Source: a virus. From it: a stretch of DNA of 64,000 bases. The stretch is from positions 1 to 64,000 of the IMG/VR virus record IMGVR_UViG_3300031576_000039. One strand, written 5' to 3'. Under the pieces are notes generated by a model that saw nothing but the letters and a program-made list of their open reading frames with translations, did no database searches and was not told the DNA's origin. Below are positions 1 through 64,000 of this stretch, in pieces. The position numbers and the translations under genes were made by a program. The number at the start of each line of letters is the position of its first letter. Position 1 is the first letter of the stretch.

Positions 1-234
1 CAGCAACTCGTCGATCGAGTCGTAGCCAGCCGCCTTCAGCTTCGTCTCCAGCTCCGTGCCCGCATCCCGCCGCCCGCGCTCGCGCGCCTCGTCCTTGAGG
101 CGCTTGATGGCCGATGACGGCATGACGACGTTCTTCCCGCCCCCGGCCTTCGCCTGCTGGGGTGGGTCCTTCTGGCCCCGCTGCTCTCCTCGCTGCTCCG
201 CGTTCTCGGTCTCGGTCTCGTCCTCGTTCGGCAT
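1..234 (-). CDS. Scaffold-like head assembly protein, partial
   Basis: The first 78 codons of a leftward gene that leaves the window at its left edge. Residues 1-35 are acidic and low in complexity (Asp, Glu, Gln), followed by a charged helix (VMPSSAIKRLKDEARERG) and a GYDSIDELL segment. This acidic start plus helical body resembles phage capsid scaffolds, which usually sit directly before the major capsid gene. The position fits, because terminase, portal and MuF-type genes lie upstream on the same strand. AAGG precedes the ATG. The role is inferred from composition and gene order; the capsid gene itself is not in the window. Confidence 0.5.
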   Translation of the reverse strand, partial: MPNEDETETENAEQRGEQRGQKDPPQQAKAGGGKNVVMPSSAIKRLKDEARERGRRDAGTELETKLKAAGYDSIDELL

Positions 235-374
235 TGCCTTCGCTTCTTTAGAGCGGCCCTTGATGCCCCGTCCGGTCTACTCCGGCTGTTATCCGCCGCC
301 GTGCGCGTTGCACGACGAGACCACAGGTCGTCTGATGGATCGGCGAATCGCTAGGCCGTAACGAGTGGGGGGAA

Positions 375-426
375 GTCGCCCATGCTTCGCCGCGGGGTGC
401 TAACTGCACCCAGCGGTCTGGGCGAC
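375..426 (-). terminator. Nested stem-loop after a gene end
   Basis: In the gap 235-427, 8-base arms at 375-382 and 419-426 enclose a 6-base hairpin (395-400 with 406-411). The structure begins right after the stop codon at 428 of the upstream gene. It may end or stabilise the transcript there, but no T-run follows, so a classic intrinsic terminator is not shown. The rest of the gap holds nothing I recognise. Confidence 0.4.
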
Positions 427-427
427 G

Positions 428-877
428 CTAGACGATCTCGAACCGCGCGGTCATGTCGACGGCGGCGCGGGGGATGTACTCGGCGACGAAGCCGGTCACG
501 GCGGCCTCGAAGGTGAGGGTGCTGCCGTCGTCGGACAGCAGCGCGACGCCGGGACCGTTGGCTCCCGGCGCACCTGCGGCGCCACCCGCATCCGTGACGA
601 CGCGCGCGCCGGCGGTGGCGGCGCCGGCCGTCACGCGCAGCGTGGTGACGGAGAGTGCGGGCAGCCGCTTCGGGTTGGACGAGCCGACGACCTCTCCGGT
701 GCCGTCGATCGTGGTGAGGTTCTGGGTGGCGGACGAGGTCAGGCCGGTGAACGTCCGCTTGAGCGGAGTCATCATCGTCCCCAGGTTCGCCTTGCCGATC
801 GCGTCGGCGTGGCGATCGGGGTCCGCCTTGTCCAGGACTGCCTGCGTCGTGGTGACCTGCGTTGCGGTGACGGCCAT
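428..877 (-). CDS. Probable virion protein, unknown
   Basis: A 149-residue Thr/Ala/Gly-rich protein. Residues about 97-110 form a short collagen-like stretch (GAAGAPGANGPG), and the rest alternates hydrophobic and polar residues as in beta-rich structural proteins. AGGAAACC lies before the ATG. It is the gene before the scaffold-like gene in the head region, so a head decoration or fibre role is plausible but unproven. Confidence 0.6.
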   Translation of the reverse strand: MAVTATQVTTTQAVLDKADPDRHADAIGKANLGTMMTPLKRTFTGLTSSATQNLTTIDGTGEVVGSSNPKRLPALSVTTLRVTAGAATAGARVVTDAGGAAGAPGANGPGVALLSDDGSTLTFEAAVTGFVAEYIPRAAVDMTARFEIV

Positions 878-897
878 CGTGGTTTCCTCCCGTGCTG

Positions 898-1281
898 CTA
901 CGCCTTCTGGCCGAGCAGCACTTTCACAGTCGTGTTTACGCCCGGTGTGCGTGTCAAGTCAATCGCGGTGACCGGAACCGACGCTGACTCCATCACGAAG
1001 AAGTCCTCCACCGGCACGGCCTGGGTGGCGCCGTAGGCGCTCGTCAGGCGCGCGCGCACCGGCCCGCCCGACACGACCTTGAGGAGCACGAGATTGGCTA
1101 GGGTGACGCCGCCGAACGCGACCGCCACCGGCGTGTCGACGGCGACGGCGACGTCGTCGTAGTGCTTCACCGAGAGCACCATGCCCTCGGCGACGGGTGC
1201 CGTGATCGACGGGTCGGCCGACGCGACCCCGCTGGCCGGGGTCACCGTGTAGGCGCCGGACAGGTTGAAGACGTCGGCCAT
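898..1281 (-). CDS. Probable virion protein, unknown
   Basis: 127 residues, Val/Ala/Thr-rich with a beta-strand-like pattern throughout (for example AVAFGGVTLANLVLLKVV) and few charges apart from the central DDVAVAVD. No signal peptide or catalytic motif is visible. It sits in the leftward head operon with only 20 bases to the next gene. A small capsid or head-tail accessory protein is the likeliest class, by context only. Confidence 0.55.
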   Translation of the reverse strand: MADVFNLSGAYTVTPASGVASADPSITAPVAEGMVLSVKHYDDVAVAVDTPVAVAFGGVTLANLVLLKVVSGGPVRARLTSAYGATQAVPVEDFFVMESASVPVTAIDLTRTPGVNTTVKVLLGQKA

Positions 1282-1287
1282 CCCAGC

Positions 1288-1488
1288 TCAGCGACCGCCG
1301 GTGGCCATCGGCCCGAGGACGAAGGGCGACGGGTCCTTGCCCTTGGGCAGCTGCGTGGTGGGGAGCAGCGACTCCTCGTCACCGGTGCGAGGCACGTTCG
1401 CCTCGTACGAGCCGTAGCCAGCGTCGTAGGCGTCCGTCGCGTCCTTGTAGGTCTCGGCCTGGCCGATGCTCTTGGGGTCGATGGGCAC
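1288..1488 (-). CDS. Small unknown protein, paralogue-like to next gene upstream
   Basis: 66 residues. Its segment KDATDAYDAGYGSYEANVP resembles KDVPEVYDSYYGRYEEQSP in the neighbouring gene at 1499-1675, so the two look like diverged duplicates. It begins MPIDP, as does the protein at 6679-7074. Polar and Pro-rich, probably disordered. No function recognised. Confidence 0.55.
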   Translation of the reverse strand: MPIDPKSIGQAETYKDATDAYDAGYGSYEANVPRTGDEESLLPTTQLPKGKDPSPFVLGPMATGGR

Positions 1489-1498
1489 AGTACCCTCC

Positions 1499-1675
1499 TC
1501 AGTAGGGGTTCTTCAGGTTGAACGGGGGTGGCTGGGTCCGCGGCGGGGTGCCGGGCGCGAGGCTCGGGGACTGCTCCTCGTACCTCCCGTAGTACGAGTC
1601 GTACACCTCGGGGACGTCCTTCTGGGACTCCTGCCCCGCAGATCGGAACTCCTCGCTGTTCGGCATGTGCGGCAC
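1499..1675 (-). CDS. Small unknown Tyr/Pro-rich protein
   Basis: 58 residues from a GTG with AGGAGG four bases upstream; an in-frame ATG at 1666 is the alternative. The C-terminal half is Pro-rich (APGTPPRTQPPPFNLKNPY), and the middle shares the KD..YD.YYG.YE pattern with the gene at 1288-1488. It lies between two equally small genes with short gaps. Function unknown. Confidence 0.5.
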   Translation of the reverse strand: MPHMPNSEEFRSAGQESQKDVPEVYDSYYGRYEEQSPSLAPGTPPRTQPPPFNLKNPY

Positions 1676-1689
1676 GGGTCCTCCTCTGG

Positions 1690-1890
1690 TCAGCCGAGCT
1701 TGAACGGCGTGGTCGGGTTGACGGGCATCCCCTCACCCCCGACGTTCTCCGCCTGCTCATCGTAGTGGGAATGGGGGAGGTTGGGCAGGAGCGGGTGCCC
1801 GCACTGCGGGCAGTGCTTGACGTCGGAGTCGAAGCCCGACGGGTCGGTCCCGATCTCGAGCGCGCGGGTGCGCGGCGTGCGCATGGGCAT
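1690..1890 (-). CDS. Small zinc-ribbon-like protein
   Basis: 66 residues with one CPQCGHPLLP knuckle at about 27-36, followed by a His-rich PHSHYDEQAE stretch that could complete a metal site. Small single-knuckle proteins of this type are common among phage genes of unknown function. It ends 14 bases before the next gene's start. Confidence 0.5.
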   Translation of the reverse strand: MPMRTPRTRALEIGTDPSGFDSDVKHCPQCGHPLLPNLPHSHYDEQAENVGGEGMPVNPTTPFKLG

Positions 1891-1892
1891 GG

Positions 1893-2222
1893 TCAGCGCT
1901 CCTTGCGGGCCGAGGCGGGCAGCCCCGACCGGAACGGCGTGTGCTTGGCGGCGATGTGAGCGCCGTCCGCGCCCATCGCTGGTGCCACGGTCTTCGACAG
2001 CGATGCGAACGGCTCGCCCGGCGACTCGAACGATGCGCGGGAATCGAACCCCGGGATCTTCTCGAGGCCGAGGTCCCCCTTGTCCGCGCGCTCCGCGTGC
2101 TCCGGGGGCAGCGCGTAGTGCGACGCGGCGCCGTGGAAGTCGGCCTCGCGGTGCATGACGCCGGGACGCAGGAGCACCGGCTCGTCGATGGGGTGTCCCC
2201 TCCCCGTGGGTGCGCGTGCCAT
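1893..2222 (-). CDS. Unknown head-region protein
   Basis: 109 residues from the internal ATG at 2222; a longer in-frame start at 2258 would add 12 residues. The protein is polar with HGAASHYALPPEHAER and a C-terminal KHTPFRSGLPASARKER that is strongly basic. It lacks membrane segments or recognisable domains. Confidence 0.5.
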   Translation of the reverse strand: MARAPTGRGHPIDEPVLLRPGVMHREADFHGAASHYALPPEHAERADKGDLGLEKIPGFDSRASFESPGEPFASLSKTVAPAMGADGAHIAAKHTPFRSGLPASARKER

Positions 2223-2268
2223 GACGTGGATCCTACAGGTGAGTGGGTGGCGGCGCAAGCACCCAGGA

Positions 2269-2475
2269 TCACCAGAACCAGTGACCGGCGAGCACGCCCA
2301 TGGTGAAACAGGAGATCATCACCAGCGGCCACCACCTGCGCGCGGTGCGCCGGATGACCTCGCTGTACGTGTCACCCTTGCGGTCGTTGAGGGCGAGGCC
2401 GAGGTCGATCGCGATCACGAGGACGATCACGGCGACCGTGACCACGACCCCGTAGGTGGGCGCGTCCTCGTGCAC
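2269..2475 (-). CDS. Small two-helix membrane protein
   Basis: 68 residues from a GTG that overlaps no stop but lies one base from the end of the gene upstream. Residues about 9-26 (VVVTVAVIVLVIAIDLG) and 50-66 (PLVMISCFTMGVLAGHW) are hydrophobic enough to span a membrane; a basic loop with RRTARRWW lies between. Far from the lysis genes, so I would not call it a holin. Confidence 0.5.
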   Translation of the reverse strand: MHEDAPTYGVVVTVAVIVLVIAIDLGLALNDRKGDTYSEVIRRTARRWWPLVMISCFTMGVLAGHWFW

Positions 2476-2476
2476 C

Positions 2477-3091
2477 TTAGCCCTCCAGCAGAGAGACGGA
2501 CACGTACCGCACCTCGACGGAGGTGGCCCCTACGAGCTGGCCTTCGAGGCGGTACGTGCGCGAGCCGCTGCGCAGCGGCTGCGTGGTGGAGAACCCGAAC
2601 TCGACCCAGGTACCGCCCGTGTCAGGCACGCTGAACGACCCGAGTACCACGGGGCCCAGCACGACGTCGTCCTCGACGAGCTGGAGCTGCGCGCCCGTCC
2701 CGGTGGCTCGCACTCCGCCAACGATGCGCGCAGCAGCACGCTTGAGGTTGGGCGTGAAGAAGCCGGGGTTCGCAACCACGCCACCGAGAGTCGACCAGAA
2801 CTCCGTGAGCGCGATGACGCCGTCGACGAGTTTGGAACTGACGTGGAACTTTGGCCCGCCCGCTCGCGGAGCGGACGGCGTGGTTGACAGCGGCCCCGCC
2901 CAGCGACCCCTTCGGATCAGGTCCTCCTCCACGACGCCCTGGATCTCAGCGTCCGTCTTGGTCGTCGAGAACGAGTACGTCTCTGGCACGGCCACACCGT
3001 CTACGGTGGCCGCGACCACGGAGAAGCTCTCGGTCGCGCCGGAGAACGGGTTGACCTCTGTGCGCTCCGTCCTCGTGATCACAACGGCCAT
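2477..3091 (-). CDS. Probable virion protein, unknown
   Basis: 204 residues with extended beta-like segments rich in Thr, Val and Gly (FSVVAATVDGVAVPETYSF). The C-terminal part from residue 130 (ATGTGAQLQLVEDDVVLG) reads like a jelly-roll or carbohydrate-binding-like sandwich. No known motif. It is the upstream member of a tight group with the membrane protein. Confidence 0.55.
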   Translation of the reverse strand: MAVVITRTERTEVNPFSGATESFSVVAATVDGVAVPETYSFSTTKTDAEIQGVVEEDLIRRGRWAGPLSTTPSAPRAGGPKFHVSSKLVDGVIALTEFWSTLGGVVANPGFFTPNLKRAAARIVGGVRATGTGAQLQLVEDDVVLGPVVLGSFSVPDTGGTWVEFGFSTTQPLRSGSRTYRLEGQLVGATSVEVRYVSVSLLEG

Positions 3092-3095
3092 CGTC

Positions 3096-3371
3096 TCACT
3101 CCCTCTCCGTCGCCTGCCACTCGACCTCGCAGTTCTGCGCGGCCTGGAAGCCTATCGTGAACCCGGCGTACAGGTTCCCGACCTTCGCGTACGCGGTGCG
3201 GAATGGGATGGTCGAGGTCGAGTTGAGGACAGTGAGCGTGAGTCGCGGTGCCTTGCTGAACAGCACCTGGTTGCCCGCTACGTCGAGGAACCTAGCCGTT
3301 CCTACCTTGGAGTAGTTGAACACGATGGTCCCCGAGATGACGTTGGCGTCGACGGCGAGGTGGCGCGGCAT
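3096..3371 (-). CDS. Small beta-rich virion protein
   Basis: 91 residues starting at the ATG whose A is the last base of the upstream stop (TGATG), which decides the start. The sequence alternates strands (VISGTIVFNYSKVGTARFLDV) and lacks charge clusters. It follows a collagen-like fibre gene and is probably a fibre or baseplate accessory by position. Confidence 0.5.
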   Translation of the reverse strand: MPRHLAVDANVISGTIVFNYSKVGTARFLDVAGNQVLFSKAPRLTLTVLNSTSTIPFRTAYAKVGNLYAGFTIGFQAAQNCEVEWQATERE

Positions 3372-4012
3372 CAGGTCACCACCACCACACTCGTCGAGAG
3401 GATCCCGAGGTTGTCCACGGTGATCTGCCACTGGGTGCCGTTGGGCGACGTGAGCACGACGCGGTTCAGCTTCGCCTTGTCCGCCGCCGACATGAACCCG
3501 TCGACGGACGCGGTGGCGAGCAAGTGCTGGGTACCACCTCCGCGCTGCCCGTGCTGCGCGTCGGTCGCGAGCCTGCCGACCGCGACGCCAGCCCCGTCCG
3601 CGACGATCGACCCGTCGGCGGACGGCAGCACCGCGAGGGTGCCGCCGATCGGCGTCGTGAGCCCGGCACCCGCGCTCACCGTTGGCCCAGCTGGTCCCAC
3701 CAGCCCCTGCGGACCGGCTTGTCCCGCAGCGCCCGTTGGGCCCGTGAGTCCCGGCACGCCCACGAGGTCGGCGCGCGGGAGGAAGACCACCAGTTGCGCC
3801 GCGGCGGACAGGTCGGTCGCCGCCGGGGTGGTCTCGCTCAGCTCGAGGATCTCGAGCGCAGCGCCGATCAGTGCCGCGCCGCCGAGCTTGAGGATGACGT
3901 TAGCAGCGGAGTCGGGTACCACCGCCCAGCCGCCGGCCGGCAGCGTGCCGGTGTACGGCGCAGGCATCTGGACCGCGGCGCCGAGCTTGTTCTTGACGAG
4001 GGTGGTGGGCAC
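3371..4012 (-). CDS. Collagen-like fibre protein with shared N-terminal domain
   Basis: 213 residues. Residues 1-55 (APYTGTLPAGGWAVVP, then a KLGG turn) match the N-terminus of three other virion proteins in this window (4028-4573, 4884-6473, 24946-25791). Residues about 85-112 are Gly-X-Y collagen-like (GLTGPTGAAGQAGPQG), which normally trimerise fibres. The C-terminal part has ASVDGFMSAADKAKLN, a motif common near fibre C-terminal modules. Likely a fibre attached through its N-terminus. Confidence 0.65.
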   Translation of the reverse strand: MPTTLVKNKLGAAVQMPAPYTGTLPAGGWAVVPDSAANVILKLGGAALIGAALEILELSETTPAATDLSAAAQLVVFLPRADLVGVPGLTGPTGAAGQAGPQGLVGPAGPTVSAGAGLTTPIGGTLAVLPSADGSIVADGAGVAVGRLATDAQHGQRGGGTQHLLATASVDGFMSAADKAKLNRVVLTSPNGTQWQITVDNLGILSTSVVVVT

Positions 4013-4027
4013 GAGAGGCGGGTCGGA

Positions 4028-4573
4028 TCAGACGAGCGGGACCACGTTGGTGAACGCGGTCTCGACGTAGGCGTTGAGATCCGGGTGGTACATCAGGGTG
4101 ATGTTGTCCCCTTGCGCGAGCACGCGCGTGGCGGCGCCGAGCTTGAGGCCACTGCCCGGCAGCGTGCCGCCGTCCTGTAGCGTGACCGTGAAGATCGCGC
4201 AGTTGATGAGGATGACCACCTGACTGTCCCTGCCGGCCGGGATGGTCGGCGTCGCGTTCAGCACCAGGTTCGAGGTCGGGTTGAGGTCGACGACCATCCC
4301 CTTCGCCTGGATCTGCTGCCCGGCGGAGGCGATGGTCTGCGGGCGTGACGCGCCGAGCGTGTACGCGTTCGCGTCCGCCTCGGCCTGCTGGCTGGCGAGT
4401 CCGGGACGAACGTCGAACAGGTCGACGACCGCGTCGACGCCGCCGAGGTTGGCGATCACGGCCGCCTCGTCGTCGGGCAGCGCCAGGGACCCGCCTCCGG
4501 GGATCACCCCTCGGTACGGCGGTGGGAGGGTCACGGGAAACGCGGTGATGTTGCGAACGATCGAGACGGCCAG
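4028..4573 (-). CDS. Virion protein with shared N-terminal domain, CTG start
   Basis: 181 residues. The N-terminus (AVSIVRNITAFPVTLPPPYR, then GVIPGGG) aligns residue for residue with the paralogue at 24946-25791, and this places the start on a CTG codon with AAGGAGG five bases upstream. No ATG, GTG or TTG lies between the upstream stop (4590) and this point; the only other in-frame start, ATG 4621, would overlap the upstream gene by 32 bases and translate the ribosome site. The C-terminal half has a strand-rich pattern ending in VLAQGDNITLMYHPDLNAYV. Probably a fibre or spike-associated protein. Confidence 0.6.
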   Translation of the reverse strand: MAVSIVRNITAFPVTLPPPYRGVIPGGGSLALPDDEAAVIANLGGVDAVVDLFDVRPGLASQQAEADANAYTLGASRPQTIASAGQQIQAKGMVVDLNPTSNLVLNATPTIPAGRDSQVVILINCAIFTVTLQDGGTLPGSGLKLGAATRVLAQGDNITLMYHPDLNAYVETAFTNVVPLV

Positions 4574-4589
4574 CTGCTCCTCCTTCTTC

Positions 4590-4874
4590 TCACACGTCCG
4601 TGGTCGCCTGCACCAGTGCAACGGGGACGCCCGCCGAACCGCGCAGCCACAACTTCTTCGCCTTCGACGGGACCACGTCGCCCACGTTCTTGTCCAGCGG
4701 TGCCGCGCTTGCCTCCACGCGCCCGTGGTCGTTCACGCCGTCGAACGAGTACAGGACGTCGTTGACGGCGTCGTCGTTCTTGATGTGCCAGCGGTCCGGG
4801 ACGAACGCGAGGCTCACCTGCGGCGTCGCGGGGTAGGAGGCACCCGTCGTGATCTCTGCGTAGAACGCCGGCAT
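4590..4874 (-). CDS. Small unknown virion-region protein
   Basis: 94 residues from ATG 4874, with AGGAGG five bases upstream. The sequence WHIKNDDAVNDVLYSFDG and KKLWLRGSAGVPVALVQAT suggests a compact beta fold like small phage neck or decoration proteins. It lies between two members of the shared-N-terminus fibre family. No firm function. Confidence 0.55.
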   Translation of the reverse strand: MPAFYAEITTGASYPATPQVSLAFVPDRWHIKNDDAVNDVLYSFDGVNDHGRVEASAAPLDKNVGDVVPSKAKKLWLRGSAGVPVALVQATTDV

Positions 4875-4883
4875 CAACTCCTC

Positions 4884-6473
4884 CTAGATTGCCCTCGTCG
4901 TGATCGCGCTCGTGTCGCCCGTCGGCGCCGTGGCAGACCCTTCGAGCATACGCGTGAAGTTGCCATTGAAGCCAACCGCCTCCTCGAAGGCACCCGCCCC
5001 GGTACCGAGCGCGACGGCGGCGCCGGTTTCCACACGCAGGGCTCCACCCGTGCCACCGATGGTCAGCAGGTCGCCGCCGTTGACCCGCACGCGCGACCCT
5101 CGACGCGCGCGGATCCCGACGTGGGTGTTCCGCGCGCCGCCAACGGCGACGCCCGACTGGAACAGGAGGGTGCTGCCCACGTCGACCGTGATCGCACCCT
5201 GGCCAGAGCTGAATCCGATCGAGTCGTACACGCTCACGTTCTTCTGGAACGAGTAGACCCCAGCGTAGAAGCCGGTGGACGGACTCGCGCTGCCGACGAG
5301 GATCTGCGGCCACGCCCCACCGCCACCGGCGGCTGGAGATCCGCCCGTGATCGCGACGCTGGGCGTGGGGAACAAGACGGGCCCAAGCGAAGCTGGCTGC
5401 GCGCTCGACGTGCCGGCGAGGAACAACACCGTCCACAACGCGCAGTTGACAAAGCCGACCGCGTCGCCGTTGAAGAACACGCCGAACCCTACGGCGGTGC
5501 GACCCTTGAACGTGCAGCGGTCGCAGGCGACACCGTGGGCGCGCGCCGTCCACATGTCCTCGAACGCGACCCGCTCGAACGTCATCCGGTCCGTGCCGCC
5601 GCTGTCCAGATCGACCGCGGTCCCGTAGCCGACCATGGTCATGATGCCGAAGTTCTCTCCACCGGACGGAGCGGTGAGGACCGCGGCGGGACGAACGATC
5701 CGCACCTCGTCGGTGGAGAGCAGGTTGCCGACGATCCCGACGGTGTCGACGAACACCGAGTCCCCGTCGTTCTCCGAGATCGGTAGCTCGTGGAACACCG
5801 CGGCGCCCGAGCGCCTCACGCGCACGAACGAACCGACGAGGTTGTTCGCTGTCCAGCCAGGCGATGGGCTGAAGTCGAGCCGCGTGCGCTGCCCCGTCGC
5901 GCTCGGAGCGCCCGCCTGGTCCACGCGCACAGCGGGCGTCACAGCGAGTGTGGGCGCGGACGCTCCGATCGATGCCGCGATGGGGAGCATGTCGGGGCCG
6001 CGGTACGCCCAGCTCGAGAAGACGGGCTCCTCGCCGCCCCCGAGCCAGACGGTGTCCTGGACGTACCTGGTCTCCCCGATCCCGGAGGAGGGGCCGGCGA
6101 GGTTCACGAGCACGCGTGCGTACTCGGTGAGCAGGATTGGGTAGCGCGCGCGCAGCGCCTGGAGGGTCCGCATCGGGCGCGTCGCCGCGCGACCGTCCGC
6201 CTGGTCGTCGCCGTGCTCCGCGTCGACGAACAGGTCCAGCGATCCACCTCGGAGCAAGACGGGTACCGGGATCGACGGCGCTGGCACGAGGCCACCCTGC
6301 TCGACCGCGCGGAGAGACAGGGCTCCGCGGATCGCCACAGCGCCGCCGAGCGCCGCTTCCACTGTCGCTGGCTCATCGCCCAGCACGACGCCCGCGCCGG
6401 GGGGCAGCACGCGCGAGTAGGGCGCTGGCAACGTGGCTGGCCCTGCGCTGATGTTCGTGACGAGGGTCGGCAT
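4884..6473 (-). CDS. Tail spike or fibre with right-handed beta-helix
   Basis: 529 residues. Residues 1-50 are the shared docking-like domain (NISAGPATLPAPYSRVLPPG). At about 80-110 comes LFVDAEHGDDQADG followed by PMRTLQAL, the usual entry of pectate-lyase-like parallel beta-helices (VD..GsD...G, P..Tl..Al). From 250 onward short repeats with VAFEDMWTARAHGV, CDRCTFKGRTAV and FVNCALWTV follow, as in stacked helix coils. Such proteins bind or cleave surface polysaccharide of the host. Receptor and enzymatic activity cannot be read from the sequence. Confidence 0.7.
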   Translation of the reverse strand: MPTLVTNISAGPATLPAPYSRVLPPGAGVVLGDEPATVEAALGGAVAIRGALSLRAVEQGGLVPAPSIPVPVLLRGGSLDLFVDAEHGDDQADGRAATRPMRTLQALRARYPILLTEYARVLVNLAGPSSGIGETRYVQDTVWLGGGEEPVFSSWAYRGPDMLPIAASIGASAPTLAVTPAVRVDQAGAPSATGQRTRLDFSPSPGWTANNLVGSFVRVRRSGAAVFHELPISENDGDSVFVDTVGIVGNLLSTDEVRIVRPAAVLTAPSGGENFGIMTMVGYGTAVDLDSGGTDRMTFERVAFEDMWTARAHGVACDRCTFKGRTAVGFGVFFNGDAVGFVNCALWTVLFLAGTSSAQPASLGPVLFPTPSVAITGGSPAAGGGGAWPQILVGSASPSTGFYAGVYSFQKNVSVYDSIGFSSGQGAITVDVGSTLLFQSGVAVGGARNTHVGIRARRGSRVRVNGGDLLTIGGTGGALRVETGAAVALGTGAGAFEEAVGFNGNFTRMLEGSATAPTGDTSAITTRAI

Positions 6474-6671
6474 CTACATGCCCTCCGCGAGCCGACCACC
6501 TCGGCCAAGGTACTCGCGCGCGATCACGTGGAGGAGATCCGGGCGCGAGCTGGCGGGATCGATCCCAGCCGCCACCTCGAGCCACAGCGCTGGGTCGAGC
6601 GCCCACGCAGGCGCGCTGCCCGGGTTCGGGGGCAGACGCTGGACCAGATCGAACGCTCGGCGGCTGACCAC
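6474..6671 (-). CDS. Small unknown protein
   Basis: 65 residues, with LPPNPGSAPAWALDPALWLE and LLHVIAREYLGRGGRL. Its stop codon is immediately followed by the start of the spike gene, so it is likely co-translated with it. A chaperone or accessory for the spike is possible but not shown. Confidence 0.5.
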   Translation of the reverse strand: MVSRRAFDLVQRLPPNPGSAPAWALDPALWLEVAAGIDPASSRPDLLHVIAREYLGRGGRLAEGM

Positions 6672-6678
6672 GGGATCC

Positions 6679-7074
6679 CTACTTCACCTTGCCGCCCATG
6701 CGCTCGTAGACGTACGCGACGACGGCCCACGGCTCGTCGTAGTCCCCGCCGCGCCCCTCGGGATCCACCGCCTCCTTCGCGCGCTCCCAGGTGTCCTCGT
6801 CCGCGACCCAGACGGGCGGGTTGTCGTCGGGGTCGAAGTCGGCCATCAGCTTGTCGAGCCGCTTGTTCCGCTTGCCGTCCTTCATCGCCTTGGCGACCTC
6901 GTCGGCCATCTTCTCGTCGTCGGTGAGGTCTCCCCCGTCCTCGCCGCCGCCCTCGTCCTCGTCCTCCTCATGGTTCGGCCGCATCATTGGCTTGACCTTG
7001 GGGGGCGGGAACTTGGGCCGCTTGTTCTGCTTCTCCTCCACCATCGCGGCGAGCTTGTTCGGGTCGATGGGCAT
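6679..7074 (-). CDS. Unknown acidic/basic head-region protein
   Basis: 131 residues. A basic Pro-rich start (KRPKFPPPKVKPMMRP) is followed by a strongly acidic patch (NHEEDEDEGGGEDGGDL) and an alternating-charge helix (VAKAMKDGKRNKRLDKLM), then WVADEDTWERAKEAVDP. The tail segment with WERAKEAV and YDEPWAVVAYVYERMGG resembles the end of phage proteins that accompany MuF or prohead protease genes. Function unknown. Confidence 0.55.
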   Translation of the reverse strand: MPIDPNKLAAMVEEKQNKRPKFPPPKVKPMMRPNHEEDEDEGGGEDGGDLTDDEKMADEVAKAMKDGKRNKRLDKLMADFDPDDNPPVWVADEDTWERAKEAVDPEGRGGDYDEPWAVVAYVYERMGGKVK

Positions 7075-7112
7075 CGCGGATCCTCCTGATCTACGACCTA
7101 TACCACAAGCGC

Positions 7113-7640
7113 TCAGCGGATCGGCACCCGACGTCCGCCGAGGAACCTCCCGGTCAGCGGGTCGATCTCCCGCTCTGGGTAGTGCCTGCGCAGGTGGTCC
7201 GCGCGGGTCGGGATCAGCTCCAGGTTCTCGATCCGGTTGTCGGACCTGTCGCCGTTCACGTGGTGGACGTCCTCGGCGGGCAGCAGGTAGCGCCCCAGGT
7301 GCTGCTCCATGACGAGCCGGTGCTCACGGACGTAGCCAGACTTGTGGACGAACGGGTGGCCTGGTCTCAGCAAGTCGACGTAGCCGTCCGATCGAAGCTT
7401 GTACCCGACCTCCGGCTTGTCCGGCAGCGTCCGCTTCCTCCTCGCGCGTACCATGGCGAGGACAACCTGCTGGGTCGGGCCTTTGCCCCGCTTCGCGTCG
7501 GAGATCGATCTGGTCTCGACCCCGGCCTCCGCTAGCCAAGTGATCAACGTCGTCGCTGACACGCCCCAGGGTGCTTGAAGGATCTGCTGCCTTGCCTGGT
7601 TCCTCCCCTTCGGACCTCGATCCCGTGAAAGCGAAGCCAT
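7113..7640 (-). CDS. HNH homing-type endonuclease
   Basis: 175 residues. Residues 25-50 contain a helix-turn-helix-like segment (APWGVSATTLITWLAEAGVE). From 85 a typical HNH_3 domain follows: GYVREHRLVMEQHLGR, then EDVHHVNGDRSDNRIENLEL, where the paired His and the N..NLE motif form the catalytic metal site. Such free-standing enzymes nick or cut DNA and often move as selfish elements. The start at 7640 has only weak ribosome-site support and overlaps the ORF at 7544-7783, so the real gene may have been longer before a frameshift. Confidence 0.75.
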   Translation of the reverse strand: MASLSRDRGPKGRNQARQQILQAPWGVSATTLITWLAEAGVETRSISDAKRGKGPTQQVVLAMVRARRKRTLPDKPEVGYKLRSDGYVDLLRPGHPFVHKSGYVREHRLVMEQHLGRYLLPAEDVHHVNGDRSDNRIENLELIPTRADHLRRHYPEREIDPLTGRFLGGRRVPIR

Positions 7641-7783
7641 CGCAGCACAACCTTGGGCGCGACGCCGTAGCGCCTAGCAATCGCGTCGGACGACTCCACA
7701 GCGTACATGGCCACGAGGGCGCCATGAGGCGGAGGTTCATGCTTGGTTCCGTATTTACCACTCGCTTTCCTTGTACCAGGCAT
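7544..7783 (-). pseudogene. HTH fragment, possibly 5' part of the HNH gene
   Basis: 79 residues with a clear helix-turn-helix (DAIARRYGVAPKVVLRWLRF, then HGIEVR). The frame continues out of register over the start of the HNH gene, and its last 25 residues (GGTRQGSRSFKHPG) look like non-coding shadow. The natural continuation of HGIEVRRG is the RNQARQQILQ segment in the HNH frame. I read this as the N-terminal HTH of one HNH protein, separated by a frameshift, although two overlapping genes remain possible. Confidence 0.4.
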
Positions 7784-7790
7784 GCACGAG

Positions 7791-8744
7791 TTATACACTA
7801 ACTCTGCGCCCACCGCGCCAAACCCACCCAGGTATTCCCCATTCTTTCCTAAAAGGTTGTAGCACGGCCCGATCGTTTGGACGGTTCGGCGGGTGCGACC
7901 AAGTCAGGCCGACGAGCGCGGGTGGCACTTGCGTCCGCCCCTTCGCGTCGGCGACCGGCGACGACGACGGCATGGTGAAGACGTCCCCAGCCGCCGTCAC
8001 CTGCCCGTGCATCGCCAGGGAGTCGACGGCGACGCGGTCGTCGAGGGGGCGACCGGTCGCGTCGTCCACGTACTCCGACCACCGCATCATGAGTCCAGGC
8101 AGGGCCTCGGCAGACTCAGCAATTCCATCAGCGGTGGTGGCCCCGAAGGCCCAAGCAGTCTCGGTCCTCCCGATCCTCTCCGCCCGGTACCACTCCATGT
8201 CGTCCACCCGCATGACGCGGTCGATCGCGCTGCCGGTCGTCTCCCCGGTCGCGAGCGAGAGGGACAACTCCCTCTCCATCCTCCCGATCGTCTGCGCTCC
8301 GTAGCGGGCCATCGAGGTGGCGTGCATGCGCAGGAGCGAGGTGCGTCGGCGGTCGACCACGCCGCGGAACCTAGCCGCCTGCTCGATCGGCAGGGTCACG
8401 GTGGCGCCGCGGAACTGGCGCTCGAGCCTCGCGACGTCGCGCGTGAGCCCGCGCAGCGCGTCCACCTGCGCGTCCTGGCTCGCGTCCCCCAGGGTGCCGG
8501 CCATCGAGCGTGCCAGCCTCACCTTGCCCTCCTTCACCTGGGCGAGCAGCATGCGCTGCTGGTAGGCGGTCATCGTGTCGCCGGCGCGCCCGCGCGCCGC
8601 TGCCGCGAGCTTGCGCTCCAGCTCCGCGCCCGCCTCGTCGTAGAGGCGCTTGAGAGGAATCAGGGTGCGGCGCTCGGCCAGGCGCTCGAGACGCGCACGG
8701 TGCTCGCTCATCGCCTCGAGCACGGCGGCGGGCACGCGCGGCAC
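7791..8744 (-). CDS. MuF / SPP1 gp7-like minor head protein
   Basis: About 317 residues; start set at GTG 8744 just after the small gene's stop (8747), with GTG 8735 as alternative. The N-terminal half is a long charged helix region (HRARLERLAERRTLIPLKRL). The C-terminal half carries the MuF pattern: YRAERIGRTETAWAFG, then GLMMRWSEYVDDATGRPLDD and the ending around RPNDRAVLQPFRKEWG. MuF proteins sit with the portal inside the head and take part in DNA ejection. The portal lies upstream on the same strand. Confidence 0.75.
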   Translation of the reverse strand: MPRVPAAVLEAMSEHRARLERLAERRTLIPLKRLYDEAGAELERKLAAAARGRAGDTMTAYQQRMLLAQVKEGKVRLARSMAGTLGDASQDAQVDALRGLTRDVARLERQFRGATVTLPIEQAARFRGVVDRRRTSLLRMHATSMARYGAQTIGRMERELSLSLATGETTGSAIDRVMRVDDMEWYRAERIGRTETAWAFGATTADGIAESAEALPGLMMRWSEYVDDATGRPLDDRVAVDSLAMHGQVTAAGDVFTMPSSSPVADAKGRTQVPPALVGLTWSHPPNRPNDRAVLQPFRKEWGIPGWVWRGGRRVSV

Positions 8745-8746
8745 CC

Positions 8747-8905
8747 TTACCCGACCAGTAGCGGTGGATCCAGCGGGGGAGGCTCCACCGGGTCTGGCCC
8801 GTCGACGTTCTCGACGGTCCCGGAAGTCTCGTTCGGGGGATCCGGAGGATCGCGCCGCGTCTCCTCGGTCTCGGACTCGTTCGGTGTGCTGGTCTCGTCG
8901 GTCAT
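8747..8905 (-). CDS. Small acidic Pro-rich protein
   Basis: 52 residues with AGGAGGG seven bases before the ATG. Composition is acidic and Pro-rich (TDETSTPNESETEETRRDPP and a C-terminal EPPPLDPPLLVG). It is likely disordered. It directly precedes the MuF gene, whose start lies three bases beyond its stop. Confidence 0.5.
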   Translation of the reverse strand: MTDETSTPNESETEETRRDPPDPPNETSGTVENVDGPDPVEPPPLDPPLLVG

Positions 8906-8908
8906 CGT

Positions 8909-9280
8909 TCAACCCTCCTTGTCAGCCTCCCTACCCTCGTCGTGAATGGCGTCGTGGCAGGAGTCGCAGGTGACGACGATCCCTCTCGGGTCGTTCGTCT
9001 TCTCGCGGGCGGCCCACTTCGGCGACGCCTCCGCGAACGCCTTGTGGTGCAGACCCAGGTCCTCACGCCCGCCGCACCGCTTGCAGCGGAACCCGTCGCG
9101 TCGGAACACGCCGAGCGCGAGGGACGGCGGCAGCCCGCCCTTGCCATCGGATGCGAGAGTGGCGCCCTCGCGCCTCGCCTCCTGCCTGAGGTTGCGCAGG
9201 GCGACGCGCTCGCCAGGGGCCAGGCTGTCTCGCTGCGGGCGGTCCCGCATGCGCATGTACTTGCCCAACTGCTCGCTCAC
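8909..9280 (-). CDS. HNH endonuclease
   Basis: 123 residues from GTG 9280, which overlaps the upstream stop as GTGA. A basic helix region leads into a compact HNH domain: FRRDGFRCKRCGGREDLGLH, then HKAFAEASPKW and VVTCDSCHDAIHD, giving two CxxC zinc pairs and the catalytic His residues. HNH proteins next to head genes can assist terminase cleavage, but this one is far from TerL and may equally be a homing enzyme. Confidence 0.75.
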   Translation of the reverse strand: MSEQLGKYMRMRDRPQRDSLAPGERVALRNLRQEARREGATLASDGKGGLPPSLALGVFRRDGFRCKRCGGREDLGLHHKAFAEASPKWAAREKTNDPRGIVVTCDSCHDAIHDEGREADKEG

Positions 9281-9462
9281 CGGGACACCAGGATCGTTCT
9301 CCGATCGCGGCAGCCCTCGCACCCGCCGGTAGTGGGGCGCCGGTAGCCAGCGCAGCTCGGGCACCAGACAAAGCCCCAGTTGGCTGGTTCGGCCGGGTCG
9401 GCGACGCAGCACGAGCAGTCCGTCAAGGGCCGGCCGCAGCGCGTGCACGCGGAACAGATCAT
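9277..9462 (-). CDS. Small cysteine-rich zinc protein
   Basis: 61 residues with nine cysteines in paired knuckles (CSACTRCGRPLTDCSCC, later WCPSCAGY and GGCEGCRDR). It probably binds two zinc ions. The ATG overlaps the upstream stop (ATGA) and the downstream HNH gene overlaps its own stop. No function recognised. Confidence 0.6.
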   Translation of the reverse strand: MICSACTRCGRPLTDCSCCVADPAEPANWGFVWCPSCAGYRRPTTGGCEGCRDRRTILVSR

Positions 9463-9866
9463 CCCGGGACCTGCACCACCGCGTTGTCCGGACCGGGACC
9501 CGACGAGAACTCGACCAGCACCCAGCTCGGGTGGTGCGCGGCTGCGCGCTCCAGCGTCGTGCGGCACGACGAGCACGCGTAGACCCTGCCGAGCAGCACG
9601 AACTTCCCGTACGTGAACTCGACCACTGGCACGCTCCCGCCGTGCTGCACCGCCATGGCGATCAGCACCTCGGGAGCATGTCGATCGAGGTCCTCGACCG
9701 TGGCGAACGACCGGCACAGGATGGCCGCCGGCTGCCCGCACCTGCACCTCTCGCCGCCGAACGCGTTGGCGCGGTGGAACTCCTCCGCCGTCACCCGGCC
9801 ACCGAACAGGCGGGTGCGGTGGATGACTTCCCTGCGCTCTGCCTTAGACTTGGACTCCTGCCCCAT
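9459..9866 (-). CDS. Zinc-binding unknown protein
   Basis: 135 residues; start at ATG 9866 behind GAGAGG. CRCGQPAAILCR at about 41-52 and YACSSCRTTLERAAAHHPSW at about 97-116 give two cysteine pairs and nearby histidines. The N-terminus is basic (KSKAERREVIHRTRLFGGR). No known family assigned. Confidence 0.55.
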   Translation of the reverse strand: MGQESKSKAERREVIHRTRLFGGRVTAEEFHRANAFGGERCRCGQPAAILCRSFATVEDLDRHAPEVLIAMAVQHGGSVPVVEFTYGKFVLLGRVYACSSCRTTLERAAAHHPSWVLVEFSSGPGPDNAVVQVPG

Positions 9867-9906
9867 GCCTCTCACGTTACCTTCCGCTGCGCCCGGGGCG
9901 CAACCG

Positions 9907-10407
9907 TCACTTCGCGTGGGTGACCGCACCGGACTTGGCCTGCCCGCGAAGGCGCACCAGCTCCTGCTGCTGCGCGACGTACAGCTTCTCAAGCTGCGCG
10001 AGGCGGCTGGTGGACTCCAGCTCCGCGAGCCTGATCCTGACCCGCTCGTAGTCCTCGAGCCGCCCGCGCTGCTCATTGAGGATATCTTGCACGCGCGCCC
10101 ACTCGCCGGTGTCCACCAGCATCCCGACCCCGCCGCCCTCCCGCTCCATCACGAGGTGCACCGAATCGCTGTTGCGGCCGTTCTGGTAGGGCTCGTAGGT
10201 CAGCTCGAAGATCTCCGGCTTGCACGGGTACAGTTCGTTCGCGATCCCTCGAATGATCCAGTCACCGGGCGTCGCGACGTGCTCACCTTCCAGAGTCTTG
10301 ATGAAGTACGCGGCACCGCGCATCACCACCCCCGGAGGCCACGTGGGTTGCTCGGGCCAGAACTGCTCGGCCTCGATCACGATCGGCTTCTTGCGGAACT
10401 TCTGCAT
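9907..10407 (-). CDS. PGDYG-family phage protein
   Basis: 166 residues. The start MQKFRKKPIVIEAEQFWPEQ and the block WIIRGIANELYPCKPEIFEL followed by TYEPY are the signature of a very common small phage family (PGDYG-like, function unknown). After residue 110 a coiled-coil extension follows (EQRGRLEDYERVRIRLAELE), which most family members lack. It lies in the small-gene cluster between portal and MuF. Confidence 0.7.
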   Translation of the reverse strand: MQKFRKKPIVIEAEQFWPEQPTWPPGVVMRGAAYFIKTLEGEHVATPGDWIIRGIANELYPCKPEIFELTYEPYQNGRNSDSVHLVMEREGGGVGMLVDTGEWARVQDILNEQRGRLEDYERVRIRLAELESTSRLAQLEKLYVAQQQELVRLRGQAKSGAVTHAK

Positions 10408-10410
10408 CAG

Positions 10411-10869
10411 TCACCTCCCCTTGATGGCGCCGTACGCCGGCTGCCCGTAGATCCGCGCGACCTCCCCCCAGCTCATCGCCGTCGGCCCGTGGCCGATCCG
10501 CACGGCGCGGTCGTCGAGGAAGAGGTCCGCCAGCGGCTTGCCCTGGCGCCCGTCGTCGACCGCGTCGAACACCCCGGGCAGTTCGCGCGCCACGAACTCG
10601 ACCATCGCCCGCTGGCGCGCCTTCGCCAGCACACGGTCCGCGTAGGTAGTGGAGGCGGGCGCCGCCGCGCCCGCTCGCACCAGGGGGTCCAACTCGGGCA
10701 GGTGCTGAAGCGCGCGGTTGGAGCGCGCGCTCCACAGCAGCAGGACGTGGCCAGCGCGCTTGAGCGCGGCGAGCCCCTCGCGTGCCCCAGCCCTCAGCAC
10801 CAGCGGACCCACGTGGGAGTAGGGCTCCTGCTCCACCACCGTCCCGTCGAAGTCGATCGCGACTATCAC
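10411..10869 (-). CDS. HAD-like phosphatase
   Basis: 152 residues from GTG 10869 (GTGA overlap). The N-terminal IVAIDFDGTVVEQEPY carries the DxDGT nucleophile motif of the HAD superfamily. LLLWSARSNRALQHL fits motif II (Ser in WSAR), and LADLFLDDRAVRIGHG contains the DD acid pair. Phage HAD enzymes often act on nucleotides or polynucleotide 3' phosphates; the substrate here is unknown. Confidence 0.75.
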   Translation of the reverse strand: MIVAIDFDGTVVEQEPYSHVGPLVLRAGAREGLAALKRAGHVLLLWSARSNRALQHLPELDPLVRAGAAAPASTTYADRVLAKARQRAMVEFVARELPGVFDAVDDGRQGKPLADLFLDDRAVRIGHGPTAMSWGEVARIYGQPAYGAIKGR

Positions 10870-11054
10870 GCGCTGCCCTTCCTCACGACGATCGTCCACG
10901 GCTCGCAGGAGCAAGCGCGTGGATCCCGACCACTCGAGCACCACGGCTCGTGCACGATGATCTCGTCCCCGTCCTCGCTCTCCACCATCGCCGTGAGGAT
11001 CGCCTCCTCTACGGTCGTGTAGAGCACCTCAAGCGTCTCGGCTGGGTCAGGCAT
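10866..11054 (-). CDS. Small unknown protein
   Basis: 62 residues with an acidic helix (TVEEAILTAMVESEDGDEI) and a Cys-containing loop (WCSSGRDPRACSCEPW). It overlaps the HAD gene by four bases and its neighbour at 11047 by eight. Function unknown. Confidence 0.5.
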   Translation of the reverse strand: MPDPAETLEVLYTTVEEAILTAMVESEDGDEIIVHEPWCSSGRDPRACSCEPWTIVVRKGSA

Positions 11055-11190
11055 CGCGGTCCCACCTCGCGGTCGCCAGAGCCAGTCCCAGCCAGCCGGC
11101 GAGTAGGGTCAGGAAGACGCCGTCGGCCGGCGCAGGCGCACGCCAGGCCAGCAGCGCCAAGACCGTGACGAAGACCGCGTGGCCGATCAT
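11047..11190 (-). CDS. Short membrane protein
   Basis: 47 residues from ATG 11190 (ATGA overlap with the gene upstream). Two short hydrophobic stretches (MIGHAVFVTVLALLAW and VFLTLLAGWLGLALA) with a Pro/Ala turn suggest a membrane hairpin. Function unknown. Confidence 0.45.
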   Translation of the reverse strand: MIGHAVFVTVLALLAWRAPAPADGVFLTLLAGWLGLALATARWDRDA

Positions 11191-11417
11191 CGCGGCTCCA
11201 GCGCTGGCAGCACCCCGGCGGCCCAGTGGTCCGAGTAGACCCACACGCCCTCAGCGAGGTCGGGCCGCGCGACGATGGCAGCGGCCAGCCACTGGCGGCG
11301 GTGGCGCCGCGTGGCGCTGTCGAACGTGGAGCCGTCGTCCTCGCCGAGGTCCGCGACGTGCTGTACAACCCACGCGGCGCGCATGCGCCGCGCGAGCGCG
11401 ACGATCTCCGGTTCCAT
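11187..11417 (-). CDS. Small unknown helical protein
   Basis: 76 residues starting at the ATG that shares its A with the upstream stop (TGATG). It contains IVALARRMRAAWVVQHVADL and a DLAEGVWVYSDHW segment. Helical and neutral; no family recognised. Confidence 0.5.
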   Translation of the reverse strand: MEPEIVALARRMRAAWVVQHVADLGEDDGSTFDSATRRHRRQWLAAAIVARPDLAEGVWVYSDHWAAGVLPALEPR

Positions 11418-11884
11418 CACGGCACCTCGATCCCGACGGCGCGGGCGAGGTCGAGCAGGACGAGGTGGTGCCTCTCCGCCTTCGTCGGCCCCCAGCGCTC
11501 GGTCGTCGTCAAGTGGAGGACCTCGAGCGCGGCGTGGTGGAGGCGTTCGTCGCACACGCAGGCGAGCACGAACGCGCGCCCCGACACCGGCGATCCGGGC
11601 CAGAAGGCCGCGATGGTGGCGGCCCAGGACGGCACCCAGGTGGAGGTGGAGGCGTGGAGCTGCCTCAGCACGATGGAGGGCACGACCTGCTCGATCCAGT
11701 GCTCCCCGTCCAAGCGTGTCCAGCCGTGCTCCCCGTCCAAGCGTGTCCAGCCGTCGGGCTGAACGGAGACGTAGCTGGCCTCGCACTCGTGGACCTTGGA
11801 TCGAAAGACCTGCACGCAGAACGGGCAGTACATGAGTTGATAGGGGCCAGCGCTGGCTGAGGATCTCACGACCGAACCTCTCAT
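11417..11884 (-). CDS. Zinc-knuckle protein with internal duplication
   Basis: 155 residues. Residues 18-40 carry MYCPFCVQVFRSKVHECE, a possible metal site. GWTRLDGEH occurs twice in a row, encoded by a perfect 27-base tandem repeat. The C-terminal half is helical (ERLHHAALEVLHLTTTERW). GATCAAGG lies nine bases before the chosen ATG; an ATG at 11833 has no ribosome site. Function unknown. Confidence 0.55.
   Translation of the reverse strand: MRGSVVRSSASAGPYQLMYCPFCVQVFRSKVHECEASYVSVQPDGWTRLDGEHGWTRLDGEHWIEQVVPSIVLRQLHASTSTWVPSWAATIAAFWPGSPVSGRAFVLACVCDERLHHAALEVLHLTTTERWGPTKAERHHLVLLDLARAVGIEVP
11699..11752. repeat. 27-base perfect tandem repeat (2 copies)
   Basis: Two identical units, 11699-11725 and 11726-11752, lie in frame inside the gene at 11417-11884 and duplicate nine residues. 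Perfect identity suggests a recent slippage event. Confidence 0.9.
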
Positions 11885-11887
11885 AGA

Positions 11888-12073
11888 TCAGTGCCTTGAT
11901 CGATCCGGGCGATCGTCACCACGCACCTCGACGAGCACCGGGTGGCGCAGGACGCGCGCGGCGAGGCGCAGGAGGACCCACCCGACGTGGAGGCGCCAGC
12001 GCAGGATCCCCCACGGGCGCCGCGCGGCCACCCTCGCCGGGGTCGGGGCAGAGGTGCGGACCAGGGCGGGCAC
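11888..12073 (-). CDS. Small basic protein after portal
   Basis: 61 residues whose GTG directly follows the portal stop (TGAGTG), supporting re-initiation. Arg/Val/Leu-rich with an amphipathic or membrane-associated helix (WGILRWRLHVGWVLLRLAAR). Its coding signal is weak compared with neighbours and the function is unknown. Confidence 0.4.
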   Translation of the reverse strand: MPALVRTSAPTPARVAARRPWGILRWRLHVGWVLLRLAARVLRHPVLVEVRGDDRPDRSRH

Positions 12074-13933
12074 TCAGGCGTCCCCACCGCCCGCCATCAT
12101 GGCCGCGACGCCCGGCACCCTCTCCGCGGCGTCCGGCGACTCCGCCAGGGTGCTGGTGGCGTAGATCTGCACGTACTTCGCCCGGTACTGCGGGAGGGTG
12201 AGGTCGCCGTCCTCGATCGGGCCCAGGCCCTTGCTCGCGCGCACCTCATTGATCGTGACGATCCCCCCCTCGATCTCGTACTGGAAGAACTTGACGCCCT
12301 CCGCTGGGGGCGCAGCCTGCTCCTCGCGCGGCAGCGCGCCGAGGGCCATCGCCTCCAGCTCCGCCTGCTCGCTCACCTGCGAGGCGCGCACGCGGTCGAG
12401 CATGGCGCGCGCGTCCTCAACGCGGAAGTAGGGGGCGACGTAGTGCACGGCGACCTCGTCGTCGATCACGCCCCCGCCCTTGGCCGACACGGCGGCGGTG
12501 ACCGCCTTCTGCGCGTCGTCCACCGACGGCTCGAAGTAGCCGGGCCACTGGAGCTTGAGCGTGCCGCCGGCGCCGAGCCGCCGCTCCACCCGCTTGCCTT
12601 CCCCCGTGAAGCGCGGGGGGAGCACGAGGGAGGACCGGACGAGGTTGCCCTCGGCGTCCGCGCGCGGCTCCCCGAGCGCCCGCGCCGCGCGGACCATGCG
12701 GTCGATCAGGCGCTTCACCCCCCTCTCCCCGTACTGCTCGCGCAGGACGTCGGCCTTGGAGAGCATGGAGGAGTAGACCCGCTCGATCTCGGTGGCGGTG
12801 CGGTTGGAGGTGTCGGGGTGGTCGAGCACGCACTGTGCGACCTCGAGCACCTGCGAGCGCAGCTGCCCCACCAGGTCCATCGCCGACTTAGGCCCCGAGC
12901 CCGAGATCTCCATGTAGCTCGCGCCGCCGCCCTTCTCCAGGACGAGGGCGTTGTCGGAGCCCTTCCGGAGGTCGGCGACCTCGCGGTCGGTGGTGATGGT
13001 GGCGGTGGGGTCGCAGTTCGACTTGGTCCCGCGGATCGCCTGCGACTGGAGCTGGTCGATCTCCTCGATCGTGTCGAAGACGCCGTGGGCGTCGGGCTCC
13101 CCGTCCACGTCGTCCACCACGGGCAGGTTCTGGATCCAGGTGCCGGGGAAGAACCCGAGACCGTGGTCGACGCGCTCGCGCTCCCTCCACGCCGGCTCGT
13201 CCCCCTGCCCCACCATCTCCGGCTCGTACACGACGTCCGAGGAGGTGTCGATCACGCGCCGGTACCACACCATGATCGTCACCCACAGGCCCGACTCCGG
13301 GTCGCGCGTCTCGATGGGGTACTGGTAGCGGATCTCCAACCCCTCCAGGTCGAGGGCCTGGCGGTCGCGCCAGTAGGGGGTGACCCATCGCGGGTCGTGC
13401 ACCTCGACGAGGGGCAGGCCGTTCGAGAACTGGAACGTGAGCACGGCGGTGCCGGTGGCGCCCCCGTAGTTGCGGGCGAGGATCATCGCCGGCCACAGGC
13501 GGGACACCTCCGCCAGAGCGCGCGCGAAGTCCTCAGTGGTCGGGTCGCCCTCCATGCGCACCTGCGGGTGCTGCCGCTCGGAGAACAGGAGGCCGGTGAA
13601 GCGGTGCACGATGGCGCGCGCGAGGTGGTAGGGGGCGGAGGGCCGGCGGAACTTGAGCGGCAGCTTCGAGGTCTGCCCGCCGGCGTCGTAGAAGCCGGGC
13701 GGGATGTAGCCGGCGGACGCGATGGCCTCCCGCGCGAACTCGTCGACGCACGGAGTGCCGTCCCAGTCCACCTGCCGCGTGTCGTACTGCGAGCAGCAGT
13801 AGTAGGACCACCGGCGGTTCAGCGACTGCTGGCGCGGCGACATGCCGAGGTTCTCGAGCCGGCGGATCGCCTTCGGCTCCACCTGGGGCGACATGCGCCG
13901 CCACGCGTCGGGCTGGTAGCCGGGGCCGCTCAC
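12074..13933 (-). CDS. Portal protein
   Basis: 619 residues, a usual length for large portal proteins. The N-terminal third has SLNRRWSYYCCSQYDTRQVD and LARAIVHRFTGLLFSERQHP. The middle has PRWVTPYWRDRQALDLEGLE and LGFFPGTWIQNLPVVDDVDG, and the DTIEEIDQLQSQAIRG helix before a GxxxW-like crown region. The C-terminus contains FQYEIEGGIVTINEVRASKG, where INEVR.SKGL is typical of portal ends. Portals form the ring through which TerL pumps DNA. TerL lies upstream, and MuF downstream, on the same strand. Confidence 0.85.
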   Translation of the reverse strand: MSGPGYQPDAWRRMSPQVEPKAIRRLENLGMSPRQQSLNRRWSYYCCSQYDTRQVDWDGTPCVDEFAREAIASAGYIPPGFYDAGGQTSKLPLKFRRPSAPYHLARAIVHRFTGLLFSERQHPQVRMEGDPTTEDFARALAEVSRLWPAMILARNYGGATGTAVLTFQFSNGLPLVEVHDPRWVTPYWRDRQALDLEGLEIRYQYPIETRDPESGLWVTIMVWYRRVIDTSSDVVYEPEMVGQGDEPAWRERERVDHGLGFFPGTWIQNLPVVDDVDGEPDAHGVFDTIEEIDQLQSQAIRGTKSNCDPTATITTDREVADLRKGSDNALVLEKGGGASYMEISGSGPKSAMDLVGQLRSQVLEVAQCVLDHPDTSNRTATEIERVYSSMLSKADVLREQYGERGVKRLIDRMVRAARALGEPRADAEGNLVRSSLVLPPRFTGEGKRVERRLGAGGTLKLQWPGYFEPSVDDAQKAVTAAVSAKGGGVIDDEVAVHYVAPYFRVEDARAMLDRVRASQVSEQAELEAMALGALPREEQAAPPAEGVKFFQYEIEGGIVTINEVRASKGLGPIEDGDLTLPQYRAKYVQIYATSTLAESPDAAERVPGVAAMMAGGGDA

Positions 13934-13943
13934 CGACCGGATC

Positions 13944-14009
13944 CTAACACGGCGACTGCTTCTTGCCGTCGCCGATCACGCGGAGCAGGGCCCACCACTC
14001 CGCTGTCAC
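13944..14009 (-). CDS. Tiny possible gene before portal
   Basis: 21 codons from a GTG that overlaps the upstream stop as GTGA (14006-14009), ending in TAG just before the portal start. The peptide is TAEWWALLRVIGDGKKQSPC after the initiator. The overlap pattern matches the rest of the operon, but the length makes the call weak. Confidence 0.3.
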   Translation of the reverse strand: MTAEWWALLRVIGDGKKQSPC

Positions 14010-14233
14010 GGCGCCGCCCTCCCGCAGCCCGGCCTCCACCAGTATCCGCGCCCCTGAGGCTCGGAGTAGTAGATGCACCCGATCTCCCACGCGCGGCACA
14101 GCGCGCCCGCGTCGCGCAGGCACGCCCCGAGGTTGCTGAGCGACCGCTGGAACGCGATGGCGTCAGTGTGCCCTAGCGTGCTTCTCCACGCCGCCCAGAA
14201 CCACGCGCCGTCGGTGGTGTGCTCGAGCTTCAC
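14006..14233 (-). CDS. Small unknown protein
   Basis: 75 residues from a GTG coupled to the gene upstream by four bases. Trp- and Cys-containing (GAWFWAAWRSTLGHTDAIAF and RAWEIGCIYYSEPQGRGYWW). No recognised family. Confidence 0.5.
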   Translation of the reverse strand: MKLEHTTDGAWFWAAWRSTLGHTDAIAFQRSLSNLGACLRDAGALCRAWEIGCIYYSEPQGRGYWWRPGCGRAAP

Positions 14234-14574
14234 GGCTGCACCTTCCCGCCGCGGTCAGCGATGGCGCGGATGTCGCGGGTCACCTGCGCCAGCACCTCCT
14301 TGGCCCTCTCCATCTCGGCGATGAACTGGGGCCCGGCGTACGGCCCGTTGTGCACCTGTGCTGACACCCACACGGCCACGTACTCGGGGGCGGCGGCGAC
14401 TTCCTCGATTCTGCGCACCAAGTCGCGGAGGACTTCCTCGATTCTGCGCACCAAGTCACGGAGGTCATCGCGCTCGTTCTCCACCGCATTCGCGCGGAGA
14501 CGCTGCGACTCGGCCTCCGACATCCATGTTCCGAGGCGATCCCTCAGGTCATCTATTGTCTGGTCGGCGGTCAC
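14230..14574 (-). CDS. Coiled-coil protein with duplicated heptads
   Basis: 114 residues from GTG 14574 (GTGA overlap). Residues 1-60 form a coiled coil, and RDLVRRIEEV is present twice in a row through a 33-base tandem repeat. The C-terminal part reads QFIAEMERAKEVLAQVTRDI. Function unknown. Confidence 0.55.
   Translation of the reverse strand: MTADQTIDDLRDRLGTWMSEAESQRLRANAVENERDDLRDLVRRIEEVLRDLVRRIEEVAAAPEYVAVWVSAQVHNGPYAGPQFIAEMERAKEVLAQVTRDIRAIADRGGKVQP
14398..14463. repeat. 33-base tandem repeat (2 copies, 1 mismatch)
   Basis: Units 14398-14430 and 14431-14463 differ at one base. They encode two copies of an 11-residue coiled-coil element in the gene at 14230-14574, keeping the frame and heptad register. 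Confidence 0.9.
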
Positions 14575-14807
14575 GAGCTGGGCTCCTCGTCCCGCCCCCG
14601 CGGAGCCGCTGCGCGCACAACTGCCGCCCACGGCTGGAGGTTCTCCCGCGCCGCGTCCATCACGAGGGCTCCGTCGTGGATCCGCAGGACAGCCCCGAGC
14701 CGCACGTCGTAGCTGTTGCCACCAAGCTGCGCGAGATCGAACGGGTCGATCACGATCAGGCCGTCCTCGATGGCGGCCAGGATAGAGGAGTCGCTCAGGA
14801 TGCTCAC
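14571..14807 (-). CDS. dCTP deaminase N-terminal fragment
   Basis: 78 residues from GTG 14807. SILSDSSILAAIEDGLIVID followed by PFDLAQLGGNSYDVRLG closely matches the first 40 residues of dCTP deaminases (Dcd), which are normally about 170-190 residues. After about residue 50 the similarity stops and the catalytic C-terminal core is missing. It is flanked by four-base overlaps, so it is translated as part of the operon. It could be a remnant or a small domain reused for another purpose. Confidence 0.6.
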   Translation of the reverse strand: MSILSDSSILAAIEDGLIVIDPFDLAQLGGNSYDVRLGAVLRIHDGALVMDAARENLQPWAAVVRAAAPRGRDEEPSS

Positions 14808-15022
14808 GGCCTGGGCCCCGGCGGCGCCACCCGCAGTCTTCGCTCCACTTCGAAGGCGATGGCTAAGGCGAGGCCCTCCACAGCGACGACGGCGCAAGGT
14901 CGGCACCCGTGATCGATGGTCTCTCCAAGGTGATGGTCACACCTGCCGACTCGCGTCAAGATCGAGCAGTAGGGCGCCAGCTCGTTGACCAACGCGAGCG
15001 AGGCTTCGTGAAGGTTCGTCAT
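14804..15022 (-). CDS. Small unknown protein
   Basis: 72 residues. CSILTRVGRCDHHLGETIDH and HGCRPC give Cys/His spacing that could bind a metal. The helix VVAVEGLALAIAFEVERRLR follows. ATG overlaps the upstream stop by four bases. Function unknown. Confidence 0.5.
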   Translation of the reverse strand: MTNLHEASLALVNELAPYCSILTRVGRCDHHLGETIDHGCRPCAVVAVEGLALAIAFEVERRLRVAPPGPRP

Positions 15023-15300
15023 GCGGTGAACTCCTTGATCCCCCTCCCCGCGACCTCGCGGAAGCGCGAGGCCCAGGACGCCACACGCTCGGCGTGCACG
15101 GCGGCCTCGCGGTGGCCCGTCATGTCACCAGCCTCCACGCAGAACTCACGCACCAGCGCGAGCAGCGCGGGGATGTCCGAGATCCGGATCGAGTCCTCGG
15201 CAGCGCGGATCGGGCAGGTCGCGCAGCACAGCCTCCCGTGCTGGTCGACGTAGCGCGCCTCGTTCTCGCAGGCGCCGTACCCGCAGCGGGACCGGCTCAT
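15019..15300 (-). CDS. Small zinc-ribbon protein
   Basis: 93 residues. The N-terminus has CGYGACENEARYVDQHG then RLCCATCPIR, a treble-clef-like set of cysteines, followed by a helical domain (DIPALLALVREFCVEAGDM). Many phages carry such zinc-ribbon genes of unknown role. Four-base overlaps on both sides. Confidence 0.55.
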   Translation of the reverse strand: MSRSRCGYGACENEARYVDQHGRLCCATCPIRAAEDSIRISDIPALLALVREFCVEAGDMTGHREAAVHAERVASWASRFREVAGRGIKEFTA

Positions 15301-16040
15301 CGCAGCTCACCCAGGATGGCCGCGGCCACGCGCTCGGCGTGCCTCTGCGTGGCCCGCTCACTCGCTCCGTCCGAGAGGTCGCCCTCGTCGATCAGCGCCT
15401 GCATCTCGTGGGCGTACTCCGCGACCAGCTGGCCAGCCAGGACGTAGGCCCACCTGCGATCCGACACTACTGTGATGGACGCGGCGTGGGCCACCCTGGC
15501 GGACTGTGTTGCCGCCTGGACCCTGCCGCCCACGACCCGCTCCCCGTCCTCGGCCAGCACGCCGGGCAGCAGGCACTGCTGGCAGTCCCGGCAGACGCTG
15601 AAGATGACGGACCGGAACGCGGCCCCGCACCGCGCGCACGTGCGGTCGACGGTGGACCCCTCGTGCACGAGGTGGTCGACGACGGGCGCCTGTGCGGATG
15701 GGTGCAGGTGAATGGTTGTCCTCAGGCCGGTGGAGCTGCACCAGTTTGGGCCGCCGTCCGGCGGCGGCTTGGTGACCAGCGACCCTACGGCGTCGATGGC
15801 GTCGCACCGTACCTGCTCGAGCGACTTCAGGTCCTGCAACGGCCGCTCGCCGGCGTCCAGGATACTGAGGGCGAACTGCGCCAGCTGCGCGTTGCTCACG
15901 GCGCCTTGCTCCTGGACCACCCGCGCGAGCGCGACGTCGAAGGCCCACGCGAGCAGCTCTGGTGGGTACTCCCCGCCCGCCCGCCTGAGCGCCTCGAGTC
16001 CCTCCTCACGGCCGACCAGGTTCTCGATCGGTTGGGTCAC
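15297..16040 (-). CDS. Unknown protein with zinc knuckles
   Basis: 247 residues from GTG 16040 (GTGA overlap). The centre has CARCGAAFRSVIFSVCRDCQ, two CxxC pairs at about 135-155 that look like a zinc ribbon. Helical flanks include LLAWAFDVALARVVQEQG and VLAGQLVAEYAHEMQALIDE. No family recognised. Confidence 0.5.
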   Translation of the reverse strand: MTQPIENLVGREEGLEALRRAGGEYPPELLAWAFDVALARVVQEQGAVSNAQLAQFALSILDAGERPLQDLKSLEQVRCDAIDAVGSLVTKPPPDGGPNWCSSTGLRTTIHLHPSAQAPVVDHLVHEGSTVDRTCARCGAAFRSVIFSVCRDCQQCLLPGVLAEDGERVVGGRVQAATQSARVAHAASITVVSDRRWAYVLAGQLVAEYAHEMQALIDEGDLSDGASERATQRHAERVAAAILGELR

Positions 16041-16207
16041 AGCCGCACGCCCTTCCCGCGCAGCCACTGGAGGACCAACGCCTCCGCGTCGGTGGGCTGC
16101 CGGCCGATGCTGCCGACCACGGCCATCGCCCACCTCCGCATCGGGCGTGGGTCACCGCGGTTGTCCCGGTGGTAGATTCGTCGCACGTCCTTGGATCGCT
16201 TGCTCAT
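16037..16207 (-). CDS. Small basic protein
   Basis: 56 residues, Arg/Lys-rich at the start (SKRSKDVRRIYHRDNRGDPR) with a helical end (DAEALVLQWLRGKGVRL). A GATCAAGGCA motif (16216-16225) precedes the ATG. Overlaps both neighbours by four bases. Function unknown. Confidence 0.45.
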   Translation of the reverse strand: MSKRSKDVRRIYHRDNRGDPRPMRRWAMAVVGSIGRQPTDAEALVLQWLRGKGVRL

Positions 16208-16698
16208 ATCTCCCCTGCCTTGATCGCACCGTTGAGGTCTGTTGAGGTCTCCAGCTGCCGCGCGAGGTCCTCGACCCACCCGCGCACGACGTCGCGGGTC
16301 CGGTAGGTGCACCACAGGCCCAGGTCGGGGAGACCGACTACTGGGCCCAGGCTCAGGCCCGGCGCCAGGTCGTCGTGGTGCACGCAGTCGAAGCCGATCC
16401 ACCAGACGGCGTCGGGTTCGCCTGGGTGCGACGCGTGGCAGACGTGCCCGCTGCGCGCCGCGGCGTAGGAGACCCCACCGTGGACGCTGACGCCCAACTG
16501 CTCGTCGTCGAGGTCCAGCCCGTAGTAGGGGTGGCCGGGTGGCAGTCCCACGTAGCCGCACCACGCACCGACCCGGCTGCGGACCATCAGGCATGGGAAC
16601 CCGCGCGCCCGCCACTCGACGCGGTCCTCCGGCTCCGCGTCCCACGGCCCGGGCGGCCAGCAGGTCCGGTCGACCTCGTGCTCGTCTGCGTTGCTCAT
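16204..16698 (-). CDS. Conserved phage hypothetical protein
   Basis: 164 residues. The pattern RGFPCLMVRSRVGAWCGYVG, GLPPGHPYYG, SVHGGVSYA, CHASHPGEPDAVWWIGFDC and HHDDLAPG belongs to a widespread phage family whose function is unknown. Conserved Cys, His and Asp residues hint at a metal site. Start taken at ATG 16698 rather than 16719. Confidence 0.65.
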   Translation of the reverse strand: MSNADEHEVDRTCWPPGPWDAEPEDRVEWRARGFPCLMVRSRVGAWCGYVGLPPGHPYYGLDLDDEQLGVSVHGGVSYAAARSGHVCHASHPGEPDAVWWIGFDCVHHDDLAPGLSLGPVVGLPDLGLWCTYRTRDVVRGWVEDLARQLETSTDLNGAIKAGEI

Positions 16699-16708
16699 CA
16701 GGACCTTC

Positions 16709-17143
16709 CTACTCTCCACTTTCGAGCCTCGCCAGCTCGGCCTTCACCTGGGCGACCATCTCCGTTTTCCCAATGGCCTCGAACGACTTGATCATCCGCC
16801 GGAGATCCGTACAGCGGTCTGCTCTATCGCGTGCAACCTTCTTCGCGTGGACCTTCGGCGCGAGGACGGTGGGGTCGGCGGCCGCGACCATCGTCACCTG
16901 CATGACCTGGATCGCCGCGAACAGGTTCGCGATCACCTCGTCGAGATGCGACTGCTCCTCCGTGCGGAAGCGGGACTCCGCACGGCAGAGGTAGCCGGCG
17001 ATTGCCTCGTCGATCGCCCTCGAGATCTCATCGCCGGCCCGGCCGTACTCCTCGACGGCCTCCTCTAGCTCCTCCTCGGTCCCGGCGTTATTGAGGCCGT
17101 TGACCAGTGAGGCGAACTGCTTGCGGGCTGCTCCGGCGTCCAT
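16709..17143 (-). CDS. Helical unknown protein
   Basis: 144 residues, mostly helical and acidic (TEEELEEAVEEYGRAGDEIS and HLDEVIANLFAAIQVMQ), ending in EMVAQVKAELARLESGE. A GATCAAGGCA motif precedes the ATG by a few bases (17150-17159). It lies just downstream of the terminase gene. No function recognised. Confidence 0.5.
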   Translation of the reverse strand: MDAGAARKQFASLVNGLNNAGTEEELEEAVEEYGRAGDEISRAIDEAIAGYLCRAESRFRTEEQSHLDEVIANLFAAIQVMQVTMVAAADPTVLAPKVHAKKVARDRADRCTDLRRMIKSFEAIGKTEMVAQVKAELARLESGE

Positions 17144-17167
17144 ATCCGTGCCTTGATCGATCCGAGG

Positions 17168-18637
17168 CTACCTCGTCATCAGGTCCAGGCTCGCCCACCC
17201 CGCCTTCGACCGCGCCATGCGGTCGCCCTCGCGGGCGAACCACATGGACATCAGCCGGTCGCCGGTGTGGCCGGCGGGGTCGTAGAACCGCATCTCGTTG
17301 ATCAGCGCCGCCAGCTCCGGGTGCACGCTGCCGCTCCCATCGTTAGGGAAGATCCATCTGCCCGCCGCCATCTCCGCCGCGATCGACTCCACGCCGAACT
17401 CCGGGTGCGCCTTGTTACGCCCCGTGGTGAACCCGCGGATGGGGACGGCCGCGTGCTGGGTGCGCGTGAACTGGACTAGGTACTGCTGGGCAGCGTTGTT
17501 CTCCACCACCACCAGGGAGTTGTAGCGCCGGTGGTGGTCGACGATGCGCGCCACGATGTCCGGCCCCGCCCACCGGCCGCTCTCGATGCACAGCACCTCG
17601 CGGTCCCCGTTGGGGTGCGCGATGACGGAGGTGAGCACGGTGAGGTCGGCGGAGGAGTGCTGCTGCACCGCCAGGTCCACGCCGGTCACCGTGCGGCAGC
17701 CGGCCGGCACGTTCTGCAACCCGAAGGCGAGGGAGCGGCCGCGCCCCTTTTCCAGGCAGCGCTGGATCCACTCCTCCTTGAACCGCGCCGCCGTGTCGTC
17801 GCGGGGCTGGCACAGGAGCTGGCGGGCGAACTCGAGCGGGCCCATGTCCAGGCGCGCCCGGGCGATGCGCGCCGGCGGCCACCGCTCCGGCCAGGTGGGC
17901 ACCCCGCGCTCGTCCACGACCGGGAAGCGCCAGGCCTCCCAGCCCGGCGAGCGCGCGAGCCGGTAGAGCAGGTCGTCGGGGTGGTAGGCGTTGCCGATGA
18001 TGATCACCCGCGAGTCGGCGGTGAGCCGGCCGGAGAGGGTGCTGAGGTACCACTCGTACAGGTCGGTGCGGGCGCGCGGCGTGCGCGCGTTCTCGTAGTC
18101 GAGCACGTCGTCAAGCACGAGGAGGTCGATGCGCGACCCGAGGATGTTGCCGTGCACGCCGCACCCCTGCACGCTCGGGTCCTTGCTCACGACGGAGCGC
18201 CTCACGAACAACTGGTCGTCCCGCCAGGGGTAGCCGGGGCGCAGCCCCGTCACCTTGCGCGCGTCCTCGCCGCGCTCGATGTACCGCCCGATCGTCCGCA
18301 CGATCTTGCTCGCCTGCCCATGCGTGTTGCTCACGATCGCGACGCGCAGGCTGTGCTCGCGGCCCAGCTCGTACAGGACGCGACCGACCGCGACCTGTAC
18401 GGTTTTGCCCGCCTCCACGTGGCTCCACAGGATCAGGCGGGGGTGCTTGCTGATCAGCGCGTGCCACCGCTCGTGCGTGGGGGTGAGCCGGATGGGCTGG
18501 CCGGTCTGCTCGTCGCGGAGCACCAGGGAGCAGAACAGCACGGGGTCGACAGCGGCCTGGGCCAGCAGGCTCTCGCGAGCGCGCTGGGTGCGCGTCCACT
18601 GCGAGAGCACGGCGCCGTCGGCGCGCGGCGACGTCAC
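17168..18637 (-). CDS. terL: Terminase large subunit
   Basis: 489 residues from GTG 18637 (GTGA overlap with the HTH gene upstream). The ATPase half has RLILWSHVEAGKTVQVAVGR (a Walker A variant, VEAGKT at about 75-80), then the adenine/coupling region RVAIVSNTHGQASKIVRTIG and the Walker B SRIDLLVLDDVLDYENA. The nuclease half begins at TVTGVDLAVQQHSSADLTVL, with the RNase H-like Asp, and continues to VVENNAAQQYLVQF. TerL drives genome packaging through the portal and cuts the concatemer. Length and order are typical of this family. Confidence 0.9.
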   Translation of the reverse strand: MTSPRADGAVLSQWTRTQRARESLLAQAAVDPVLFCSLVLRDEQTGQPIRLTPTHERWHALISKHPRLILWSHVEAGKTVQVAVGRVLYELGREHSLRVAIVSNTHGQASKIVRTIGRYIERGEDARKVTGLRPGYPWRDDQLFVRRSVVSKDPSVQGCGVHGNILGSRIDLLVLDDVLDYENARTPRARTDLYEWYLSTLSGRLTADSRVIIIGNAYHPDDLLYRLARSPGWEAWRFPVVDERGVPTWPERWPPARIARARLDMGPLEFARQLLCQPRDDTAARFKEEWIQRCLEKGRGRSLAFGLQNVPAGCRTVTGVDLAVQQHSSADLTVLTSVIAHPNGDREVLCIESGRWAGPDIVARIVDHHRRYNSLVVVENNAAQQYLVQFTRTQHAAVPIRGFTTGRNKAHPEFGVESIAAEMAAGRWIFPNDGSGSVHPELAALINEMRFYDPAGHTGDRLMSMWFAREGDRMARSKAGWASLDLMTR

Positions 18638-18912
18638 CGACCCGGCCGCCGGGTGGGACCACCTGAGTCGAGGGCGGCGCCCCGACGGTAGCGCCGGCCG
18701 GCGCGGCTCATGACGTAGTCGACCACCGACTTGAGGCTCTGCGGGTCCAGCTCCGGCTGGTCCCCGCACGCGGCGTTGCGGGCGGTGCGCGCGGAGACCC
18801 CGGCGGCACGCGCGATGTCCGCATAGGTGTACGAGAACCTCATGGGCCCGCGCTCACGGTGGTTCGGGTGGTCGCGCAGGCACCCACCGGGCATCCCGAT
18901 GTCGTCGCTCAT
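18634..18912 (-). CDS. Helix-turn-helix DNA-binding protein
   Basis: 92 residues, with a GGAG ribosome site before ATG 18912. A helix-turn-helix lies at about 28-50 (YTYADIARAAGVSARTARNA), followed by a helical segment (LDPQSLKSVVDYVMSRAGR). Coupled to TerL by a four-base overlap, so it may be a small terminase or a regulator of packaging genes; the 285-residue protein upstream is a rival candidate for the small subunit. Confidence 0.55.
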   Translation of the reverse strand: MSDDIGMPGGCLRDHPNHRERGPMRFSYTYADIARAAGVSARTARNAACGDQPELDPQSLKSVVDYVMSRAGRRYRRGAALDSGGPTRRPGR

Positions 18913-18968
18913 GACGGATCTCCGCTGACAACTATCACGTGGGCGTGACCTCGTCCACCTCCGCCCAT
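18909..18968 (-). CDS. Tiny possible ORF in the 18.9 kb gap
   Basis: 19 codons from ATG 18968, ending in a TGA that overlaps the next ATG. Reading the frame further upstream gives ECPFCMGGGGRGHAH, a zinc-knuckle-like sequence, but no usual start codon exists for that longer form before an in-frame TAG. Very uncertain. Confidence 0.2.
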   Translation of the reverse strand: MGGGGRGHAHVIVVSGDPS

Positions 18969-18997
18969 GCAGAACGGGCACTCCTCGACGAGCTAGG

Positions 18998-19381
18998 TCA
19001 CGGGTCCAGCCTGACCGTGCACGCCTTGCCGCAGCCCCACCAACCGCAGCACACGACGCCGGTGACCCGCCGACCGTCGCGGTTGGTCGCCGCAAACGAC
19101 CGCGAGCGGATGTCGTCGCAGCGGTTGGCAGCGGCTGGGCCGAGCTGGACGTCGCGCAGCTCCGCGCCCCTGAGCACCGCCCTGGCGTCGTCCTCGCCGA
19201 GGCTAGGACCCACGAAAAAGAGCCAGCCGAGCAGGGCGAGGCCGACGAGGACGAGCGCCCCGATCGCCAGGGCGGTGGCGAGGTAGGCTGCCGCACGCCA
19301 GGGACCCCGCCGGTGCGGGAGACAGTTGAGATCCTCCGCACTTGGAGGATCAGTGGACCTGCTTGCTGGCTTCCTCGTCAC
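18998..19381 (-). CDS. Small membrane-anchored Cys-rich protein
   Basis: 127 residues from a GTG inside the end of the upstream gene, with GATCAAGGCA eight bases before it (19388-19397). A transmembrane segment lies at about 32-58 (LATALAIGALVLVGLALLGW). The C-terminal part has NRCDDIRSRSFAATNRDGRR and VVCCGWWGCGKACTVRL, a pattern seen in small phage and plasmid membrane proteins whose role is unknown. Confidence 0.55.
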   Translation of the reverse strand: MTRKPASRSTDPPSAEDLNCLPHRRGPWRAAAYLATALAIGALVLVGLALLGWLFFVGPSLGEDDARAVLRGAELRDVQLGPAAANRCDDIRSRSFAATNRDGRRVTGVVCCGWWGCGKACTVRLDP

Positions 19382-20207
19382 GACCGTTGCCTTGATCCTC
19401 CCGCGGCTCCGCGACGAGGCCGCGGTCGCGCGCCAGCTGGAGCACGTAGTGCGCGTGCTCGATGTCCCGGGCCGCCTCCTCGAGCGTGGCGGGCTCGACG
19501 CGCACGCCGATCACGTCCGTCGGCGAGCCGACGCGCAGGCGCTCCAGTTGCATCGCGAGGTGGCCGGCCTGGTTGGCCTCCCTCACGACCCTGCCCATGA
19601 CCTCCATGAACTTGAGCGCCTGGCCGAAGGAGAGGCTGCCCGACTCGGCCTCCTTGGTGATCACGGCGGCCACGTACTTGGCGCGGGTCAGCACCTCCTG
19701 CACGAAGGCCATGTGGTGCAGCACGGTCTTGCGCGCTCCGCGGCACAGGATCGCCTCGTCGGCGCGCTGCTCCACCGCATCCACGCCGATCTTCTCCAGC
19801 AGTTCGTTGTACTTGCGCTTGGCGCGGACCTCGGCCAGGATGACCTTCTCGCGCGCCTGGTCCTCCGCCTCGCGGATCACCTCGGCGGCGTGGGCGCGCG
19901 CCTCCTCCATCCGCTCCTCCACCGACCGGCTGGCCTCCTCGACGATCCTCCTCGCGTACTCCTCGACGGAGACCTTGCGGTCCTCCAGCTCGCGGTCGAG
20001 CCGGCGGGCGCGCGCCAGGTCCCGCTCGCCGTCGAGCAGCTCGCGGATCGCCGGCCACCCCCGCTCCGGCCAGCCGCGCTCCCACGCCCGCTTCGCCGTG
20101 GCCCGGGACACCCCAGCCGAGGCGCCGATCGCGGAGTAGGCGGAGGGGTCCGGATTGTCCCGGTACGCCTCGAGCAGCCGCTGGTAGTCCTCCTCGTGGA
20201 TTCTCAT
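19350..20207 (-). CDS. HTH and coiled-coil protein, candidate small terminase
   Basis: 285 residues. A helix-turn-helix is present at about 22-45 (SAYSAIGASAGVSRATAKRA), then a long coiled coil (RRIVEEASRSVEERMEEARA to about 130) and a helical C-terminus. HTH plus oligomerising coil upstream of terL is the usual make-up of small terminase subunits, which recognise phage DNA. No sequence signature settles this. ATG 20207 follows a short gap. Confidence 0.5.
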   Translation of the reverse strand: MRIHEEDYQRLLEAYRDNPDPSAYSAIGASAGVSRATAKRAWERGWPERGWPAIRELLDGERDLARARRLDRELEDRKVSVEEYARRIVEEASRSVEERMEEARAHAAEVIREAEDQAREKVILAEVRAKRKYNELLEKIGVDAVEQRADEAILCRGARKTVLHHMAFVQEVLTRAKYVAAVITKEAESGSLSFGQALKFMEVMGRVVREANQAGHLAMQLERLRVGSPTDVIGVRVEPATLEEAARDIEHAHYVLQLARDRGLVAEPREDQGNGRDEEASKQVH

Positions 20208-20267
20208 AGTTGGGTGAGAGCATCGTGCAGGATGGTCCGAGACCTCAGGGCCGCTCGCGCCCCGAGC

Positions 20268-20516
20268 CTAGCACGGGACTGGCGCACGCGAGGTCGAGAA
20301 GACCGAGGGCGCTAGTCGAGCCTCGGTGTCCGCGACGAACAGGGCAGCGCGCCGCACGCGGTGGTCGAGGCAGGCACGGAGCAGCCGCACGAACAGTTCC
20401 TCCAGTTCCTCCAGCGACAGGCAAGAGTGGTAGGAGCTGACCTCCCGCAGCGGTCCCCACGCGACGTAGAGGTCGGGACGCGCAGTCCACTGGCGACCCA
20501 CCTTCAAGCCGTCCAA
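20268..20516 (-). CDS. Small conserved phage protein
   Basis: About 82 residues; the first start is TTG 20516 and a GTG at 20501 is equally possible. VGRQWTARPDLYVAWGPLRE and SCLSLEELEELFVRLLRACL belong to a small phage protein type seen in many high-GC phages. Function unknown. The 60-base stretch between this gene and 20207 holds nothing I recognise. Confidence 0.45.
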   Translation of the reverse strand: MDGLKVGRQWTARPDLYVAWGPLREVSSYHSCLSLEELEELFVRLLRACLDHRVRRAALFVADTEARLAPSVFSTSRAPVPC

Positions 20517-20540
20517 CGCCGTGGTGGGTGCGCGCGCGCG

Positions 20541-21437
20541 TCACCCGGGGACCGGGCCGATCACCAGCCCCGACGAGCCGGCGGTACCTGCCGTCCCGAT
20601 GCCGTTGCCCGTCCCCCCCGCCCCGCCGGTGACGTCGGTCGTTCCGCTGCCAGTGTAGCTCTCGGTGACGATGCAGATCAGGCCGCCCTGGCCGCCCCCG
20701 CCACCAGCCGAATCGGAGTTGACCGCGTTGGCCCCGTTGCCCCCCTTGCTCTGGATCGTCCCGTTGTTCACGATGCGGCTGGCGATCACGAGGTTGGGCG
20801 GACACCCCGAGCCACCGCCCCCGCCGACCTGCGTGCCGTTACCCGCCCCGCCGCCGCCGCCGCCGCCGGATCGGACGAAGTCGAGGCCGGGGATGCCGTT
20901 GCCGACGAAGGCCATCTGCCGCATGGCGACGCTGTCCCGGATGTCGCCGGAGTCGGCCGCGCGCACGGTCGCGCCGCCACCGGCACCACCGTTGCGCGCG
21001 CCCGAGCTACCACCCGCACCTCCGGTCCCGGTGTACCCGAACGGGACTGGAGACACGATGGAGCCACCGCCTCCGTTGCCGGTGGCGGAGTTGCCCCCGT
21101 TCGCCGCGCTGTCGATGGGCCTGGCCACCGACGGGGCACTGGCCCCTGAGGACGCGGTAGCGTCGGTGCCGTTGCGCCGGTAGGTGCCGCCGGCATCGAT
21201 GGTCAGCGTGCCCTTGACGAAGGCTATGTACCCGTCGGTGAGCAGGATGCCGCCCGACTGGATCGTCAGGTCGGCGTAGTACATGTTTCGCGTCAGGGTG
21301 GTCGTACCAGACGCGATCACGACGTTGCCGTCCGACCCGTCCCCGTAGATGCCCTTGGCGGCGCCCACGAAGGTGTCGCCGGTCGGCAGTCGCTTGAGGG
21401 TGCCGGCGTCGATGATGAGTGGCGTCTGGACCGCCAT
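20541..21437 (-). CDS. Glycine-rich fibre protein
   Basis: 298 residues. The N-terminal 90 residues are beta-rich (NVVIASGTTTLTRNMYYADL). From 100 on, Gly-rich clusters dominate (NGGNSATGNGGGGS, RSGGGGGGGAGNG, DSAGGGGGQGG) separated by short strands, as in glycine-rich receptor-binding tips of tail fibres. It lies next to the giant fibre gene and shares its composition. Likely a distal fibre or adhesin. Confidence 0.6.
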   Translation of the reverse strand: MAVQTPLIIDAGTLKRLPTGDTFVGAAKGIYGDGSDGNVVIASGTTTLTRNMYYADLTIQSGGILLTDGYIAFVKGTLTIDAGGTYRRNGTDATASSGASAPSVARPIDSAANGGNSATGNGGGGSIVSPVPFGYTGTGGAGGSSGARNGGAGGGATVRAADSGDIRDSVAMRQMAFVGNGIPGLDFVRSGGGGGGGAGNGTQVGGGGGSGCPPNLVIASRIVNNGTIQSKGGNGANAVNSDSAGGGGGQGGLICIVTESYTGSGTTDVTGGAGGTGNGIGTAGTAGSSGLVIGPVPG

Positions 21438-21446
21438 CGCGGGCCC

Positions 21447-21788
21447 TCAGGAGAGCCGGGTGAAGGTGCCCGCCGTCGTGTCGAAGTGCCACCGCCCCTT
21501 GGTCGGGTCGACGACGTTGATCCCCCGCTCGGTCGCGAGCGCGTTGACGCAGTTGACTAGCGTCTGGATCGCCGCGCGGGCCAACTGCCTGCCCTGCTCC
21601 CTCCGCTTCTCAGCCTCCTCGACCTGGAGGTCGAGGTCGGCGAGCGCGATCTTGGCTACGCCGACGGCGTGGTCAAGGGCCTGGACCTCTGCGCGGATCT
21701 CCTCGGGCAGCGTCACCTGCTCGGGCCTGATCGGGATCACGTTTTCGCCGTTTGTCTTCATCGCCTTCCTCGCCTTCCTCTTGGCCAT
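21447..21788 (-). CDS. Coiled-coil protein between fibre genes
   Basis: 113 residues. Basic start (AKRKARKAMK), a coiled coil from about 28 to 75 (LDHAVGVAKIALADLDLQVE), and a C-terminal KGRWHFDTTAGTFTRL. A GATCAAGGG motif precedes the ATG. It may chaperone fibre folding, by position only. Confidence 0.5.
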   Translation of the reverse strand: MAKRKARKAMKTNGENVIPIRPEQVTLPEEIRAEVQALDHAVGVAKIALADLDLQVEEAEKRREQGRQLARAAIQTLVNCVNALATERGINVVDPTKGRWHFDTTAGTFTRLS

Positions 21789-21827
21789 GCCAGCTGCCCT
21801 TGATCGTTCAGCTACTACGTCACGAGG

Positions 21828-24662
21828 CTAGAGGACGACGCCGTCACCGATCTGGATCGCGATCTTCACCGCGCCGGTGCCTCCGCGCGTGACGATGCCG
21901 AGCTTGATCACGGTCGAACCGGCCGTGGACGGAGCGGTCAGCGTGACCTTGCCCGCGGTCTCCGAGAGGAAGAACTTCTTGCCGACGTCGGCGACGGCGG
22001 GGACGACGTCCCAGACCGCATCGGCGATCGACCGCTCACCGTTGTCGTAGACCGTGATCACGTCGTTGAGCACGACGGCGGCAGCGTTGAAACCGACGAC
22101 GTTGACAAGCTCGCCAGCGCCGTTAGCGTCCGCGTTGAACACCTTGGCGGTGCCGGCCGCATCATCGAACACAACCGGGGCGCCGGCCGCGATGGTCTCG
22201 CCCGCCGTCCCGGAGATCTGGGTGTTGGTCGCCGCGGCAGCCGCGTGGTTGTGCAGGATTGTCGTCGACCCATTCGTCAGTTCCGTGAGGTTCGCGGCGG
22301 TGACGGTCGCGGTGGTCGCGACGCCTTCGATCTGGAACCGCGCCGAGGCGTTCTGCGGCAGGTTGATGTTGCCCGTCGAGGTCGTCGCGAGCGTGACGCC
22401 GGCCTGGACCGTGAGCGCGGCGTCTGCGACGGCGAGCCTGGTGGCACCAGCCGTCTGGAGATTGAGCCCGGCGGTGCCGTTGATCGTCAGCGCGCCAGCG
22501 GAGGTCGACCACGTGGCTGCTGCCGCGGACGTGATGGTCAGCGCCCCAGCCGAAGTCGTGAAGCTCGAGGTGGCGTTCGCGCTGAGCGACACTGCACCGG
22601 TGAGCTGGGTCAGCCCGCCGGTGACGGTGGTCGTGATCCCCGAGGCTCCGACCGCGATGGCAGAGGTGTTCGTTGCACCGATGGTGACGGTGCCGTTGGT
22701 CCCCGCCCCAGTCGCTGCACCACCGAGGACTGTCACGCTACCGCCGTTGGCTCCACCGCCACCATTGTTGGCACCAGCCGTCCCGCCTCGCAGAGTGAGA
22801 AGCGCACCCGCTCCTGCGGTCGTCGCCGCCCCACCCGCCCCGCCATCACCGCTCACGATGACGAGTGCCCCGCCGACGGCTCCGCCATTCGTGCTGGCGG
22901 CCCCGGCGCCGCCTGCGGCGCCAGACATTTGGCTGGCAGCCCCAGCGCCAGCAGTGCCGCCCGCCGTCGTGCTCGCCGCTCCTCCGGTTCCACCAGCTAG
23001 CTGGGGCGCCCCGCCCTGTCCCGCCGGCGTGGCGCCACTCGCTGCACCACCGTTACCACCAAGCACGTTCACGGCACCACCCGCACCCGTCCCCACACCG
23101 CCGTTGCCCCCCTTGACCGTGAGGGCACCTCCCTCTGTGGATGCCGTCGTCGACGCGTCGACGACGATCGTGTGGTTCACCTCCTTGAGGAAAGTGATGT
23201 TCCCGACGACGTTGCTCGTGAACGTGATCGTGTCCGTCACGGCGTTGCCGACCTGGACGTTGCCGTTGAAGGTCGCCGCCTCCGACACGGTCAACGCACC
23301 ATTGACCGTTGTCGTCTGGCCTGTCCGACTCACGGACACGGACGTCGCATCCGTCGTCCCGAGGTTCAGCGCCGTCGCTGCGTCAACCGTGAGCGCTCCA
23401 GCCGACGTCTTCCACGTCGCTGCGGCTGCAGAGGTGATCGTCAGCGCACCAGCGGACGTGCTCCAAGTGGAGGCCGCAGCTGCAGTGATCGTCAGGGCAC
23501 CGGCCGACGTCGTGAAGCTCGAGGCCGCGTTGGCGGTCAGGGTCACTGACCCAGTGAGTTGACTCAGATTGCCGGTGACTTGCAGGAGGTTGCCCGCGAC
23601 GCCGATGAACACAGTGCTCGTCAGCGTTTCACCAATCCGAATGGAACCAGCAGTCCCTGCCCCACTGGCTGCCCCGCCGCGCAGGGTGAGGCCGCCGCCG
23701 TTCGCCCCGCCAGCACCGCCGTCAGTTCCTGCGTTACCACCTTGGATGGTGGTCGATCCACCAGCGCCAGCAACGCCGGTGGCAGTTCCAGCACCGCCGG
23801 ATCCACCGAACCATGAAGCAATACCACCCGCACCAGCTGCCCCTGTACCAGCAGCCGCCGCACCACCAGTTCCAGGACGCAGGGTGGAGGCACCACCAGC
23901 CGCGCCCGCAGTGGCGCCCGAAGCGGCGGAGCCTGTGCCGGAGAGGATCGTCAGCTCGCCACCGGCCGTCGAGACCGTCGTCGAGGCGTCGACGCTCACC
24001 GTGTGGGCCGTCTCCTTCAGGAAGTTGATGTTGCCAGCCACGCGGCCCGTGAACGTGATCGTGTCCGTGGCAGCGTTGCCGAAGGTCGTGTTGCCCTCGA
24101 AGGTGACGTTGCCCTGGAAGGTCGTCGCGCCGACCACCGTCTCCGTCCCGTCCACCTGGAAGTTGCCGAGCACGGTCGTGAGCGCGCCGACCTTGCCGAT
24201 CGAGATCGCGGAGGCGTTGACGGTGCCGATGCTCAGGACCGCAGCGGTCGATCTGTCCACCCCGCCGTCCGCGGAGATCGACGCGGTGAACGTGTTGCTC
24301 GACCCGCCGAAGGTCGCCGCCCCGGTGGTCGTCTTGAAGACGCCGGACCCGCCGGAGAAGTCCAGGGCGGCCGTACCCGCCGCGAGCAGGGACTTGCCGG
24401 TGGCGAGAGTCGCGTCGCCGAGGAGGCTCACGGCACCCGTCGACGTCTTGAAGACGCCGGACGCCGTCGAGAAGTCGAGAGCGCCCACCCCACCACCGGA
24501 CAGCAGCGTCTTTCCGGACGCGACCGTGACGTTGGTCCCGGCCGGCGTGACCGTCAGGTCGCCGGCGTTGGTCTTGATCCCGGCGCCGATGATCAACGAG
24601 TCAGCATCCTGCTGCTGCTTGTAGGTGCCAGACTGGATGGTTAGTGAGCGGAAGTCAGCCAT
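21828..24662 (-). CDS. Giant repetitive tail fibre
   Basis: 944 residues, Thr/Ala/Gly/Ser-rich with no Trp-rich or enzymatic core. Short strand repeats such as FSTSAGALTI and ATWSTSAGALTI recur throughout. Two long modules repeat: each starts near DTITFT..V.GNI.FLKE, passes VDASTT.ST.GG.LT, runs through a Gly-rich block with GGNAGTDGGAGGANGGG-like spacers and ends near QLTG.V.L.A.A.SSFTTSAG. The C-terminus has VWDVVPAVADVGKKFFLSET, which recalls capsid-lattice or spike-tip folds. Interpreted as a long fibre; the receptor is unknown. Confidence 0.7.
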   Translation of the reverse strand: MADFRSLTIQSGTYKQQQDADSLIIGAGIKTNAGDLTVTPAGTNVTVASGKTLLSGGGVGALDFSTASGVFKTSTGAVSLLGDATLATGKSLLAAGTAALDFSGGSGVFKTTTGAATFGGSSNTFTASISADGGVDRSTAAVLSIGTVNASAISIGKVGALTTVLGNFQVDGTETVVGATTFQGNVTFEGNTTFGNAATDTITFTGRVAGNINFLKETAHTVSVDASTTVSTAGGELTILSGTGSAASGATAGAAGGASTLRPGTGGAAAAGTGAAGAGGIASWFGGSGGAGTATGVAGAGGSTTIQGGNAGTDGGAGGANGGGLTLRGGAASGAGTAGSIRIGETLTSTVFIGVAGNLLQVTGNLSQLTGSVTLTANAASSFTTSAGALTITAAAASTWSTSAGALTITSAAAATWKTSAGALTVDAATALNLGTTDATSVSVSRTGQTTTVNGALTVSEAATFNGNVQVGNAVTDTITFTSNVVGNITFLKEVNHTIVVDASTTASTEGGALTVKGGNGGVGTGAGGAVNVLGGNGGAASGATPAGQGGAPQLAGGTGGAASTTAGGTAGAGAASQMSGAAGGAGAASTNGGAVGGALVIVSGDGGAGGAATTAGAGALLTLRGGTAGANNGGGGANGGSVTVLGGAATGAGTNGTVTIGATNTSAIAVGASGITTTVTGGLTQLTGAVSLSANATSSFTTSAGALTITSAAAATWSTSAGALTINGTAGLNLQTAGATRLAVADAALTVQAGVTLATTSTGNINLPQNASARFQIEGVATTATVTAANLTELTNGSTTILHNHAAAAATNTQISGTAGETIAAGAPVVFDDAAGTAKVFNADANGAGELVNVVGFNAAAVVLNDVITVYDNGERSIADAVWDVVPAVADVGKKFFLSETAGKVTLTAPSTAGSTVIKLGIVTRGGTGAVKIAIQIGDGVVL

Positions 24663-24702
24663 GGTCTATCTCCGTTGCTGGCGGGTGGTTGTGCAGGATC
24701 GG

Positions 24703-24927
24703 TCACGGGATCTTCTGGAACCTCGGGTCGGCTTCCATGCAGCGGAGTGCCCTCGGATCGGTCACGTCGTGGCCGATGGGGGTTCCCGGCACGAACTCGG
24801 TGGCCGGCGGGACGGGGGCCAGGACCATGACGGTGCCGTCCTTGCACCGGCACCTGATCTGGAGCGTCCTGCCCATGACCAGCACGGCCGGGTTCTGAGG
24901 CTCCCCCAGGTAGATGAACCTCGCCAT
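24703..24927 (-). CDS. Small unknown protein before giant fibre
   Basis: 74 residues with AAGGAGGA before the ATG. It begins ARFIYLGEPQNPAVLVMGRT and contains CRCKDGT and a Pro-rich central loop (APVPPATEFVPGTPIG). No known family; probably a small virion-associated protein by position. Confidence 0.5.
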   Translation of the reverse strand: MARFIYLGEPQNPAVLVMGRTLQIRCRCKDGTVMVLAPVPPATEFVPGTPIGHDVTDPRALRCMEADPRFQKIP

Positions 24928-24945
24928 GTCCGTCCTCCTTGCTGC

Positions 24946-25791
24946 TCAGAGAATCGTGAAGTCGCGGTCGATGACGACCGCCAAGGTGGTAGCGTTGCGC
25001 GCGAACCCTAATTCCTGTACCACGGAACCGAGCGCCGTTGGGAAGTCGCCGTCGCCTACCCTCGCGATGCCACCGGGCGTGGTCGCCGAGTAGTAGGTCG
25101 ATCCCAACGTGAGGCCCGAGAACCCGCCCAGTTCACCCGCGTAGCGCACGGTGCAGGTGGTCGCCGATGGCTTGGTGACGACGAAGCCGATCGCCGGGAA
25201 CTTCGCCGGGTCGTCCGCGTCGGCCTTGTCGACGGCGTCGGCCGCTGACAGGTAGACGACGTCGCGCACTGCCACGGTGGCCGGGCAGGAGTATAAGCTC
25301 GCGCTGTCGACAGCGACCCCGCTGCCGCCTCCACCTCCCCCACCGACCGTCCAGGACAGGATCCCCGCCCCGTTGGTCGTCAGCACGTCGCTGGGGGCGC
25401 CGTCGGTCGCCGGCAGTGTCCAGATGACGTTGGCTGGGATGTTCGCCGGGGCCCGGAACGCGACGAAGTCGCTGCCGTTGGGCGTCATCTCGAACAGCTC
25501 GAGCGCGCTGGGGATCGTCGAACCCGGCGTCACGCCGATCCCCGGAGGCGCTCCGAGAACGACCGACCCGGCCGCCATGTTGGAGAGCGCGAGGGACAGC
25601 TCGGACTCGAGGCCAGGATAGATATCAAAGGTGGTGACGACGGTCCTCACGCCACCGAGGTTGCTGATGACCTCGTCGACCGAGCCGATCACGGGGATCT
25701 GTCCGCCCCCCGGAACCACCCCCTTGTACGGGTGGGGCAGCGCCACCGGGTTGGCGGTGACGTTCTGGATCACGGTGACGGGCGTAGCCAC
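24946..25791 (-). CDS. Virion protein with shared N-terminal domain
   Basis: 281 residues from GTG 25791. The N-terminus (ATPVTVIQNVTANPVALPHP then YKGVVPGGG) is the fullest example of the domain also found at 3371, 4028 and 4884. After about residue 95 come VIWTLPATDGAPSDVLTTNG and a Gly8 linker, then a C-terminal domain with FPAIGFVVTKPSATTC and GLTLGSTYYSATTPGGIA, which is common in fibre and decoration proteins. Likely fibre or baseplate component. Confidence 0.6.
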   Translation of the reverse strand: MATPVTVIQNVTANPVALPHPYKGVVPGGGQIPVIGSVDEVISNLGGVRTVVTTFDIYPGLESELSLALSNMAAGSVVLGAPPGIGVTPGSTIPSALELFEMTPNGSDFVAFRAPANIPANVIWTLPATDGAPSDVLTTNGAGILSWTVGGGGGGGSGVAVDSASLYSCPATVAVRDVVYLSAADAVDKADADDPAKFPAIGFVVTKPSATTCTVRYAGELGGFSGLTLGSTYYSATTPGGIARVGDGDFPTALGSVVQELGFARNATTLAVVIDRDFTIL

Positions 25792-25815
25792 AGCGTTCCC
25801 TCTGAAGGAAACGCT
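25792..25815 (-). promoter_or_regulatory. Stem-loop covering a ribosome site
   Basis: Arms AGCGTTCC and GGAAACGCT (one bulged base) form a hairpin that on the leftward RNA places AGAGGGA, the ribosome site of the gene at 25791, in or next to its loop. It also lies 15 bases after the end of the modification operon. It may tune translation of the virion gene or separate the two operons. Confidence 0.3.
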
Positions 25816-25830
25816 ACCACGCGACCCCGC

Positions 25831-26199
25831 CTAGGAGCGAGACAACGGCGTGACCGCCAGCTCGGATGGTGGAGGCTCCGCGCCGAGGCCGGTCAGATCG
25901 ACAACTCGACCTCCAGCCGCCGCGGTGGCGAGCATCTCGCGCCGCATACCACTTGAGATCCTTCCTCCGACCAGTACGATCCCGTCGCACCGCGCGGCCA
26001 TCGCCTCGTCGTCTCGCAGGCCCCTCTCGCGCTGCTGCGCATCCGCATCGGGGAGGACCTCCACGTACGGGATCCACGGGCAGCAGAACGCGCGGAGCGG
26101 TTCCTGATCGATGAGCCAGCGCAGCCACCGCCGGGCGCGCGCGACGTTGCCCGCGACGTCTCCGACGACCGGGTGGGCCACGTACCACACCTCCGTCAC
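25831..26199 (-). CDS. DUF4406 / deoxyribosyltransferase-like protein
   Basis: 122 residues from GTG 26199 (GTGA overlap with the methyltransferase). TEVWYVAHPVVGDVAGNVAR, PWIPYVEVLPDADAQQRERG and CDGIVLVGGRISSGMRREML match the fold pattern of DUF4406 and nucleoside 2-deoxyribosyltransferase-like proteins: an N-terminal YVA.P start, then D..A...CD..VL..g..S.G...E. The family includes enzymes that move bases between deoxyribose units. As last gene of the 7-deazaguanine operon it might handle modified nucleosides, which is inference. Confidence 0.65.
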   Translation of the reverse strand: MTEVWYVAHPVVGDVAGNVARARRWLRWLIDQEPLRAFCCPWIPYVEVLPDADAQQRERGLRDDEAMAARCDGIVLVGGRISSGMRREMLATAAAGGRVVDLTGLGAEPPPSELAVTPLSRS

Positions 26200-26849
26200 A
26201 GCATCACCTCCAACCCACCCCCCTGCGCGCCGCCGAGACTGGACCAGCCACCGGAGCCGCGCCACAGTTCAACGAAGGCGCGGGGATCCTCCCCCCAGTA
26301 GATCAGGACGGAGGGGAACGGGGCAGGCGCGTCGGCGCCTAGGAACCGGATCCTGCCCGGCCAGAAGTACACGGCGCCGGCGTGAGAGATGGCCTCGCGG
26401 AACCACGCCGTGTCCGTGCGCGCGGCGACCAGCAGCACGAGCTGGTCGAGCCCGCGCATGCGCTGCCCCTCCACAGACGCCTTGCGCGCCCACGCGGCGA
26501 CGCCTCGCCCGTACGGAGGGTTGGCGAAGGCCAGCCCGTGCCCGGCCCACGGCTCGCGCAGCCCGTCCATCGCTCCGCACAGTTGCTCGCGCGGGAACCC
26601 GTCGAGGTCGGTGCCGTTGTGGTAGCCGACGGTCGGTCCGAACCACTCCTCGCACGCGAGCACGTGGCCGAGCTGGGAGGCGCAGGGGTCGAGACCCACC
26701 TGGCCGTCCGGCGCCAGCCTGCGGATCGGCCCGAGCACCTCGGGCGGCGTGCACCAGTCCATCCGCGCGCTCGACAGCAGGACGTCGGCGCGGAACGCGT
26801 TGTCGGCCTTCTCGCGGACACGATCCTCGACTGGGTGCTCCTCAGTCAC
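26196..26849 (-). CDS. Dam-like phage DNA N6-adenine methyltransferase
   Basis: 217 residues from GTG 26849 (GTGA overlap with queE). WCTPPEVLGPIRRLAPDGQV, GLDPCASQLGH, LAFANPPYGRGVAAWARKA and AGAVYFWPGRIRFLG give the phage Dam family pattern: W.TP start, D(P)CA SAM loop, NPPY catalytic motif and the FW.GRI.F C-terminal block. It should methylate adenine in phage DNA with S-adenosylmethionine. It is translationally coupled to the preQ0 pathway, suggesting a combined anti-restriction role. Confidence 0.8.
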   Translation of the reverse strand: MTEEHPVEDRVREKADNAFRADVLLSSARMDWCTPPEVLGPIRRLAPDGQVGLDPCASQLGHVLACEEWFGPTVGYHNGTDLDGFPREQLCGAMDGLREPWAGHGLAFANPPYGRGVAAWARKASVEGQRMRGLDQLVLLVAARTDTAWFREAISHAGAVYFWPGRIRFLGADAPAPFPSVLIYWGEDPRAFVELWRGSGGWSSLGGAQGGGLEVML

Positions 26850-27589
26850 GGCAACCCAACGTGCTTGTGCAACTGCGTCGACAGCCGCCAGCGCGGGTGG
26901 CTCGCCACGAAGTCGACGCAGCGCTCGAGGTGCAGGCGGTAGGCGAGGTGGCCAGAGTCCCGCAGGTCCTCCCGCAGGTTGCCGGCGAGGTGGGAGACCT
27001 GGACGAGCCCGCGGTCGACCGGGTCCTGGGGCTGAACGAAGTAGTGCTCGAACGCCGACCCCTCCGCCATGCCCACCAGGTCCTCGTCTGTCCAGCCCGG
27101 GTCGTGGTGCTGCGCCGCGCCCGGCAGCACGACCTTCAGTTCGCTGCCGCGCTTGACCCGCCACGGTGCGCCGCGCTTGGGGGACACCGTGACCCATCTC
27201 ATCAGCTCGAGCGCCTCCGCGTCGACCGAACCGTTGGTCTCGACCGCGACCAGCCAACCCTCGTCGCGCAGGGCGGAGACCAGCCCGCGGTCGACCTGGA
27301 GCATCGGCTCGCCGCCGGTCAGCACGCACCAGCGCTCGCCCGCCGCGGGCTTGTCCTTCTGCCACGCCACGAGCATGCGCCGCAGGAGAACGTCCTGAGC
27401 GACGCGCTCGCCATCCGCGAACGAGGAGTCGCACCAGCTCGCGCACGCCCCGGCACCGCGGTCGCGGTGCTCGGGGTGGCCGTCCCACAGGTTGCACCCG
27501 CTGAAGCGGACGAAGACGGCCTTGGTCCCCGCGCGGGCGCCCTCACCCTGGAGGGTGGGGAACACCTCTTTGACAACGTAGGACTTCAC
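26846..27589 (-). CDS. queE: 7-carboxy-7-deazaguanine synthase (radical SAM)
   Basis: 247 residues. It converts 6-carboxytetrahydropterin to CDG. PTLQGEGARAGTKAVFVRFS precedes the cluster cysteines, C32, C49 and C53; the long gap between first and second Cys is a known QueE variation of the CxxxCxxC motif. ERWCVLTGGEPMLQ is the GGEP SAM-binding block and AVETNGSV the next conserved one. GATCAAGGCA lies before the ATG (27596-27605). It is one base from queD and overlaps the methyltransferase gene by four bases. Confidence 0.85.
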   Translation of the reverse strand: MKSYVVKEVFPTLQGEGARAGTKAVFVRFSGCNLWDGHPEHRDRGAGACASWCDSSFADGERVAQDVLLRRMLVAWQKDKPAAGERWCVLTGGEPMLQVDRGLVSALRDEGWLVAVETNGSVDAEALELMRWVTVSPKRGAPWRVKRGSELKVVLPGAAQHHDPGWTDEDLVGMAEGSAFEHYFVQPQDPVDRGLVQVSHLAGNLREDLRDSGHLAYRLHLERCVDFVASHPRWRLSTQLHKHVGLP

Positions 27590-27590
27590 A

Positions 27591-28016
27591 TCACCTGCCT
27601 TGATCGTCCGCCCTGAACTCCGCGTAGCAGTTCGGCGTTTCGTGGCAGCGCACCGCGACCACCTGCACCTCAGGCTCGAGGGCTCGCCGAGCGACCTCGA
27701 ACACGTACGCCGCGAGGTTCTCGGCGCTAGGCGGCACCGGCAGCACGTAGAGCTTCTGCGCGTGCACGCTGAGCCAGTCGATGATCGGGTCCCCCTCCTG
27801 CGCGAGAAACCCGTGGTCCCAGTGCATGTCGAGCCAGCCCCCGACCCGCTCCTTGACCACGGAGAAGTCGATCACCCGTCCTACGTGATCGAGCTGTGAA
27901 GCACGGACGAACACCTCGAAGACGTATCGGTGGCCATGGACGTGAGCGCACTTCCCCTCGTGGTCTATCAACCGGTGCCCGGCGTCGATCTCGAGCCGGC
28001 GGGAGATGGTGGTCAC
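27591..28016 (-). CDS. queD: 6-carboxy-5,6,7,8-tetrahydropterin synthase
   Basis: 141 residues, normal for QueD. It makes 6-carboxytetrahydropterin from dihydroneopterin triphosphate. LEIDAGHRLIDHEGKCAHVH followed by GHRYVFEV shows the zinc ligands (His14, His27, His29) and catalytic Cys23. SAENLAAYVFEVARRALEPE and VRCHETPNCYAEF complete the family blocks. GTG 28016 overlaps the DpdA-ParB stop as GTGA. Confidence 0.9.
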   Translation of the reverse strand: MTTISRRLEIDAGHRLIDHEGKCAHVHGHRYVFEVFVRASQLDHVGRVIDFSVVKERVGGWLDMHWDHGFLAQEGDPIIDWLSVHAQKLYVLPVPPSAENLAAYVFEVARRALEPEVQVVAVRCHETPNCYAEFRADDQGR

Positions 28017-29581
28017 GGTGCCTCCTTCGGCTTGAAGTAGTGGGCGAGCAGGACCTCGATCGCCTCCTCCGGGTCCTCGGCGACCATCGCGAGGCGCGTG
28101 GCCGTGCGCGCCGTGACCTCCAGCTTCTTGAGCTTGGTCCCGTCGGCCTCCGGCGGATCGGGCACGACCACGTCGTCCGGCACCTGCTCCTCCGCCGGGC
28201 GCACGTCGGCGGCGGACAGGCGGTCGAACGAGAAGTCGACGGCGTCGAGGTACATCCGCAGCTCGCCCGCTGAGTAGGGCATGACCTCACGCATCTCGTC
28301 GACCGACACCGACTCGTGGATGTCGCGCATCAGGTCGGCGAGGCGCACCTGGTCCGGCGACCCGCCCAGCTCGTTGAGGATGATCGTGAGCTGCTTGGCC
28401 TGCGCGTCGTCCATCTCGCCGACGTCCACCACCGGGATCTCCACCATCCCGATCAGCTGCGCCGCGCGCCAGCGGTGCTCCCCGTTGATGATCTGGTAGG
28501 TGCCGTCGGCGAGGGTCCGCACGACCGGGCGTTCGACGAACCCGAACCTGCGCAGTGAGGCGGCCAGCTTCGTGAAGTCGTCGTCCGACTGGACGTTGTA
28601 GTTCCACGGGTTGGGCTGGACCCGCGCGGCCGGGACCAGCTTCAACTTCTGATGGAGTCCCTGTGACCGCCAGACCACGCAACTACCAGAGCGGACCGCA
28701 GAGCCAGGCGGTGGGGGAAGTTGGTGGGAGATGACGGTGGCCATCAGGTTGCCCATGTACTGCCACTTCATGTCGAAGTCGAGCGCGCCGTCGAGGTGGC
28801 TGCGCAGCTTCCCGTATGCGACCTGGTGCTCGCGCTCGCACCACGCACGCCACGCCGTCCACTTGGGACTGTAGATCGACGCCTGCGGGACGGAGCCGCC
28901 GGAGAACAGGCTACCGCACCCGTACCGCCCAGCGTTGGTCCAGGTGGCAGAGTCGCAGCTCTCCGCCCTCGTGTGCCTGAGGATCTCCGGCGTGGTGCAG
29001 CCGAGGAGGTGCAGGCTCGGGTGGTCGCACTCGCGCAGTACGCGAGCGACGGCGAGGAGGAAGCTCTTTTCGTTGAGGCGCTCGAGCGTGCGACCCATCG
29101 TCAGCGACGACTCCCGCACCGCGACGCCCACGCGTCCCTTCTTGGCCAGCTCGCGCAGTCCTGCCTCGCCGTCCTGCCGGTGCCACACGTACATCACGCG
29201 GTTGGGCAGCTTCGCGAAGAACTCCTCCCGCAGCCTCCACACGAAGTCGGTGCCGTGGCTCTCCTGGACGTCGACCTCCACCACCTCGTGCTTCCAGCCC
29301 CAGCGCTGGACGTCTTCGACGTAGCGCTCAGTGAAGCGGAGGACGTCGTCCTCGGTCTGGAGAGTACCCGCCTCCGCGCCGTAGACGAGGGTGAACACGC
29401 CCGAGTCCATGATCCACTCGGCGTCATCTTCCGCCACCGCCTCCATGGTGCTGCTGAGGTCCAACCCCTTCGTGCGCTCGTTGGCGAGGTAGTGGTAGGA
29501 GCACAGCCGGAACGGGTAGTCCGCGAAGCGCAGGACCACGCCCATGTTGGCGCCCTCGGAGCCGGCCAAGAAGACCTTCAC
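28013..29581 (-). CDS. DpdA-like DNA transglycosylase fused to ParB-like domain
   Basis: 522 residues from GTG 29581, which overlaps the queC stop as GTGA; a longer frame upstream is only shadow of queC. Residues 1-285 are TGT-like: WIMDSGVFTLVYGAE (DSG 59-61), EVVEVDVQESHGTD (Asp104, likely nucleophile) and LHLLGCTTPEILRHTRAESC followed by DSATW. Phage DpdA enzymes swap guanine in DNA for preQ0-type bases. Residues 313-410 are a ParB/sulfiredoxin-like domain (KLKLVPAARVQPNPWNYNV, INGEHRWRAAQL at 365-376). Residues 410-522 are helical and acidic. ParB-like domains may bind DNA or nucleotides, so this part may choose target sites. The fusion is seen directly; its role is inferred. Confidence 0.8.
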   Translation of the reverse strand: MKVFLAGSEGANMGVVLRFADYPFRLCSYHYLANERTKGLDLSSTMEAVAEDDAEWIMDSGVFTLVYGAEAGTLQTEDDVLRFTERYVEDVQRWGWKHEVVEVDVQESHGTDFVWRLREEFFAKLPNRVMYVWHRQDGEAGLRELAKKGRVGVAVRESSLTMGRTLERLNEKSFLLAVARVLRECDHPSLHLLGCTTPEILRHTRAESCDSATWTNAGRYGCGSLFSGGSVPQASIYSPKWTAWRAWCEREHQVAYGKLRSHLDGALDFDMKWQYMGNLMATVISHQLPPPPGSAVRSGSCVVWRSQGLHQKLKLVPAARVQPNPWNYNVQSDDDFTKLAASLRRFGFVERPVVRTLADGTYQIINGEHRWRAAQLIGMVEIPVVDVGEMDDAQAKQLTIILNELGGSPDQVRLADLMRDIHESVSVDEMREVMPYSAGELRMYLDAVDFSFDRLSAADVRPAEEQVPDDVVVPDPPEADGTKLKKLEVTARTATRLAMVAEDPEEAIEVLLAHYFKPKEAP

Positions 29582-30237
29582 GGCTGGTCCCACCTCGGGT
29601 ACAGCGCGAGCAGGCCCGCGGTCTCGAGGTCGCGTCGCATCAGCACGCAGTGGTGGCACCGGCGGCAGGGTACGTGCCCGCCCTCGTAGCAGTTCCACAG
29701 GCTGCCGAGGTCTACGCCAGCCTCCCTCAGGTTGAGGAGTAGCAGAGACTTCGGCAGGGCCCGGGCGCCGAGCGGCTGGGAGAACCGCACCGACACGCCC
29801 TTCTCCGAGCAGCGGGTGACGAGGTCGCCCATGCGCTCGTAGAACTCGGTGGTGCAGTCCCAGAAGCAGAAGGGATCGTCGTCCCGGTGGGTGGTCGTCT
29901 TGCTCCCCACCACCACCTCCTCCGCTCCGACCGCCTCCGCCAGGTTGGCCATGATGGTCCCGATCACCAGGTTGCGGATCGGCACGTAGGCGACCGGAAC
30001 GCCGCCCGCCGCCAGGCCCATCTCGAGCGTGACCTGGCGATTGACGAGCCGCTCGAAGTGGGGGTAGCGGGCCGCGAACCACGACGCGAGGTACTGCGCG
30101 GCCTCCCGCTCCTGCCGCGCGTACGGCTGGCCGTAGTCGACGAAGGCGGCGGTGACCTGCGCACCTGCGTCGAGGGTGAGCTTGGTAGAGTAGGCACTGT
30201 CGTACCCACCCGACAGCTCGCAGACCACCTTCCTCAC
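29578..30237 (-). CDS. queC: 7-cyano-7-deazaguanine (preQ0) synthase
   Basis: 219 residues from GTG 30237 (GTGA overlap with the aminotransferase). QueC turns CDG into preQ0 with ATP and ammonia. VVCELSGGYDSAYSTKL has the PP-loop SGGxDS (9-14); VVVGSKTTTHRDDDPFCFWD follows; the zinc site is C183, C191, C194 and C197 (NCYEGGHVPCRRCHHC). All key residues are present, so it should be active. It is coupled on both sides to the aminotransferase and DpdA-ParB genes. Confidence 0.9.
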   Translation of the reverse strand: MRKVVCELSGGYDSAYSTKLTLDAGAQVTAAFVDYGQPYARQEREAAQYLASWFAARYPHFERLVNRQVTLEMGLAAGGVPVAYVPIRNLVIGTIMANLAEAVGAEEVVVGSKTTTHRDDDPFCFWDCTTEFYERMGDLVTRCSEKGVSVRFSQPLGARALPKSLLLLNLREAGVDLGSLWNCYEGGHVPCRRCHHCVLMRRDLETAGLLALYPRWDQP

Positions 30238-31106
30238 GGACGACCTCCGATCGCGCTGCGCAAGCTGGCGTGCTCCTTGTCCGTGCCCGACCACAGGAAG
30301 ACCTGGTAGCCGTCGCGCGTGCGGTACAGGTCGAAGCGCTGCGCGACCTCCTCTGGGATCGCGCTCAGCCTGAGGGTGAGCACCGGGCCGTCGCCGACGA
30401 CGTGCTCCGGGTCGAGCAGGGCGACGAGGAGCGCACGCCTCTCGTCGATCTTCTCCCGCAGCTTCTTCGCGTCGAAGAGATGGAGGACGCGCGCGAGGTC
30501 GGCGACGAGGGGGATGGCCGGCGTGTGCGGGGACTCCCTCCTCTGCTGGAACTGCTCCCTGTAGCGGGCGAGGTTGAGGTAACTGTAGGCCCCCCTCGAG
30601 TCGAGGAGGAGGTCCCACCCTCGGGGTGACACCACGACGATCCCCATCACCGGCAGAGCGCCCAGTTGCTTGCTCGTCACCGTGGTCCAGATCTCCGCCT
30701 CCTGGAGCGCCGGGTAGTAGGGAAACGCGCTCACCATGTCCACCATCCACGCCCCGACCTTCGGCGGGGGTGGCGTCGCGAACGAGGTCGCGGTGTCGTA
30801 GCCGACCCACGCAGCGTGGGTGGACTCAGGAGAGAACACGTCGTGCGCGCGGGCGAGCATCTCCAGACGCGCGGCGAACTCGAGGTCCGCACGCTCCACC
30901 CGCCACGAGCGGTTGCTGCTGGCGAACACCGACTCGTTCGCCAGCGTGCCGCTACCCGTGAGGAGCAGGACGTCGCTGTCGAGTGGGACCGAGAACCTCT
31001 CCCTGAACAGGTCCACCGCCTCGGTCAAGAGTTCGCGGTAGGTCGCACTGCGGTGGTGGAAGTTCCCGGGCTGTCCCGTGAGGGTCCTGGCGTTGGGACC
31101 GAACAC
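30234..31106 (-). CDS. Class V PLP-dependent aminotransferase
   Basis: 290 residues, shorter than the usual 350-390. LLLTGSGTLANESVFASSNR fits the phosphate-binding GSGT loop of alanine-glyoxylate/serine-pyruvate aminotransferases. WMVDMVSAFPYYPALQEAEI provides the PLP-ring Asp (123) and following Ser, and WTTVTSKQLGALPVMGIVVV holds the likely Schiff-base Lys146 in the class V S-K-x-L-G context. It lies one base after folE and is coupled to queC by GTGA. No step of the known GTP-to-preQ0 route needs an aminotransferase, so it may aminate or remodel the 7-substituent, or supply nitrogen. Substrate unknown. Confidence 0.8.
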   Translation of the reverse strand: MFGPNARTLTGQPGNFHHRSATYRELLTEAVDLFRERFSVPLDSDVLLLTGSGTLANESVFASSNRSWRVERADLEFAARLEMLARAHDVFSPESTHAAWVGYDTATSFATPPPPKVGAWMVDMVSAFPYYPALQEAEIWTTVTSKQLGALPVMGIVVVSPRGWDLLLDSRGAYSYLNLARYREQFQQRRESPHTPAIPLVADLARVLHLFDAKKLREKIDERRALLVALLDPEHVVGDGPVLTLRLSAIPEEVAQRFDLYRTRDGYQVFLWSGTDKEHASLRSAIGGRP

Positions 31107-31107
31107 G

Positions 31108-31677
31108 TTACCCCACCCGCGTGAGACGCGAGAGGAACTCTGTCCTCACGCTCGAGTCCGACAGGAAGGCACCGCCCAGCGCCGTGGTGACCATCTCCGA
31201 GCGCTGCTTGCCGACGCCGCGCGCTGCCATGCACATGTGCTGCGCGCGAACCTCCACGCCCCACCCGATGGGGTTGAGGTGCTCCTGCAACGCCTCGCCG
31301 ATCTGGCTGGTCATCCGCTCCTGGATCTGGAGGCGGCGCGCGAAGCACTCGACCAGGCGGGCGAGCTTCGACAGGCCGACGACGCGCGCGCGGGGGATGT
31401 ACGCGAGGGACGCGACCCCGTGGAATACGAGGGTGTGGTGCTCGCAGAGGGAGAAGAAGTCGACCTCGCGCAGGACGACCATCGCGTTGTAGGTACCGCC
31501 GTCGAACTGCGCCGCGAGGATATCCTTGGGGTCCATCTCGTACCCGCCGCACAGCTCCGCCATTGAGCGTGCGACGCGGGCCGGCGTGTCGCGCAGGCCG
31601 TCGCGCTCCGGGTCCTCACCGACGCCCGCCAAGATCATGCGGACCCCCTCCGAGATCAGTGCCTCATCCATGGACAA
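31108..31677 (-). CDS. folE: GTP cyclohydrolase I
   Basis: 189 residues from TTG 31677, which has AGGAGG five bases upstream; ATG 31671 is the alternative. It opens GTP to dihydroneopterin triphosphate, the entry step of the pathway. DFFSLCEHHTLVFHG carries zinc Cys78 and catalytic His80/81, VVGLSKLARLVECFARRLQI and QERMTSQI are the family core, and QHMCMAARGVGK has the second zinc Cys149. Its start overlaps the sbcC end. Confidence 0.92.
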   Translation of the reverse strand: MSMDEALISEGVRMILAGVGEDPERDGLRDTPARVARSMAELCGGYEMDPKDILAAQFDGGTYNAMVVLREVDFFSLCEHHTLVFHGVASLAYIPRARVVGLSKLARLVECFARRLQIQERMTSQIGEALQEHLNPIGWGVEVRAQHMCMAARGVGKQRSEMVTTALGGAFLSDSSVRTEFLSRLTRVG

Positions 31678-33292
31678 GCCGGCCTCCTTCCGCGCGCACG
31701 TGCACCGCCGTGCGCAGCCGGTCCTTGAGGTGCTGGGAGTGGGTGATCACGACGACGCACCTGGACTGTGCCAGGTCCTCTAGGACGGACGCAACCGCCG
31801 TGGCGCCCTGCTCGTCGAGCGCGTCGAGCACCTCGTCTAGCCACAGAGTGGACCCCTCCTGCGAGCCTCTCGCAGCCTGTGCGACGTCAGCGAGAGCGAG
31901 CATCAGGGCGACGTCGATCCGGCGCCGCTCTCCGCCGCTAGCCCCGCGGTACCCGCGGCCGCCGCCCGCGCCGTCCACCTCGATCGAGATCGCCTCTGAC
32001 ATCGCGCCCGACCGGCGCTCGGTGTACGGGCTCAGGCGGACCGAGAGCCCGCCGCCCGCGAGTCGATCCAGCCAGCCGTTGGCGGCGGCGGCGAGACCGT
32101 CCAGCGCCCGACCCAGGATGTGAGCGCGCACGCCGCGCATGCCCAGCACGCGCTCGCACGCCTCCAGCTTCGTTACCTCCGCGGAGAGCGACGCGACCTT
32201 CAGGGTCAACTCCACGACCTTCGCAGCCCGCGCGCCGAGGGCGTCCTGGGCCCCCCGAAGGTCGGTCTCCACCGTCATCCTCGCCTCTGCGGCCCCCCGC
32301 GCCCGGCCGAGGCCCATGTCCGCGGCGCGCGTCCTGGACTCCAGTTCCCGCAGCTCCTCCTCCGCCTCGTCTCTCTCGGCGCGGATCGCGGTGGACTGCT
32401 GGCAGACGTCTGTCAGGAGAGAGCGAGCGCGCGTGACGGCGTCGTTGAACCGATCCAGATCCACGACCTGCACCGGCTGCTCGCACGTCGGACACCGCCC
32501 GTCCGCGAGAGTCCGCGCCCGCTCCTCCGCGGATCGCAGCAGCCCACGTACCTCGCCCTCCTTCCGCGCCGCGTCGGCCCACCTGCGGGTCAGCTCCGCG
32601 ACCTGCCCACGGCAACCGGCGCCGAGGGCGCGGAGGTCCACCGTCCGGCGCTCGAGCAGCTGCTCGAGGTCGCCGGGATCCTCGAGAGCGTCCAGGCGAG
32701 CCTCGCACGCCGCGACCCTCCGACCCGCCTCCTCCTGGCGGGCGACCTCGACGGCCAGGTCGCGGTCGGCGGAGGCGTGCGCCACGGTGGCGGTGCGCAG
32801 GTCCAGCCGGCAAGCCTCGAGCGCGGCGTCGAAGCGGTCTAGCCCCAGCACCGACTCCAGCAGGCGCTTGCGCTCCGCGTCCGTAGCGAGAGTGAAGTGC
32901 GCGGCGTCGGCGGACGAGAACACGCACGACCGCCGCCACAGGTCCAGCGTGCCGACCTCGGCGTCGAGGGCGTCCTGCGCCTTGGTGGTGGACTCGTACG
33001 CGACCGCCTCCTCGCCGGCCCGGCACCACGACAGCTCCGACTTGCCGCTAGCTCGAGCGCGGTAGACGGCACGATCGGAGGTGAGGACTTGGACCTCGCA
33101 CCGGCCGCTCGAGGGCGTCGGGTCGGCTCCGCGGAGGGTCTTGCCCCACAGGCCCCACGCGACGGCCTCCAGGATGCTCGACTTGCCGGCGCCGTTGGGG
33201 CCCGTGACCAGCACGACCCCGCGCGCGGGGAGGTCCAGCCGCGTGCTCGCGTGCACCGTGAACCCCTGCATCTCGACGCGGCGGACGATCAA
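31664..33292 (-). CDS. sbcC: SbcC/Rad50-like ATPase
   Basis: About 542 residues. TTG 33292 gives an N-terminus matching SbcC (IVRRVEMQGFTV) and has GTGAGG six bases upstream; GTG 33313 is an alternative. VLVTGPNGAGKSSILEAVAW is the Walker A. A coiled coil holds a zinc hook (GRCPTCEQPVQVVD), and the C-terminus has RGYRGASGGERRRIDVALML (signature) and LWLDEVLDALDEQ (Walker B). With SbcD it forms a nuclease that processes DNA ends and hairpins. Shorter than bacterial SbcC, as usual in phages. Confidence 0.85.
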   Translation of the reverse strand: MIVRRVEMQGFTVHASTRLDLPARGVVLVTGPNGAGKSSILEAVAWGLWGKTLRGADPTPSSGRCEVQVLTSDRAVYRARASGKSELSWCRAGEEAVAYESTTKAQDALDAEVGTLDLWRRSCVFSSADAAHFTLATDAERKRLLESVLGLDRFDAALEACRLDLRTATVAHASADRDLAVEVARQEEAGRRVAACEARLDALEDPGDLEQLLERRTVDLRALGAGCRGQVAELTRRWADAARKEGEVRGLLRSAEERARTLADGRCPTCEQPVQVVDLDRFNDAVTRARSLLTDVCQQSTAIRAERDEAEEELRELESRTRAADMGLGRARGAAEARMTVETDLRGAQDALGARAAKVVELTLKVASLSAEVTKLEACERVLGMRGVRAHILGRALDGLAAAANGWLDRLAGGGLSVRLSPYTERRSGAMSEAISIEVDGAGGGRGYRGASGGERRRIDVALMLALADVAQAARGSQEGSTLWLDEVLDALDEQGATAVASVLEDLAQSRCVVVITHSQHLKDRLRTAVHVRAEGGRLVHG

Positions 33293-33299
33293 CGCCGCC

Positions 33300-33527
33300 T
33301 CACTTGCCGTCACGCTCGAAGATCGCCTGCCGGCAGTAGACACAAGCATCGAGAAGCTCCTGGTATAGGTCGACGAGCGGATCGCGACCGTTGAACGCCT
33401 GGAGAGGCGTGCCGTACCGCAAGCGTCCGACGTTGTCCCTGGCCTCCATGTCTTCGATCACCAACGACCAGATCGGCATGGAACCGTTGGGCTGCGGTGG
33501 CCCCTGCTCCTCTACGAGATCGCTCAT
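33300..33527 (-). CDS. Conserved phage protein, MazG-context type
   Basis: 75 residues. MPIWSLVIEDMEARDNVGRL followed by RYGTPLQAFNGRDPLVDLYQ and ELLDACVYCRQAI is a widespread small phage pattern; relatives appear near or fused to nucleotide-phosphohydrolase (MazG-like) domains. Catalytic acids typical of MazG are only partly visible. ATG overlaps the sbcD stop by four bases. Confidence 0.6.
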   Translation of the reverse strand: MSDLVEEQGPPQPNGSMPIWSLVIEDMEARDNVGRLRYGTPLQAFNGRDPLVDLYQELLDACVYCRQAIFERDGK

Positions 33528-34660
33528 GTCAAGTACCCCCTCACCTGCTCGAGCACCGCCTGGCGGTCCACGCCGTCGGGCAGGTCCATCGCGGTGACGT
33601 AGTGGGCCAGCGCGTCCTCCAGGGTGCCGGCGTGGCGCGCGGCGTGTGCGGCGGTGGCGGCTGCCGCGCGCGCCTCGAACTCGTCGACCACGACCTCGCC
33701 GTCGGCCACGTCACCAGACGCGCGCCTGGCGGCGAGCCAAGCGAGGGCCTCCTCCATCTCCACCCGCGCAGCCTTGACGCGCACGAAGGACTCGTTCTCC
33801 TGGTCGCGCTGGGCCTCGGCGAGTTGGGCACTGACCTCCGGCATGGCACCGGACAGGAACCTCGGGCCCGGGACCTCCTCCCACGCCAGGCTGTCCTCGT
33901 CGGAGTCGTACACGGCGAGGGTCCCGTAGCCGGTGGACCCCGCGTCGCTGAAGCCCGTGGGGCACAGCGCGCCCACCTGCACCACCGCGACCTCGCCGTG
34001 CTGCCAGAGCCGGCGCCTGTGCCAGTTGCCGGCGAGCACGGCGGACGCCCCGCACCGCTGAGCCAGGTACCCCAGATCCGGCAGCTCTATCGCGTCGTGC
34101 GCCTTGCGCAAGAACGCGGGCGTGTCGGTGTCGACGATCCCGAGGTGCAGGGCGACGATCAGCGGGCCGGACGGGCGCTGGTCAACCGCCTCCGCGAGCG
34201 CGCCGGCCAGCCACCCGCGGGCGTCCCCGGGACGGAACGGGACGAATGCGACGACCGCGCCGCCGGGTAGCCGCCAGCCCGGTTCGTCGACCACGCTGAT
34301 CCGCGGTCCGCCCTCGCGGTAGAAGCCGTCCAGCGGAGCGAACGCGTGGTCCCCGGGCTCGGAGCTGACCTGGTCGTGGTTGCCGGTCAGCAGCCACACC
34401 CGCTCTAGCGGATGGGCGACGAGCGCGTCGCGGGCGGCGCGCAGGACCTGCGGTGACGGGTCTGAGCGGTCGAACAGGTCGCCGAGCACCACGAGGTCGG
34501 AGCACCCGTCTGCGTACGCGGCAGCGCATGCGCGCTCCAGCGCCTCCACGACCAGCCGGCACCTGCCGTTGACTCCGACGCGGGCTGGTCCCCCGAACCG
34601 CGGAAAGTTGTGCACGTGCACGTCGGCGACGAAGCCGATCTTCCTCCTGGTGGTCTTCAC
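33524..34660 (-). CDS. sbcD: SbcD/Mre11-like nuclease
   Basis: 378 residues from GTG 34660, which overlaps the recA stop as GTGA. Metallophosphoesterase motifs are in order: FVADVHVHNF (D.H), LVVLGDLFDRSDPS (GD..DR), VWLLTGNHDQVSS (GNHD), VALHLGI and VLAGNWHRRRLW (GxWH near the end). The C-terminal third (EMEEALAWLAARRASGDVAD) is helical. Cuts DNA ends together with SbcC. Adjacent recA supports a recombination role. Confidence 0.85.
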   Translation of the reverse strand: MKTTRRKIGFVADVHVHNFPRFGGPARVGVNGRCRLVVEALERACAAAYADGCSDLVVLGDLFDRSDPSPQVLRAARDALVAHPLERVWLLTGNHDQVSSEPGDHAFAPLDGFYREGGPRISVVDEPGWRLPGGAVVAFVPFRPGDARGWLAGALAEAVDQRPSGPLIVALHLGIVDTDTPAFLRKAHDAIELPDLGYLAQRCGASAVLAGNWHRRRLWQHGEVAVVQVGALCPTGFSDAGSTGYGTLAVYDSDEDSLAWEEVPGPRFLSGAMPEVSAQLAEAQRDQENESFVRVKAARVEMEEALAWLAARRASGDVADGEVVVDEFEARAAAATAAHAARHAGTLEDALAHYVTAMDLPDGVDRQAVLEQVRGYLT

Positions 34661-35583
34661 GTCCACCCCAGCTTCGCCCGGGCCTCCTCGAGCAGGGCAG
34701 CGGACATCCGCGCGGCCTCCGGCACGAGGCCGCGGTCCTTAGCGTGGGCCAGGGTGGCCCAGTCGTCGTCCCACCCCGCGGCGTAGTCGAGGCGGACTTG
34801 CGCCTTGCGCCACGGTGGGGCGAGGCGGTTCTTGGTCGCGAGGAAGGTGACCACCTTCCCGGTGTGCTCGCCCTCATCCTTCACCGCCTTGCCACCGAAC
34901 AGCTGAAGGCGGATCGACGCGTGGAACTTCACGGCGTGCCCGCCCGGGGTCGTGTACTTGTCACCGAACATCACGCCGATCTTCTCTCGCACCTGGTTGA
35001 CGAACAGGAGGCACGCCCGCTTCTCGACCGCCAGGGGGGAGAGCACCTTACAGATCTTGCCGAGCGCGCGGGCGCGCTCGCCGATGCGGTCGTCGCCGGA
35101 CAGCCCGTCGTCGACCTCGCGCTGCGTCGGGGTTGCGGCGATCGAGTCCCACACCACGGCGTTGGGACCGACGCTAGCCGGCACAGCGCCGAGGGCGGCC
35201 TCGATCTGCTGTCCCGCCTGCTCGATCGACCCGGGCTGCAAGAGCACCAGCTGCTCGACGTCGCAGCCGAACAGGCGCGCGCGGGCGTTGTCGATCCCGT
35301 TCTCCGTCTCCGCCCAGATCGCGATCCCGCCCTCGCGCTGCGCGCCCGCCGCGACCGTGTAGGCATAGGTCGTCTTCCCGACGCCCTCGTCCGAATACAC
35401 CTCGACCAAGCGGCCGACCGGCATCCCACCCACCCCGAAGACGTAGTGGTCCAGCACGGCAACGCCCGTGGGGATCACCTCGCGCACCTCGCACGCCGCG
35501 CCGTCGGACAACCGCAGCGCGGACTCGTCCCCGAACTTCGCGCGCACCGCCTTGATGACGCGGTCGACGTGGTCACGGCTCAC
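34657..35583 (-). CDS. recA: RecA-family recombinase
   Basis: 308 residues from GTG 35583. LVEVYSDEGVGKTTYAYTVA holds Walker A (DEGVGKTT, 65-72). AIWAETENGIDNARARLFGC fits the RecA/RadA catalytic Glu region, NAVVWDSIAATPTQREVDDG the Walker B, and CLLFVNQVREKIGVMFGDKY plus TTPGGHAVKFHASIRLQL the DNA-contact loops of RecA. It lacks the N-terminal extension of bacterial RecA, as in phage versions. It pairs single strands in recombination-dependent replication and repair. Confidence 0.88.
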   Translation of the reverse strand: MSRDHVDRVIKAVRAKFGDESALRLSDGAACEVREVIPTGVAVLDHYVFGVGGMPVGRLVEVYSDEGVGKTTYAYTVAAGAQREGGIAIWAETENGIDNARARLFGCDVEQLVLLQPGSIEQAGQQIEAALGAVPASVGPNAVVWDSIAATPTQREVDDGLSGDDRIGERARALGKICKVLSPLAVEKRACLLFVNQVREKIGVMFGDKYTTPGGHAVKFHASIRLQLFGGKAVKDEGEHTGKVVTFLATKNRLAPPWRKAQVRLDYAAGWDDDWATLAHAKDRGLVPEAARMSAALLEEARAKLGWT

Positions 35584-35666
35584 GCTACCGCCTCCAACTC
35601 CGCGAGTAACTCGCGGAGGTCCGCGAGCACGCTCTCCATGGCCTCGACCTCTGCGCTGTGGACCAC
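35580..35666 (-). CDS. Possible short ORF upstream of recA
   Basis: 28 codons from GTG 35666 whose TGA overlaps the recA GTG. Codon use in this frame is strongly GC at third positions and encodes VEAMESVLADLRELLAELEA, a coiled-coil-like helix. The frame stays open further upstream but without a usual start. The 200 bases between recA and the SSB gene hold nothing else convincing. Confidence 0.3.
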   Translation of the reverse strand: MVHSAEVEAMESVLADLRELLAELEAVA

Positions 35667-35789
35667 GGAGCAGATGCCGGGAGGTGCACCTCGCTCGCGC
35701 GTCTGCGCCAGCGGCCGCTCGAAGTCGCCCCCGTCGGCGGCGGCATCGAGGCGCCGGCAGGGTCACTGTGAAATGCGAGCATCGTCATT

Positions 35790-36554
35790 TCACCACTTCT
35801 CGCTGAAGTCGGCGTCGACGGAGTCCTGCACGCCCGACGAAGCGCGCGACTGGCGCGCGGGCGCGCCGCCCTCGGGAGGTCCGGATCCCCTGGCAGGGGC
35901 GCCGCCCGAGAGCATCGCCATGATCTCCTCCGCGGAGGCCACGCGGATCGACAGGTCGTGCGCCTCGTCGATCCACGACTGCATGGTCGCGGGGTCCGGG
36001 TGCAGCGGGGTCGAGTGGCGGGCCGGGATCACGCGGTACTTCGTGTCCTCCTTGCCCGTGCCCTCCCGCTGGATCATGACGTCGAACCCGTCGAGCGGGT
36101 GGGTGAAGTCGCCCCCGGCGACCTGGTCGGTGCGGATGGCGGTCAGCGTCTCGTGGATCGTCTTGCCGAACGTGAGGATCTGGGGACCCTTGTCCTGGTC
36201 ACCGCGGTCGATCGCGTTGGCCATCACACGCTTGCTGGGCCACAGCCCGGACGCCGCGTTGCGGTCCGCGGCGCTGCCGGTCTTGGACAGCTCGTCCGCG
36301 CGCACGCACGCCGGGCACAGCTTGTTGAGCGACACGCGCGGGCAGGCGAACACGGTCGCGCGCTGCTGGCCCGGCAGGGTGATGTAGTGCTGCGAGACGA
36401 TCGCGAACGGGGACTTCTGCCCGATCCGCGGGGGCAGGAAGCGGACGACGTTCTTGCCGACCTTGAGCTTCATGTACTCGCCGCGCGAGATCTCCTGCTT
36501 CTCCTGCTCGGCCTGGTCGACGCTGTACTCTCCGAACTTCACGAGGTTGGTCAT
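35790..36554 (-). CDS. T4 gp32-like single-strand DNA-binding protein
   Basis: 254 residues. FGEYSVDQAEQEKQ, then KLKVGKNVVRFLPPRIGQKS and VFACPRVSLNKLCPACVRAD show the N-terminal core with a zinc-binding Cys cluster. The C-terminal tail is flexible (GGAPARGSGPPEGG) and ends acidic with aromatic tip (SVDADFSEKW), the usual protein-docking tail of phage SSBs. It protects single strands and loads RecA-type and polymerase partners. Start at ATG 36554, downstream of a long low-complexity gap. Confidence 0.8.
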   Translation of the reverse strand: MTNLVKFGEYSVDQAEQEKQEISRGEYMKLKVGKNVVRFLPPRIGQKSPFAIVSQHYITLPGQQRATVFACPRVSLNKLCPACVRADELSKTGSAADRNAASGLWPSKRVMANAIDRGDQDKGPQILTFGKTIHETLTAIRTDQVAGGDFTHPLDGFDVMIQREGTGKEDTKYRVIPARHSTPLHPDPATMQSWIDEAHDLSIRVASAEEIMAMLSGGAPARGSGPPEGGAPARQSRASSGVQDSVDADFSEKW

Positions 36555-36616
36555 TGGCTTGCTCCTGTCTTGGGTCTTGCTATTGGCGTTGGGTTGCTGT
36601 GGTTGCGGACTCGACT

Positions 36617-37075
36617 CTACTTCCGGATCTCCTTGCTGTCGCGCATCGCGGCGCGCAGCGACGGCTCCCCCTCCATCTCCATCCTGATGGTGGCACCGAG
36701 GGAGACGAGCATGTCCTTCTTCGCGTGCAGTGCGTCGACGACGCCGCGAAGGCGGACCTTCTCGACCTCCGCCTCGATCGCTTCGAACCGCGCAGTGCAC
36801 ACGGCGATGTCCATGTCGACTGCCGCGTCGATCATGGACTCGGTGACCTTCTGCGTCTCGGCCATCTTGGCGCGCAGCTCGATCCGGCGCATGGCGACGA
36901 CGCGGTCGACGTTGAGCGACGCGATCAGGTGCGTGCGCAGGGCCTCCGCGTGATAGGCGTTCCAGTAGGCGAGGTCGGAGGAGAACTGTACGTACTCCTC
37001 GTTCAGAGCTAGCGGCTCGATGGACACGCACTTCTTGAGGTACGCGTCGACCTCGAGATCGTGGATCTTGGACAT
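36617..37075 (-). CDS. Possible UvsY-like recombination mediator
   Basis: 152 residues, nearly all helical. LNEEYVQFSSDLAYWNAYHA, MRRIELRAKMAETQKV and VRLRGVVDALHAKKDMLVSL followed by GATIRME resemble, in order and spacing, UvsY proteins (an aromatic YW helix, a basic helix, then a final D-AL-K...L-S-GA-IR helix). UvsY helps the recombinase displace SSB. Here it sits between SSB and DNA polymerase genes, which fits. Sequence identity is too low for certainty. GATCAAGGC precedes the ATG. Confidence 0.4.
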   Translation of the reverse strand: MSKIHDLEVDAYLKKCVSIEPLALNEEYVQFSSDLAYWNAYHAEALRTHLIASLNVDRVVAMRRIELRAKMAETQKVTESMIDAAVDMDIAVCTARFEAIEAEVEKVRLRGVVDALHAKKDMLVSLGATIRMEMEGEPSLRAAMRDSKEIRK

Positions 37076-37097
37076 TACTGGATCCGCCTTGATCGCC

Positions 37098-40000
37098 TCA
37101 CCGGCGTTTCTTGAGTGAGCCGTACGCCGGCCCGGTCTTCACGTCCGCGACGAGAGGGACACCGTTCTTCGTCGGCCACTGCTCCATGAGGGCCTTGGCG
37201 ACGTAGACGTACTCGTCGACGTAGTCCTCCCGCACCTCAGCCAGGATGGAGTCGTAGACCGTAAGGACGACCTTCGCGGGGATGTGCTCCTCCAGCACCC
37301 ACCGGACGATCGCGATCAGCGAGTACAGGGTGTAGAGCGCGGCGGTGCCCTGGATCGGCGTGTTGATCGCCTGCCTCTCCGCGTGCCCGCGCCTCTCGTC
37401 GTCGGGGTCGCCGATCCCGAGAAGCCAGCGGCAGTGCATGCGCTCGCCGGCCCACCAGTTCCACACGCGGCCCGTCTCGTGGGCGAGCCGGATCTGTCCC
37501 TCACACCAAGCGGTGAACGTGTCGAACTCCCCGAGGATCGACTCGATCACGCGGCGCGCCTCGCGGATCTGTGACTCCGTGGGGCGGGCGGTCTTGAAGA
37601 TCTCACCCGCGAGTTGCATCGCGCCGCGGCGGTAGATGATCGCGAAGTTGGTCGTCTTCGCCTGGCTGCGCTCCTTGCCCTCCGGTGGCACGTCCTCTGG
37701 CCGCATGCGCCACACGAGCGGTGCGATCAGCTGCGCAGTGCGGTAGTGGTAGTCGACGCCCGACTGGAAGATCTCGATCATCTTCCGGTCGTTCGACATA
37801 TCTGCCCCCACTCGAAGCTCGATCTGTGACTGGTCGACCTCCACCAGCACGTGACCGGACGACGCGACGAAGCAGTCGCGGGTGAGCTTGCCCTCCTCCG
37901 GCTCGGGCCGGCTCAGGTTGAACAGGTTGGGACCGTCGCACGAAAGACGACCAGAGTTGTGCGTGACGAACCCTCCGGTGACGTGGCTGTGGTCCTCCTC
38001 CACGGTGAGCCCGTAGACCCGCTCCACCCCTTGCTCAGTGACGTGGGAGACGATCGACCACCCGAGCGCGGCTCGCTTCCCGACCACGTGGGTCTCCGGC
38101 AGCCAGCCCGTCACTGGAGCCCACTCCTCAGGTGGCGAGTGGACGACGACGTGATCCCCAGGCACGAGTCTGTCAGCGCGCACCCAGCCACCGTCGGTCG
38201 TCCTGTACTCATGGTTCGCGGACGTGCGGAGAACGTGGCCGAGCACGGTCGTCACCCGGTGCACAACTGCCTCCCCGTTGGGACCAGCTGCGGTCACCCG
38301 TCGTGCACGCCCCTCGTGCGTGAGCACAAGGTCCCCCACGCCGACGCGCTCCACCGGCAGGTACCCGCGATTCGTAAGGACAAGCTCTCCGGCCGGCAAG
38401 CACTCCGTGCCGTCGATCCGGTTGTTCGGGTGGAACCTCCCGTCCGACCGCACCCACTGCGCCATGCCCCCGCAGCCGAGCTGGAAGGGCTCAGCCGGGG
38501 TCTCGCGGGACCCGCCGTCCGCATAGGTCCCGCGCTGCTTCGCGATACGGCGCCACTCGAGCAAGACCCCAACGACCGGGTGCTCCTCGAGCAGCTGCTC
38601 GAGCGCCGCCTCGTCGGTGGACGGCAGGCCGGTGCCCGTCGTCCTGCTGCACTGGAGATTCAGCCGGTTGTACAGCAGGTCCGCGACCTGCTGCGGGGAG
38701 TTGGGGTTGATCTCGTAGCGCGACAGGGCGGTGAGCAGGTTGCGCTGCTTGGCGTCGCAGGCGAGGGCGAACGCGTGGATCGCGTCCACGCTGGCGCCCA
38801 CGCCCCACCGCTCGACCTGGGCGAGCGTAGAGACGAGAGGCTGGTCCAACTCGCGCCACACCCGCGCGGCGTCCGGGTCCGCGGCGAGCCGCATCTCGAG
38901 CAGCTCAGCTAGGCGCGCGGTGGACGTCGCGTCGCGGCCGTTGTAGCGGTGGAGCAGCGGCTTGGGCACGGTAGCGAAGGACCACTGTTTGTCCGGCCAC
39001 CCATCCCGCACGCCGCGCATGACGGCGGGGTCCACCGGCTCATGGAACATCATCTCCTGGGGGCCGTCGATCTGGCCGACCACCTGCTTCGCCGACCGCG
39101 CGCCGGCACGCAGGGCCTCCTCGATCTCCGCCTTCGCGCCGCCCATCCCGACCAGCTCCTGCGCCACCTCCAGCTTGCCAACCGCGTGGGACTCCAGGCG
39201 GCTGCGCCAGAGCATCGTGTCGCCCGCGATGGTGGGCTGGATCCCGAGGTCGCACCAGACGGCCTCGTAGTCGAACTTCGCGTTGTGCGCGACGAACCGC
39301 AGCTCGCGCAGGATCCGCAGCAGGGCGTCCCAGGCGGGTCCGGAGCGCGGCCCGGTACAGTCCCACACCCACGCGTCGTCGAAGCCGCGAGCGCACAGGC
39401 CGACGCACAGGAGGTGGAACTCCGGCTCGTACAGCGCGCCCGCCGACTCGACGTCGAGGACGCACCAGGCGGCGGCGCGCAGCTCCGCCTCGGCGGCTGC
39501 GGCGTCCTCGGCCGTCTGCACCACGTGGGCGACGCCGCTGAACCGCGGGGCGACCTCCGCCGAGAGCGCCCAGCGCAGGTCCGACTCGAACCACCGCGCG
39601 ACAACGCGGTTGCGCTTCGCTGCCGCCGGATTGACGGTGAGGAACACCGGGACCACACGCAGCCCGTCAGGAGCTATCGGATCGGCCACCGTGGTCCAAC
39701 CGTACCCGCGGCGCACGGACAGGACGGGAGGGGAGCGCCCGAGCAGGGAGTAGGCCGCGAGCGAGCCCAGCGCGACGACCCGCTCCGGGCGCACCTCGCG
39801 GATGGTCTGGGCGAGGAACCCGCGGCATGCGTCCGCGTGCTTCTCGGCCCCCTTCTTGTCCTCCCCGAGGAAGCACAGGAGGGCATTCGTGTACGCGGCC
39901 GGGCCCACGTAGTGCTTCCGCACGAGGCCGCGCAGGTACGAGCCGGACACGCCCACCATCGGCCGGCCCGCCACGTCCTCGTCGCGCCCCGGCGCCTCGC

Positions 40001-40163
40001 CGACGAGCAGCAGGCCACCGGGCTCGCCGTCGGCGGGCATACAGATCGTGCCCGCCCGCTGGCTCAGCGAGCAGCGCGTGCAGGTCCGGTCGAGGCCGAG
40101 CGGGCGCGCCTCCTCGACGGGCGCGCGCGGGACCTCCTGCCAGAGGGGAAGATCGGTGGTCAT
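37098..40163 (-). CDS. polA: UDG-DNA polymerase I fusion with intein
   Basis: 1021 residues including a 149-residue intein (588-736). Residues 25-200 are a uracil-DNA-glycosylase-like domain (CTRCSLSQRAGTICMPADGE, LLLVGEAPGRDEDVAGRPMV), as in some phage polymerases. Residues about 215-430 are a 3'-5' exonuclease (CVLDVESAGAL, FVAHNAKFDYEAVW, YNGRDATSTARL). The polymerase follows: motif A HVLVEVDQSQIELRVGADMS, motif B ERSQAKTTNFAIIYRRGAMQ, motif C VVLTVYDSILAEV. It replicates the phage genome after intein splicing. ATG overlaps the upstream stop (ATGA). Confidence 0.92.
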   Translation of the reverse strand: MTTDLPLWQEVPRAPVEEARPLGLDRTCTRCSLSQRAGTICMPADGEPGGLLLVGEAPGRDEDVAGRPMVGVSGSYLRGLVRKHYVGPAAYTNALLCFLGEDKKGAEKHADACRGFLAQTIREVRPERVVALGSLAAYSLLGRSPPVLSVRRGYGWTTVADPIAPDGLRVVPVFLTVNPAAAKRNRVVARWFESDLRWALSAEVAPRFSGVAHVVQTAEDAAAAEAELRAAAWCVLDVESAGALYEPEFHLLCVGLCARGFDDAWVWDCTGPRSGPAWDALLRILRELRFVAHNAKFDYEAVWCDLGIQPTIAGDTMLWRSRLESHAVGKLEVAQELVGMGGAKAEIEEALRAGARSAKQVVGQIDGPQEMMFHEPVDPAVMRGVRDGWPDKQWSFATVPKPLLHRYNGRDATSTARLAELLEMRLAADPDAARVWRELDQPLVSTLAQVERWGVGASVDAIHAFALACDAKQRNLLTALSRYEINPNSPQQVADLLYNRLNLQCSRTTGTGLPSTDEAALEQLLEEHPVVGVLLEWRRIAKQRGTYADGGSRETPAEPFQLGCGGMAQWVRSDGRFHPNNRIDGTECLPAGELVLTNRGYLPVERVGVGDLVLTHEGRARRVTAAGPNGEAVVHRVTTVLGHVLRTSANHEYRTTDGGWVRADRLVPGDHVVVHSPPEEWAPVTGWLPETHVVGKRAALGWSIVSHVTEQGVERVYGLTVEEDHSHVTGGFVTHNSGRLSCDGPNLFNLSRPEPEEGKLTRDCFVASSGHVLVEVDQSQIELRVGADMSNDRKMIEIFQSGVDYHYRTAQLIAPLVWRMRPEDVPPEGKERSQAKTTNFAIIYRRGAMQLAGEIFKTARPTESQIREARRVIESILGEFDTFTAWCEGQIRLAHETGRVWNWWAGERMHCRWLLGIGDPDDERRGHAERQAINTPIQGTAALYTLYSLIAIVRWVLEEHIPAKVVLTVYDSILAEVREDYVDEYVYVAKALMEQWPTKNGVPLVADVKTGPAYGSLKKRR
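37956..38402 (-). mobile_element. Mini-intein in DNA polymerase
   Basis: 149 codons in frame. It starts with Cys588 (CLPAGELVLTNRGYLPVERV, block A), has VLRTSANHEYRTTDGG (block B, with the TxxH-like NHE), a late VERVYGLTVEEDHSHVTGGF (block F) and ends VTHN, followed by extein Ser. There is no LAGLIDADG or HNH endonuclease. The insertion splits GTE / SGRLSCDGPNLFN, the conserved TGRLS element before motif A of family A polymerases, so splicing should be essential. All splicing residues (Cys1, block B His, penultimate His, Asn, Ser+1) are present. Confidence 0.92.
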
Positions 40164-40363
40164 GCCTCGGGTTCGATCGGCTCGTTGACGTCATGCTGAT
40201 CGTAGCCCGCCAAGATCTCGGGGCGGTACCTGGACAGTTTCGCCTCCCGACACACGGCGCACACGCGGCACAACTCGATCCCCCGCGCGTCGAACGCCCA
40301 CAAGCTTCCGTCGGTCTTGTCGTGCGCGTGCCGCATCAGACGCTCGCGGGCTTCGTCGGTCAT
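40160..40363 (-). CDS. Small CxxC protein
   Basis: 67 residues from ATG 40363 (ATGA overlap). GIELCRVCAVCREAKLSRYR at about 28-47 supplies three cysteines; the N-terminus is helical (EARERLMRHAHDK). It overlaps the polymerase start by four bases. Function unknown. Confidence 0.5.
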   Translation of the reverse strand: MTDEARERLMRHAHDKTDGSLWAFDARGIELCRVCAVCREAKLSRYRPEILAGYDQHDVNEPIEPEA

Positions 40364-40905
40364 GCCTGCGCGCCTCCGAGGAACAGCTCGGCGGCGCGCT
40401 TGACGCGGTCCTCCAGGTCCGTCGAGACGCGCATCACCGGGACCTTGTCCCGCACGCGCATCGCCTCTGCGAGCAGCTTGTCCGCGGTGCTGCACCCGCC
40501 CTGCTCGATCAGGAACACGAGCGCGGCCTTGAGAGTCTTCGCGCCGACCAACCCCTCGGGCAGGCCGGAGTCAGCGTCGATCGCCACCGCGCCGGCCGGT
40601 GCGCTGGGCGGGGGTGCCGTCTCCTTGGCGGTCTCCGATGGTACAACAGGAGGTGCTGTGGTCGGTGCCGCGGCAGACTTGCCGTTGCTCCGCGGCGGTG
40701 CAACGTAGGTACGCGCTACCTCGGGCACAGTGATCGTCGGCTCGACGCTCACGAGCGCCCCGTTCGAGAGCGCCTTGAGGATCCGGTAGCAGTCCTCGAG
40801 AGAGAGCCCGCGGATCACCATCGCGCCCGAGCTGAACGAGACCTCGCGAAGGTGGCCCAGCACCTCCGCGTCGGCGGTGAATTCCTTGATTCTGGTCGTG
40901 ATCAT
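40360..40905 (-). CDS. Unknown protein in replication operon
   Basis: 181 residues. N-terminal part FSSGAMVIRGLSLEDCYRIL and a Pro/Ala/Thr linker from 70 to 110 (AAAPTTAPPVVPSETAKETA) join to a C-terminal helical domain (KTLKAALVFLIEQGGCSTAD, then KLLAEAMRVRDKVPV). The C-terminal half has a winged-helix feel. Coupled by ATGA overlaps on both sides. No known family. Confidence 0.5.
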   Translation of the reverse strand: MITTRIKEFTADAEVLGHLREVSFSSGAMVIRGLSLEDCYRILKALSNGALVSVEPTITVPEVARTYVAPPRSNGKSAAAPTTAPPVVPSETAKETAPPPSAPAGAVAIDADSGLPEGLVGAKTLKAALVFLIEQGGCSTADKLLAEAMRVRDKVPVMRVSTDLEDRVKRAAELFLGGAQA

Positions 40906-41657
40906 GTCGTTGCTTGCTCCTTCTTCCTGCCTTGATCGTTCTTCCTGGCACCGCGGGCGCCAGCCAACGTCCAGTACGCAACGTACGAACTGCCCTCGAT
41001 CTCCACCTCCAGCCGCGCGATCGGTGGGGCCGGCATGCGCAGGACGGCGGAGAGGGCGCGCGACGCGTGCCTATGGGTCCACCCGACCTCCCGCGCCAGC
41101 TCCTCAGTCGTCGCGGGGCCGCCCAGCGTGCGCAGCGCCGAGATCACGATCCTGTCGTAGGTGGCGTGCCCGTCCAGCGCCATGCAGCGCGCGCACGCGT
41201 CGTCGGGTACGCGCTTGTGGCGACCGCACTCGCACTTGTGCTTGTTCGGCTTCGCCCCGCGGCGTACCGCGCGGTTAAGGCGCTGTCTCGCGGCGATCGG
41301 CCCGTTCAGGCACGGGATGCAGAAGAACGCGATCCCGTCCTTGCGCCCGCGGTTCGCGTAGAACGCCTCCAACGCGACCCACTGCTCGCACCACGCGCAC
41401 CACGCGCAGGTAGCGGTGGCGTTCGGGCGCCAGCGGCGGGGCTGCGCGCCGCTGCGCCTCCTGTACGACTCGCGCTTGTGCTCGCCGTGGCAGAGCTTGC
41501 AGTAGGTAGAGGGTCCGCCGCGCGAGGTGAAGAAGCGGTCCTGAGGCTGCCACCTCTCGCACTTCGGGCAGCGGACCAGCCCGTCCTGCACGCGGCCCCG
41601 GAAGTACGGCCGGCGACGGCGGATCTCGTCCTCGAGCTGGACCAGCTCGCCGATCAT
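40902..41657 (-). CDS. Multi-zinc-finger protein with C-terminal HTH
   Basis: 251 residues from the ATG sharing its A with the primase stop (TGATG). Zinc pairs: CPKCERWQPQDRFFTSRGG with YCKLCHGEHKRESY, CAWCAWCEQWVALEAFYANR with FFCIPC, and KCECGRHKRVPDDACARC. The first two resemble N-terminal ribbons of phage recombination-endonuclease-VII type proteins, but no catalytic His/Asp core follows. Residues 170-215 form a winged helix (ATTEELAREVGWTHRHASRA). A DNA-binding accessory of replication is the safest reading. Confidence 0.55.
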   Translation of the reverse strand: MIGELVQLEDEIRRRRPYFRGRVQDGLVRCPKCERWQPQDRFFTSRGGPSTYCKLCHGEHKRESYRRRSGAQPRRWRPNATATCAWCAWCEQWVALEAFYANRGRKDGIAFFCIPCLNGPIAARQRLNRAVRRGAKPNKHKCECGRHKRVPDDACARCMALDGHATYDRIVISALRTLGGPATTEELAREVGWTHRHASRALSAVLRMPAPPIARLEVEIEGSSYVAYWTLAGARGARKNDQGRKKEQATT

Positions 41658-42502
41658 CAGCGCGTGATACACGACGCCGCCTCCCCCTCCAACCACGCGC
41701 GCGGCACCTCGTCGGGGTCGAGCGTCGGGGGGAGCCGCACGTGGCCGGCGCGCTGTCCGAGCAGCCGCAGCCGCAGCGCCAGGGACTCCCCCTCGCGCCA
41801 GGCGTCCCCGTCGAGGACCACCGCGACCGGACGCGCGGCGCCCGCCAGCATCTCGACCTGCGGGTCGCTGGGCTTGCCCAGCAGCGCGACGCCGTCGGGC
41901 CACAGGGCGAGGGCGTCGAAGACGCCCTCCACCACCACCAGCGGCCGGTCCGTGTGGACGAGCAGGGCACGGGCGTTGAACACGATCGCCGCCCGGTGCA
42001 TGCCGCGAGGGTAGAGGTAGGGCCGGTCGACAGGAACCCACGAGCGCGCGACCCACCCGAGCCACTCGCCGCGGGCGTCCACGACGGGGACCACGACGCG
42101 GCCCGAGTAGCGGCCGGTGGCGCAGGCGCCGATCCCGACCTCGTCCCACAGCGCCGCCCTCACGCGGCGCGACGCTAGGTAGTCGCGCGCGGGCGCGAGG
42201 GCGAGCGAGCGCAGGCCGTCGGCGGTGGCGAGGGGGACGAAGTCCTCGGGCGGCCCCAGCTCGCCGGGCTCCGGCTCGGGCGGGGCTGCCTCCGCCTGCC
42301 GGTCGGCCCACGGCAGCCACCCGCGTGCGCCGCAGCGGAAGCACCCGTACCACCCGCGCTGGCTCACCCCCATCGACTTGCGCCGGTCCGACTTGCCGAC
42401 GCGCGAGTCGCACAGGGGGCAGGCGACGCGGGTCCACCCGCCGACCTGCTGGCGCTCGCCGGACAGGGTGCGCTCGATCAGCTCGGCCTCCTCCCTGCTC
42501 AC
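41657..42502 (-). CDS. DnaG-like primase
   Basis: 281 residues from GTG 42502 (GTGA overlap with dnaB). The N-terminal zinc ribbon has C28, C31, C54, C57 (VACPLCDSR and WYGCFRCGARG). The TOPRIM core is seen at about 185-235: PLVVVEGVFDALALW (E of motif 1) and PVAVVLDGDAWREGE (DxD). It makes RNA primers for the polymerase, partnering with the helicase encoded just upstream. Shorter than bacterial DnaG, as is common in phages. Confidence 0.85.
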   Translation of the reverse strand: MSREEAELIERTLSGERQQVGGWTRVACPLCDSRVGKSDRRKSMGVSQRGWYGCFRCGARGWLPWADRQAEAAPPEPEPGELGPPEDFVPLATADGLRSLALAPARDYLASRRVRAALWDEVGIGACATGRYSGRVVVPVVDARGEWLGWVARSWVPVDRPYLYPRGMHRAAIVFNARALLVHTDRPLVVVEGVFDALALWPDGVALLGKPSDPQVEMLAGAARPVAVVLDGDAWREGESLALRLRLLGQRAGHVRLPPTLDPDEVPRAWLEGEAASCITR

Positions 42503-43818
42503 GAGTCCCTCATGACGGGCGCGACGCGACCGAGCGCGAAGTCCGGCGGCAGCGGGCCCGCCACCAGGCCGGTCTCGCCGTGCCGGTTGGCTGCGACGTA
42601 GAACGACAGGCCGCGGCCCTCCACGTGGTTGATCGTCACCATCAGGTCCGTCTCACGCGCCTTGCCCTGCGACCCGGCAGCGTCGCCGACGTCGAGGCGG
42701 CGTCGCGCGTCCGAGCGGCCCTTCGGCTGGCTCGCCGTCCACACCCACATGTTCCGCTCGATCGCCATGGCGCGGAGGTCCCTCCACACCCGCGTGCCGA
42801 CCTCGTGCAGCGGCAGCTCCTTCTTGCCACGCACCGTGAGCAGGTCGCCGTAGTCGACGATGAGCACGTCGACCTTGCGCCCGCGGCCGTCCTCGAGCTG
42901 CTTGACCCAGTCCTCCATATCCGCGGGCGACGTCACACCACCGGTGAAGAACCGCACCACCACGTCCCCCCTACCCACCGACGCGACCTCCGCCAGGCGC
43001 GAGCGGGCGCGGTCCATGGCGCCGTTGAGCACGGAGTCGATCGGGATGCTGGTCACGTTCGCTACCACCCGCGCCTGCCACGCGACGTCCTGGATCTCCA
43101 GCGTGGCCCCGGCGACGAACAGCCCGTCCAGGTACGCCTGGGACGCGAGGTGGGAGAGGAACATCGACTTCCCCCGCTTCGGGTCCGCCATCACAAAGGA
43201 CAGGGTGCCGCGCGGCGGCCCGCCCGCGAGGATCCCGTCCAGCTCGTGGATCCCCGTCGACAGCCGGGCGACGTTGCGGATCCTCTCGAGCGCCTCGAAC
43301 ACCCCGCCCTGGAGGGAGACGTCTGCGCACTCGTCGACGTCGCCGATCTCCTCCGCCTTGCGCATCTGGTCGGCAACGTCGTGGAGGTCGACGTCGGGCT
43401 TCGCGATCACCTTGGCGGCCTCGTAGAGGGCCCTCATGCGCGCCCGCTGCTTCAGCACCGGCACCACCTCGGCGAGCACGTCGGCCTCAGACAGCAGGTC
43501 GTCCTCGGCGTCTAGCAGGTAGGACTGGACCGCCTTGACCTGCTCGAGCGTGGCCCGGCCGTCGTCGCACGAGCGGCGCAGGCGCTGCACCACGGTACCC
43601 CCCGAGGCCGGCCCGCCGCCGGTCTCGCGGGCGAACGCCTGCGCGGCGCCGACGGCGAGCCGCGCCTCCTCGGTGCTGAGCGCGTCCGCGTCCAGCTTCG
43701 CGCCGACGCGGCCGAAGAACTTGCGCGAGTAGGACAGGTGCCAGGTGAGCGACCGCTCGAACTGCGGCGTGAACGGGTAGCGCTCGACCTTGGCGGGCGC
43801 GCTCACGCTGCGGCTCAC
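42499..43818 (-). CDS. dnaB: Replicative DnaB-like helicase
   Basis: 439 residues from GTG 43818 (GTGA overlap). The N-terminal helical domain includes RSLTWHLSYSRKFFGRVG. The RecA-like motor has LSFVMADPKRGKSMFLSHLA (Walker A), VAGATLEIQDVAWQARVVAN (motif 1a), KVDVLIVDYGDLLTVRGKKE (Walker B) and WVWTASQPKGRSDARR (sensor), and ends with an arginine-rich AANRHGETG block. It unwinds DNA ahead of the polymerase and recruits primase. Confidence 0.85.
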   Translation of the reverse strand: MSRSVSAPAKVERYPFTPQFERSLTWHLSYSRKFFGRVGAKLDADALSTEEARLAVGAAQAFARETGGGPASGGTVVQRLRRSCDDGRATLEQVKAVQSYLLDAEDDLLSEADVLAEVVPVLKQRARMRALYEAAKVIAKPDVDLHDVADQMRKAEEIGDVDECADVSLQGGVFEALERIRNVARLSTGIHELDGILAGGPPRGTLSFVMADPKRGKSMFLSHLASQAYLDGLFVAGATLEIQDVAWQARVVANVTSIPIDSVLNGAMDRARSRLAEVASVGRGDVVVRFFTGGVTSPADMEDWVKQLEDGRGRKVDVLIVDYGDLLTVRGKKELPLHEVGTRVWRDLRAMAIERNMWVWTASQPKGRSDARRRLDVGDAAGSQGKARETDLMVTINHVEGRGLSFYVAANRHGETGLVAGPLPPDFALGRVAPVMRDS

Positions 43819-45470
43819 AGCCACTCCCCCAGGAACTCGCCGCACGCGACGCGGGCGCGCAGGGCGGCGGAGGCACGCTCGGCCTGCCCCCGCGCCTCAG
43901 CGAGCAGCCGATCGTAGGCGTCGCCGGGCAGGTGGCGGTCGACGACCTCGCGGATTCTCGGGTCGCGGCCCCAGCGGTCAATCCCCGCGGCGCGCAGGTC
44001 GCGGTCCATCGCGTGCCACAGGCGCAGGAGGCGCGACCACGCGCCCCCGCACACAACCGCCTGCTGCGCGCCCCACTCTGCGGACTCCGCCCGGAACCAC
44101 CCGCCGTGCTCCGCGATCCGCTTCGCCGACCACACGAAGCCGGCCGGCGGCGCGCCCGCGTTCCCCATGGCGCGCCAGCTGCGCAGGCTCCACGCCGCCC
44201 ACGCCATCGGGGCGATCGGCGCGCGGGGCTCCCCCGTGTCCTCCCGCGGCAGGCCGGAGTCCACGAGCGCCTGCGCCGCGGCGCGCAGGGCGGGGTAGTC
44301 CCGGCGGCGCGCCAGGCCGTGCGCCCAGACCTTGCGGTGCTTGCCCGTCACCGCCGCGGCCAGGCTGGCGTGGACCTCGACGAGCACCCGAGCGCGCTCG
44401 ACGTCCGGGAGGTCGGGGTCCAGGGGGGGCGGGGCGGGGACCTGGTAGGAGACGATCGGGGGGCGGGACAGCGCGCGCTCGAGGTCGGCGGGCTGGTGGG
44501 GTGCTGGAGGGGGTAGGTCAGCGCAGGCTGGGGAGGCCGGGTGCTGGGGGGTGACGTTCTCCGGCTTGACGTCGCGGGGGGTGGGTGCGGGGTCCGGTCT
44601 CGCTGCGACAGGAAGATCTTGGCTGGGGTGCGCGGGCGGTTCCTCCGAGCGCGCGTTCGGGGACGGAGATCCCAGAGGGATCTCCGGATCCTGATCTGGG
44701 ATCTGATCGGAGATCAGATTGGTGGCGCTCTGGTGAATTGCCATTTGCGCTCTGGTGAATTCGTAGGTAGCTGATTTCGCTGTGGTGTCACGGATACTGA
44801 ACCCGTCCGCGGCGCCTTGATCCGTCGTGGGTGCGGCGGGGGGCGTTGACGGATCCGGTGACGGTTTCGCGTACGGCGCGCGCGGCGGCAGCCCGCGGCG
44901 CTCGCGCGCCTGGTCGGGCGTCTCCCCCTTGCGGGGCCGCCCTGCGCCGGGGCGCGCGCCGCCGGTGCCGTCGCGGGCTCCACCTCGCCCGGCCCTGTGC
45001 CGGTCCCCGTAGACCAGGGCCTTGTGCGGGACGCGCAGCAGGCCGACCTCGCCGGGCTCGGCGGCGCCGAGGCAGCGCCGGATCAGCAGCATCTTGCCGT
45101 AGCGCGGTTCCCAGTCGCGCACCCGGTCGCCCCGGTCGTTGGTGTACTCGGCGGGTACGAGCAGCCCCGCCTCCGCCAGCTTGGCGAACGCTCGGCGCGC
45201 TCGGTGCACGGAGACGAGCCCCCCCGTGAACGTGGAGTAGCCCTTCGGCGTGGGCCACACCCGGCCGGTGTACTTCGACTTCAGGGACCCGTCGCGGTAC
45301 TCGCGCGCCCACTTCCAGATCGTCATGGCGAGGGAGCCGAGGGCGCGGTGGAGGAACGACTGCTCGGCCCTGAACGTGCCCGACGCGGTGGTCTGCGAGA
45401 ACAGCTGCCGCTTCCCCTCGCCCGCCCTGCCCTCAGTCTGTTGCCTACGCGCCGAGATCTGCGGAAGCAT
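43815..45470 (-). CDS. Replication-initiator-like protein
   Basis: 551 residues from ATG 45470. Residues 40-150 form a winged-helix-like region (AEQSFLHRALGSLAMTIWKW, GLVSVHRARRAFAKLAEAGL), then a long disordered Pro-rich linker (about 180-380, with PAPTPRDVKPENV and PPPAPHQPA), then a helical C-terminal domain (RVLVEVHASLAAAVTGKHRK). The three-part layout just before dnaB and primase fits a helicase loader or origin-binding initiator, but no loader motif is clear. The control region at 45.5-45.7 kb lies directly upstream. Confidence 0.5.
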   Translation of the reverse strand: MLPQISARRQQTEGRAGEGKRQLFSQTTASGTFRAEQSFLHRALGSLAMTIWKWAREYRDGSLKSKYTGRVWPTPKGYSTFTGGLVSVHRARRAFAKLAEAGLLVPAEYTNDRGDRVRDWEPRYGKMLLIRRCLGAAEPGEVGLLRVPHKALVYGDRHRAGRGGARDGTGGARPGAGRPRKGETPDQARERRGLPPRAPYAKPSPDPSTPPAAPTTDQGAADGFSIRDTTAKSATYEFTRAQMAIHQSATNLISDQIPDQDPEIPLGSPSPNARSEEPPAHPSQDLPVAARPDPAPTPRDVKPENVTPQHPASPACADLPPPAPHQPADLERALSRPPIVSYQVPAPPPLDPDLPDVERARVLVEVHASLAAAVTGKHRKVWAHGLARRRDYPALRAAAQALVDSGLPREDTGEPRAPIAPMAWAAWSLRSWRAMGNAGAPPAGFVWSAKRIAEHGGWFRAESAEWGAQQAVVCGGAWSRLLRLWHAMDRDLRAAGIDRWGRDPRIREVVDRHLPGDAYDRLLAEARGQAERASAALRARVACGEFLGEWL

Positions 45471-45488
45471 GAAACGGCCCTCTAGTCT

Positions 45489-45506
45489 CCCCGACGATCG
45501 TCGGGG
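45489..45506. promoter_or_regulatory. 18-base perfect palindrome (operator candidate)
   Basis: CCCCGACGATCGTCGGGG reads the same on both strands. It lies 18 bases upstream of the replication-initiator-like ATG and downstream of two promoters, so a bound dimer would act as a roadblock or, as RNA, a hairpin could cover the start region. Confidence 0.5.
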
Positions 45507-45611
45507 CCCGGGTGCCACCGAATCAAACCCCGCGCGGATCTGAGGACGCGGAGGATCCGACCCGGAGCACCGAGCAACCGACGAGGAGGCTGGATGGCCG
45601 TTTCAGATCCT

Positions 45612-45640
45612 TTGGTATCCCGACAGGATGGCACTGTCAA
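45612..45640 (-). promoter_or_regulatory. Sigma70-like promoter for the replication operon
   Basis: On the leftward strand TTGACA (45640-45635), a 17-base spacer and TACCAA (45617-45612). The -35 is consensus and the -10 weak. It faces the initiator/dnaB operon across a 280-base non-coding gap that is AT-richer than its surroundings. Confidence 0.5.
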
Positions 45641-45660
45641 GACCCCGTATGTGCGGATCG

Positions 45661-45689
45661 TCGATATCGCATCCCCGCCGCGGTATCAA
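45661..45689 (-). promoter_or_regulatory. Second sigma70-like promoter
   Basis: On the leftward strand TTGATA (45689-45684), a 17-base spacer and TATCGA (45666-45661), about 50 bases upstream of the first promoter and in the same direction. Two correctly spaced elements in one gap support a real control region. Confidence 0.4.
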
Positions 45690-45749
45690 GATCCTGGTCA
45701 AACTATTCCAGAACGGTCGGGACTCCTTAGGTTATCTTCCCGGAATTCC

Positions 45750-46247
45750 CTAAGCGTACGAGCGCAGCTCCGCGTCGGAGAAGACGTGCACCTCGCCCGC
45801 AACCCGCACGGACCACTCCAGGTGGGGTGCCTGGGCTACCACGCGTCCGACGAGGCCAGAGAGCCGGTGGCGGGGGTCGCTGCGCGGCAGCGGCAGGATC
45901 TCGACGCGGTCGCCGACCTTGGAGCTGCACACCGGGCACTGGTCGTCGGTAGGCGGAGGCAGCGACAGGGCGCCCGCCAGCACCGCGCGCTGCTCCGGCG
46001 ACATCGCTGCCACCACGCCCTTGAACGTGGTTGGCACGCCCGGTGGCGAGCCGGTCAGCGGGTCGGGCACGAGGGGAACGGACCCCTCCCGGCCGTGCGC
46101 CTCTTCCACCTGCGCCGCGTGCCGCCGCAGGGAGGACCGCGCCTCGAGTGCGTAGATCACCTGGGCGACGACGTAGAGGTCCTCCGCGGGCATCGCGCGG
46201 AGGCACCTGGTCAGCTCGTCGATCTGGGGTCCTGGCAGTGGCTTCAT
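45750..46247 (-). CDS. Unknown protein with CxxC
   Basis: 165 residues; ATG 46247 has a near-perfect AGGAGG site. N-terminal helices (IDELTRCLRAMPAEDLYVVA), middle MSPEQRAVLAGALSLPP, then CPVCSS and a C-terminal beta-like domain (GDRVEILPLPRSDPRHRLSG, HLEWSVRVAGEVHVFSDAEL) that resembles a small SH3/KOW-like barrel. Last gene of its operon before the promoter gap. Function unknown. Confidence 0.5.
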   Translation of the reverse strand: MKPLPGPQIDELTRCLRAMPAEDLYVVAQVIYALEARSSLRRHAAQVEEAHGREGSVPLVPDPLTGSPPGVPTTFKGVVAAMSPEQRAVLAGALSLPPPTDDQCPVCSSKVGDRVEILPLPRSDPRHRLSGLVGRVVAQAPHLEWSVRVAGEVHVFSDAELRSYA

Positions 46248-46402
46248 CGCTTCCTCCTGTGGTGGACTCGGGCCATCGCCAGCGGTATCGGCATGGCAAC
46301 CCGCCGCTTCGCGCGGCGGTGCCGCCAGATCATCGCGGCGAGCGTGGCGGCGTAGAGCAGCGCGAGCACGATCAACCCGACCACGGTGACGACGTTCCTC
46401 AC
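46244..46402 (-). CDS. Short membrane protein
   Basis: 52 residues from GTG 46402 (GTGA overlap). One transmembrane segment (NVVTVVGLIVLALLYAATLA) is followed by a very basic tail (WRHRRAKRRVA, VHHRRKR). Unknown role. Confidence 0.5.
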   Translation of the reverse strand: MRNVVTVVGLIVLALLYAATLAAMIWRHRRAKRRVAMPIPLAMARVHHRRKR

Positions 46403-47745
46403 CGCGCGACTCCGCGCAGCTGGACCTGCGCCGCCGGCGCCCCGCCGTCGACAACCACCTCGTGGCCCTCGCCGACGTACGCCTTCATCCGCCTCCGCGC
46501 GTGCTTCTCGAGCCACGGGTCGCCCTTGTCGAGGACGTCCCACACCTCGAACTCCATCTTGCGCCCGCCGTCGGTGCGCATGCCGCGGCCGATCCGCTGG
46601 AGCGCCGCGATCGTGCTCTTGCCCGCCGACCCCACCACCACCGACGCGAGCGCCGGGATGTCGATCCCCTCCTGGAAGATCACGGAGCAGACGAGCACGT
46701 CCACGTCGCCGCGGGTCAGCCGCCGCACCGCCGCCTGCCGCCGCTCGGTGGCGACGTCGCCCCACACGAACTCGACCTTGACCCTGGCCCGCTCGAGAGC
46801 GCGCGCCAGCGCCTCGCCGTGGTCGATCTCCTTGACGAACAGGAGGCACGGCTTCGCCGCGCGCAGGGCGAGCTGGGCGAGAAGGTCATTGCGCTGGCGT
46901 GACCCGACGACCAGCTCTCGGTAGACGTCGCTCCACCCGCCGTCCACCGACCCCTGCGGGCAGGCGACCATGCGGATCCTGGGCCGCGCCAGGACGCCCT
47001 CGTCGATCAGGTCGCCGGGGCGCAGGCGGAACACGCGCGGCCCGATCGCCGCCACCACCAGGATGCTGCGCTGGTCGGTGCGGTCGAACGGCGTGCCGGA
47101 CAGGCCGACCCGCCAGTACGCGCTCTTCGTGCGCATCGCGATCCGCCAGAACTGGTCGGCGCCGACCACGTGCGCCTCGTCGAAGACGGCGCCCTCGGTA
47201 GCACTCAGGAGCGCCTCCGCCCGCTTGTCCTTGGCGCGCAGGGCCGCCGCGATCGACTGGTAGGTGGCGACGGTGAACCTCCGCACGTCCCACAGGCCGT
47301 CGCCGACCCGGCCCGCGACGTCACCCGTGCGCAGCTCGTAGCGGTCGGCCGCCTGGTGCATGAGGTCCTTCCGGTGCGCCACGAACAGCCAGCGGCACGG
47401 GAGCACGCGGGCCAGCGCGACCGCCAGCTCGGTCTTGCCCGCGCCGGTCGGCAGGTGCACCACGCCGCGGGTCGAGGCCAGGATCGCGTCCACCGCCGCG
47501 CGCTGGTAGTCGCGCAGCCACGAGGTGTCCGCGGCGACGTCGGGCGGGCAGGGCACCGCGCGCCGGTCGACGACCTCGACGGTCAGCCCGTCCAACTTCG
47601 CCGCGCGCTTGACGTGCGGGATCAGGCCCGACGGGAACGACCCGGCGGTCTCGTTCCACAGGGCGCTGGACCTGCGCTTGCGCCGTCCGCGGTCCTCGTC
47701 GAACGCGAGGAAGTCGCGCAGCCAGGCGCGCTCGTCGGGCGTCAC
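46399..47745 (-). CDS. UvsW-like SF2 DNA helicase
   Basis: 448 residues from GTG 47745. Motifs: LRDYQRAAVDAIL (Q-like), GVVHLPTGAGKTELAVALAR (Walker A 99-105), TEGAVFDEAHVVGADQFWRI (DEAH), VGLSGTPFDRTDQ (III), FQEGIDIPALASVVVG (V) and ALQRIGRGMRTDGG (VI). UvsW-type helicases resolve recombination intermediates and R-loops at origins. The upstream in-frame sequence IWLDADNLHARALRV also looks coding and resembles UvsW N-termini, so translation may begin at ATC 47787 behind GAGGTGA. Coupled downstream by GTGA. Confidence 0.85.
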   Translation of the reverse strand: MTPDERAWLRDFLAFDEDRGRRKRRSSALWNETAGSFPSGLIPHVKRAAKLDGLTVEVVDRRAVPCPPDVAADTSWLRDYQRAAVDAILASTRGVVHLPTGAGKTELAVALARVLPCRWLFVAHRKDLMHQAADRYELRTGDVAGRVGDGLWDVRRFTVATYQSIAAALRAKDKRAEALLSATEGAVFDEAHVVGADQFWRIAMRTKSAYWRVGLSGTPFDRTDQRSILVVAAIGPRVFRLRPGDLIDEGVLARPRIRMVACPQGSVDGGWSDVYRELVVGSRQRNDLLAQLALRAAKPCLLFVKEIDHGEALARALERARVKVEFVWGDVATERRQAAVRRLTRGDVDVLVCSVIFQEGIDIPALASVVVGSAGKSTIAALQRIGRGMRTDGGRKMEFEVWDVLDKGDPWLEKHARRRMKAYVGEGHEVVVDGGAPAAQVQLRGVAR

Positions 47746-47796
47746 CCGGAGGGCGCGCGCGTGCAGGTTGTCCGCGTCGAGCCAGATGGCGTCACC

Positions 47797-48030
47797 TCAC
47801 TTCGTGAGCCCGAGCGCCCGCGCGGCGTCCGGCCCGAGGTAGTCGATCAGCGAGCCGAACTGGACGTACCAGCTCCCGCCGACCTTCAGCCCGCCGAGCT
47901 TGTCGTTCTTCAGCAGCTCGTAGATGGTGGTCACGTGCCGGCCGATCCGGCGCGCCGCGTCCATCGCGGGGATGTACCCGCGCTTCGCCATGAGCTGCAC
48001 CTGGTTGCTTCGCGCTTGCGGCATGTTCAC
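47797..48030 (-). CDS. Excisionase/MerR-like HTH protein
   Basis: 77 residues (ATG 48024 behind GAGGTG is equally likely as start). YIPAMDAARRIGRHVTTIYE followed by LLKNDKLGGLKVGGSWYVQF is the winged HTH_17 type seen in excisionases and small regulators. No integrase is nearby, so a gene regulator is more likely than an excisionase. Confidence 0.65.
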   Translation of the reverse strand: MNMPQARSNQVQLMAKRGYIPAMDAARRIGRHVTTIYELLKNDKLGGLKVGGSWYVQFGSLIDYLGPDAARALGLTK

Positions 48031-48073
48031 CTCAGTGACTTGTGCGATCTCAGCGCCGTTATGGATCCTAGCA

Positions 48074-48670
48074 TCATTCGATCACGCCCGCGAGGCGCAG
48101 CAGCCCCTGGCCCAGGTCCGCGCCGCGGCCCGCCGCGCGGCGCAGCGCCTTCTTCGCGTCCGCCAGCTCGCCGCGCGTGCGGAAGGTCAGCTCGAGCAGG
48201 AACACGGGGCCCGGGTCGTCGGGCTCGTCCATGTCCGGCACCTCGATCGGCGCGCCCACGTCGCCGACGTCCACGTCGCGGCCCGCGTCGAGCAGGTCGC
48301 CGACGGCCCAACCAGCCTCCGCCAGCTCCTGGGCGATCCCGGCCGCGCGCCCGAGGTCGACCTCGCCGCGCAGGCGGTTGAGCCCGACCCGGAGCGCCGC
48401 CTGCTGCCGCTCGTCCAGGGCCACCACGCGGGCGCGCACGGACGTCCTGCCCACCTCGCGCATCGCGCGGGCACGGTGGTGGCCGTCCACGATCACGAAC
48501 ATGCTGGTCCCGGGAATCGGCGACACGACGATCGCAGCGAGGTCGCCGTAGGCGTCGATCGACCTCACGAGCAGCTCGTACTGCTCCCGGCCCATCACGT
48601 TGGGGTTGTCGTCGGCCTCGACGAGGTCGGCGATAGGGATGGTGACGATCGGGTGTTCCCCGTTGATCAC
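48074..48670 (-). CDS. ParB-like protein
   Basis: 198 residues from GTG 48670 (GTGA overlap). HPIVTIPIADLVEADDNPNV, then SPIPGTSMFVIVDGHHRARA with GHHRA in place of the usual GERR/GEHR, and ARVVALDERQQAALRVGLNR give a ParB/Srx-like domain. The C-terminal part is acidic (IEVPDMDEPDDPGP). A DNA-segregation role is not implied; phage ParB-like proteins may bind DNA or act as nucleases or CTPases. Distinct from the ParB part of the DpdA fusion. Confidence 0.7.
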   Translation of the reverse strand: MINGEHPIVTIPIADLVEADDNPNVMGREQYELLVRSIDAYGDLAAIVVSPIPGTSMFVIVDGHHRARAMREVGRTSVRARVVALDERQQAALRVGLNRLRGEVDLGRAAGIAQELAEAGWAVGDLLDAGRDVDVGDVGAPIEVPDMDEPDDPGPVFLLELTFRTRGELADAKKALRRAAGRGADLGQGLLRLAGVIE

Positions 48671-49182
48671 GGCTCCTCCTTCCACAGGTCGTACAGGTCG
48701 GCGGACGCGAGCAGCTTGCGCCGCACCCGCGCGACCGCGGTCGGATCGAGACCGCGCGGGCGCTCGTGGTCCATGAACACGTACTGCGCCGTGTGCTCGT
48801 CGTCGTCCCCCGCGACCTGCCGCGCGATGCGCCAGATCCGCTCGCGCCGCCGCGCCTCGCCCACGAGTTGGTCGGGGCGGCCGAGCGCGGGCAGGTCCTC
48901 GGGGACCGCTGCGCGGTGGAGCCCGCGCAGCTCGGTCAGCTTGTGCGCCGACGCGCTCACCGGCGCGGACGCCTTCCACGCCCAGCGCCGGAGCGTGAGC
49001 ATCGCAGCGCGCCAGCAGTACGCCCCGACGGGAACGCCGACCCGCGGGTCGTGGGTGCGGCGTGCGCGCAGGATCGCCTCCGCTGCCTCCTGCGTCATGT
49101 CGTCGACGTCGGCCCACCAGCAGCGCGCCTTGTAGCGCGCCGCCGCCTGGGCGGCCATCTTGAGCACCTCGTCGGTGTCCAC
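48667..49182 (-). CDS. Sigma-factor-like protein
   Basis: 171 residues from GTG 49182. WWADVDDMTQEAAEAILRAR followed by RTHDPRVGVPVGAYCWRAAM and LTLRRW recalls sigma70 region 2 (D..DL.QE....L..A...FDP..G..F..Y....I...I). The C-terminal part (AHKLTELRGLHRAAVPEDLP, ARVRRKLLASADLYDLW) might hold a weak region-4-like helix pair, but no clear -35 motif is seen. It could direct host RNA polymerase to phage promoters. Coupled to parB-like gene. Confidence 0.5.
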   Translation of the reverse strand: MDTDEVLKMAAQAAARYKARCWWADVDDMTQEAAEAILRARRTHDPRVGVPVGAYCWRAAMLTLRRWAWKASAPVSASAHKLTELRGLHRAAVPEDLPALGRPDQLVGEARRRERIWRIARQVAGDDDEHTAQYVFMDHERPRGLDPTAVARVRRKLLASADLYDLWKEEP

Positions 49183-49184
49183 GG

Positions 49185-49682
49185 CTAGCTCCCCCCCGAG
49201 ACGAGTCGGACGCGGACGAGCAGCGCCCGCCTGAACTTCTGCGACGACCTGGCGCGCCGGAGGTCCGCGCTGGACACGCGGGCGGCTGCGAGCTCGACCG
49301 CCCAGCCCGGCCACCCCACCCACTCGGCGTTCCCCGCGGTCCTGCCGATCGAGTTGGGCGGGCGACCGACGACACGACGAGGCCGCACCCCGGCGAGCGC
49401 CATCGGCTCGACGAGCGTGACGCGCTGGATGACCTCCTCGTAGCCGGCCTTCTCGGCCGCGCGCACGCGGGCGGCGAAGTCGCGGGCCCTCCGGGCGGGC
49501 CTGCGGTCCGGCGGCGGGAAGCGCTCGTCGACCGCAGCGCGCACGGCACGCAGCGCGGAGGCCGCGGCCGACCTCGCGTTGCGCCGCGCGCGCGCGCCAG
49601 CGCCCTGCGACCTCAGGAGCCTCCGCAGGGCAGCGAGCAGTCGCCTGACGGGCAGCCCCAGAGGAGGCGACAGGACCGTCAC
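49185..49682 (-). CDS. Unknown basic protein
   Basis: 165 residues from GTG 49682 (GTGA overlap). Extremely Arg/Ala-rich (RRLLAALRRLLRSQGAGARA) with NSIGRTAGNAEWVGWPGWAV in the middle. The basic character suggests nucleic-acid contact. No family recognised. Confidence 0.5.
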   Translation of the reverse strand: MTVLSPPLGLPVRRLLAALRRLLRSQGAGARARRNARSAAASALRAVRAAVDERFPPPDRRPARRARDFAARVRAAEKAGYEEVIQRVTLVEPMALAGVRPRRVVGRPPNSIGRTAGNAEWVGWPGWAVELAAARVSSADLRRARSSQKFRRALLVRVRLVSGGS

Positions 49683-49855
49683 GACTCACCCCTGTGGTCG
49701 AGTGCGTCGTGGGTCGCCTCAGCGACTCGCACGAGGTCTGGGTACGCGAGCTTGTGGAAGACCGAGTGGAAGAAAGCCCGCTGGCACTCGGGGGATCCGA
49801 GCGAGCAGAAGATTTCCACCAGCTTGTCGGCCAGCACGAGCCGCGGGGCCCTCAC
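49679..49855 (-). CDS. Small unknown protein
   Basis: 58 residues from GTG 49855, overlapping both neighbours by four bases. RLVLADKLVEIFCSLGSPEC and AFFHSVFHKLAYPDLVRVAE are helical. Too short for the usual ORF length filters but well supported by coupling and codon use. Confidence 0.5.
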   Translation of the reverse strand: MRAPRLVLADKLVEIFCSLGSPECQRAFFHSVFHKLAYPDLVRVAEATHDALDHRGES

Positions 49856-50730
49856 GCTGCCGCCTCCGCCTCGGCGCGCGCCACGAGCTCCGCCGCCGCG
49901 ATGCCGGCGCGCAGCTTGCGGAGGCGCGCCGCGAGCGCGTCGAGTCCGGTCCCGAGCAGCTCCTCGTACTGCCGCACCTTCGCCTCCACGTCGGAGCAGC
50001 GCCGCGCCCGCCCGGCGAGGGCCCGGGCGCCGAGCGACTCGTCGACCAGCTCCGCCTCCATGACGTCGGCGGCCTCCGCCGCCTCCGCCTCGATCGCCGC
50101 GAGGACGGCCTGCACCGTCTCGTCCGTGCGCATCGCCGGGATGCGGCGCACGCGGTGCGCGGTGGCGGCCTCCACGGCGCCCGCGACGCGGCGCCAGTCG
50201 GCGGTCCGGCCTGCCGGCAAGAAGTAGAAGCCGCCCGAGTCGCGCAGCGACACGCCCCCCATGCGCTGCACGAGGCCGCACAGCCAGCCGGAGACGGCCT
50301 CGGTCTCCAGCGAGTCGAGGCAGCGGTCGTACGCGGCGGTGACCCTCGCCACCGCCTCGCGGTGGACCACGGCGTCCCCGAACCACTCCGGGCGCCCGAC
50401 CGCGTTGAGCCGCACGCCGAGCACCTGGTGGTGGTCGAGGTGCTCGGACGCCCCGTCGTCGACCACCTCCTCGTCGACCACCGCCCACGTCCCGCGGCTG
50501 ATCGGGCGGGCGAGCCGGCGCCTGCCCCGCACGGTGGCGAGCGCGAGCCGGAGCGCCGCCTCGGGCGAGGTCGGCGGCGGGAGGGCGTCGGGGTTGAGGT
50601 CCGCGGCCTCCCACGAGGCCGCGAGGCGCGCGCGCTCCGCCGGCCCCGCGAGCTCCCAGTAGGTGAGGCAGCCGGCGGTCGCCAGGTCGCCGCTGGCGAG
50701 CGCCACGATCTGCGATGCGGGCGCAGCCAC
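49852..50730 (-). CDS. Unknown helical protein of large-phage type
   Basis: 292 residues. N-terminal half has VGRPEWFGDAVVHREAVARV, RCLDSLETEAVSGWLCGLVQ and GGFYFLPAGRTADWRRVAGA; C-terminal half is a long coiled coil (VLAAIEAEAAEAADVMEAEL to the end). The GGFYFLP..........G.....G block recalls a protein family often found with MoxR/VWA modules in phages, which are indeed encoded just across the divergent region. Function unknown. Confidence 0.5.
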   Translation of the reverse strand: MAAPASQIVALASGDLATAGCLTYWELAGPAERARLAASWEAADLNPDALPPPTSPEAALRLALATVRGRRRLARPISRGTWAVVDEEVVDDGASEHLDHHQVLGVRLNAVGRPEWFGDAVVHREAVARVTAAYDRCLDSLETEAVSGWLCGLVQRMGGVSLRDSGGFYFLPAGRTADWRRVAGAVEAATAHRVRRIPAMRTDETVQAVLAAIEAEAAEAADVMEAELVDESLGARALAGRARRCSDVEAKVRQYEELLGTGLDALAARLRKLRAGIAAAELVARAEAEAAA

Positions 50731-50732
50731 GC

Positions 50733-51206
50733 CTACGCCCCCGCCACGGTCTCGAGGTGGCCGCGCTTGATCAGCATCCGCACGCCATCGGACGCCTGCA
50801 CCGCGACGACCTTGCCGCGCGACACGTCGACCACCTTGAGGACGCCCTCGTCGATCAGGCCGGCGTAGGTCGGCGCGTGCTTGTCGCGCACCTTGACCTG
50901 GTCGCCGACCGCGAGCTCGCGGGCCGGGACCGAGGCGCGCCGCGTCGGGCGCCAGTCGGCGGGGAGCGCGTCGAGGCTGCGGATCGCGTCGCCGAGCGAC
51001 GACGCGGCACCGTCGACCATCTCGCTCGGGATCCCGAGCCCGAGGCGGTCGATCTCCTTGACGACGTTCTGGAGCAGGGTGACGCTGCGCCCGAGCTTGA
51101 CGGCGATCCGGCGGTGCCTCGCCAGCGCGGCGGGCGGCAGCGCAGCGATCAGCGAGGCGGGCGCGGGCTTGTTGTTGGTGTTGCTGCTGGGCTGGATCTT
51201 GGCCAT
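50733..51206 (-). CDS. Unknown protein, first gene of the leftward operon
   Basis: 157 residues from ATG 51206 behind GAGAGGA. Helical N-terminal half (PPAALARHRRIAVKLGRSVT, LLQNVVKEIDRLGLG) and a KOW/SH3-like C-terminal half (ELAVGDQVKVRDKHAPTYAG, LIDEGVLKVVDVSRGKVVAV). The GDQV.VRDK pattern suggests a small barrel that could bind nucleic acid. First in the operon after the divergent control region, so likely expressed early. Confidence 0.55.
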   Translation of the reverse strand: MAKIQPSSNTNNKPAPASLIAALPPAALARHRRIAVKLGRSVTLLQNVVKEIDRLGLGIPSEMVDGAASSLGDAIRSLDALPADWRPTRRASVPARELAVGDQVKVRDKHAPTYAGLIDEGVLKVVDVSRGKVVAVQASDGVRMLIKRGHLETVAGA

Positions 51207-51377
51207 GGTCTTGGTTCCTCTCACTCGTTGTTCGTTGTTGTTTGCTGTTTGCTGATCGATCGGGGAGGCGAGTCTACTGATCCTCGTCCGCGTCGGCCAT
51301 CTCCCAGGCGCGGCGCATCGCCAGGAGCTCGAGTCCCGGCCCGCGCATCAGCGCCGCCAGGGTCCACTCGTAGAGAT

Positions 51378-51407
51378 ACCTTAGCGATACTCGTGCCAGC
51401 GTTGCAA
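51378..51407 (-). promoter_or_regulatory. Candidate leftward promoter
   Basis: On the leftward strand TTGCAA (51407-51402), an 18-base spacer and TAAGGT (51383-51378), about 170 bases upstream of the ATG at 51206. Spacing is good, the -10 is weak. The rest of 51207-51500 is non-coding, with short AT-rich patches. Confidence 0.3.
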
Positions 51408-51501
51408 GCATAATCCTCAGATACTTGCGAGGTCTGAGACTACTCATAGACCGTAGCGACTTCAGACACTCCGCCGCCAGGGCCGGCCCCGCGTGGATGA
51501 A

Positions 51502-51588
51502 TCGCTGGCGGTTACGCGGCGTTAGCCGGAGGGTGATCTCGCCAGCGACACCCTATGCAAAATTTGCGGGGTACGGCTAACGCCGCGT
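51502..51588. promoter_or_regulatory. Interleaved inverted repeats in divergent control region
   Basis: Between the divergent genes at 51206 and 51698, two inverted repeats interleave: 9-base arms 51502-51510 with 51540-51548, and 15-base arms 51514-51528 with 51574-51588 (ACGCGGCGTTAGCCG and its exact complement). A small palindrome, GCAAAATTTGC, lies at 51557-51567. The order A-B-A'-B' is that of a pseudoknot if transcribed, or of paired operators as DNA. A role in regulation or origin function is likely. Confidence 0.55.
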
Positions 51589-51598
51589 GTCCTCGTTC

Positions 51599-51618
51599 GG
51601 CCCCGCGGGCGCGGGGCC
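51599..51618. other. GC-rich hairpin
   Basis: GGCCCCGC (51599-51606) pairs with GCGGGGCC (51611-51618) around a 4-base loop, 80 bases before the first rightward gene. No T-run follows on either strand. It could be a leader hairpin of the rightward transcript. Confidence 0.45.
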
Positions 51619-51697
51619 AGAAGCCGCACGCGGTATCGCCGGGTTAGCTGAGATCTATGATGTCGCCGTTGGCACTAAAATCGCTAATACCCCTCAC

Positions 51698-51961
51698 ATG
51701 ACCATCACCGCCAAGTTCACCAGCATCTGCCCGGTCTGTAACGTCCGAATCACTCCCGGCACCAAGGTCGAGTGGAGCAGGGGCTCGCAGGCTCGCCACG
51801 TGGCCTGCACCGCCGCCGCGCCCGCCGCGCGCGCCGCGCGCTCTACCGCGTACACTGGTCCCGCGTACCGCGCGCGCGTCGGTGGCTCGGCTCCCCTCGT
51901 CGCCGGCTACTCGAGCTGGTGCACGGGCCGCGAGGGCTGCCGCTGCTACGACTGCGAGTAG
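51698..51961 (+). CDS. Zinc-ribbon-like protein, first of rightward operon
   Basis: 87 residues from ATG 51698. TAKFTSICPVCNVRITPGTK followed by VEWSRGSQARHVAC forms a C2-HC zinc knuckle typical of a small phage protein family (C..C...I.pG..i.w......H..C). An Ala-rich linker leads to CTGREGCRCYDCE, a second Cys cluster. Function unknown; often found near replication modules. Confidence 0.6.
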   Translation: MTITAKFTSICPVCNVRITPGTKVEWSRGSQARHVACTAAAPAARAARSTAYTGPAYRARVGGSAPLVAGYSSWCTGREGCRCYDCE

Positions 51962-52403
51962 TCGCACGACGACCAGCTCCAAGCACATCGCTCTCATCGA
52001 TCCTGGGTACACCGCAATCGTTGGGGACCTCTCCATCCTTGGCCGCGCGCTCGAGCATGCCCGCGGTAACTACCAGCAGGCGCGGTGGTCCACGCGCTAC
52101 GGCCAGTCGCGCGATGCGCTCATCGGGCGGCTCTCGGGCGCTGAGATCCCGTGGTGCGAGGTACGCGCGCGACGCGGCGGCCGCCGCGTGCTGGTGCTCG
52201 GCACCGACGACCCCGGCGAGGCGCGCGCTGCGCACCCGTGGCTCGACGGTGGGCGCGAGTTGTTCCGCCGCTCCGTGCGGCTCCCCGCGATCACGGGCTC
52301 TGCCGCCTGCGCGGCGCTCCTGCCCGAGCCACGACGCGACGTCGTCCGCGCGCTGCGCGCCTCCGCGATGATGCGCGCCAGCGCGCTGACCCGATCGATC
52401 TGA
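51882..52403 (+). CDS. Unknown protein, start uncertain
   Basis: Open from GTG 51882 to 52403, but convincing coding begins near residue 34 (HIALIDPGYTAIVGDLSILG) just after the previous gene ends; no usual start codon lies there. The body has WSTRYGQSRDALIGRLSGAE and GRRVLVLGTDDPGEARAAHP. I use the GTG, accepting an 80-base overlap. No family recognised. Confidence 0.45.
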   Translation: MARLPSSPATRAGARAARAAAATTASSRTTTSSKHIALIDPGYTAIVGDLSILGRALEHARGNYQQARWSTRYGQSRDALIGRLSGAEIPWCEVRARRGGRRVLVLGTDDPGEARAAHPWLDGGRELFRRSVRLPAITGSAACAALLPEPRRDVVRALRASAMMRASALTRSI

Positions 52404-52436
52404 TCAAGGCAAACCCAACACAAGGACAAACCCAAC

Positions 52437-53678
52437 GTGCAGAACCTCCTCAAGACGATCCTGTTCACCCCCGGCGCCAAGGGGCGCTGGGGCCTCCCCG
52501 CGCTGTTCGAGGGCGCGCCCGGCACGGCGAAGTCGGCCGTGCTCGAGCGCCTCGCGGCCCAGACCGGGCTCCACTGCGAGACCGTGATCGCCGGCCTGCG
52601 CGCCCCCGAGGACTTCCTCGGCCTCCCGATCCCCGTCCAGGACGAGGTGGAGGAGGCGGAGGTCGCCGGGTGGCTCCTCGACGGGGCCCCGCGCGCCGAG
52701 GTCAAGCGCGCCGGCAAGGGCAAGGCGCGCGCCGTCACGCTCACGAGCGTGTCCTACGCGCCGCCGCGCTGGGCCCTCAACCTCGCGCGCGCCGGCCGCG
52801 GCGTGTGCTTCCTCGACGAGGTCAAGACCGCGCCGCCGGCCGTCCAGGCGGCGCTCCTGCGCGTCGTGCTCGAGGGCGTCGTCGGCGACCTCCGGCTCCC
52901 CGACACCGTGCGCTTCCTCGCCGCGTGCAACGCGACCGAGGACACCGCGGGAGGCTGGGACCTCGCGTCGCCGCTCGCCAACCGGTTCGGCCACTTCGAC
53001 TGGTCAGCCCCCGGGGTCGACGACTGGGCTGGGTACATGGTCGGCGGCGGTGACTCCGGCGAGGCCAGCGGCGACGCGCGCGCCGAGGAGGAGCGCGTGC
53101 TCGCGGAGTGGCACAACCACTACCCGGCCGCGTGCGGGCTCGTCGTCGGGTTCCTGCGGGCGCGCCCGCAGCACCAGAACGCGCAGCCCAAGAGCGGCGA
53201 CCCGGCGGCGAGCAAGGCGTGGCCGAGCTGGCGCACGAACGAGATGGCCGTGCGCGCCCTCGCCTCCGCGCGCCTGCACGGCCTGCCCGAGGAGGAGCAC
53301 TACGACCTCGTCGGCGGCTACGTCGGACAGGGCTACGCGATCGAGCTGCGGGCGTACGCCAAGGAGGCCGACCTGCCCGACCCCGCAGCGCTCCTCGACG
53401 GGCGCGCGCGGTGGGAGCACCAGCCGATCCGGATCGACCGCACGGCCGCCGTGCTCGGCGCCTGCGCCGCGCTGGTCCGCTCGTCGTCGGAGAGGCAGAG
53501 GGAGCGCGCGGCGCGGCTGTGGAAGCTCATGCGCCCGGTCGCCGCGGACGCGGCGGACGTCTGCGTCCCGGCGGCGCAGGCGCTCGTCACCAAGCGCCTC
53601 GGGGTCGGCTCTGATGACAGCATCGAGGTGCTCGACAAGTGCTTCCCGGTCTCGGACGCCCTCCGGGGGGTCAAGTGA
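52437..53678 (+). CDS. MoxR-like AAA+ ATPase
   Basis: 413 residues from GTG 52437; GATCAAGGCA lies upstream at 52402-52411. FEGAPGTAKSAVLERLA has Walker A (26-33), RAPEDFLGLPIPVQDE the MoxR-type pore/substrate region, GRGVCFLDEVKTAPPAVQAA Walker B with sensor following (FLAACNATED) and LASPLANRFGHFDW the arginine-finger area. MoxR ATPases act as chaperones that insert cofactors or remodel complexes with VWA-domain partners. Such a partner is encoded two genes downstream. Confidence 0.85.
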   Translation: MQNLLKTILFTPGAKGRWGLPALFEGAPGTAKSAVLERLAAQTGLHCETVIAGLRAPEDFLGLPIPVQDEVEEAEVAGWLLDGAPRAEVKRAGKGKARAVTLTSVSYAPPRWALNLARAGRGVCFLDEVKTAPPAVQAALLRVVLEGVVGDLRLPDTVRFLAACNATEDTAGGWDLASPLANRFGHFDWSAPGVDDWAGYMVGGGDSGEASGDARAEEERVLAEWHNHYPAACGLVVGFLRARPQHQNAQPKSGDPAASKAWPSWRTNEMAVRALASARLHGLPEEEHYDLVGGYVGQGYAIELRAYAKEADLPDPAALLDGRARWEHQPIRIDRTAAVLGACAALVRSSSERQRERAARLWKLMRPVAADAADVCVPAAQALVTKRLGVGSDDSIEVLDKCFPVSDALRGVK

Positions 53679-54487
53679 GGCAGGTCGCCCCGAGCCAGCG
53701 CGCCAAGGCCGCTGAGCGGCGCCTGCCGGCGCGCGCGGTCACCGCGTGGGTGCCGTGCTCCGCGGACCACCGCACCGGCCGGCACCCGGTCACCATCGTG
53801 CTCACAGCCGACGACCTCCTCCTGTCGATCCGGGCCGCGTGCCCGGACCGCGGTTCGTTCGCCGACGAGGTGCGCGAGCTGGGCGGGGCGTGCTGCGCGG
53901 AGGAGGTGCGCAGAGTCCGCACGTTCTACGAGGAGACGGACTCCTGGGGCCGCCACACCGGCCGCTGGGACAAGGGCCACGCGGTGCTGCGGGAGCGCGA
54001 GTTCACGATGCGCTCCTACGCCTGCCGGGTGCGCGGCGACCGCCACGCGGTCGCGGACCCGATGGTCGAGCGGTACCCGCAGCGCCACGCCAGCATGCTC
54101 ACCACGGCGGCGCGGGCCGTCTCCGGGATCTCGACGATCGAGGTGGCCGTGGCCGTGCCCTCGCCGGGCTGCCGCAGGGTCACCCACCGCGGGTACCTGC
54201 TCGCTGACCGGGACGCGGGCGGGCGGTGGGTCGTGAACGAGGAGGCGTTCCGGCAGGCGGCGGGGTCCACGCGCGGCACGGACATGCCGAGCGGTTACAC
54301 GCGGTGCGAGGTGTGCCAGCTCGAGCTGGCGAGCTCGGGCGGCGCCAAGCTCCACCTGCGCGGCCGGCAGCACGCTGACGCGTTCGCGGCGCGCGCCTAC
54401 CGGGTCGTCGCCTGGCTGCGCACGCGTGACCTGCGCGGGGCGAGGCCGGTGTTCCACCCCGAGATCTCAGACGGGAGGCTGCCGTGA
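53675..54487 (+). CDS. Unknown protein with C2H2-like finger
   Basis: 270 residues from GTG 53675 (GTGA overlap with moxR). Central part: TFYEETDSWGRHTGRWDKGH and ISTIEVAVAVPSPGCRRVTH. Near the C-terminus, RCEVCQLELASSGGAKLHLR followed by GRQHADAF is a C2H2-type zinc finger. It sits between the ATPase and VWA genes in a fully coupled operon, so it may be an adaptor or substrate of that pair. Confidence 0.55.
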   Translation: MRQVAPSQRAKAAERRLPARAVTAWVPCSADHRTGRHPVTIVLTADDLLLSIRAACPDRGSFADEVRELGGACCAEEVRRVRTFYEETDSWGRHTGRWDKGHAVLREREFTMRSYACRVRGDRHAVADPMVERYPQRHASMLTTAARAVSGISTIEVAVAVPSPGCRRVTHRGYLLADRDAGGRWVVNEEAFRQAAGSTRGTDMPSGYTRCEVCQLELASSGGAKLHLRGRQHADAFAARAYRVVAWLRTRDLRGARPVFHPEISDGRLP

Positions 54488-55743
54488 GCAGATCGAACCC
54501 CAGGTCCAGGATCGCCGCCGCGCGCGCGGTCGCCGCGGCGCGCGCGCCCTACTTCGCGTCGGCCCTGCTGTCGCTCGTGCCCGTGCCCGTGCCCGGCCTC
54601 GGCACGATCGGGGTCACGGCGCGCATGCACCTCCTCTACGACCCCGAGGTCGTCGAGCGCTGGACCGCACCGCAGCTCGCGGGCGGGCTCGCCCACGAGG
54701 TGCTCCACGTGGTGCTGCACCACCTGTCGCGCCACAGGGAGCACGACCCCAAGGTCGCGAACGTCGCCCAGGACCTCGCGGTCAACCCGATGGTCCTGGA
54801 GATGAGGCTCGAGCTGCCGCCGGGCAGCCTGTACCCGTCGCAGTTCGGGTGGCCGGCCGGGCAGAGCGCCGACTGGTACCTCGCCGAGCTGCTCAAGCGG
54901 CAGCAGCAGGCGGCCGGCGCCCCGCAGCAGGACCCGGCCGACGGGTCCAGCGCGCCCGGGGAGGGTGGCCAGCCGAGGCCGGGCTGCGCGAGCGGCCACT
55001 GCGGGTCGTGCGCCGGCCACGCGCTGCCGGGAGAGCCGGGTGAGGACGACGCGGCTGGCCGGGATCGCTCTGACGTCGCCGCGATCCGCAAGGAGGCCGC
55101 CGCCGCGGTCGAGGCTCACGCGCGCTCCAAGGGGCACGGCAGCGTCCCCGGCGGGCTCCTCCGCTGGGCCGAGGACCAACTCGCGCCTCCTAAGGTGCGC
55201 TGGCAGGACAAGCTCGCTGTGGTCGCGCGCAGCGCCGTGGCGGGCCAGCGCGGCATGGCCGACTACACGTACTCGCGTCCCAGCCGGCGCTACCTCGGGT
55301 CGGCCAAGCCAGGCGACCCCGTACGGCCGTCGCTGTGGGCGCCGCGCCCGCGCGTGGCGATCTGGGCGGACACCTCGGGCTCGATAGGCCCCGAGGAGCT
55401 CGGGACGGTGCTGTCCGAGTCGCAGGGCGTGGTGCGGGCGGTGGGCGCGGAGGTCGAGTTCGGCGCGTGCGGCGCCGTGATCCACGCCGTCAAGCAGGTG
55501 CGGTCGTGGAAGGAGCTGCCCGCGCTGCTCAAGGGTGGGGGCGGGACGGACTTCCGGCCGGTCTTCGAGCGACTAGAGCAGACCCCGCCGGACCGCCGTC
55601 CCGACGTACTCATCTTCGCGACCGACGGGTGGGGACCCGCGCCGGACCGGCCCCCCGTCGGGACCAAGGTGATCTGGCTCCTGGTCGGGCGCAACGCCAC
55701 GAGGCCGTGCTCCTGGGGCACGGTCGTCGAGGTGGAGCCGTGA
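54484..55743 (+). CDS. VWA-like metallopeptidase (DUF2201 type)
   Basis: 419 residues from GTG 54484 (GTGA overlap). The N-terminal part has a zincin motif, HEVLHVVLHHLSRHREHD (HExxH at 71-75), typical of putative metallopeptidases fused to DUF2201. A Gly/Pro/Cys-rich linker spans about 145-190. The C-terminal VWA-like domain shows RVAIWADTSGSIGPEELGTV (MIDAS DxSxS, 296-300), LKGGGGTDFRPVFERLEQ and LIFATDGWGPAPD. It is the usual partner of MoxR ATPases. Whether it cleaves peptides is unknown. Confidence 0.8.
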   Translation: MSRSNPRSRIAAARAVAAARAPYFASALLSLVPVPVPGLGTIGVTARMHLLYDPEVVERWTAPQLAGGLAHEVLHVVLHHLSRHREHDPKVANVAQDLAVNPMVLEMRLELPPGSLYPSQFGWPAGQSADWYLAELLKRQQQAAGAPQQDPADGSSAPGEGGQPRPGCASGHCGSCAGHALPGEPGEDDAAGRDRSDVAAIRKEAAAAVEAHARSKGHGSVPGGLLRWAEDQLAPPKVRWQDKLAVVARSAVAGQRGMADYTYSRPSRRYLGSAKPGDPVRPSLWAPRPRVAIWADTSGSIGPEELGTVLSESQGVVRAVGAEVEFGACGAVIHAVKQVRSWKELPALLKGGGGTDFRPVFERLEQTPPDRRPDVLIFATDGWGPAPDRPPVGTKVIWLLVGRNATRPCSWGTVVEVEP

Positions 55744-56018
55744 GCCGGGCGTGGCGGTGGTCCGCGGCGGACCTGATCCGCGTCCACCTCGAAGGCGCCA
55801 CCGACGAGGGGAACATGGTGCTCGACCGGGTCCAGCACCTCGGGCGCGCCCTCGCGGTCGTCCTGCCGGACCGCGTGCTGCGCCTGGAGGGCGCGTGGCG
55901 CGAGGTCGCCTCCGTGGACGAGGTGGTGTTCGTCGCGGAGGCGGACGTGGGCCACGTCGAGGTCAGGATGACGTTCGCGGAGGCCGTGCGACTGTGCGAG
56001 CGGGAGATCAAGGCGTAG
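55740..56018 (+). CDS. Small unknown protein
   Basis: 92 residues from GTG 55740 (GTGA overlap with the VWA gene). Strand-rich: DRVLRLEGAWREVASVDEVV and VEVRMTFAEAVRLCEREIKA. Possibly a small component of the MoxR-VWA module. Confidence 0.55.
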   Translation: MSRAWRWSAADLIRVHLEGATDEGNMVLDRVQHLGRALAVVLPDRVLRLEGAWREVASVDEVVFVAEADVGHVEVRMTFAEAVRLCEREIKA

Positions 56019-56022
56019 CGCG

Positions 56023-56529
56023 ATGGGCCTCATGAGCAGGAACAAGGGCAGGCGGTTCGAGCAGGTGGTCGCGCGCGCCCTGCGCCAGCGCTGGCCGGGC
56101 GCGGTGGTGCGCCGCGCCTCCCAGGCGGACCGCGCGCACCGCAGCGACGTCTACTTCGAGGGCGGCCCGGAGCTGCTCGAGCGCCTGTGGCTGGAGCTTC
56201 AGGACGCCGCGTCCCCGACCCCCGAGGACAAGCTCGACCAGGCGACGCGCGACTGCCACAGCGCGCGGGAGGCCATGCGGACCGCCGGCAAGCGGGCGGG
56301 GGAGCCGCGCCTCTACCTGCCAGTCGTGGTCTGGCACCGGCTGCGCGAGCGCGCCGCCCAGGCCACCATGGCGCTAGGGACCCTCCTCGACCTGATCGGC
56401 AGCGAGCTGCGGGACCCGCGCGCGGCGCACGCGTCGGTCGACCTGGCGACCGTCACCCTCGACATGGAGGAGTTCCTGGACCTGCTCCAGTACGTCGCCG
56501 GGGAGGCCCCGGGTGCCACTCCCTGGTAG
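56023..56529 (+). CDS. PDDEXK-like nuclease / resolvase-like protein
   Basis: 168 residues. SRNKGRRFEQVVARALRQRW, VVRRASQADRAHRSDVYFEG and LLERLWLELQDAASPTPEDK follow the order of phage PDDEXK and Hjc-like proteins: G..FE helix, R..Q....sDV, then the E-x-K strand and a conserved basic helix. The catalytic Lys appears replaced by Gln (LELQ). A C-terminal helical extension follows (VTLDMEEFLDLLQYVAGEA). Could be an inactive or variant nuclease. Confidence 0.55.
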   Translation: MGLMSRNKGRRFEQVVARALRQRWPGAVVRRASQADRAHRSDVYFEGGPELLERLWLELQDAASPTPEDKLDQATRDCHSAREAMRTAGKRAGEPRLYLPVVVWHRLRERAAQATMALGTLLDLIGSELRDPRAAHASVDLATVTLDMEEFLDLLQYVAGEAPGATPW

Positions 56530-57019
56530 TGCCGTGCTTGAGGAGCCGTCGGTCGCCGTCCTGGCCACTCTGGCCAACCTCCCGGTGGCCGTCCTGGTCG
56601 GCCTCGCGCAGATGGTGTCGTCGCCGCGCGACGCCGCCGGCTGGTCGCCGGTGCGGTCCCTACCCGAACCCATGCCGGACCACGTGCCCAGGCTGCTGAC
56701 CTTGGGGGTCCTCCAGGAGAGGAAGGTGGGCAGGGATACCTGGGTCAGCCCCACAGCGGTCACCCGCAGCGCCGCCGAGGACAGGTTCGGCAGCGTCGAG
56801 CGCGTGCGGCGCATGTCCCCGCTGGAGATCCAGCACCTGGTCGTCGGCGAGGTGCACGAGCGCGGCGTCTTCTCCGGCGGAAAGTGGCGCAGGGCGACGG
56901 ACGCCGAGTTGATGCACGCCGAGGCGAAGCTGGCCCACCTGATCATGGAGACGCGAGCGGCGGCGCCTACGCCTACGAAGTCGGCCGCCGGGCCGGGCGA
57001 ACCCGGATCGGCCGCCTAG
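56513..57019 (+). CDS. Unknown protein, last of rightward operon
   Basis: 168 residues from GTG 56513, overlapping the previous gene. Winged-helix-like pattern: VLATLANLPVAVLVGLAQMV and RLLTLGVLQERKVGRDTWVS (wing), TAVTRSAAEDRF; then a helical C-terminus ending in a Pro/Ala tail. A DNA-binding role is possible. Its end overlaps, tail to tail, the end of the leftward RlpA-like gene by 47 bases. Confidence 0.5.
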   Translation: MPLPGSAVLEEPSVAVLATLANLPVAVLVGLAQMVSSPRDAAGWSPVRSLPEPMPDHVPRLLTLGVLQERKVGRDTWVSPTAVTRSAAEDRFGSVERVRRMSPLEIQHLVVGEVHERGVFSGGKWRRATDAELMHAEAKLAHLIMETRAAAPTPTKSAAGPGEPGSAA

Positions 57020-57521
57020 GTACCTCAAGCACCCAGGCGCGCACCGGCGAGATCCCGCGCAGGCCGAGCGCGGCGTAGGTCGTGAAGGCGAGGTCCAGGA
57101 ACCCGCGCCGCACAGACCCGGGTTGGAGGCGGATCTCCACCCGCCACGCCCCACGCGGGCAGCGCCGCCGCACCATCGGCCTCGTGCACGCCCCGTAGGG
57201 CCCGCGGTCCATGACGCGGCACAGGGTGGTGCGCCCGGTGCGGACGCTCTGCACCAGGAGCACGGTCCCGCACCGGTGGGTGCGGTGGGCGCAGACGTGC
57301 ATCCCGGCCTCGACCTTGTGGTCCGGGGCGCACGCTAGGCCCTGGCCGCCCCAGCGGGAATCCCCGGGGCCCCCGTAGCGGCTGGCCCCGCCCACCTCGT
57401 CTGGTGCTCGCGCAGGCTTCGCCCAGGCGAGGTCTGGCAACCCCCGCATGAGTGGGTCCGCGACGGCTACGGAGAACTGGGCAATGACGTAGAAGGCCAG
57501 GGGAAGGATCAGGAGGGGCAT
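56973..57521 (-). CDS. RlpA-like double-psi barrel protein
   Basis: 182 residues with a hydrophobic N-terminal segment (LLILPLAFYVIAQFSVAVA) that could be a signal or anchor. The C-terminal half has VCAHRTHRCGTVLLVQSVRT followed by GRTTLCRVMDRGPYGACT, the double-psi beta-barrel pattern of RlpA and expansin-like proteins (H..LP.GT.V.V....G....V.V.DRGP), and ARRVEIRLQPG-like strands. RlpA proteins bind or cleave peptidoglycan glycans without stem peptides. It lies beside lysin and holin genes, so a lysis accessory role is likely. Confidence 0.6.
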   Translation of the reverse strand: MPLLILPLAFYVIAQFSVAVADPLMRGLPDLAWAKPARAPDEVGGASRYGGPGDSRWGGQGLACAPDHKVEAGMHVCAHRTHRCGTVLLVQSVRTGRTTLCRVMDRGPYGACTRPMVRRRCPRGAWRVEIRLQPGSVRRGFLDLAFTTYAALGLRGISPVRAWVLEVPRRPIRVRPARRPTS

Positions 57522-57545
57522 CCGCGGACCATCGCACGGGCGGCC

Positions 57546-57884
57546 CTACGAGGCGTCCCCGTCGCGCACGAACCCGTGCCACCCGCACGGCGCGCCCTGG
57601 AGAAGCACGCTGGCAGCACCCGGTCCCACGAAGCTGAGGTCGTCGATCGTGGTGCCGCTAGGGACCCAGCGACCCGGCTTCGGGTCTAGGTCGTCCGGCA
57701 CCTTGCCGACGAACCAGCACAGGACGCTGTGCGCGCCGACCTTGGTGCCGAGCGTCTTGACGCAGCCTGGGCAGATGAACAGCAAACCGTCGGCCTCAGC
57801 GACGGTGTCGACGTGGACGTAATGCTCCTCATCGCCGACGCGCTCGTAGCGGACGAGTCGGGCGTCGAGATCGCGGAGTCTCAC
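57546..57884 (-). CDS. DUF6527-family protein
   Basis: 112 residues. LLFICPGCVKTLGTKVGAHS, VLCWF, KPGRWVPSGTTIDDLSFVG and GWHGFVRDGD match the DUF6527 pattern, a small phage protein family with one CxxC and a conserved GWHG end. Function unknown; often near lysis genes. Confidence 0.65.
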   Translation of the reverse strand: MRLRDLDARLVRYERVGDEEHYVHVDTVAEADGLLFICPGCVKTLGTKVGAHSVLCWFVGKVPDDLDPKPGRWVPSGTTIDDLSFVGPGAASVLLQGAPCGWHGFVRDGDAS

Positions 57885-57891
57885 TCACGTC

Positions 57892-58695
57892 CTAGACAGG
57901 GACCCGACTGTGGGTGAACTCCAGGTGCATCGGGTCTTGGTAACCACCCTGCCACCGCCCGCCCCACGAGAACCCGCACGACTCGAACGCCTCGACGAAC
58001 GCGCGCGGCACCCCGTTGGGCCACCGCTCGTTCCACTCCTGGGTCCACGGCTCCGGTCCGTCCCCGTGCTCGTAGTCCTCGCTGGTGTTGTCGTCGTAGG
58101 GGTTGACGTCTACGGCGATCCCCCACGAGTGGAGCGACAGCGGCAGGTTCGCCTTGTGGCGGATGTGCCGGAACACGAACCCGCCCGCGACGCGGACCAC
58201 GTAGTTGGGCGCCGAGAGGCGCGCGCGCCGGAACGCCTCGCGCATGTACGGTTCGACAAGACGGTGGCACTTGAAGTAGTACCTCGCTGGGATCTCAGGG
58301 ATCGCGCCGGTGCCGTGCAGCTCGACGATGTTCGCGCGCTCCCACGCCGGGTCTGCCCGGTCAAGCTTCTGCCCCGGGTCGCCGAACATCTTGACCACCT
58401 CGACGCGGCTGCGCGGCGAGCGCTCGAGTGGCCCGTCGAACGGGGCCCACGGTCCGACCGTGCCGAGAGCCGGCGGCCCCGGGATCGGCGGCAGCGAGGC
58501 CGGCGCGAGTGTCGCGAGCGTGGCGTCGAGGGCGGCCTCTAGCGCGGAGTCGTACTTGCCGCTCGCCGGTAGCCCGCGCTTCTCCTGGGCCTCCGAGAGC
58601 ACCAGGGCAATCCGGCGCTGCGTGTTCGGCTTGAGGTCGCGTAGGCCGAGGTACCTCGCGTTGTGAGCAACTGCGTCGTCGAGGTCGAGCGTCAT
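57892..58695 (-). CDS. M15 peptidase endolysin
   Basis: 267 residues from ATG 58695. Residues 1-70 are a helical, peptidoglycan-binding-like segment (NTQRRIALVLSEAQEKRGLP). The catalytic domain shows FRHIRHKANLPLSLHSWGIA (SxHxxGxAvD), VDVNPYDDNTSEDYEHG, and FSWGGRWQGGYQDPMHLEF (the second zinc His in the DPMH motif). M15 VanY/L-alanyl-D-glutamate type peptidases cut cell-wall cross-links. Followed on the same message by SNase and holin genes upstream. Confidence 0.85.
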   Translation of the reverse strand: MTLDLDDAVAHNARYLGLRDLKPNTQRRIALVLSEAQEKRGLPASGKYDSALEAALDATLATLAPASLPPIPGPPALGTVGPWAPFDGPLERSPRSRVEVVKMFGDPGQKLDRADPAWERANIVELHGTGAIPEIPARYYFKCHRLVEPYMREAFRRARLSAPNYVVRVAGGFVFRHIRHKANLPLSLHSWGIAVDVNPYDDNTSEDYEHGDGPEPWTQEWNERWPNGVPRAFVEAFESCGFSWGGRWQGGYQDPMHLEFTHSRVPV

Positions 58696-59105
58696 GCCCG
58701 AGATCGTACCTCCGCGAGGCCGACGATCACCAGTTCCTCGTTCGCGCATCGCTCCGCGCCCGTCTCGTCCTCGGTCCAGTAGACCCGAGCGAGCCACCGG
58801 CCGAAGTGGTCGGGGTCCTTGGCCGTCTCGATCCGCAACGGCCATCGGCCGAGGTTGGCCACCTCCTTGACCGCGGTCGGGCACAGCCACGAGGCGAGCT
58901 GCGCCTTGGACTCCGCCGCCGCCGCACGCTCGACGGCGCTGGCTGAGCGCACCTCCGGGGCGTCTACGCCGAGCAGCCGGAACCGGCACTGGCCGAGCTG
59001 GTGGAAGCCCAGGTCCACCAGCAGGTCCACGGTGTCACCGTCGACCACGCGCAGGCACTGCGCACGGAAGCTGCCCGTGGGGTAGGCGTAGGCCCGCACA
59101 GTCAC
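58692..59105 (-). CDS. Staphylococcal-nuclease-like protein
   Basis: 137 residues from GTG 59105. AQCLRVVDGDTVDLLVDLGF, CRFRLLGVDAPEVRSASAVE and GRWLARVYW match SNase homologues: VvDGDT start, R..giDaPE, and the W-G-R-xLa-v block. It may degrade host DNA or trim exposed nucleic acid in the envelope. Coupled to lysin by four bases and to the holin gene upstream. Confidence 0.75.
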   Translation of the reverse strand: MTVRAYAYPTGSFRAQCLRVVDGDTVDLLVDLGFHQLGQCRFRLLGVDAPEVRSASAVERAAAAESKAQLASWLCPTAVKEVANLGRWPLRIETAKDPDHFGRWLARVYWTEDETGAERCANEELVIVGLAEVRSRA

Positions 59106-59617
59106 CCACCTGCGCGGCCTGGGGCCGCGTCGCGGGCGCCATCAGCCCGCCGCGACGCCCCGAGGCGCCCCAGGATCACCTTGCGGATCTCGTCCGCCGC
59201 CCTCTTGCGGTCGGCCTTGGAGAAGCCCACGCGGTCGAGCAGCTCTGTGGCGCGCTGCACAGCGTCTCTCTCCTTGAGTTCCCCAGCGTAGGTGTTGCCG
59301 GCCTTCACCGCCTTGTGCGCCAGCTCCTCCACGTAGTGGATCGCCTCCTGCGCGATCTTCTGGAGGACGCCGTGGCTCTCGGCGTACCGCACGTACTTCG
59401 CCGTCTCCTTGCGGTGGCCCAGCCAGCCCCAAAGCCTCGTTCCGAGGGCCGAGATCCCGGCTACCAGGGTCCCGACCAGCAGCTTGTTCAGGGCGTCGCC
59501 GAGGTCGTCGCTGCCGGCTGGCCCGGCGGCCCCGGCGGCCAGCGCGGTGGCGGGGAGTAGCAGGATCGCGCAGAGCAGCAGGATCGCGCAGAGCACCGCG
59601 GTGCATAGTGGTCGCAT
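59102..59617 (-). CDS. LLH-type holin
   Basis: 171 residues. Hydrophobic N-terminus (LLLPATALAAGAAGPAG after a CAILLL repeat) and a second membrane segment (LLVGTLVAGISALGTRLWGW). The C-terminal IAQEAIHYVEELAHKAVKAG and ELLDRVGFSKADRKRAADEI match the soluble part of phage LL-H-like holins. Holins open the membrane to release the lysin. The N-terminus carries a tandem duplication. Confidence 0.7.
   Translation of the reverse strand: MRPLCTAVLCAILLLCAILLLPATALAAGAAGPAGSDDLGDALNKLLVGTLVAGISALGTRLWGWLGHRKETAKYVRYAESHGVLQKIAQEAIHYVEELAHKAVKAGNTYAGELKERDAVQRATELLDRVGFSKADRKRAADEIRKVILGRLGASRRADGARDAAPGRAGG
59559..59594. repeat. 18-base tandem repeat (2 copies)
   Basis: Perfect units 59559-59576 and 59577-59594 encode the repeated CAILLL-type element in the first membrane segment of the holin. 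The frame is preserved. Confidence 0.85.
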
Positions 59618-59650
59618 GCGGCCGAGCGTACGCCGGGGGTGGCGCGGTGT

Positions 59651-59896
59651 CTACGGTCGCGGCTTGCTGGCGGCGGGTACCGGCGCCGACCTAGAGATCG
59701 ACCGGGCCCTCTGCGTGGTCTTCCGGAGTTCCTCGACGTGCTGCACCAGGCTCGGCTCGTCGACGTCGAACTCGTCGGCCGGGATGCCGCTGAGGCTGTC
59801 CAGCGACGCGTCGATGGCCGTGATGTCGTCGTCGACCATCCGCTCACAGGCGGCGATCGAGTCCTCGATCTCACTCGGGAGGGGTGTCGTCGCCAT
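59651..59896 (-). CDS. Small acidic unknown protein
   Basis: 81 residues. Acidic helices (DSIAACERMVDDDITAIDAS and EPSLVQHVEELRKTTQRARS). Overlaps the next gene upstream by 26 bases. It lies between membrane genes of the lysis block; function unknown. Confidence 0.5.
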   Translation of the reverse strand: MATTPLPSEIEDSIAACERMVDDDITAIDASLDSLSGIPADEFDVDEPSLVQHVEELRKTTQRARSISRSAPVPAASKPRP

Positions 59897-60167
59897 TGGT
59901 CCTCCTCTTCTTCTGGACGGACTCCACCAGCTCGTGGGCCTTCGCCGACTGTCTCTCGATGAGCTTCACGAAGCGGTCGTTCAGGTCCCCGAGCTGCCGC
60001 TGGTGCTCCTCGGCGACTACCTGCGCCGCCACCTCGTGCGCGTCCCTCGTCGCGTGGTGCGCCCGCTCGGCCCCCCGCGCGCGCAACTCCGCCCAGCCGG
60101 CCCACAGGCCGAGGGGTCCCCAGCCGGCGAGGAGCTTGAGCCATACGGGCCAGTCGAGTGGATCCAT
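59871..60167 (-). CDS. Membrane-anchored coiled-coil protein (spanin-like)
   Basis: 98 residues. One N-terminal membrane segment (PVWLKLLAGWGPLGLWAGWA) followed by a coiled coil (AAQVVAEEHQRQLGDLNDRF to about 85). This is the layout of an i-spanin or an accessory holin. No lipoprotein o-spanin is visible beside it. Confidence 0.5.
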   Translation of the reverse strand: MDPLDWPVWLKLLAGWGPLGLWAGWAELRARGAERAHHATRDAHEVAAQVVAEEHQRQLGDLNDRFVKLIERQSAKAHELVESVQKKRRTNGDDTPPE

Positions 60168-60197
60168 GGGGGTACAGGGATGGTAGTACGGGCGCCG

Positions 60198-60623
60198 TCA
60201 CGGCGGAGGGTTCGTGGGCAGCGGCAGGGCCGCGGCGCGGACCCCGAGGTCCAGGTAGGACGGGCCGACCACCTGCTTGCTCGCGCCCGCCCTGCGCGCC
60301 CACACGTCGAAGACGTGGAGGCCACCCAGGTCCCGGGTGTCGGTGGAGGCCACCTGGAACAGGTACGACCCGGCGGACAGCTTCGTCGCCAGCTTGGAGA
60401 ACGCCGGCTGGGCGACGAGCTGCGAGCGCACGGAGAGGACCATCTGGTCAGTCCCCGCGAGGTTCAGGTCGACTGGGAGGCCGAAGTGGTCCACCAGATT
60501 GACCTGGACGGAGAAGTCGGTGCCCGAGGCGACCGCGATCGGCGTCGCCGTGACGGCCGTCGCCGCGGACCCGGCGATCGGTTCGCCGTCGCGGAATACC
60601 CCCCTGATGACGAAGTCGGCCAC
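60198..60623 (-). CDS. Small virion-associated protein
   Basis: 141 residues. Beta-rich (DFSVQVNLVDHFGLPVDLNL, LSAGSYLFQVASTDTRDL), Pro-tailed (ALPLPTNPPP). The HVFDVWAR segment and order after a large baseplate-like gene suggest an appendage component. No family recognised. Confidence 0.5.
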   Translation of the reverse strand: MADFVIRGVFRDGEPIAGSAATAVTATPIAVASGTDFSVQVNLVDHFGLPVDLNLAGTDQMVLSVRSQLVAQPAFSKLATKLSAGSYLFQVASTDTRDLGGLHVFDVWARRAGASKQVVGPSYLDLGVRAAALPLPTNPPP

Positions 60624-60633
60624 GGTTGCCTCC

Positions 60634-61866
60634 TCAGGTGAATCGCCCGAGTCGCGGGGTGTACCTGTACTGGATCGAGCCGACCCGCAAGTTGGCGGCG
60701 TTCCCGGCGATCTCCAGGCGGAACGTCTTGAACGACGCGGCCTCGGTCGCGGCGAACGGGGTCACCTCTGACACTATCCAGGAGGCCGGGGGGTCCGTCA
60801 CCGTGATCCCCGCGATCTGCACCTCAGCGCCCGCCGAGTCGAAGGAGAAGACGCGGGCCGCCGTGATGTCGGCGACGCCGTCCCCGAAGCGGAAGAACGC
60901 CACCCCAGTGAGGACGGATTTCACGGGCAACGCCAGCGGAAAACGGGCGAGGCACGCTCCCGTGGACAGCAGGTACCCAGACGAGAACGAGAACCCCGAC
61001 AGGTCGAACGCCTGGAACGGGTGGATCTGGACCACCTCCTCGACCGTGGCCCCGTCCGCGTCGGACCCGTCGATCGCCCAGCGGTAGGTACCGCCACCGA
61101 CTGATACCACGCGACCGATCCTCCGCTGATAGACGCTACCGTTGGGGTTGGCGAGCGGGAGGCCGGTGCTTCCGGCGAACACAGGGGTGCCGACCGCGGG
61201 CGAACCCGGGGCCGTTGACTCCACGAGGCCACGCACCCGGACCAGCCCCACCTTCGCCGTCGTCCACGAACCCCCGTCCGCAGCGCCCACAGTGACGCCG
61301 AGCGTCCCTGTCACGTGGGTAGCAACCGTGGCCAGCGCTGCGGAGACTCCCAGCAGGCGTTCTTCGCCCGGGAGGCCGGTCTTGATCGTCGACTCGTCGA
61401 CGAACCTCACGATGGTCCCAGGCGTGAGGGTGCCGCCGGACGCGTTGCGGCACGCGAGGACGCCGGAGTCCCCGGCGACGCTGTCGAGCCGCTGGAGCGC
61501 GGCGTTGACGTGCGGCTTCCAGCCCTTCACGAGGTCGGCCTGGATCGTCTCCTGCGCCGCCGGCACGCGGAGGAAGCTCTTGAACTGCCGCACGGCGGCC
61601 ACCTTGCGGTCGACCGCCTCGGACGTGAGGCCGAGGTTGACCACGAGCTGGAGCAGGTACGTCCCCTCCTTCTTCGGCGTGAAGGTCGGGTTCTCGATCG
61701 CCGTCGCGGACAGCGCGTCGGCGGGACCCTCGGGCTGGTCGATGATGGTCCAGGTATACGTGGTCTCACCGCCGACGTCGGCGTTCGACAGCTGGACGAG
61801 CGTGTTGATCGGCAGGTCCGTGTTGGACGCCGCGATCCCGTTCACCTCGATGTTGGCTGCCGGCAT
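60634..61866 (-). CDS. Ig-like virion protein
   Basis: 410 residues. Residues 1-90 resemble a PKD/Ig-like fold (YTWTIIDQPEGPADALSATA, FTPKKEGTYLLQLVVNLG). The middle has GGTLTPGTIVRFVDESTIKT and GLPGEERLLGVSAALATV, typical of phage appendage beta domains, and the end AASFKTFRLEIAGNAANLRV is jelly-roll-like. Probably part of the baseplate or fibre network in the tail region. Confidence 0.55.
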   Translation of the reverse strand: MPAANIEVNGIAASNTDLPINTLVQLSNADVGGETTYTWTIIDQPEGPADALSATAIENPTFTPKKEGTYLLQLVVNLGLTSEAVDRKVAAVRQFKSFLRVPAAQETIQADLVKGWKPHVNAALQRLDSVAGDSGVLACRNASGGTLTPGTIVRFVDESTIKTGLPGEERLLGVSAALATVATHVTGTLGVTVGAADGGSWTTAKVGLVRVRGLVESTAPGSPAVGTPVFAGSTGLPLANPNGSVYQRRIGRVVSVGGGTYRWAIDGSDADGATVEEVVQIHPFQAFDLSGFSFSSGYLLSTGACLARFPLALPVKSVLTGVAFFRFGDGVADITAARVFSFDSAGAEVQIAGITVTDPPASWIVSEVTPFAATEAASFKTFRLEIAGNAANLRVGSIQYRYTPRLGRFT

Positions 61867-61878
61867 GGTTCACCCCGC

Positions 61879-63039
61879 TCAGTAGTGCAGGTGGCCGGCG
61901 ATGGTGTAGCGCATATCCTCCAGCGCCGCGTTGGTGTTGTTCGTCGTCGCGCCCGACTGGAACCGCGCGCGGGCGAACGAGTGCCACGTCTGCGTGGTCT
62001 GGCCCACGCTGATCGGCGGCACTGCCGCCGCCAGCTCGGTCTGGACGCCGACGGTCGCGGAGAGCAGGGCGGGTTCGCCACCGCTCTGGTACCCGCTGAC
62101 CGCCTCGTTGATGCCGATCAGCGTGTTGGCGTACCCGTTGACGTCCATCGTCCCGCCGAGCATCTCGCCACCGACGACGTAGAACTCGATCTCGCCGCGC
62201 GTGGCGCCGGGTCCGAGTTGCACCGCGGCCACCTGGACGCCCGTCGGTGCCTCGATCCCGAGCGCCGTGATGATCGGGGACCCGCCGTTGTACTGGAGGC
62301 GCCACTGCCCAGAGAACGGGACCATCCCGCCGGGGTAGAGGAGCGGCCTGCGGTCGACGAGGTCGGCGGTGCCGATGGACGCCACGGCGGAGCCCACCCG
62401 GATTTCTGCGACCTTGATGTACCCGGCGGTCGTCGGTGGCACGACGCCTGGGTTCGCGGAGACGCCGACCTTGTAGGATAGAGCCGCGGTGGAGATGGCC
62501 GGCGCGTTGACGGTGCCCGCCGACCCGGCGAGGGCAAAGGCCAGCGTCTTGTTCAGGCTGTTCGGCGAGAACGTCCCGGAGGGAGGGTCGAGGACCTGAC
62601 GCGACAGCGGGTTTCCGAGCACGCGGTTGACGCGCACCTCGACGATGTCGATCCGCGTGTTGGGCCCGGCGGGCGCCGCCGGCACGGCGAAGGTCACGTC
62701 GGCGAGCAGCGGCAGCGGCTTGTAGCTCTCGAGGTCCGACAGGCCGACCACCCCGCCGATGGCCGCCGGCACGTCGGCGGGCACGTCGGTGAACCCGAGC
62801 CCAGCCTTGACCACCACCTGCATCGCCACCGGCGAGACCGGGACGACGCGGAGCCCGTTGCCGACGAACCCCGTCACGCGCTCGGGCGCCTCGGACCCGA
62901 ACGAGGTCCGGCGCGCGAGCGCCTCGTACAGGTAGCGCCGCACGGAGCGGTCGAGCTGGGACTCGGCCTGGTTGACGTCGACCGCCAGCGGCTTCTCTAG
63001 CGGGTACAGCACGGTGCGGTCGAAGGGTTGGTCTGGCAT
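61879..63039 (-). CDS. Baseplate or fibre-associated protein
   Basis: 386 residues. N-terminal LYPLEKPLAVDVNQAESQLD followed by RSVRRYLYEALARRT, then VDIVEVRVNR-type strands (RIDIVEVRVNRVLGNPLSRQ), AEIRVGSAVASIGTADLVDR and a C-terminal beta domain. The PLAVDVNQAESQLDRSVR opening recurs in large-phage baseplate proteins as far as I recall, but no formal family is assigned. Ends 12 bases before its downstream neighbour. Confidence 0.55.
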   Translation of the reverse strand: MPDQPFDRTVLYPLEKPLAVDVNQAESQLDRSVRRYLYEALARRTSFGSEAPERVTGFVGNGLRVVPVSPVAMQVVVKAGLGFTDVPADVPAAIGGVVGLSDLESYKPLPLLADVTFAVPAAPAGPNTRIDIVEVRVNRVLGNPLSRQVLDPPSGTFSPNSLNKTLAFALAGSAGTVNAPAISTAALSYKVGVSANPGVVPPTTAGYIKVAEIRVGSAVASIGTADLVDRRPLLYPGGMVPFSGQWRLQYNGGSPIITALGIEAPTGVQVAAVQLGPGATRGEIEFYVVGGEMLGGTMDVNGYANTLIGINEAVSGYQSGGEPALLSATVGVQTELAAAVPPISVGQTTQTWHSFARARFQSGATTNNTNAALEDMRYTIAGHLHY

Positions 63040-63042
63040 GGG

Positions 63043-64000
63043 CTACTCTCCCCGAAGCTCGATGGTGTGCCACACTCCGCCCCCCTTGATCGATCTGAGC
63101 AGGGCGTAGAGGTCCCGGTAGAAGGCGTTCCTCGGCGAGTCATCGCCGTCGAGGACCCAGAGGAACACGCTGGCGGAGTCCGTGTCCAGCGGCACGTCCC
63201 ATGCTGTAGTCGCCCTGCGCCCGCTAGGGTAGGCGAACCCGGAGGCCGCCGTGGTCGGGTCGTCCCACGCACCGCCGCGCTGCTCGATCGGGCCAACCTC
63301 GGGCACCACCACGACGAACGCCCCGCGCTCGTCCTCGATCCCGAGCCACCGGCCGGCGAACGGGTCGGTGCGCGGGTCGTCATAACCCCACGCGTGCAGC
63401 ACACCGAAGACCGGATCCACCGGCGGCGCGGTGTCGGGGTTGTCCCAACAGGACTGGTAGTGGTTCTCCCACGTCTCGATCAGATCGTAGGTCAGCCCGC
63501 GCGGGAGGAACACGGCGTCGAGCTGGCGGCGCAGCGCCGCGGGCGTGACCGTGTCGGGCAGTTCGCCGACACGTCCCCTGTACCTGCCGTCGTCCTCGCC
63601 GTGCAGCCTGTCGATCCCGCGGTCGTCGCCGTGCTGGTCCAACGCGCCGCACGACCCGCCGACGGCATCGACGAGTTGCCGCACCTGGAGCGCGGGCTCG
63701 GCCAGGAGCGGGCTGAGGAGTGGCAGGGGCAGGTCGCTGATCTCACCGGGCAGCGCCGTGCCGTCGAGGGTCACGCGCGGGCCCGGCTCGTTGTACTCCG
63801 CCCCGAACCACACCGCCTCCACCACCGCCTGCTTCGTGAGGTCCAGCGCGCCGAACGCGACGTCCGTGAGCGTCTGGAACCGGCGCCCACTACGCGGCGA
63901 GCGAGCGACCGTGCCGCGCTTGACCGTGAACGCGCCCGAGGCCACGGACGTCCTGTAGAACTCCACGGTGCAGAGGGCTTTCGCCCCGCTCGTCGCCGTG
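63043..64000 (-). CDS. Tail/baseplate-like protein, N-terminus outside window
   Basis: At least 319 residues; the frame stays open through the right edge (SGAKALCTVEFYRTSVASGA), so the true start is outside and the GTG at 63966 is probably internal. Contains ALRRQLDAVFLPRGLTYDLI, ETWENHYQSCWDN and DTDSASVFLWVLDGDDSPRN. Beta-rich with several Trp. Position before other appendage genes suggests baseplate. Unrecognised family. Confidence 0.5.
   Translation of the reverse strand, partial: TATSGAKALCTVEFYRTSVASGAFTVKRGTVARSPRSGRRFQTLTDVAFGALDLTKQAVVEAVWFGAEYNEPGPRVTLDGTALPGEISDLPLPLLSPLLAEPALQVRQLVDAVGGSCGALDQHGDDRGIDRLHGEDDGRYRGRVGELPDTVTPAALRRQLDAVFLPRGLTYDLIETWENHYQSCWDNPDTAPPVDPVFGVLHAWGYDDPRTDPFAGRWLGIEDERGAFVVVVPEVGPIEQRGGAWDDPTTAASGFAYPSGRRATTAWDVPLDTDSASVFLWVLDGDDSPRNAFYRDLYALLRSIKGGGVWHTIELRGE

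Follow-up and report, generated by a model that had tools for sequence, protein, structure and literature searches.

Coupling between a compact class V PLP enzyme and a diverged QueC in a viral operon of the 7-deazaguanine DNA-modification type

To our knowledge, none of the 7-deazaguanine bases known from phage DNA requires a PLP enzyme; Cui et al. in 2023 reportedly found DG, CDG, and methyl and formyl derivatives of preQ1 there as well, besides the bases documented earlier. These are preQ0, ADG, G+ and preQ1 (PMC6884629). What, then, is the role of the gene for a class V aminotransferase (AT) that lies between folE and queC in an operon of this type? We analyzed this question in a window of 64,000 nucleotides, positions 1 to 64,000 of the IMG/VR virus record IMGVR_UViG_3300031576_000039, and in related viral loci, which are designated by L numbers where they have to be told apart.

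Organization of the operon

On the minus strand of the window, between 31671 and 25831, eight coupled genes are found in the 5' to 3' order FolE, AT, QueC, DpdA-ParB, QueD, QueE, Dam-like methyltransferase and DUF7768 protein (Table 1). The spacing is a 1-base gap at FolE/AT and QueD/QueE, and a 4-base overlap at AT/QueC (GTGA), QueC/DpdA, DpdA-ParB/QueD, QueE/Dam and Dam/DUF. All eight reading frames are without internal stops and show strongly GC3-biased codons (GC3 0.82-0.93), which, together with the coordinates, bears out the original prediction of eight leftward genes joined by 4-base overlaps or near-zero gaps. The gene row goes on upstream of folE, where an SbcC-like gene overlaps folE by 8 bases.

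Table 1. Genes of the coupled row in the window, with the evidence for each assignment
Gene	Product	Length	Position	Strand	Evidence
folE	GTP cyclohydrolase I	187 aa	31108..31671	-	PF01227 1.4e-64; NCBIfam above cut-off
AT	Compact class V PLP enzyme	290 aa	30234..31106	-	phmmer, profile, fold and residue comparison
queC	QueC, AT-linked clade	219 aa	29578..30237	-	PF06508 8.9e-23; tree; Cap9 match; junction
dpdA-parB	DpdA-ParB fusion		28013..29581	-	DpdA-like phrog_887 2e-13; ParB_N PF02195 4.6e-14
queD	6-carboxytetrahydropterin synthase		27591..28016	-	PTPS PF01242 4.4e-31; phrog_2389 6e-42
queE	7-carboxy-7-deazaguanine synthase, Cx14CxxC type		26846..27589	-	TIGR04508 2.4e-53; phrog_2076 4e-23
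Dam-like	DNA N6-adenine methyltransferase		26196..26849	-	PF05869 1.6e-10
DUF7768	DUF7768 / nucleoside 2-deoxyribosyltransferase-like, last coupled gene		25831..26199	-	PF24963 3.7e-13; phrog_355 8.9e-8

Inspection of the FolE sequence revealed the zinc motifs SLCEHH and HMC. In the fusion protein, the DpdA domain covers approximately residues 1-290 and the ParB-like domain residues 300-400; in L030 and Mufasa8, dpdA and parB are separate adjoining genes. The Dam-like methyltransferase is probably accessory and outside the 7-deazaguanine route; in L030, its slot is occupied by an MT-A70-type methyltransferase. The last gene, previously read as DUF4406-like, had to be reassigned, as it scores instead as DUF7768 or nucleoside-deoxyribosyltransferase-like. 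The predicted lack of QueF and of a Gat-type gene held when the record was searched: the sole QueF match is the FolE fold, no glutaminase domain was detected in the record, and QueC matches phrog_10428 only in its QueC part (positions 260-458).

The window thus encodes FolE, QueD, QueE, a QueC-family protein and DpdA together, the set by which phage 7-deazaguanine DNA modification is recognized, and judging from its genes this uncultured phage group appears to replace guanine in its DNA with a 7-deazaguanine. The same five proteins occur in the preQ0-type operons of Rosebush, CAjan and Gordonia phage Sour, where a ParB-like gene often adjoins dpdA, and dPreQ0 has been demonstrated in Rosebush and CAjan (PMC6884629). 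In contrast, the preQ0-type operons examined have no PLP enzyme, and their QueC carries YGQRH and YPDC (YADC in Sour), whereas the QueC of the window belongs to another clade and is coupled to AT. The operon is a DNA-modification system of known type, with the AT-QueC pair as its new element.

The aminotransferase and its linkage to queC

A Pfam search with the AT protein alone gave no significant match, and the curated cut-off of PF00266 was not reached. phmmer retrieved 1iug (E 3.8e-10), a profile search with the AT alignment retrieved class V aminotransferases at 6e-20, and the AlphaFold2 model (pLDDT 90, pTM 0.88) matched class V aminotransferases in Foldseek (E 1.5e-16, probability 1.00). 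The PLP-site residues Lys146, Asp123, Thr105, Ser126 and Phe77 are kept, and the PLP-binding Lys, the Asp, and the GSGT and ET motifs expected of a class V enzyme of fold type I are all present. With its PLP residues intact and a confident fold, AT is a genuine class V PLP enzyme. It has the fold and PLP residues in common with 1iug and the phosphoserine and alanine-glyoxylate aminotransferases, but these are about 60 residues longer, and the C-terminal Arg (FRIGHMG) by which class V enzymes bind the substrate alpha-carboxylate is replaced by Gln268 in AT. Gln occupies this position in 14/14 viral ATs that have a C-terminus, whereas the cellular homologues compared have Arg, except for one Chitinophagaceae protein. 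The latter, encoded beside a GNAT gene, was set aside as an anecdote after no more relatives were found in 120 genomes of its order. 

The compact AT family shares a conserved aromatic motif, SAFPYY. In L064, the AT slot is taken by a class V enzyme that is full-length and divergent but has the same Arg-to-Gln change; it passes PF00266 (46.7 versus a cut-off of 21.5 bits) and lacks the PYY motif. Its identification as PhnW, the 2-aminoethylphosphonate enzyme (TIGR03301, 168 bits), was rejected, since the cut-off is 361 bits and generic class V aminotransferases from Thermus and elsewhere score equally.

AT was absent from the 50,697 phage and 72,556 plasmid records searched, and single-sequence searches of IMG/VR with AT, QueC and DpdA gave no matches. 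Within IMG/VR, ten independent viruses (the window, L008, L010, L030, L036, L042, L043, L045, L058 and L064) nevertheless have an AT gene immediately 5' of queC. Among all loci retrieved, the near-duplicates L008/L009, L030/L031, L033/L034 and L036/L037 were each counted once. The two genes overlap by 4 bases (ATGA, GTGA or TTGA) in nine of the ten and by 25 bases in L043, and a DpdA or TGT-like gene adjoins the pair in most of them. Four of these loci (L042, L043, L045 and L064) were retrieved with QueC as the query, independently of AT. No AT was found beside the other QueCs in five viral loci (L046, L048-L051). The AT-QueC partnership is well supported, and AT with its diverged QueC constitutes a two-gene module that had gone unnoticed until now. 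This linkage in ten viruses strongly supports the expectation that the PLP enzyme is part of the 7-deazaguanine system and acts together with QueC, contrary to the scenario in which AT homologues would never be linked to 7-deazaguanine genes.

AT might instead serve unrelated host-takeover metabolism, such as the supply of serine or another amino acid, and merely be located in the operon; phosphoserine aminotransferase is a class V enzyme, and enzymes of this type are nearest to AT among the solved folds. We consider this very unlikely, given that the overlap 5' of queC persists in ten viruses although their ATs are mostly only 24-50% identical, that the QueCs with AT beside them all fall in one clade, and that AT no longer has the Arg with which amino-acid aminotransferases bind their substrate.

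A separate clade of QueC proteins

All ten AT-linked QueCs group in a single clade (support 98/95), separate from both the phage preQ0-type and the Gat-QueC proteins, and AT linkage requires one change on the QueC tree, against a mean of 8.7 after shuffling. Compared with the canonical motif signature (PMC13329287), the window QueC keeps SGGxDS, VPxRN, CY and the CxxCxxC zinc motif, and its CDG-recognition motifs are altered, with YGQPYARQE for YxQxHxxE and FWDC for YPDC. The earlier reading of QueC as simply canonical, with intact catalytic residues, is thus correct for SGGxDS, VPxRN and the zinc cysteines, but not for these two motifs or for its place in the tree. Most QueCs of the clade read FxDC or FxDS and carry an insertion of 5 residues; in E. 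coli, a Y131F QueC retained partial activity (PMC13329287).

By profile and by fold, the AT-linked QueC is matched best in the PDB by Cap9 (9nto) of type IV CBASS, a QueC-family enzyme that forms an amide on CDG, joining it to glycine (PMC13279940), although Cap9 is only slightly ahead of canonical QueC in the profile search (71.9 versus 67.9 bits). Cap9 differs in that it serves bacterial immunity, modifies the N-terminal glycine of a protein and is encoded next to a CD-NTase with an MGGS-type N-terminus, whereas the window QueC stands beside AT and DpdA; no CD-NTase was found among the annotated operon genes. The missing YxQxHxxE histidine was rejected as a sign that the reaction stops at the amide, since the QueCs of phage nt-1 and halovirus HCTV-5 also lack it; nt-1 DNA contains some preQ0, and that of HVTV-1, a relative of HCTV-5, contains preQ1. 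The AT-free QueCs of L046 and L048-L050 likewise read YGQPY.

The QueC model also matches YcfA, from rank 5 on. YcfC and YcfA, a PLP enzyme and a PP-loop ATPase that together act on a guanine in 6-thioguanine formation (PMC6225789), offer a precedent for AT delivering sulfur to a thiolating QueC, with 7-thiocarboxamide or a similar group as the product. The window AT is free of cysteines, which excludes a persulfide relay and led us to reject a cysteine desulfurase, with its active-site cysteine, as its identity; in addition, AT has lost the carboxylate Arg needed for cysteine-type substrates, Cap9 and QueC are ranked far above YcfA, and the window QueC keeps QueC-type CDG motifs, albeit altered. 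Sulfur delivery is accordingly extremely doubtful.

Possible chemistry of the AT-QueC pair

Compact-family ATs were also found in four further loci (L032, L033, L035 and L059), where AT is immediately followed by a RimK-like ATP-grasp gene, with start-stop overlap in L032 and L059, and then by a HAD gene. These ATs, at an identity of only about 40%, have PYY and Gln as well. No QueC, FolE or DpdA was detected anywhere in the L032-L035 contigs, and the RimK-linked ATs may act on another substrate. QueC-linked and RimK-linked ATs are not cleanly separated in the AT tree, in which L043 and L064 are long branches. Whether its partner is QueC or a RimK-like protein, the AT family thus has an ATP-dependent amide ligase as its common neighbor.

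This pairing bears on the two roles originally proposed for AT, of which the making of a new 7-substituent fits best and the supply of nitrogen to QueC fits less well. As a nitrogen donor, AT would give ammonia to QueC in place of a glutaminase, and the product would be ordinary ADG or preQ0. The strict AT-queC coupling agrees with this, as does the comparison with the Gat-QueC phages 9g, MiCath and Megan, in which QueC likewise has an extra partner for C7 nitrogen chemistry and lacks the YxQxHxxE histidine. There, however, a class II glutaminase fused to QueC takes the place of the PLP enzyme, and Gat-QueC forms its own clade (99/99); the window QueC has no such N-terminal domain. Ammonia for QueC would be irrelevant in the RimK-linked viruses, which lack detected que genes, and the loss of the carboxylate Arg speaks against an ordinary amino-acid donor. 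Moreover, transaminases do not normally release free ammonia. Many phages make preQ0 without a donor gene (PMC6884629), and overall we regard nitrogen donation as unlikely.

Alternatively, AT could act on 7-deazaguanine itself, free or in DNA, converting a 7-carbonyl such as 7-formyl to 7-aminomethyl and so replacing QueF, which is absent from the record. Pyridoxamine-pyruvate transaminase, whose substrate is an aromatic aldehyde, shows weak similarity to AT (NCBIfam 2.6e-7, far below the cut-off), and the aromatic SAFPYY motif points in the same direction. On the other hand, the operon has no aldehyde-making enzyme, PYY and Gln are also found in the RimK-linked ATs, near which no 7-deazaguanine genes were detected, and PYY is absent from the L064 AT, which makes this role quite improbable.

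We favor a new 7-substituent because, in viruses where que genes were not detected, a RimK-like amide ligase is the partner of the AT family. FolE, catalyzing the first step, would act with QueD and QueE to convert GTP to 7-carboxy-7-deazaguanine (CDG), while AT would convert an aldehyde or ketone to a small amine other than an ordinary alpha-amino acid. QueC would adenylate the CDG carboxylate and attach the amine through an amide bond, in the way that Cap9 attaches a glycine N-terminus, and DpdA-ParB would put the finished base in place of guanine at DNA sites, so that virion DNA would carry a 7-(N-substituted carboxamide)-7-deazaguanine and not plain preQ0. The general scheme, in which AT makes an amine, a partner ligase (here QueC, acting on CDG) attaches it and DpdA inserts the base, is a serious possibility that we advance tentatively from sequence comparison. 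Points against it are the narrow lead of Cap9 over canonical QueC, the possibly different substrate of the RimK-linked ATs, and an amino donor for which the scheme does not account once the carboxylate Arg is lost. Three parts of its chemistry are inferred: that AT yields an amine for ligation, that QueC goes no further than the amide, and which base results. A comparable use of a DNA-base carboxylate as the handle for an ATP-dependent amide ligase is seen in CmoA/CmoX/CmoY of Synechococcus phage S-B43, where CmoY ligates glycine (PMC12783734); unlike the window, that system modifies cytosine with an asparagine-synthetase-like ligase and a plain glycine amine, and has no PLP enzyme.

With slightly more reserve, we suggest that the product may be a new DNA base with an amide-linked side group on its C7 carboxylate, which the PLP enzyme would build and a QueC converted into an amide ligase would attach, and that the pair may be a portable cassette with a RimK-like ligase elsewhere. 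The cassette in that reading would be a 'Gln-type class V enzyme plus ATP-dependent ligase', its RimK-like version acting on another target.

Conserved in ten uncultured viruses that are distant from one another, the AT-QueC pair predicts one more base, and one more reaction for the QueC scaffold, whose anti-phage defence roles are under study. The side group that AT-QueC would give the base may well be one that has not been described in DNA before. The pair provides a compact, expressible two-gene test of the attachment range of QueC-family ligases, and might serve to produce DNA with amide tags and to confer a new form of resistance against host nucleases.

Gene row and class V enzyme of the virus

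The virus record containing the window comprises 64,701 bases and encodes a terminase, a head/portal-like gene, a DNA polymerase, a DnaB-like helicase and a UvsX-like recombinase. All eight genes of the original prediction were recovered on the minus strand as open frames with GC3 values of 0.82-0.93, and the tight joining described there was borne out: at five junctions the genes overlap by 4 bases, and at two they are 1 base apart. Since folE is itself overlapped over 8 bases by an SbcC-like gene, the row belongs to a longer leftward transcription unit. Significant family matches were obtained for FolE, QueC, ParB, QueD, QueE, Dam and DUF7768, and the DpdA portion of the DpdA-ParB protein was identified through PHROG 887; the record contains no glutaminase domain that we could find and no QueF apart from the homologous FolE fold. 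The dpdA and parB-like genes are separate neighbors in L030 and L058 (comparison loci carry L numbers) and in several actinobacteriophages, and this alternation between fusion and adjacency suggests that the ParB domain directs DpdA to DNA. CTGCAG occurs twice in window:1-64000, against about 11 occurrences expected from its sub-words, a deficit that may reflect restriction avoidance.

The aminotransferase (AT) between folE and queC is a genuine PLP enzyme of the class V type. Searched alone against Pfam it gave no significant match, so automatic annotation would overlook it. It aligned with Thermus 1iug at 3.8e-10 (phmmer), and a 12-member alignment of the family reached class V aminotransferases at 6e-20 in a profile search. 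The top Foldseek matches of its AlphaFold2 model (pLDDT 90) were the class V enzymes 1iug, 3ffr and 2dr1, from 1.5e-16 onward. The protein keeps K146 as PLP lysine, D123 as ring-nitrogen aspartate and all of the ET, VS, GSGT and FxxR motifs, and is about 60 residues shorter than its cellular relatives. It contains no cysteine; delivery of sulfur by AT seems the least probable of the roles considered.

Positions of the genes and domains discussed in the text
Locus	Position	Feature
window	25,831-31,677	Eight-gene leftward row
window	28013-29581	DpdA and ParB-like domain in a single fused protein
window	48074-49549	Second ParB-like domain, closing a 491-codon open frame that looks non-coding in its early part; real start probably internal
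L029	2334-3849	Chitinophagaceae class V enzyme, Arg-to-Gln, overlapping a GNAT acyltransferase gene
L032	8001-9958	AT-RimK-like-HAD cluster, downstream of a tail protein
L046	7953-8924	Phage QueC-like protein without YPDC, with C-terminal extension
L048	7699-8631	Phage QueC-like protein without YPDC, with C-terminal extension
L011	7604-8008	HAD/NT5C-type phosphatase gene between DpdA/TGT-like gene and AT
L042	6747-7175	HAD/NT5C-type phosphatase gene between DpdA/TGT-like gene and AT
L030	6424-7995	FolE split by a LAGLIDADG-type intein exactly at the catalytic SLC motif
L064	102-965	Intein end (VLAHN) in QueE, immediately ahead of a conserved radical-SAM cysteine
L043	6198-7088	Phosphoribosyltransferase-like N-terminal domain on FolE
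L045	9669-10571	Phosphoribosyltransferase-like N-terminal domain on FolE
L036		Separate phosphoribosyltransferase gene close to folE

Linkage of AT to a distinct QueC clade

Seeded IMG/VR searches returned AT relatives with 29-50% identity to the window protein; the isolated-phage collection searched yielded no compact AT. The co-occurrence with queC raised in the original prediction holds, a class V enzyme lying directly 5' of queC in ten independent viruses (the window, L008, L010, L030, L036, L042, L043, L045, L058 and L064). Nine of them have ATGA, GTGA or TTGA where the two genes join, and the other has a 25-base overlap. Because L042, L043, L045 and L064 were retrieved with a QueC query, the link is no artefact of AT-based searching. 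The loci that carry QueCs of other types (L046, L048-L051) lack an AT, and most AT-QueC loci have FolE, QueD, QueE and a DpdA or TGT-like gene close by. The L011 contig terminates within AT, which is preceded there by ParB, DpdA and a HAD gene. AT and QueC are thus very probably functional partners in making the base, and a role for AT unrelated to base modification is highly improbable.

In a maximum-likelihood tree of 30 QueCs, the ten AT-linked proteins form one branch (98/95), apart from the preQ0-type and Gat-QueC proteins. They retain SGGxDS, VPxRN and the zinc cysteines. The QueC catalytic signature includes YxQxHxxE and YPDC (PMC13329287); AT-linked QueCs have YGQPYxxQE at the former and mostly FxDC or FxDS at the latter, preceded by a five-residue insertion. 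These changes do not show that the reaction stops at the amide, since the histidine is also missing in the QueCs of phage nt-1, whose DNA holds some preQ0, and of halovirus HCTV-5. The best solved relative by profile and fold, with a narrow lead over QueC, is Cap9, which couples 7-carboxy-7-deazaguanine (CDG) to the glycine at the N-terminus of a protein (PMC13279940) and so offers a precedent for a CDG amide, a feature proposed here for AT-linked QueC. That AT instead serves as nitrogen donor for QueC is unlikely. The QueC-like proteins of L046 and L048, encoded in full folE-queD-queE-dpdA-parB operons without AT, are a further QueC variant.

Substrate site, second partner and proposed reaction

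Class V enzymes of cells bind the substrate carboxylate through the C-terminal arginine of FRIGHMG, as established for human AGT (Arg360) and E. coli SerC (Arg335). This position is glutamine in 14 of 14 viral ATs having a C-terminus (Q268 in the window) and arginine in every cellular homologue compared but one, a Chitinophagaceae protein whose gene is coupled to a GNAT acyltransferase and for which 120 genomes of the order yielded no close relative. The full-length AT of L064 branches outside the compact family, yet it occupies the FolE-AT-QueC-DpdA slot and shows the same substitution (FQVCTIG vs FRIANIG of 6pd1). Direct transamination of the base by AT is judged rather improbable.

Four compact-family ATs (L032, L033, L035 and L059) do not adjoin que genes. 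Immediately after each of them comes a RimK-like ATP-grasp gene, with a start-stop overlap in L032 and L059, and then a HAD gene. Their clusters hold glycosyltransferase-like, methyltransferase and PIG-L genes, and QueC, FolE and DpdA were not found anywhere in the possibly incomplete L032 to L035 contigs. With QueC in one set and a RimK-like protein in the other, what the family shares is a neighboring ATP-dependent enzyme of an amide-forming type. From this second partner, the glutamine site and the tie to QueC, we tentatively infer that AT may make an amine that a coupled ligase would attach: the RimK-like protein in one set of loci, and in the AT-QueC loci QueC, which would join it to the CDG carboxylate before DpdA inserts the amide-bearing base. 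The CmoY enzyme of Synechococcus phage S-B43 provides a precedent, as it attaches glycine by an amide bond to a carboxylate on a DNA base (PMC12783734).

As a 7-deazaguanine DNA-modification operon, the system belongs to an already known type. Since the literature searched, which covered few subscription papers, held neither the AT-QueC pair, nor its QueC clade, nor the Arg-to-Gln class V family, we take the operon to be a novel variation on this known system.
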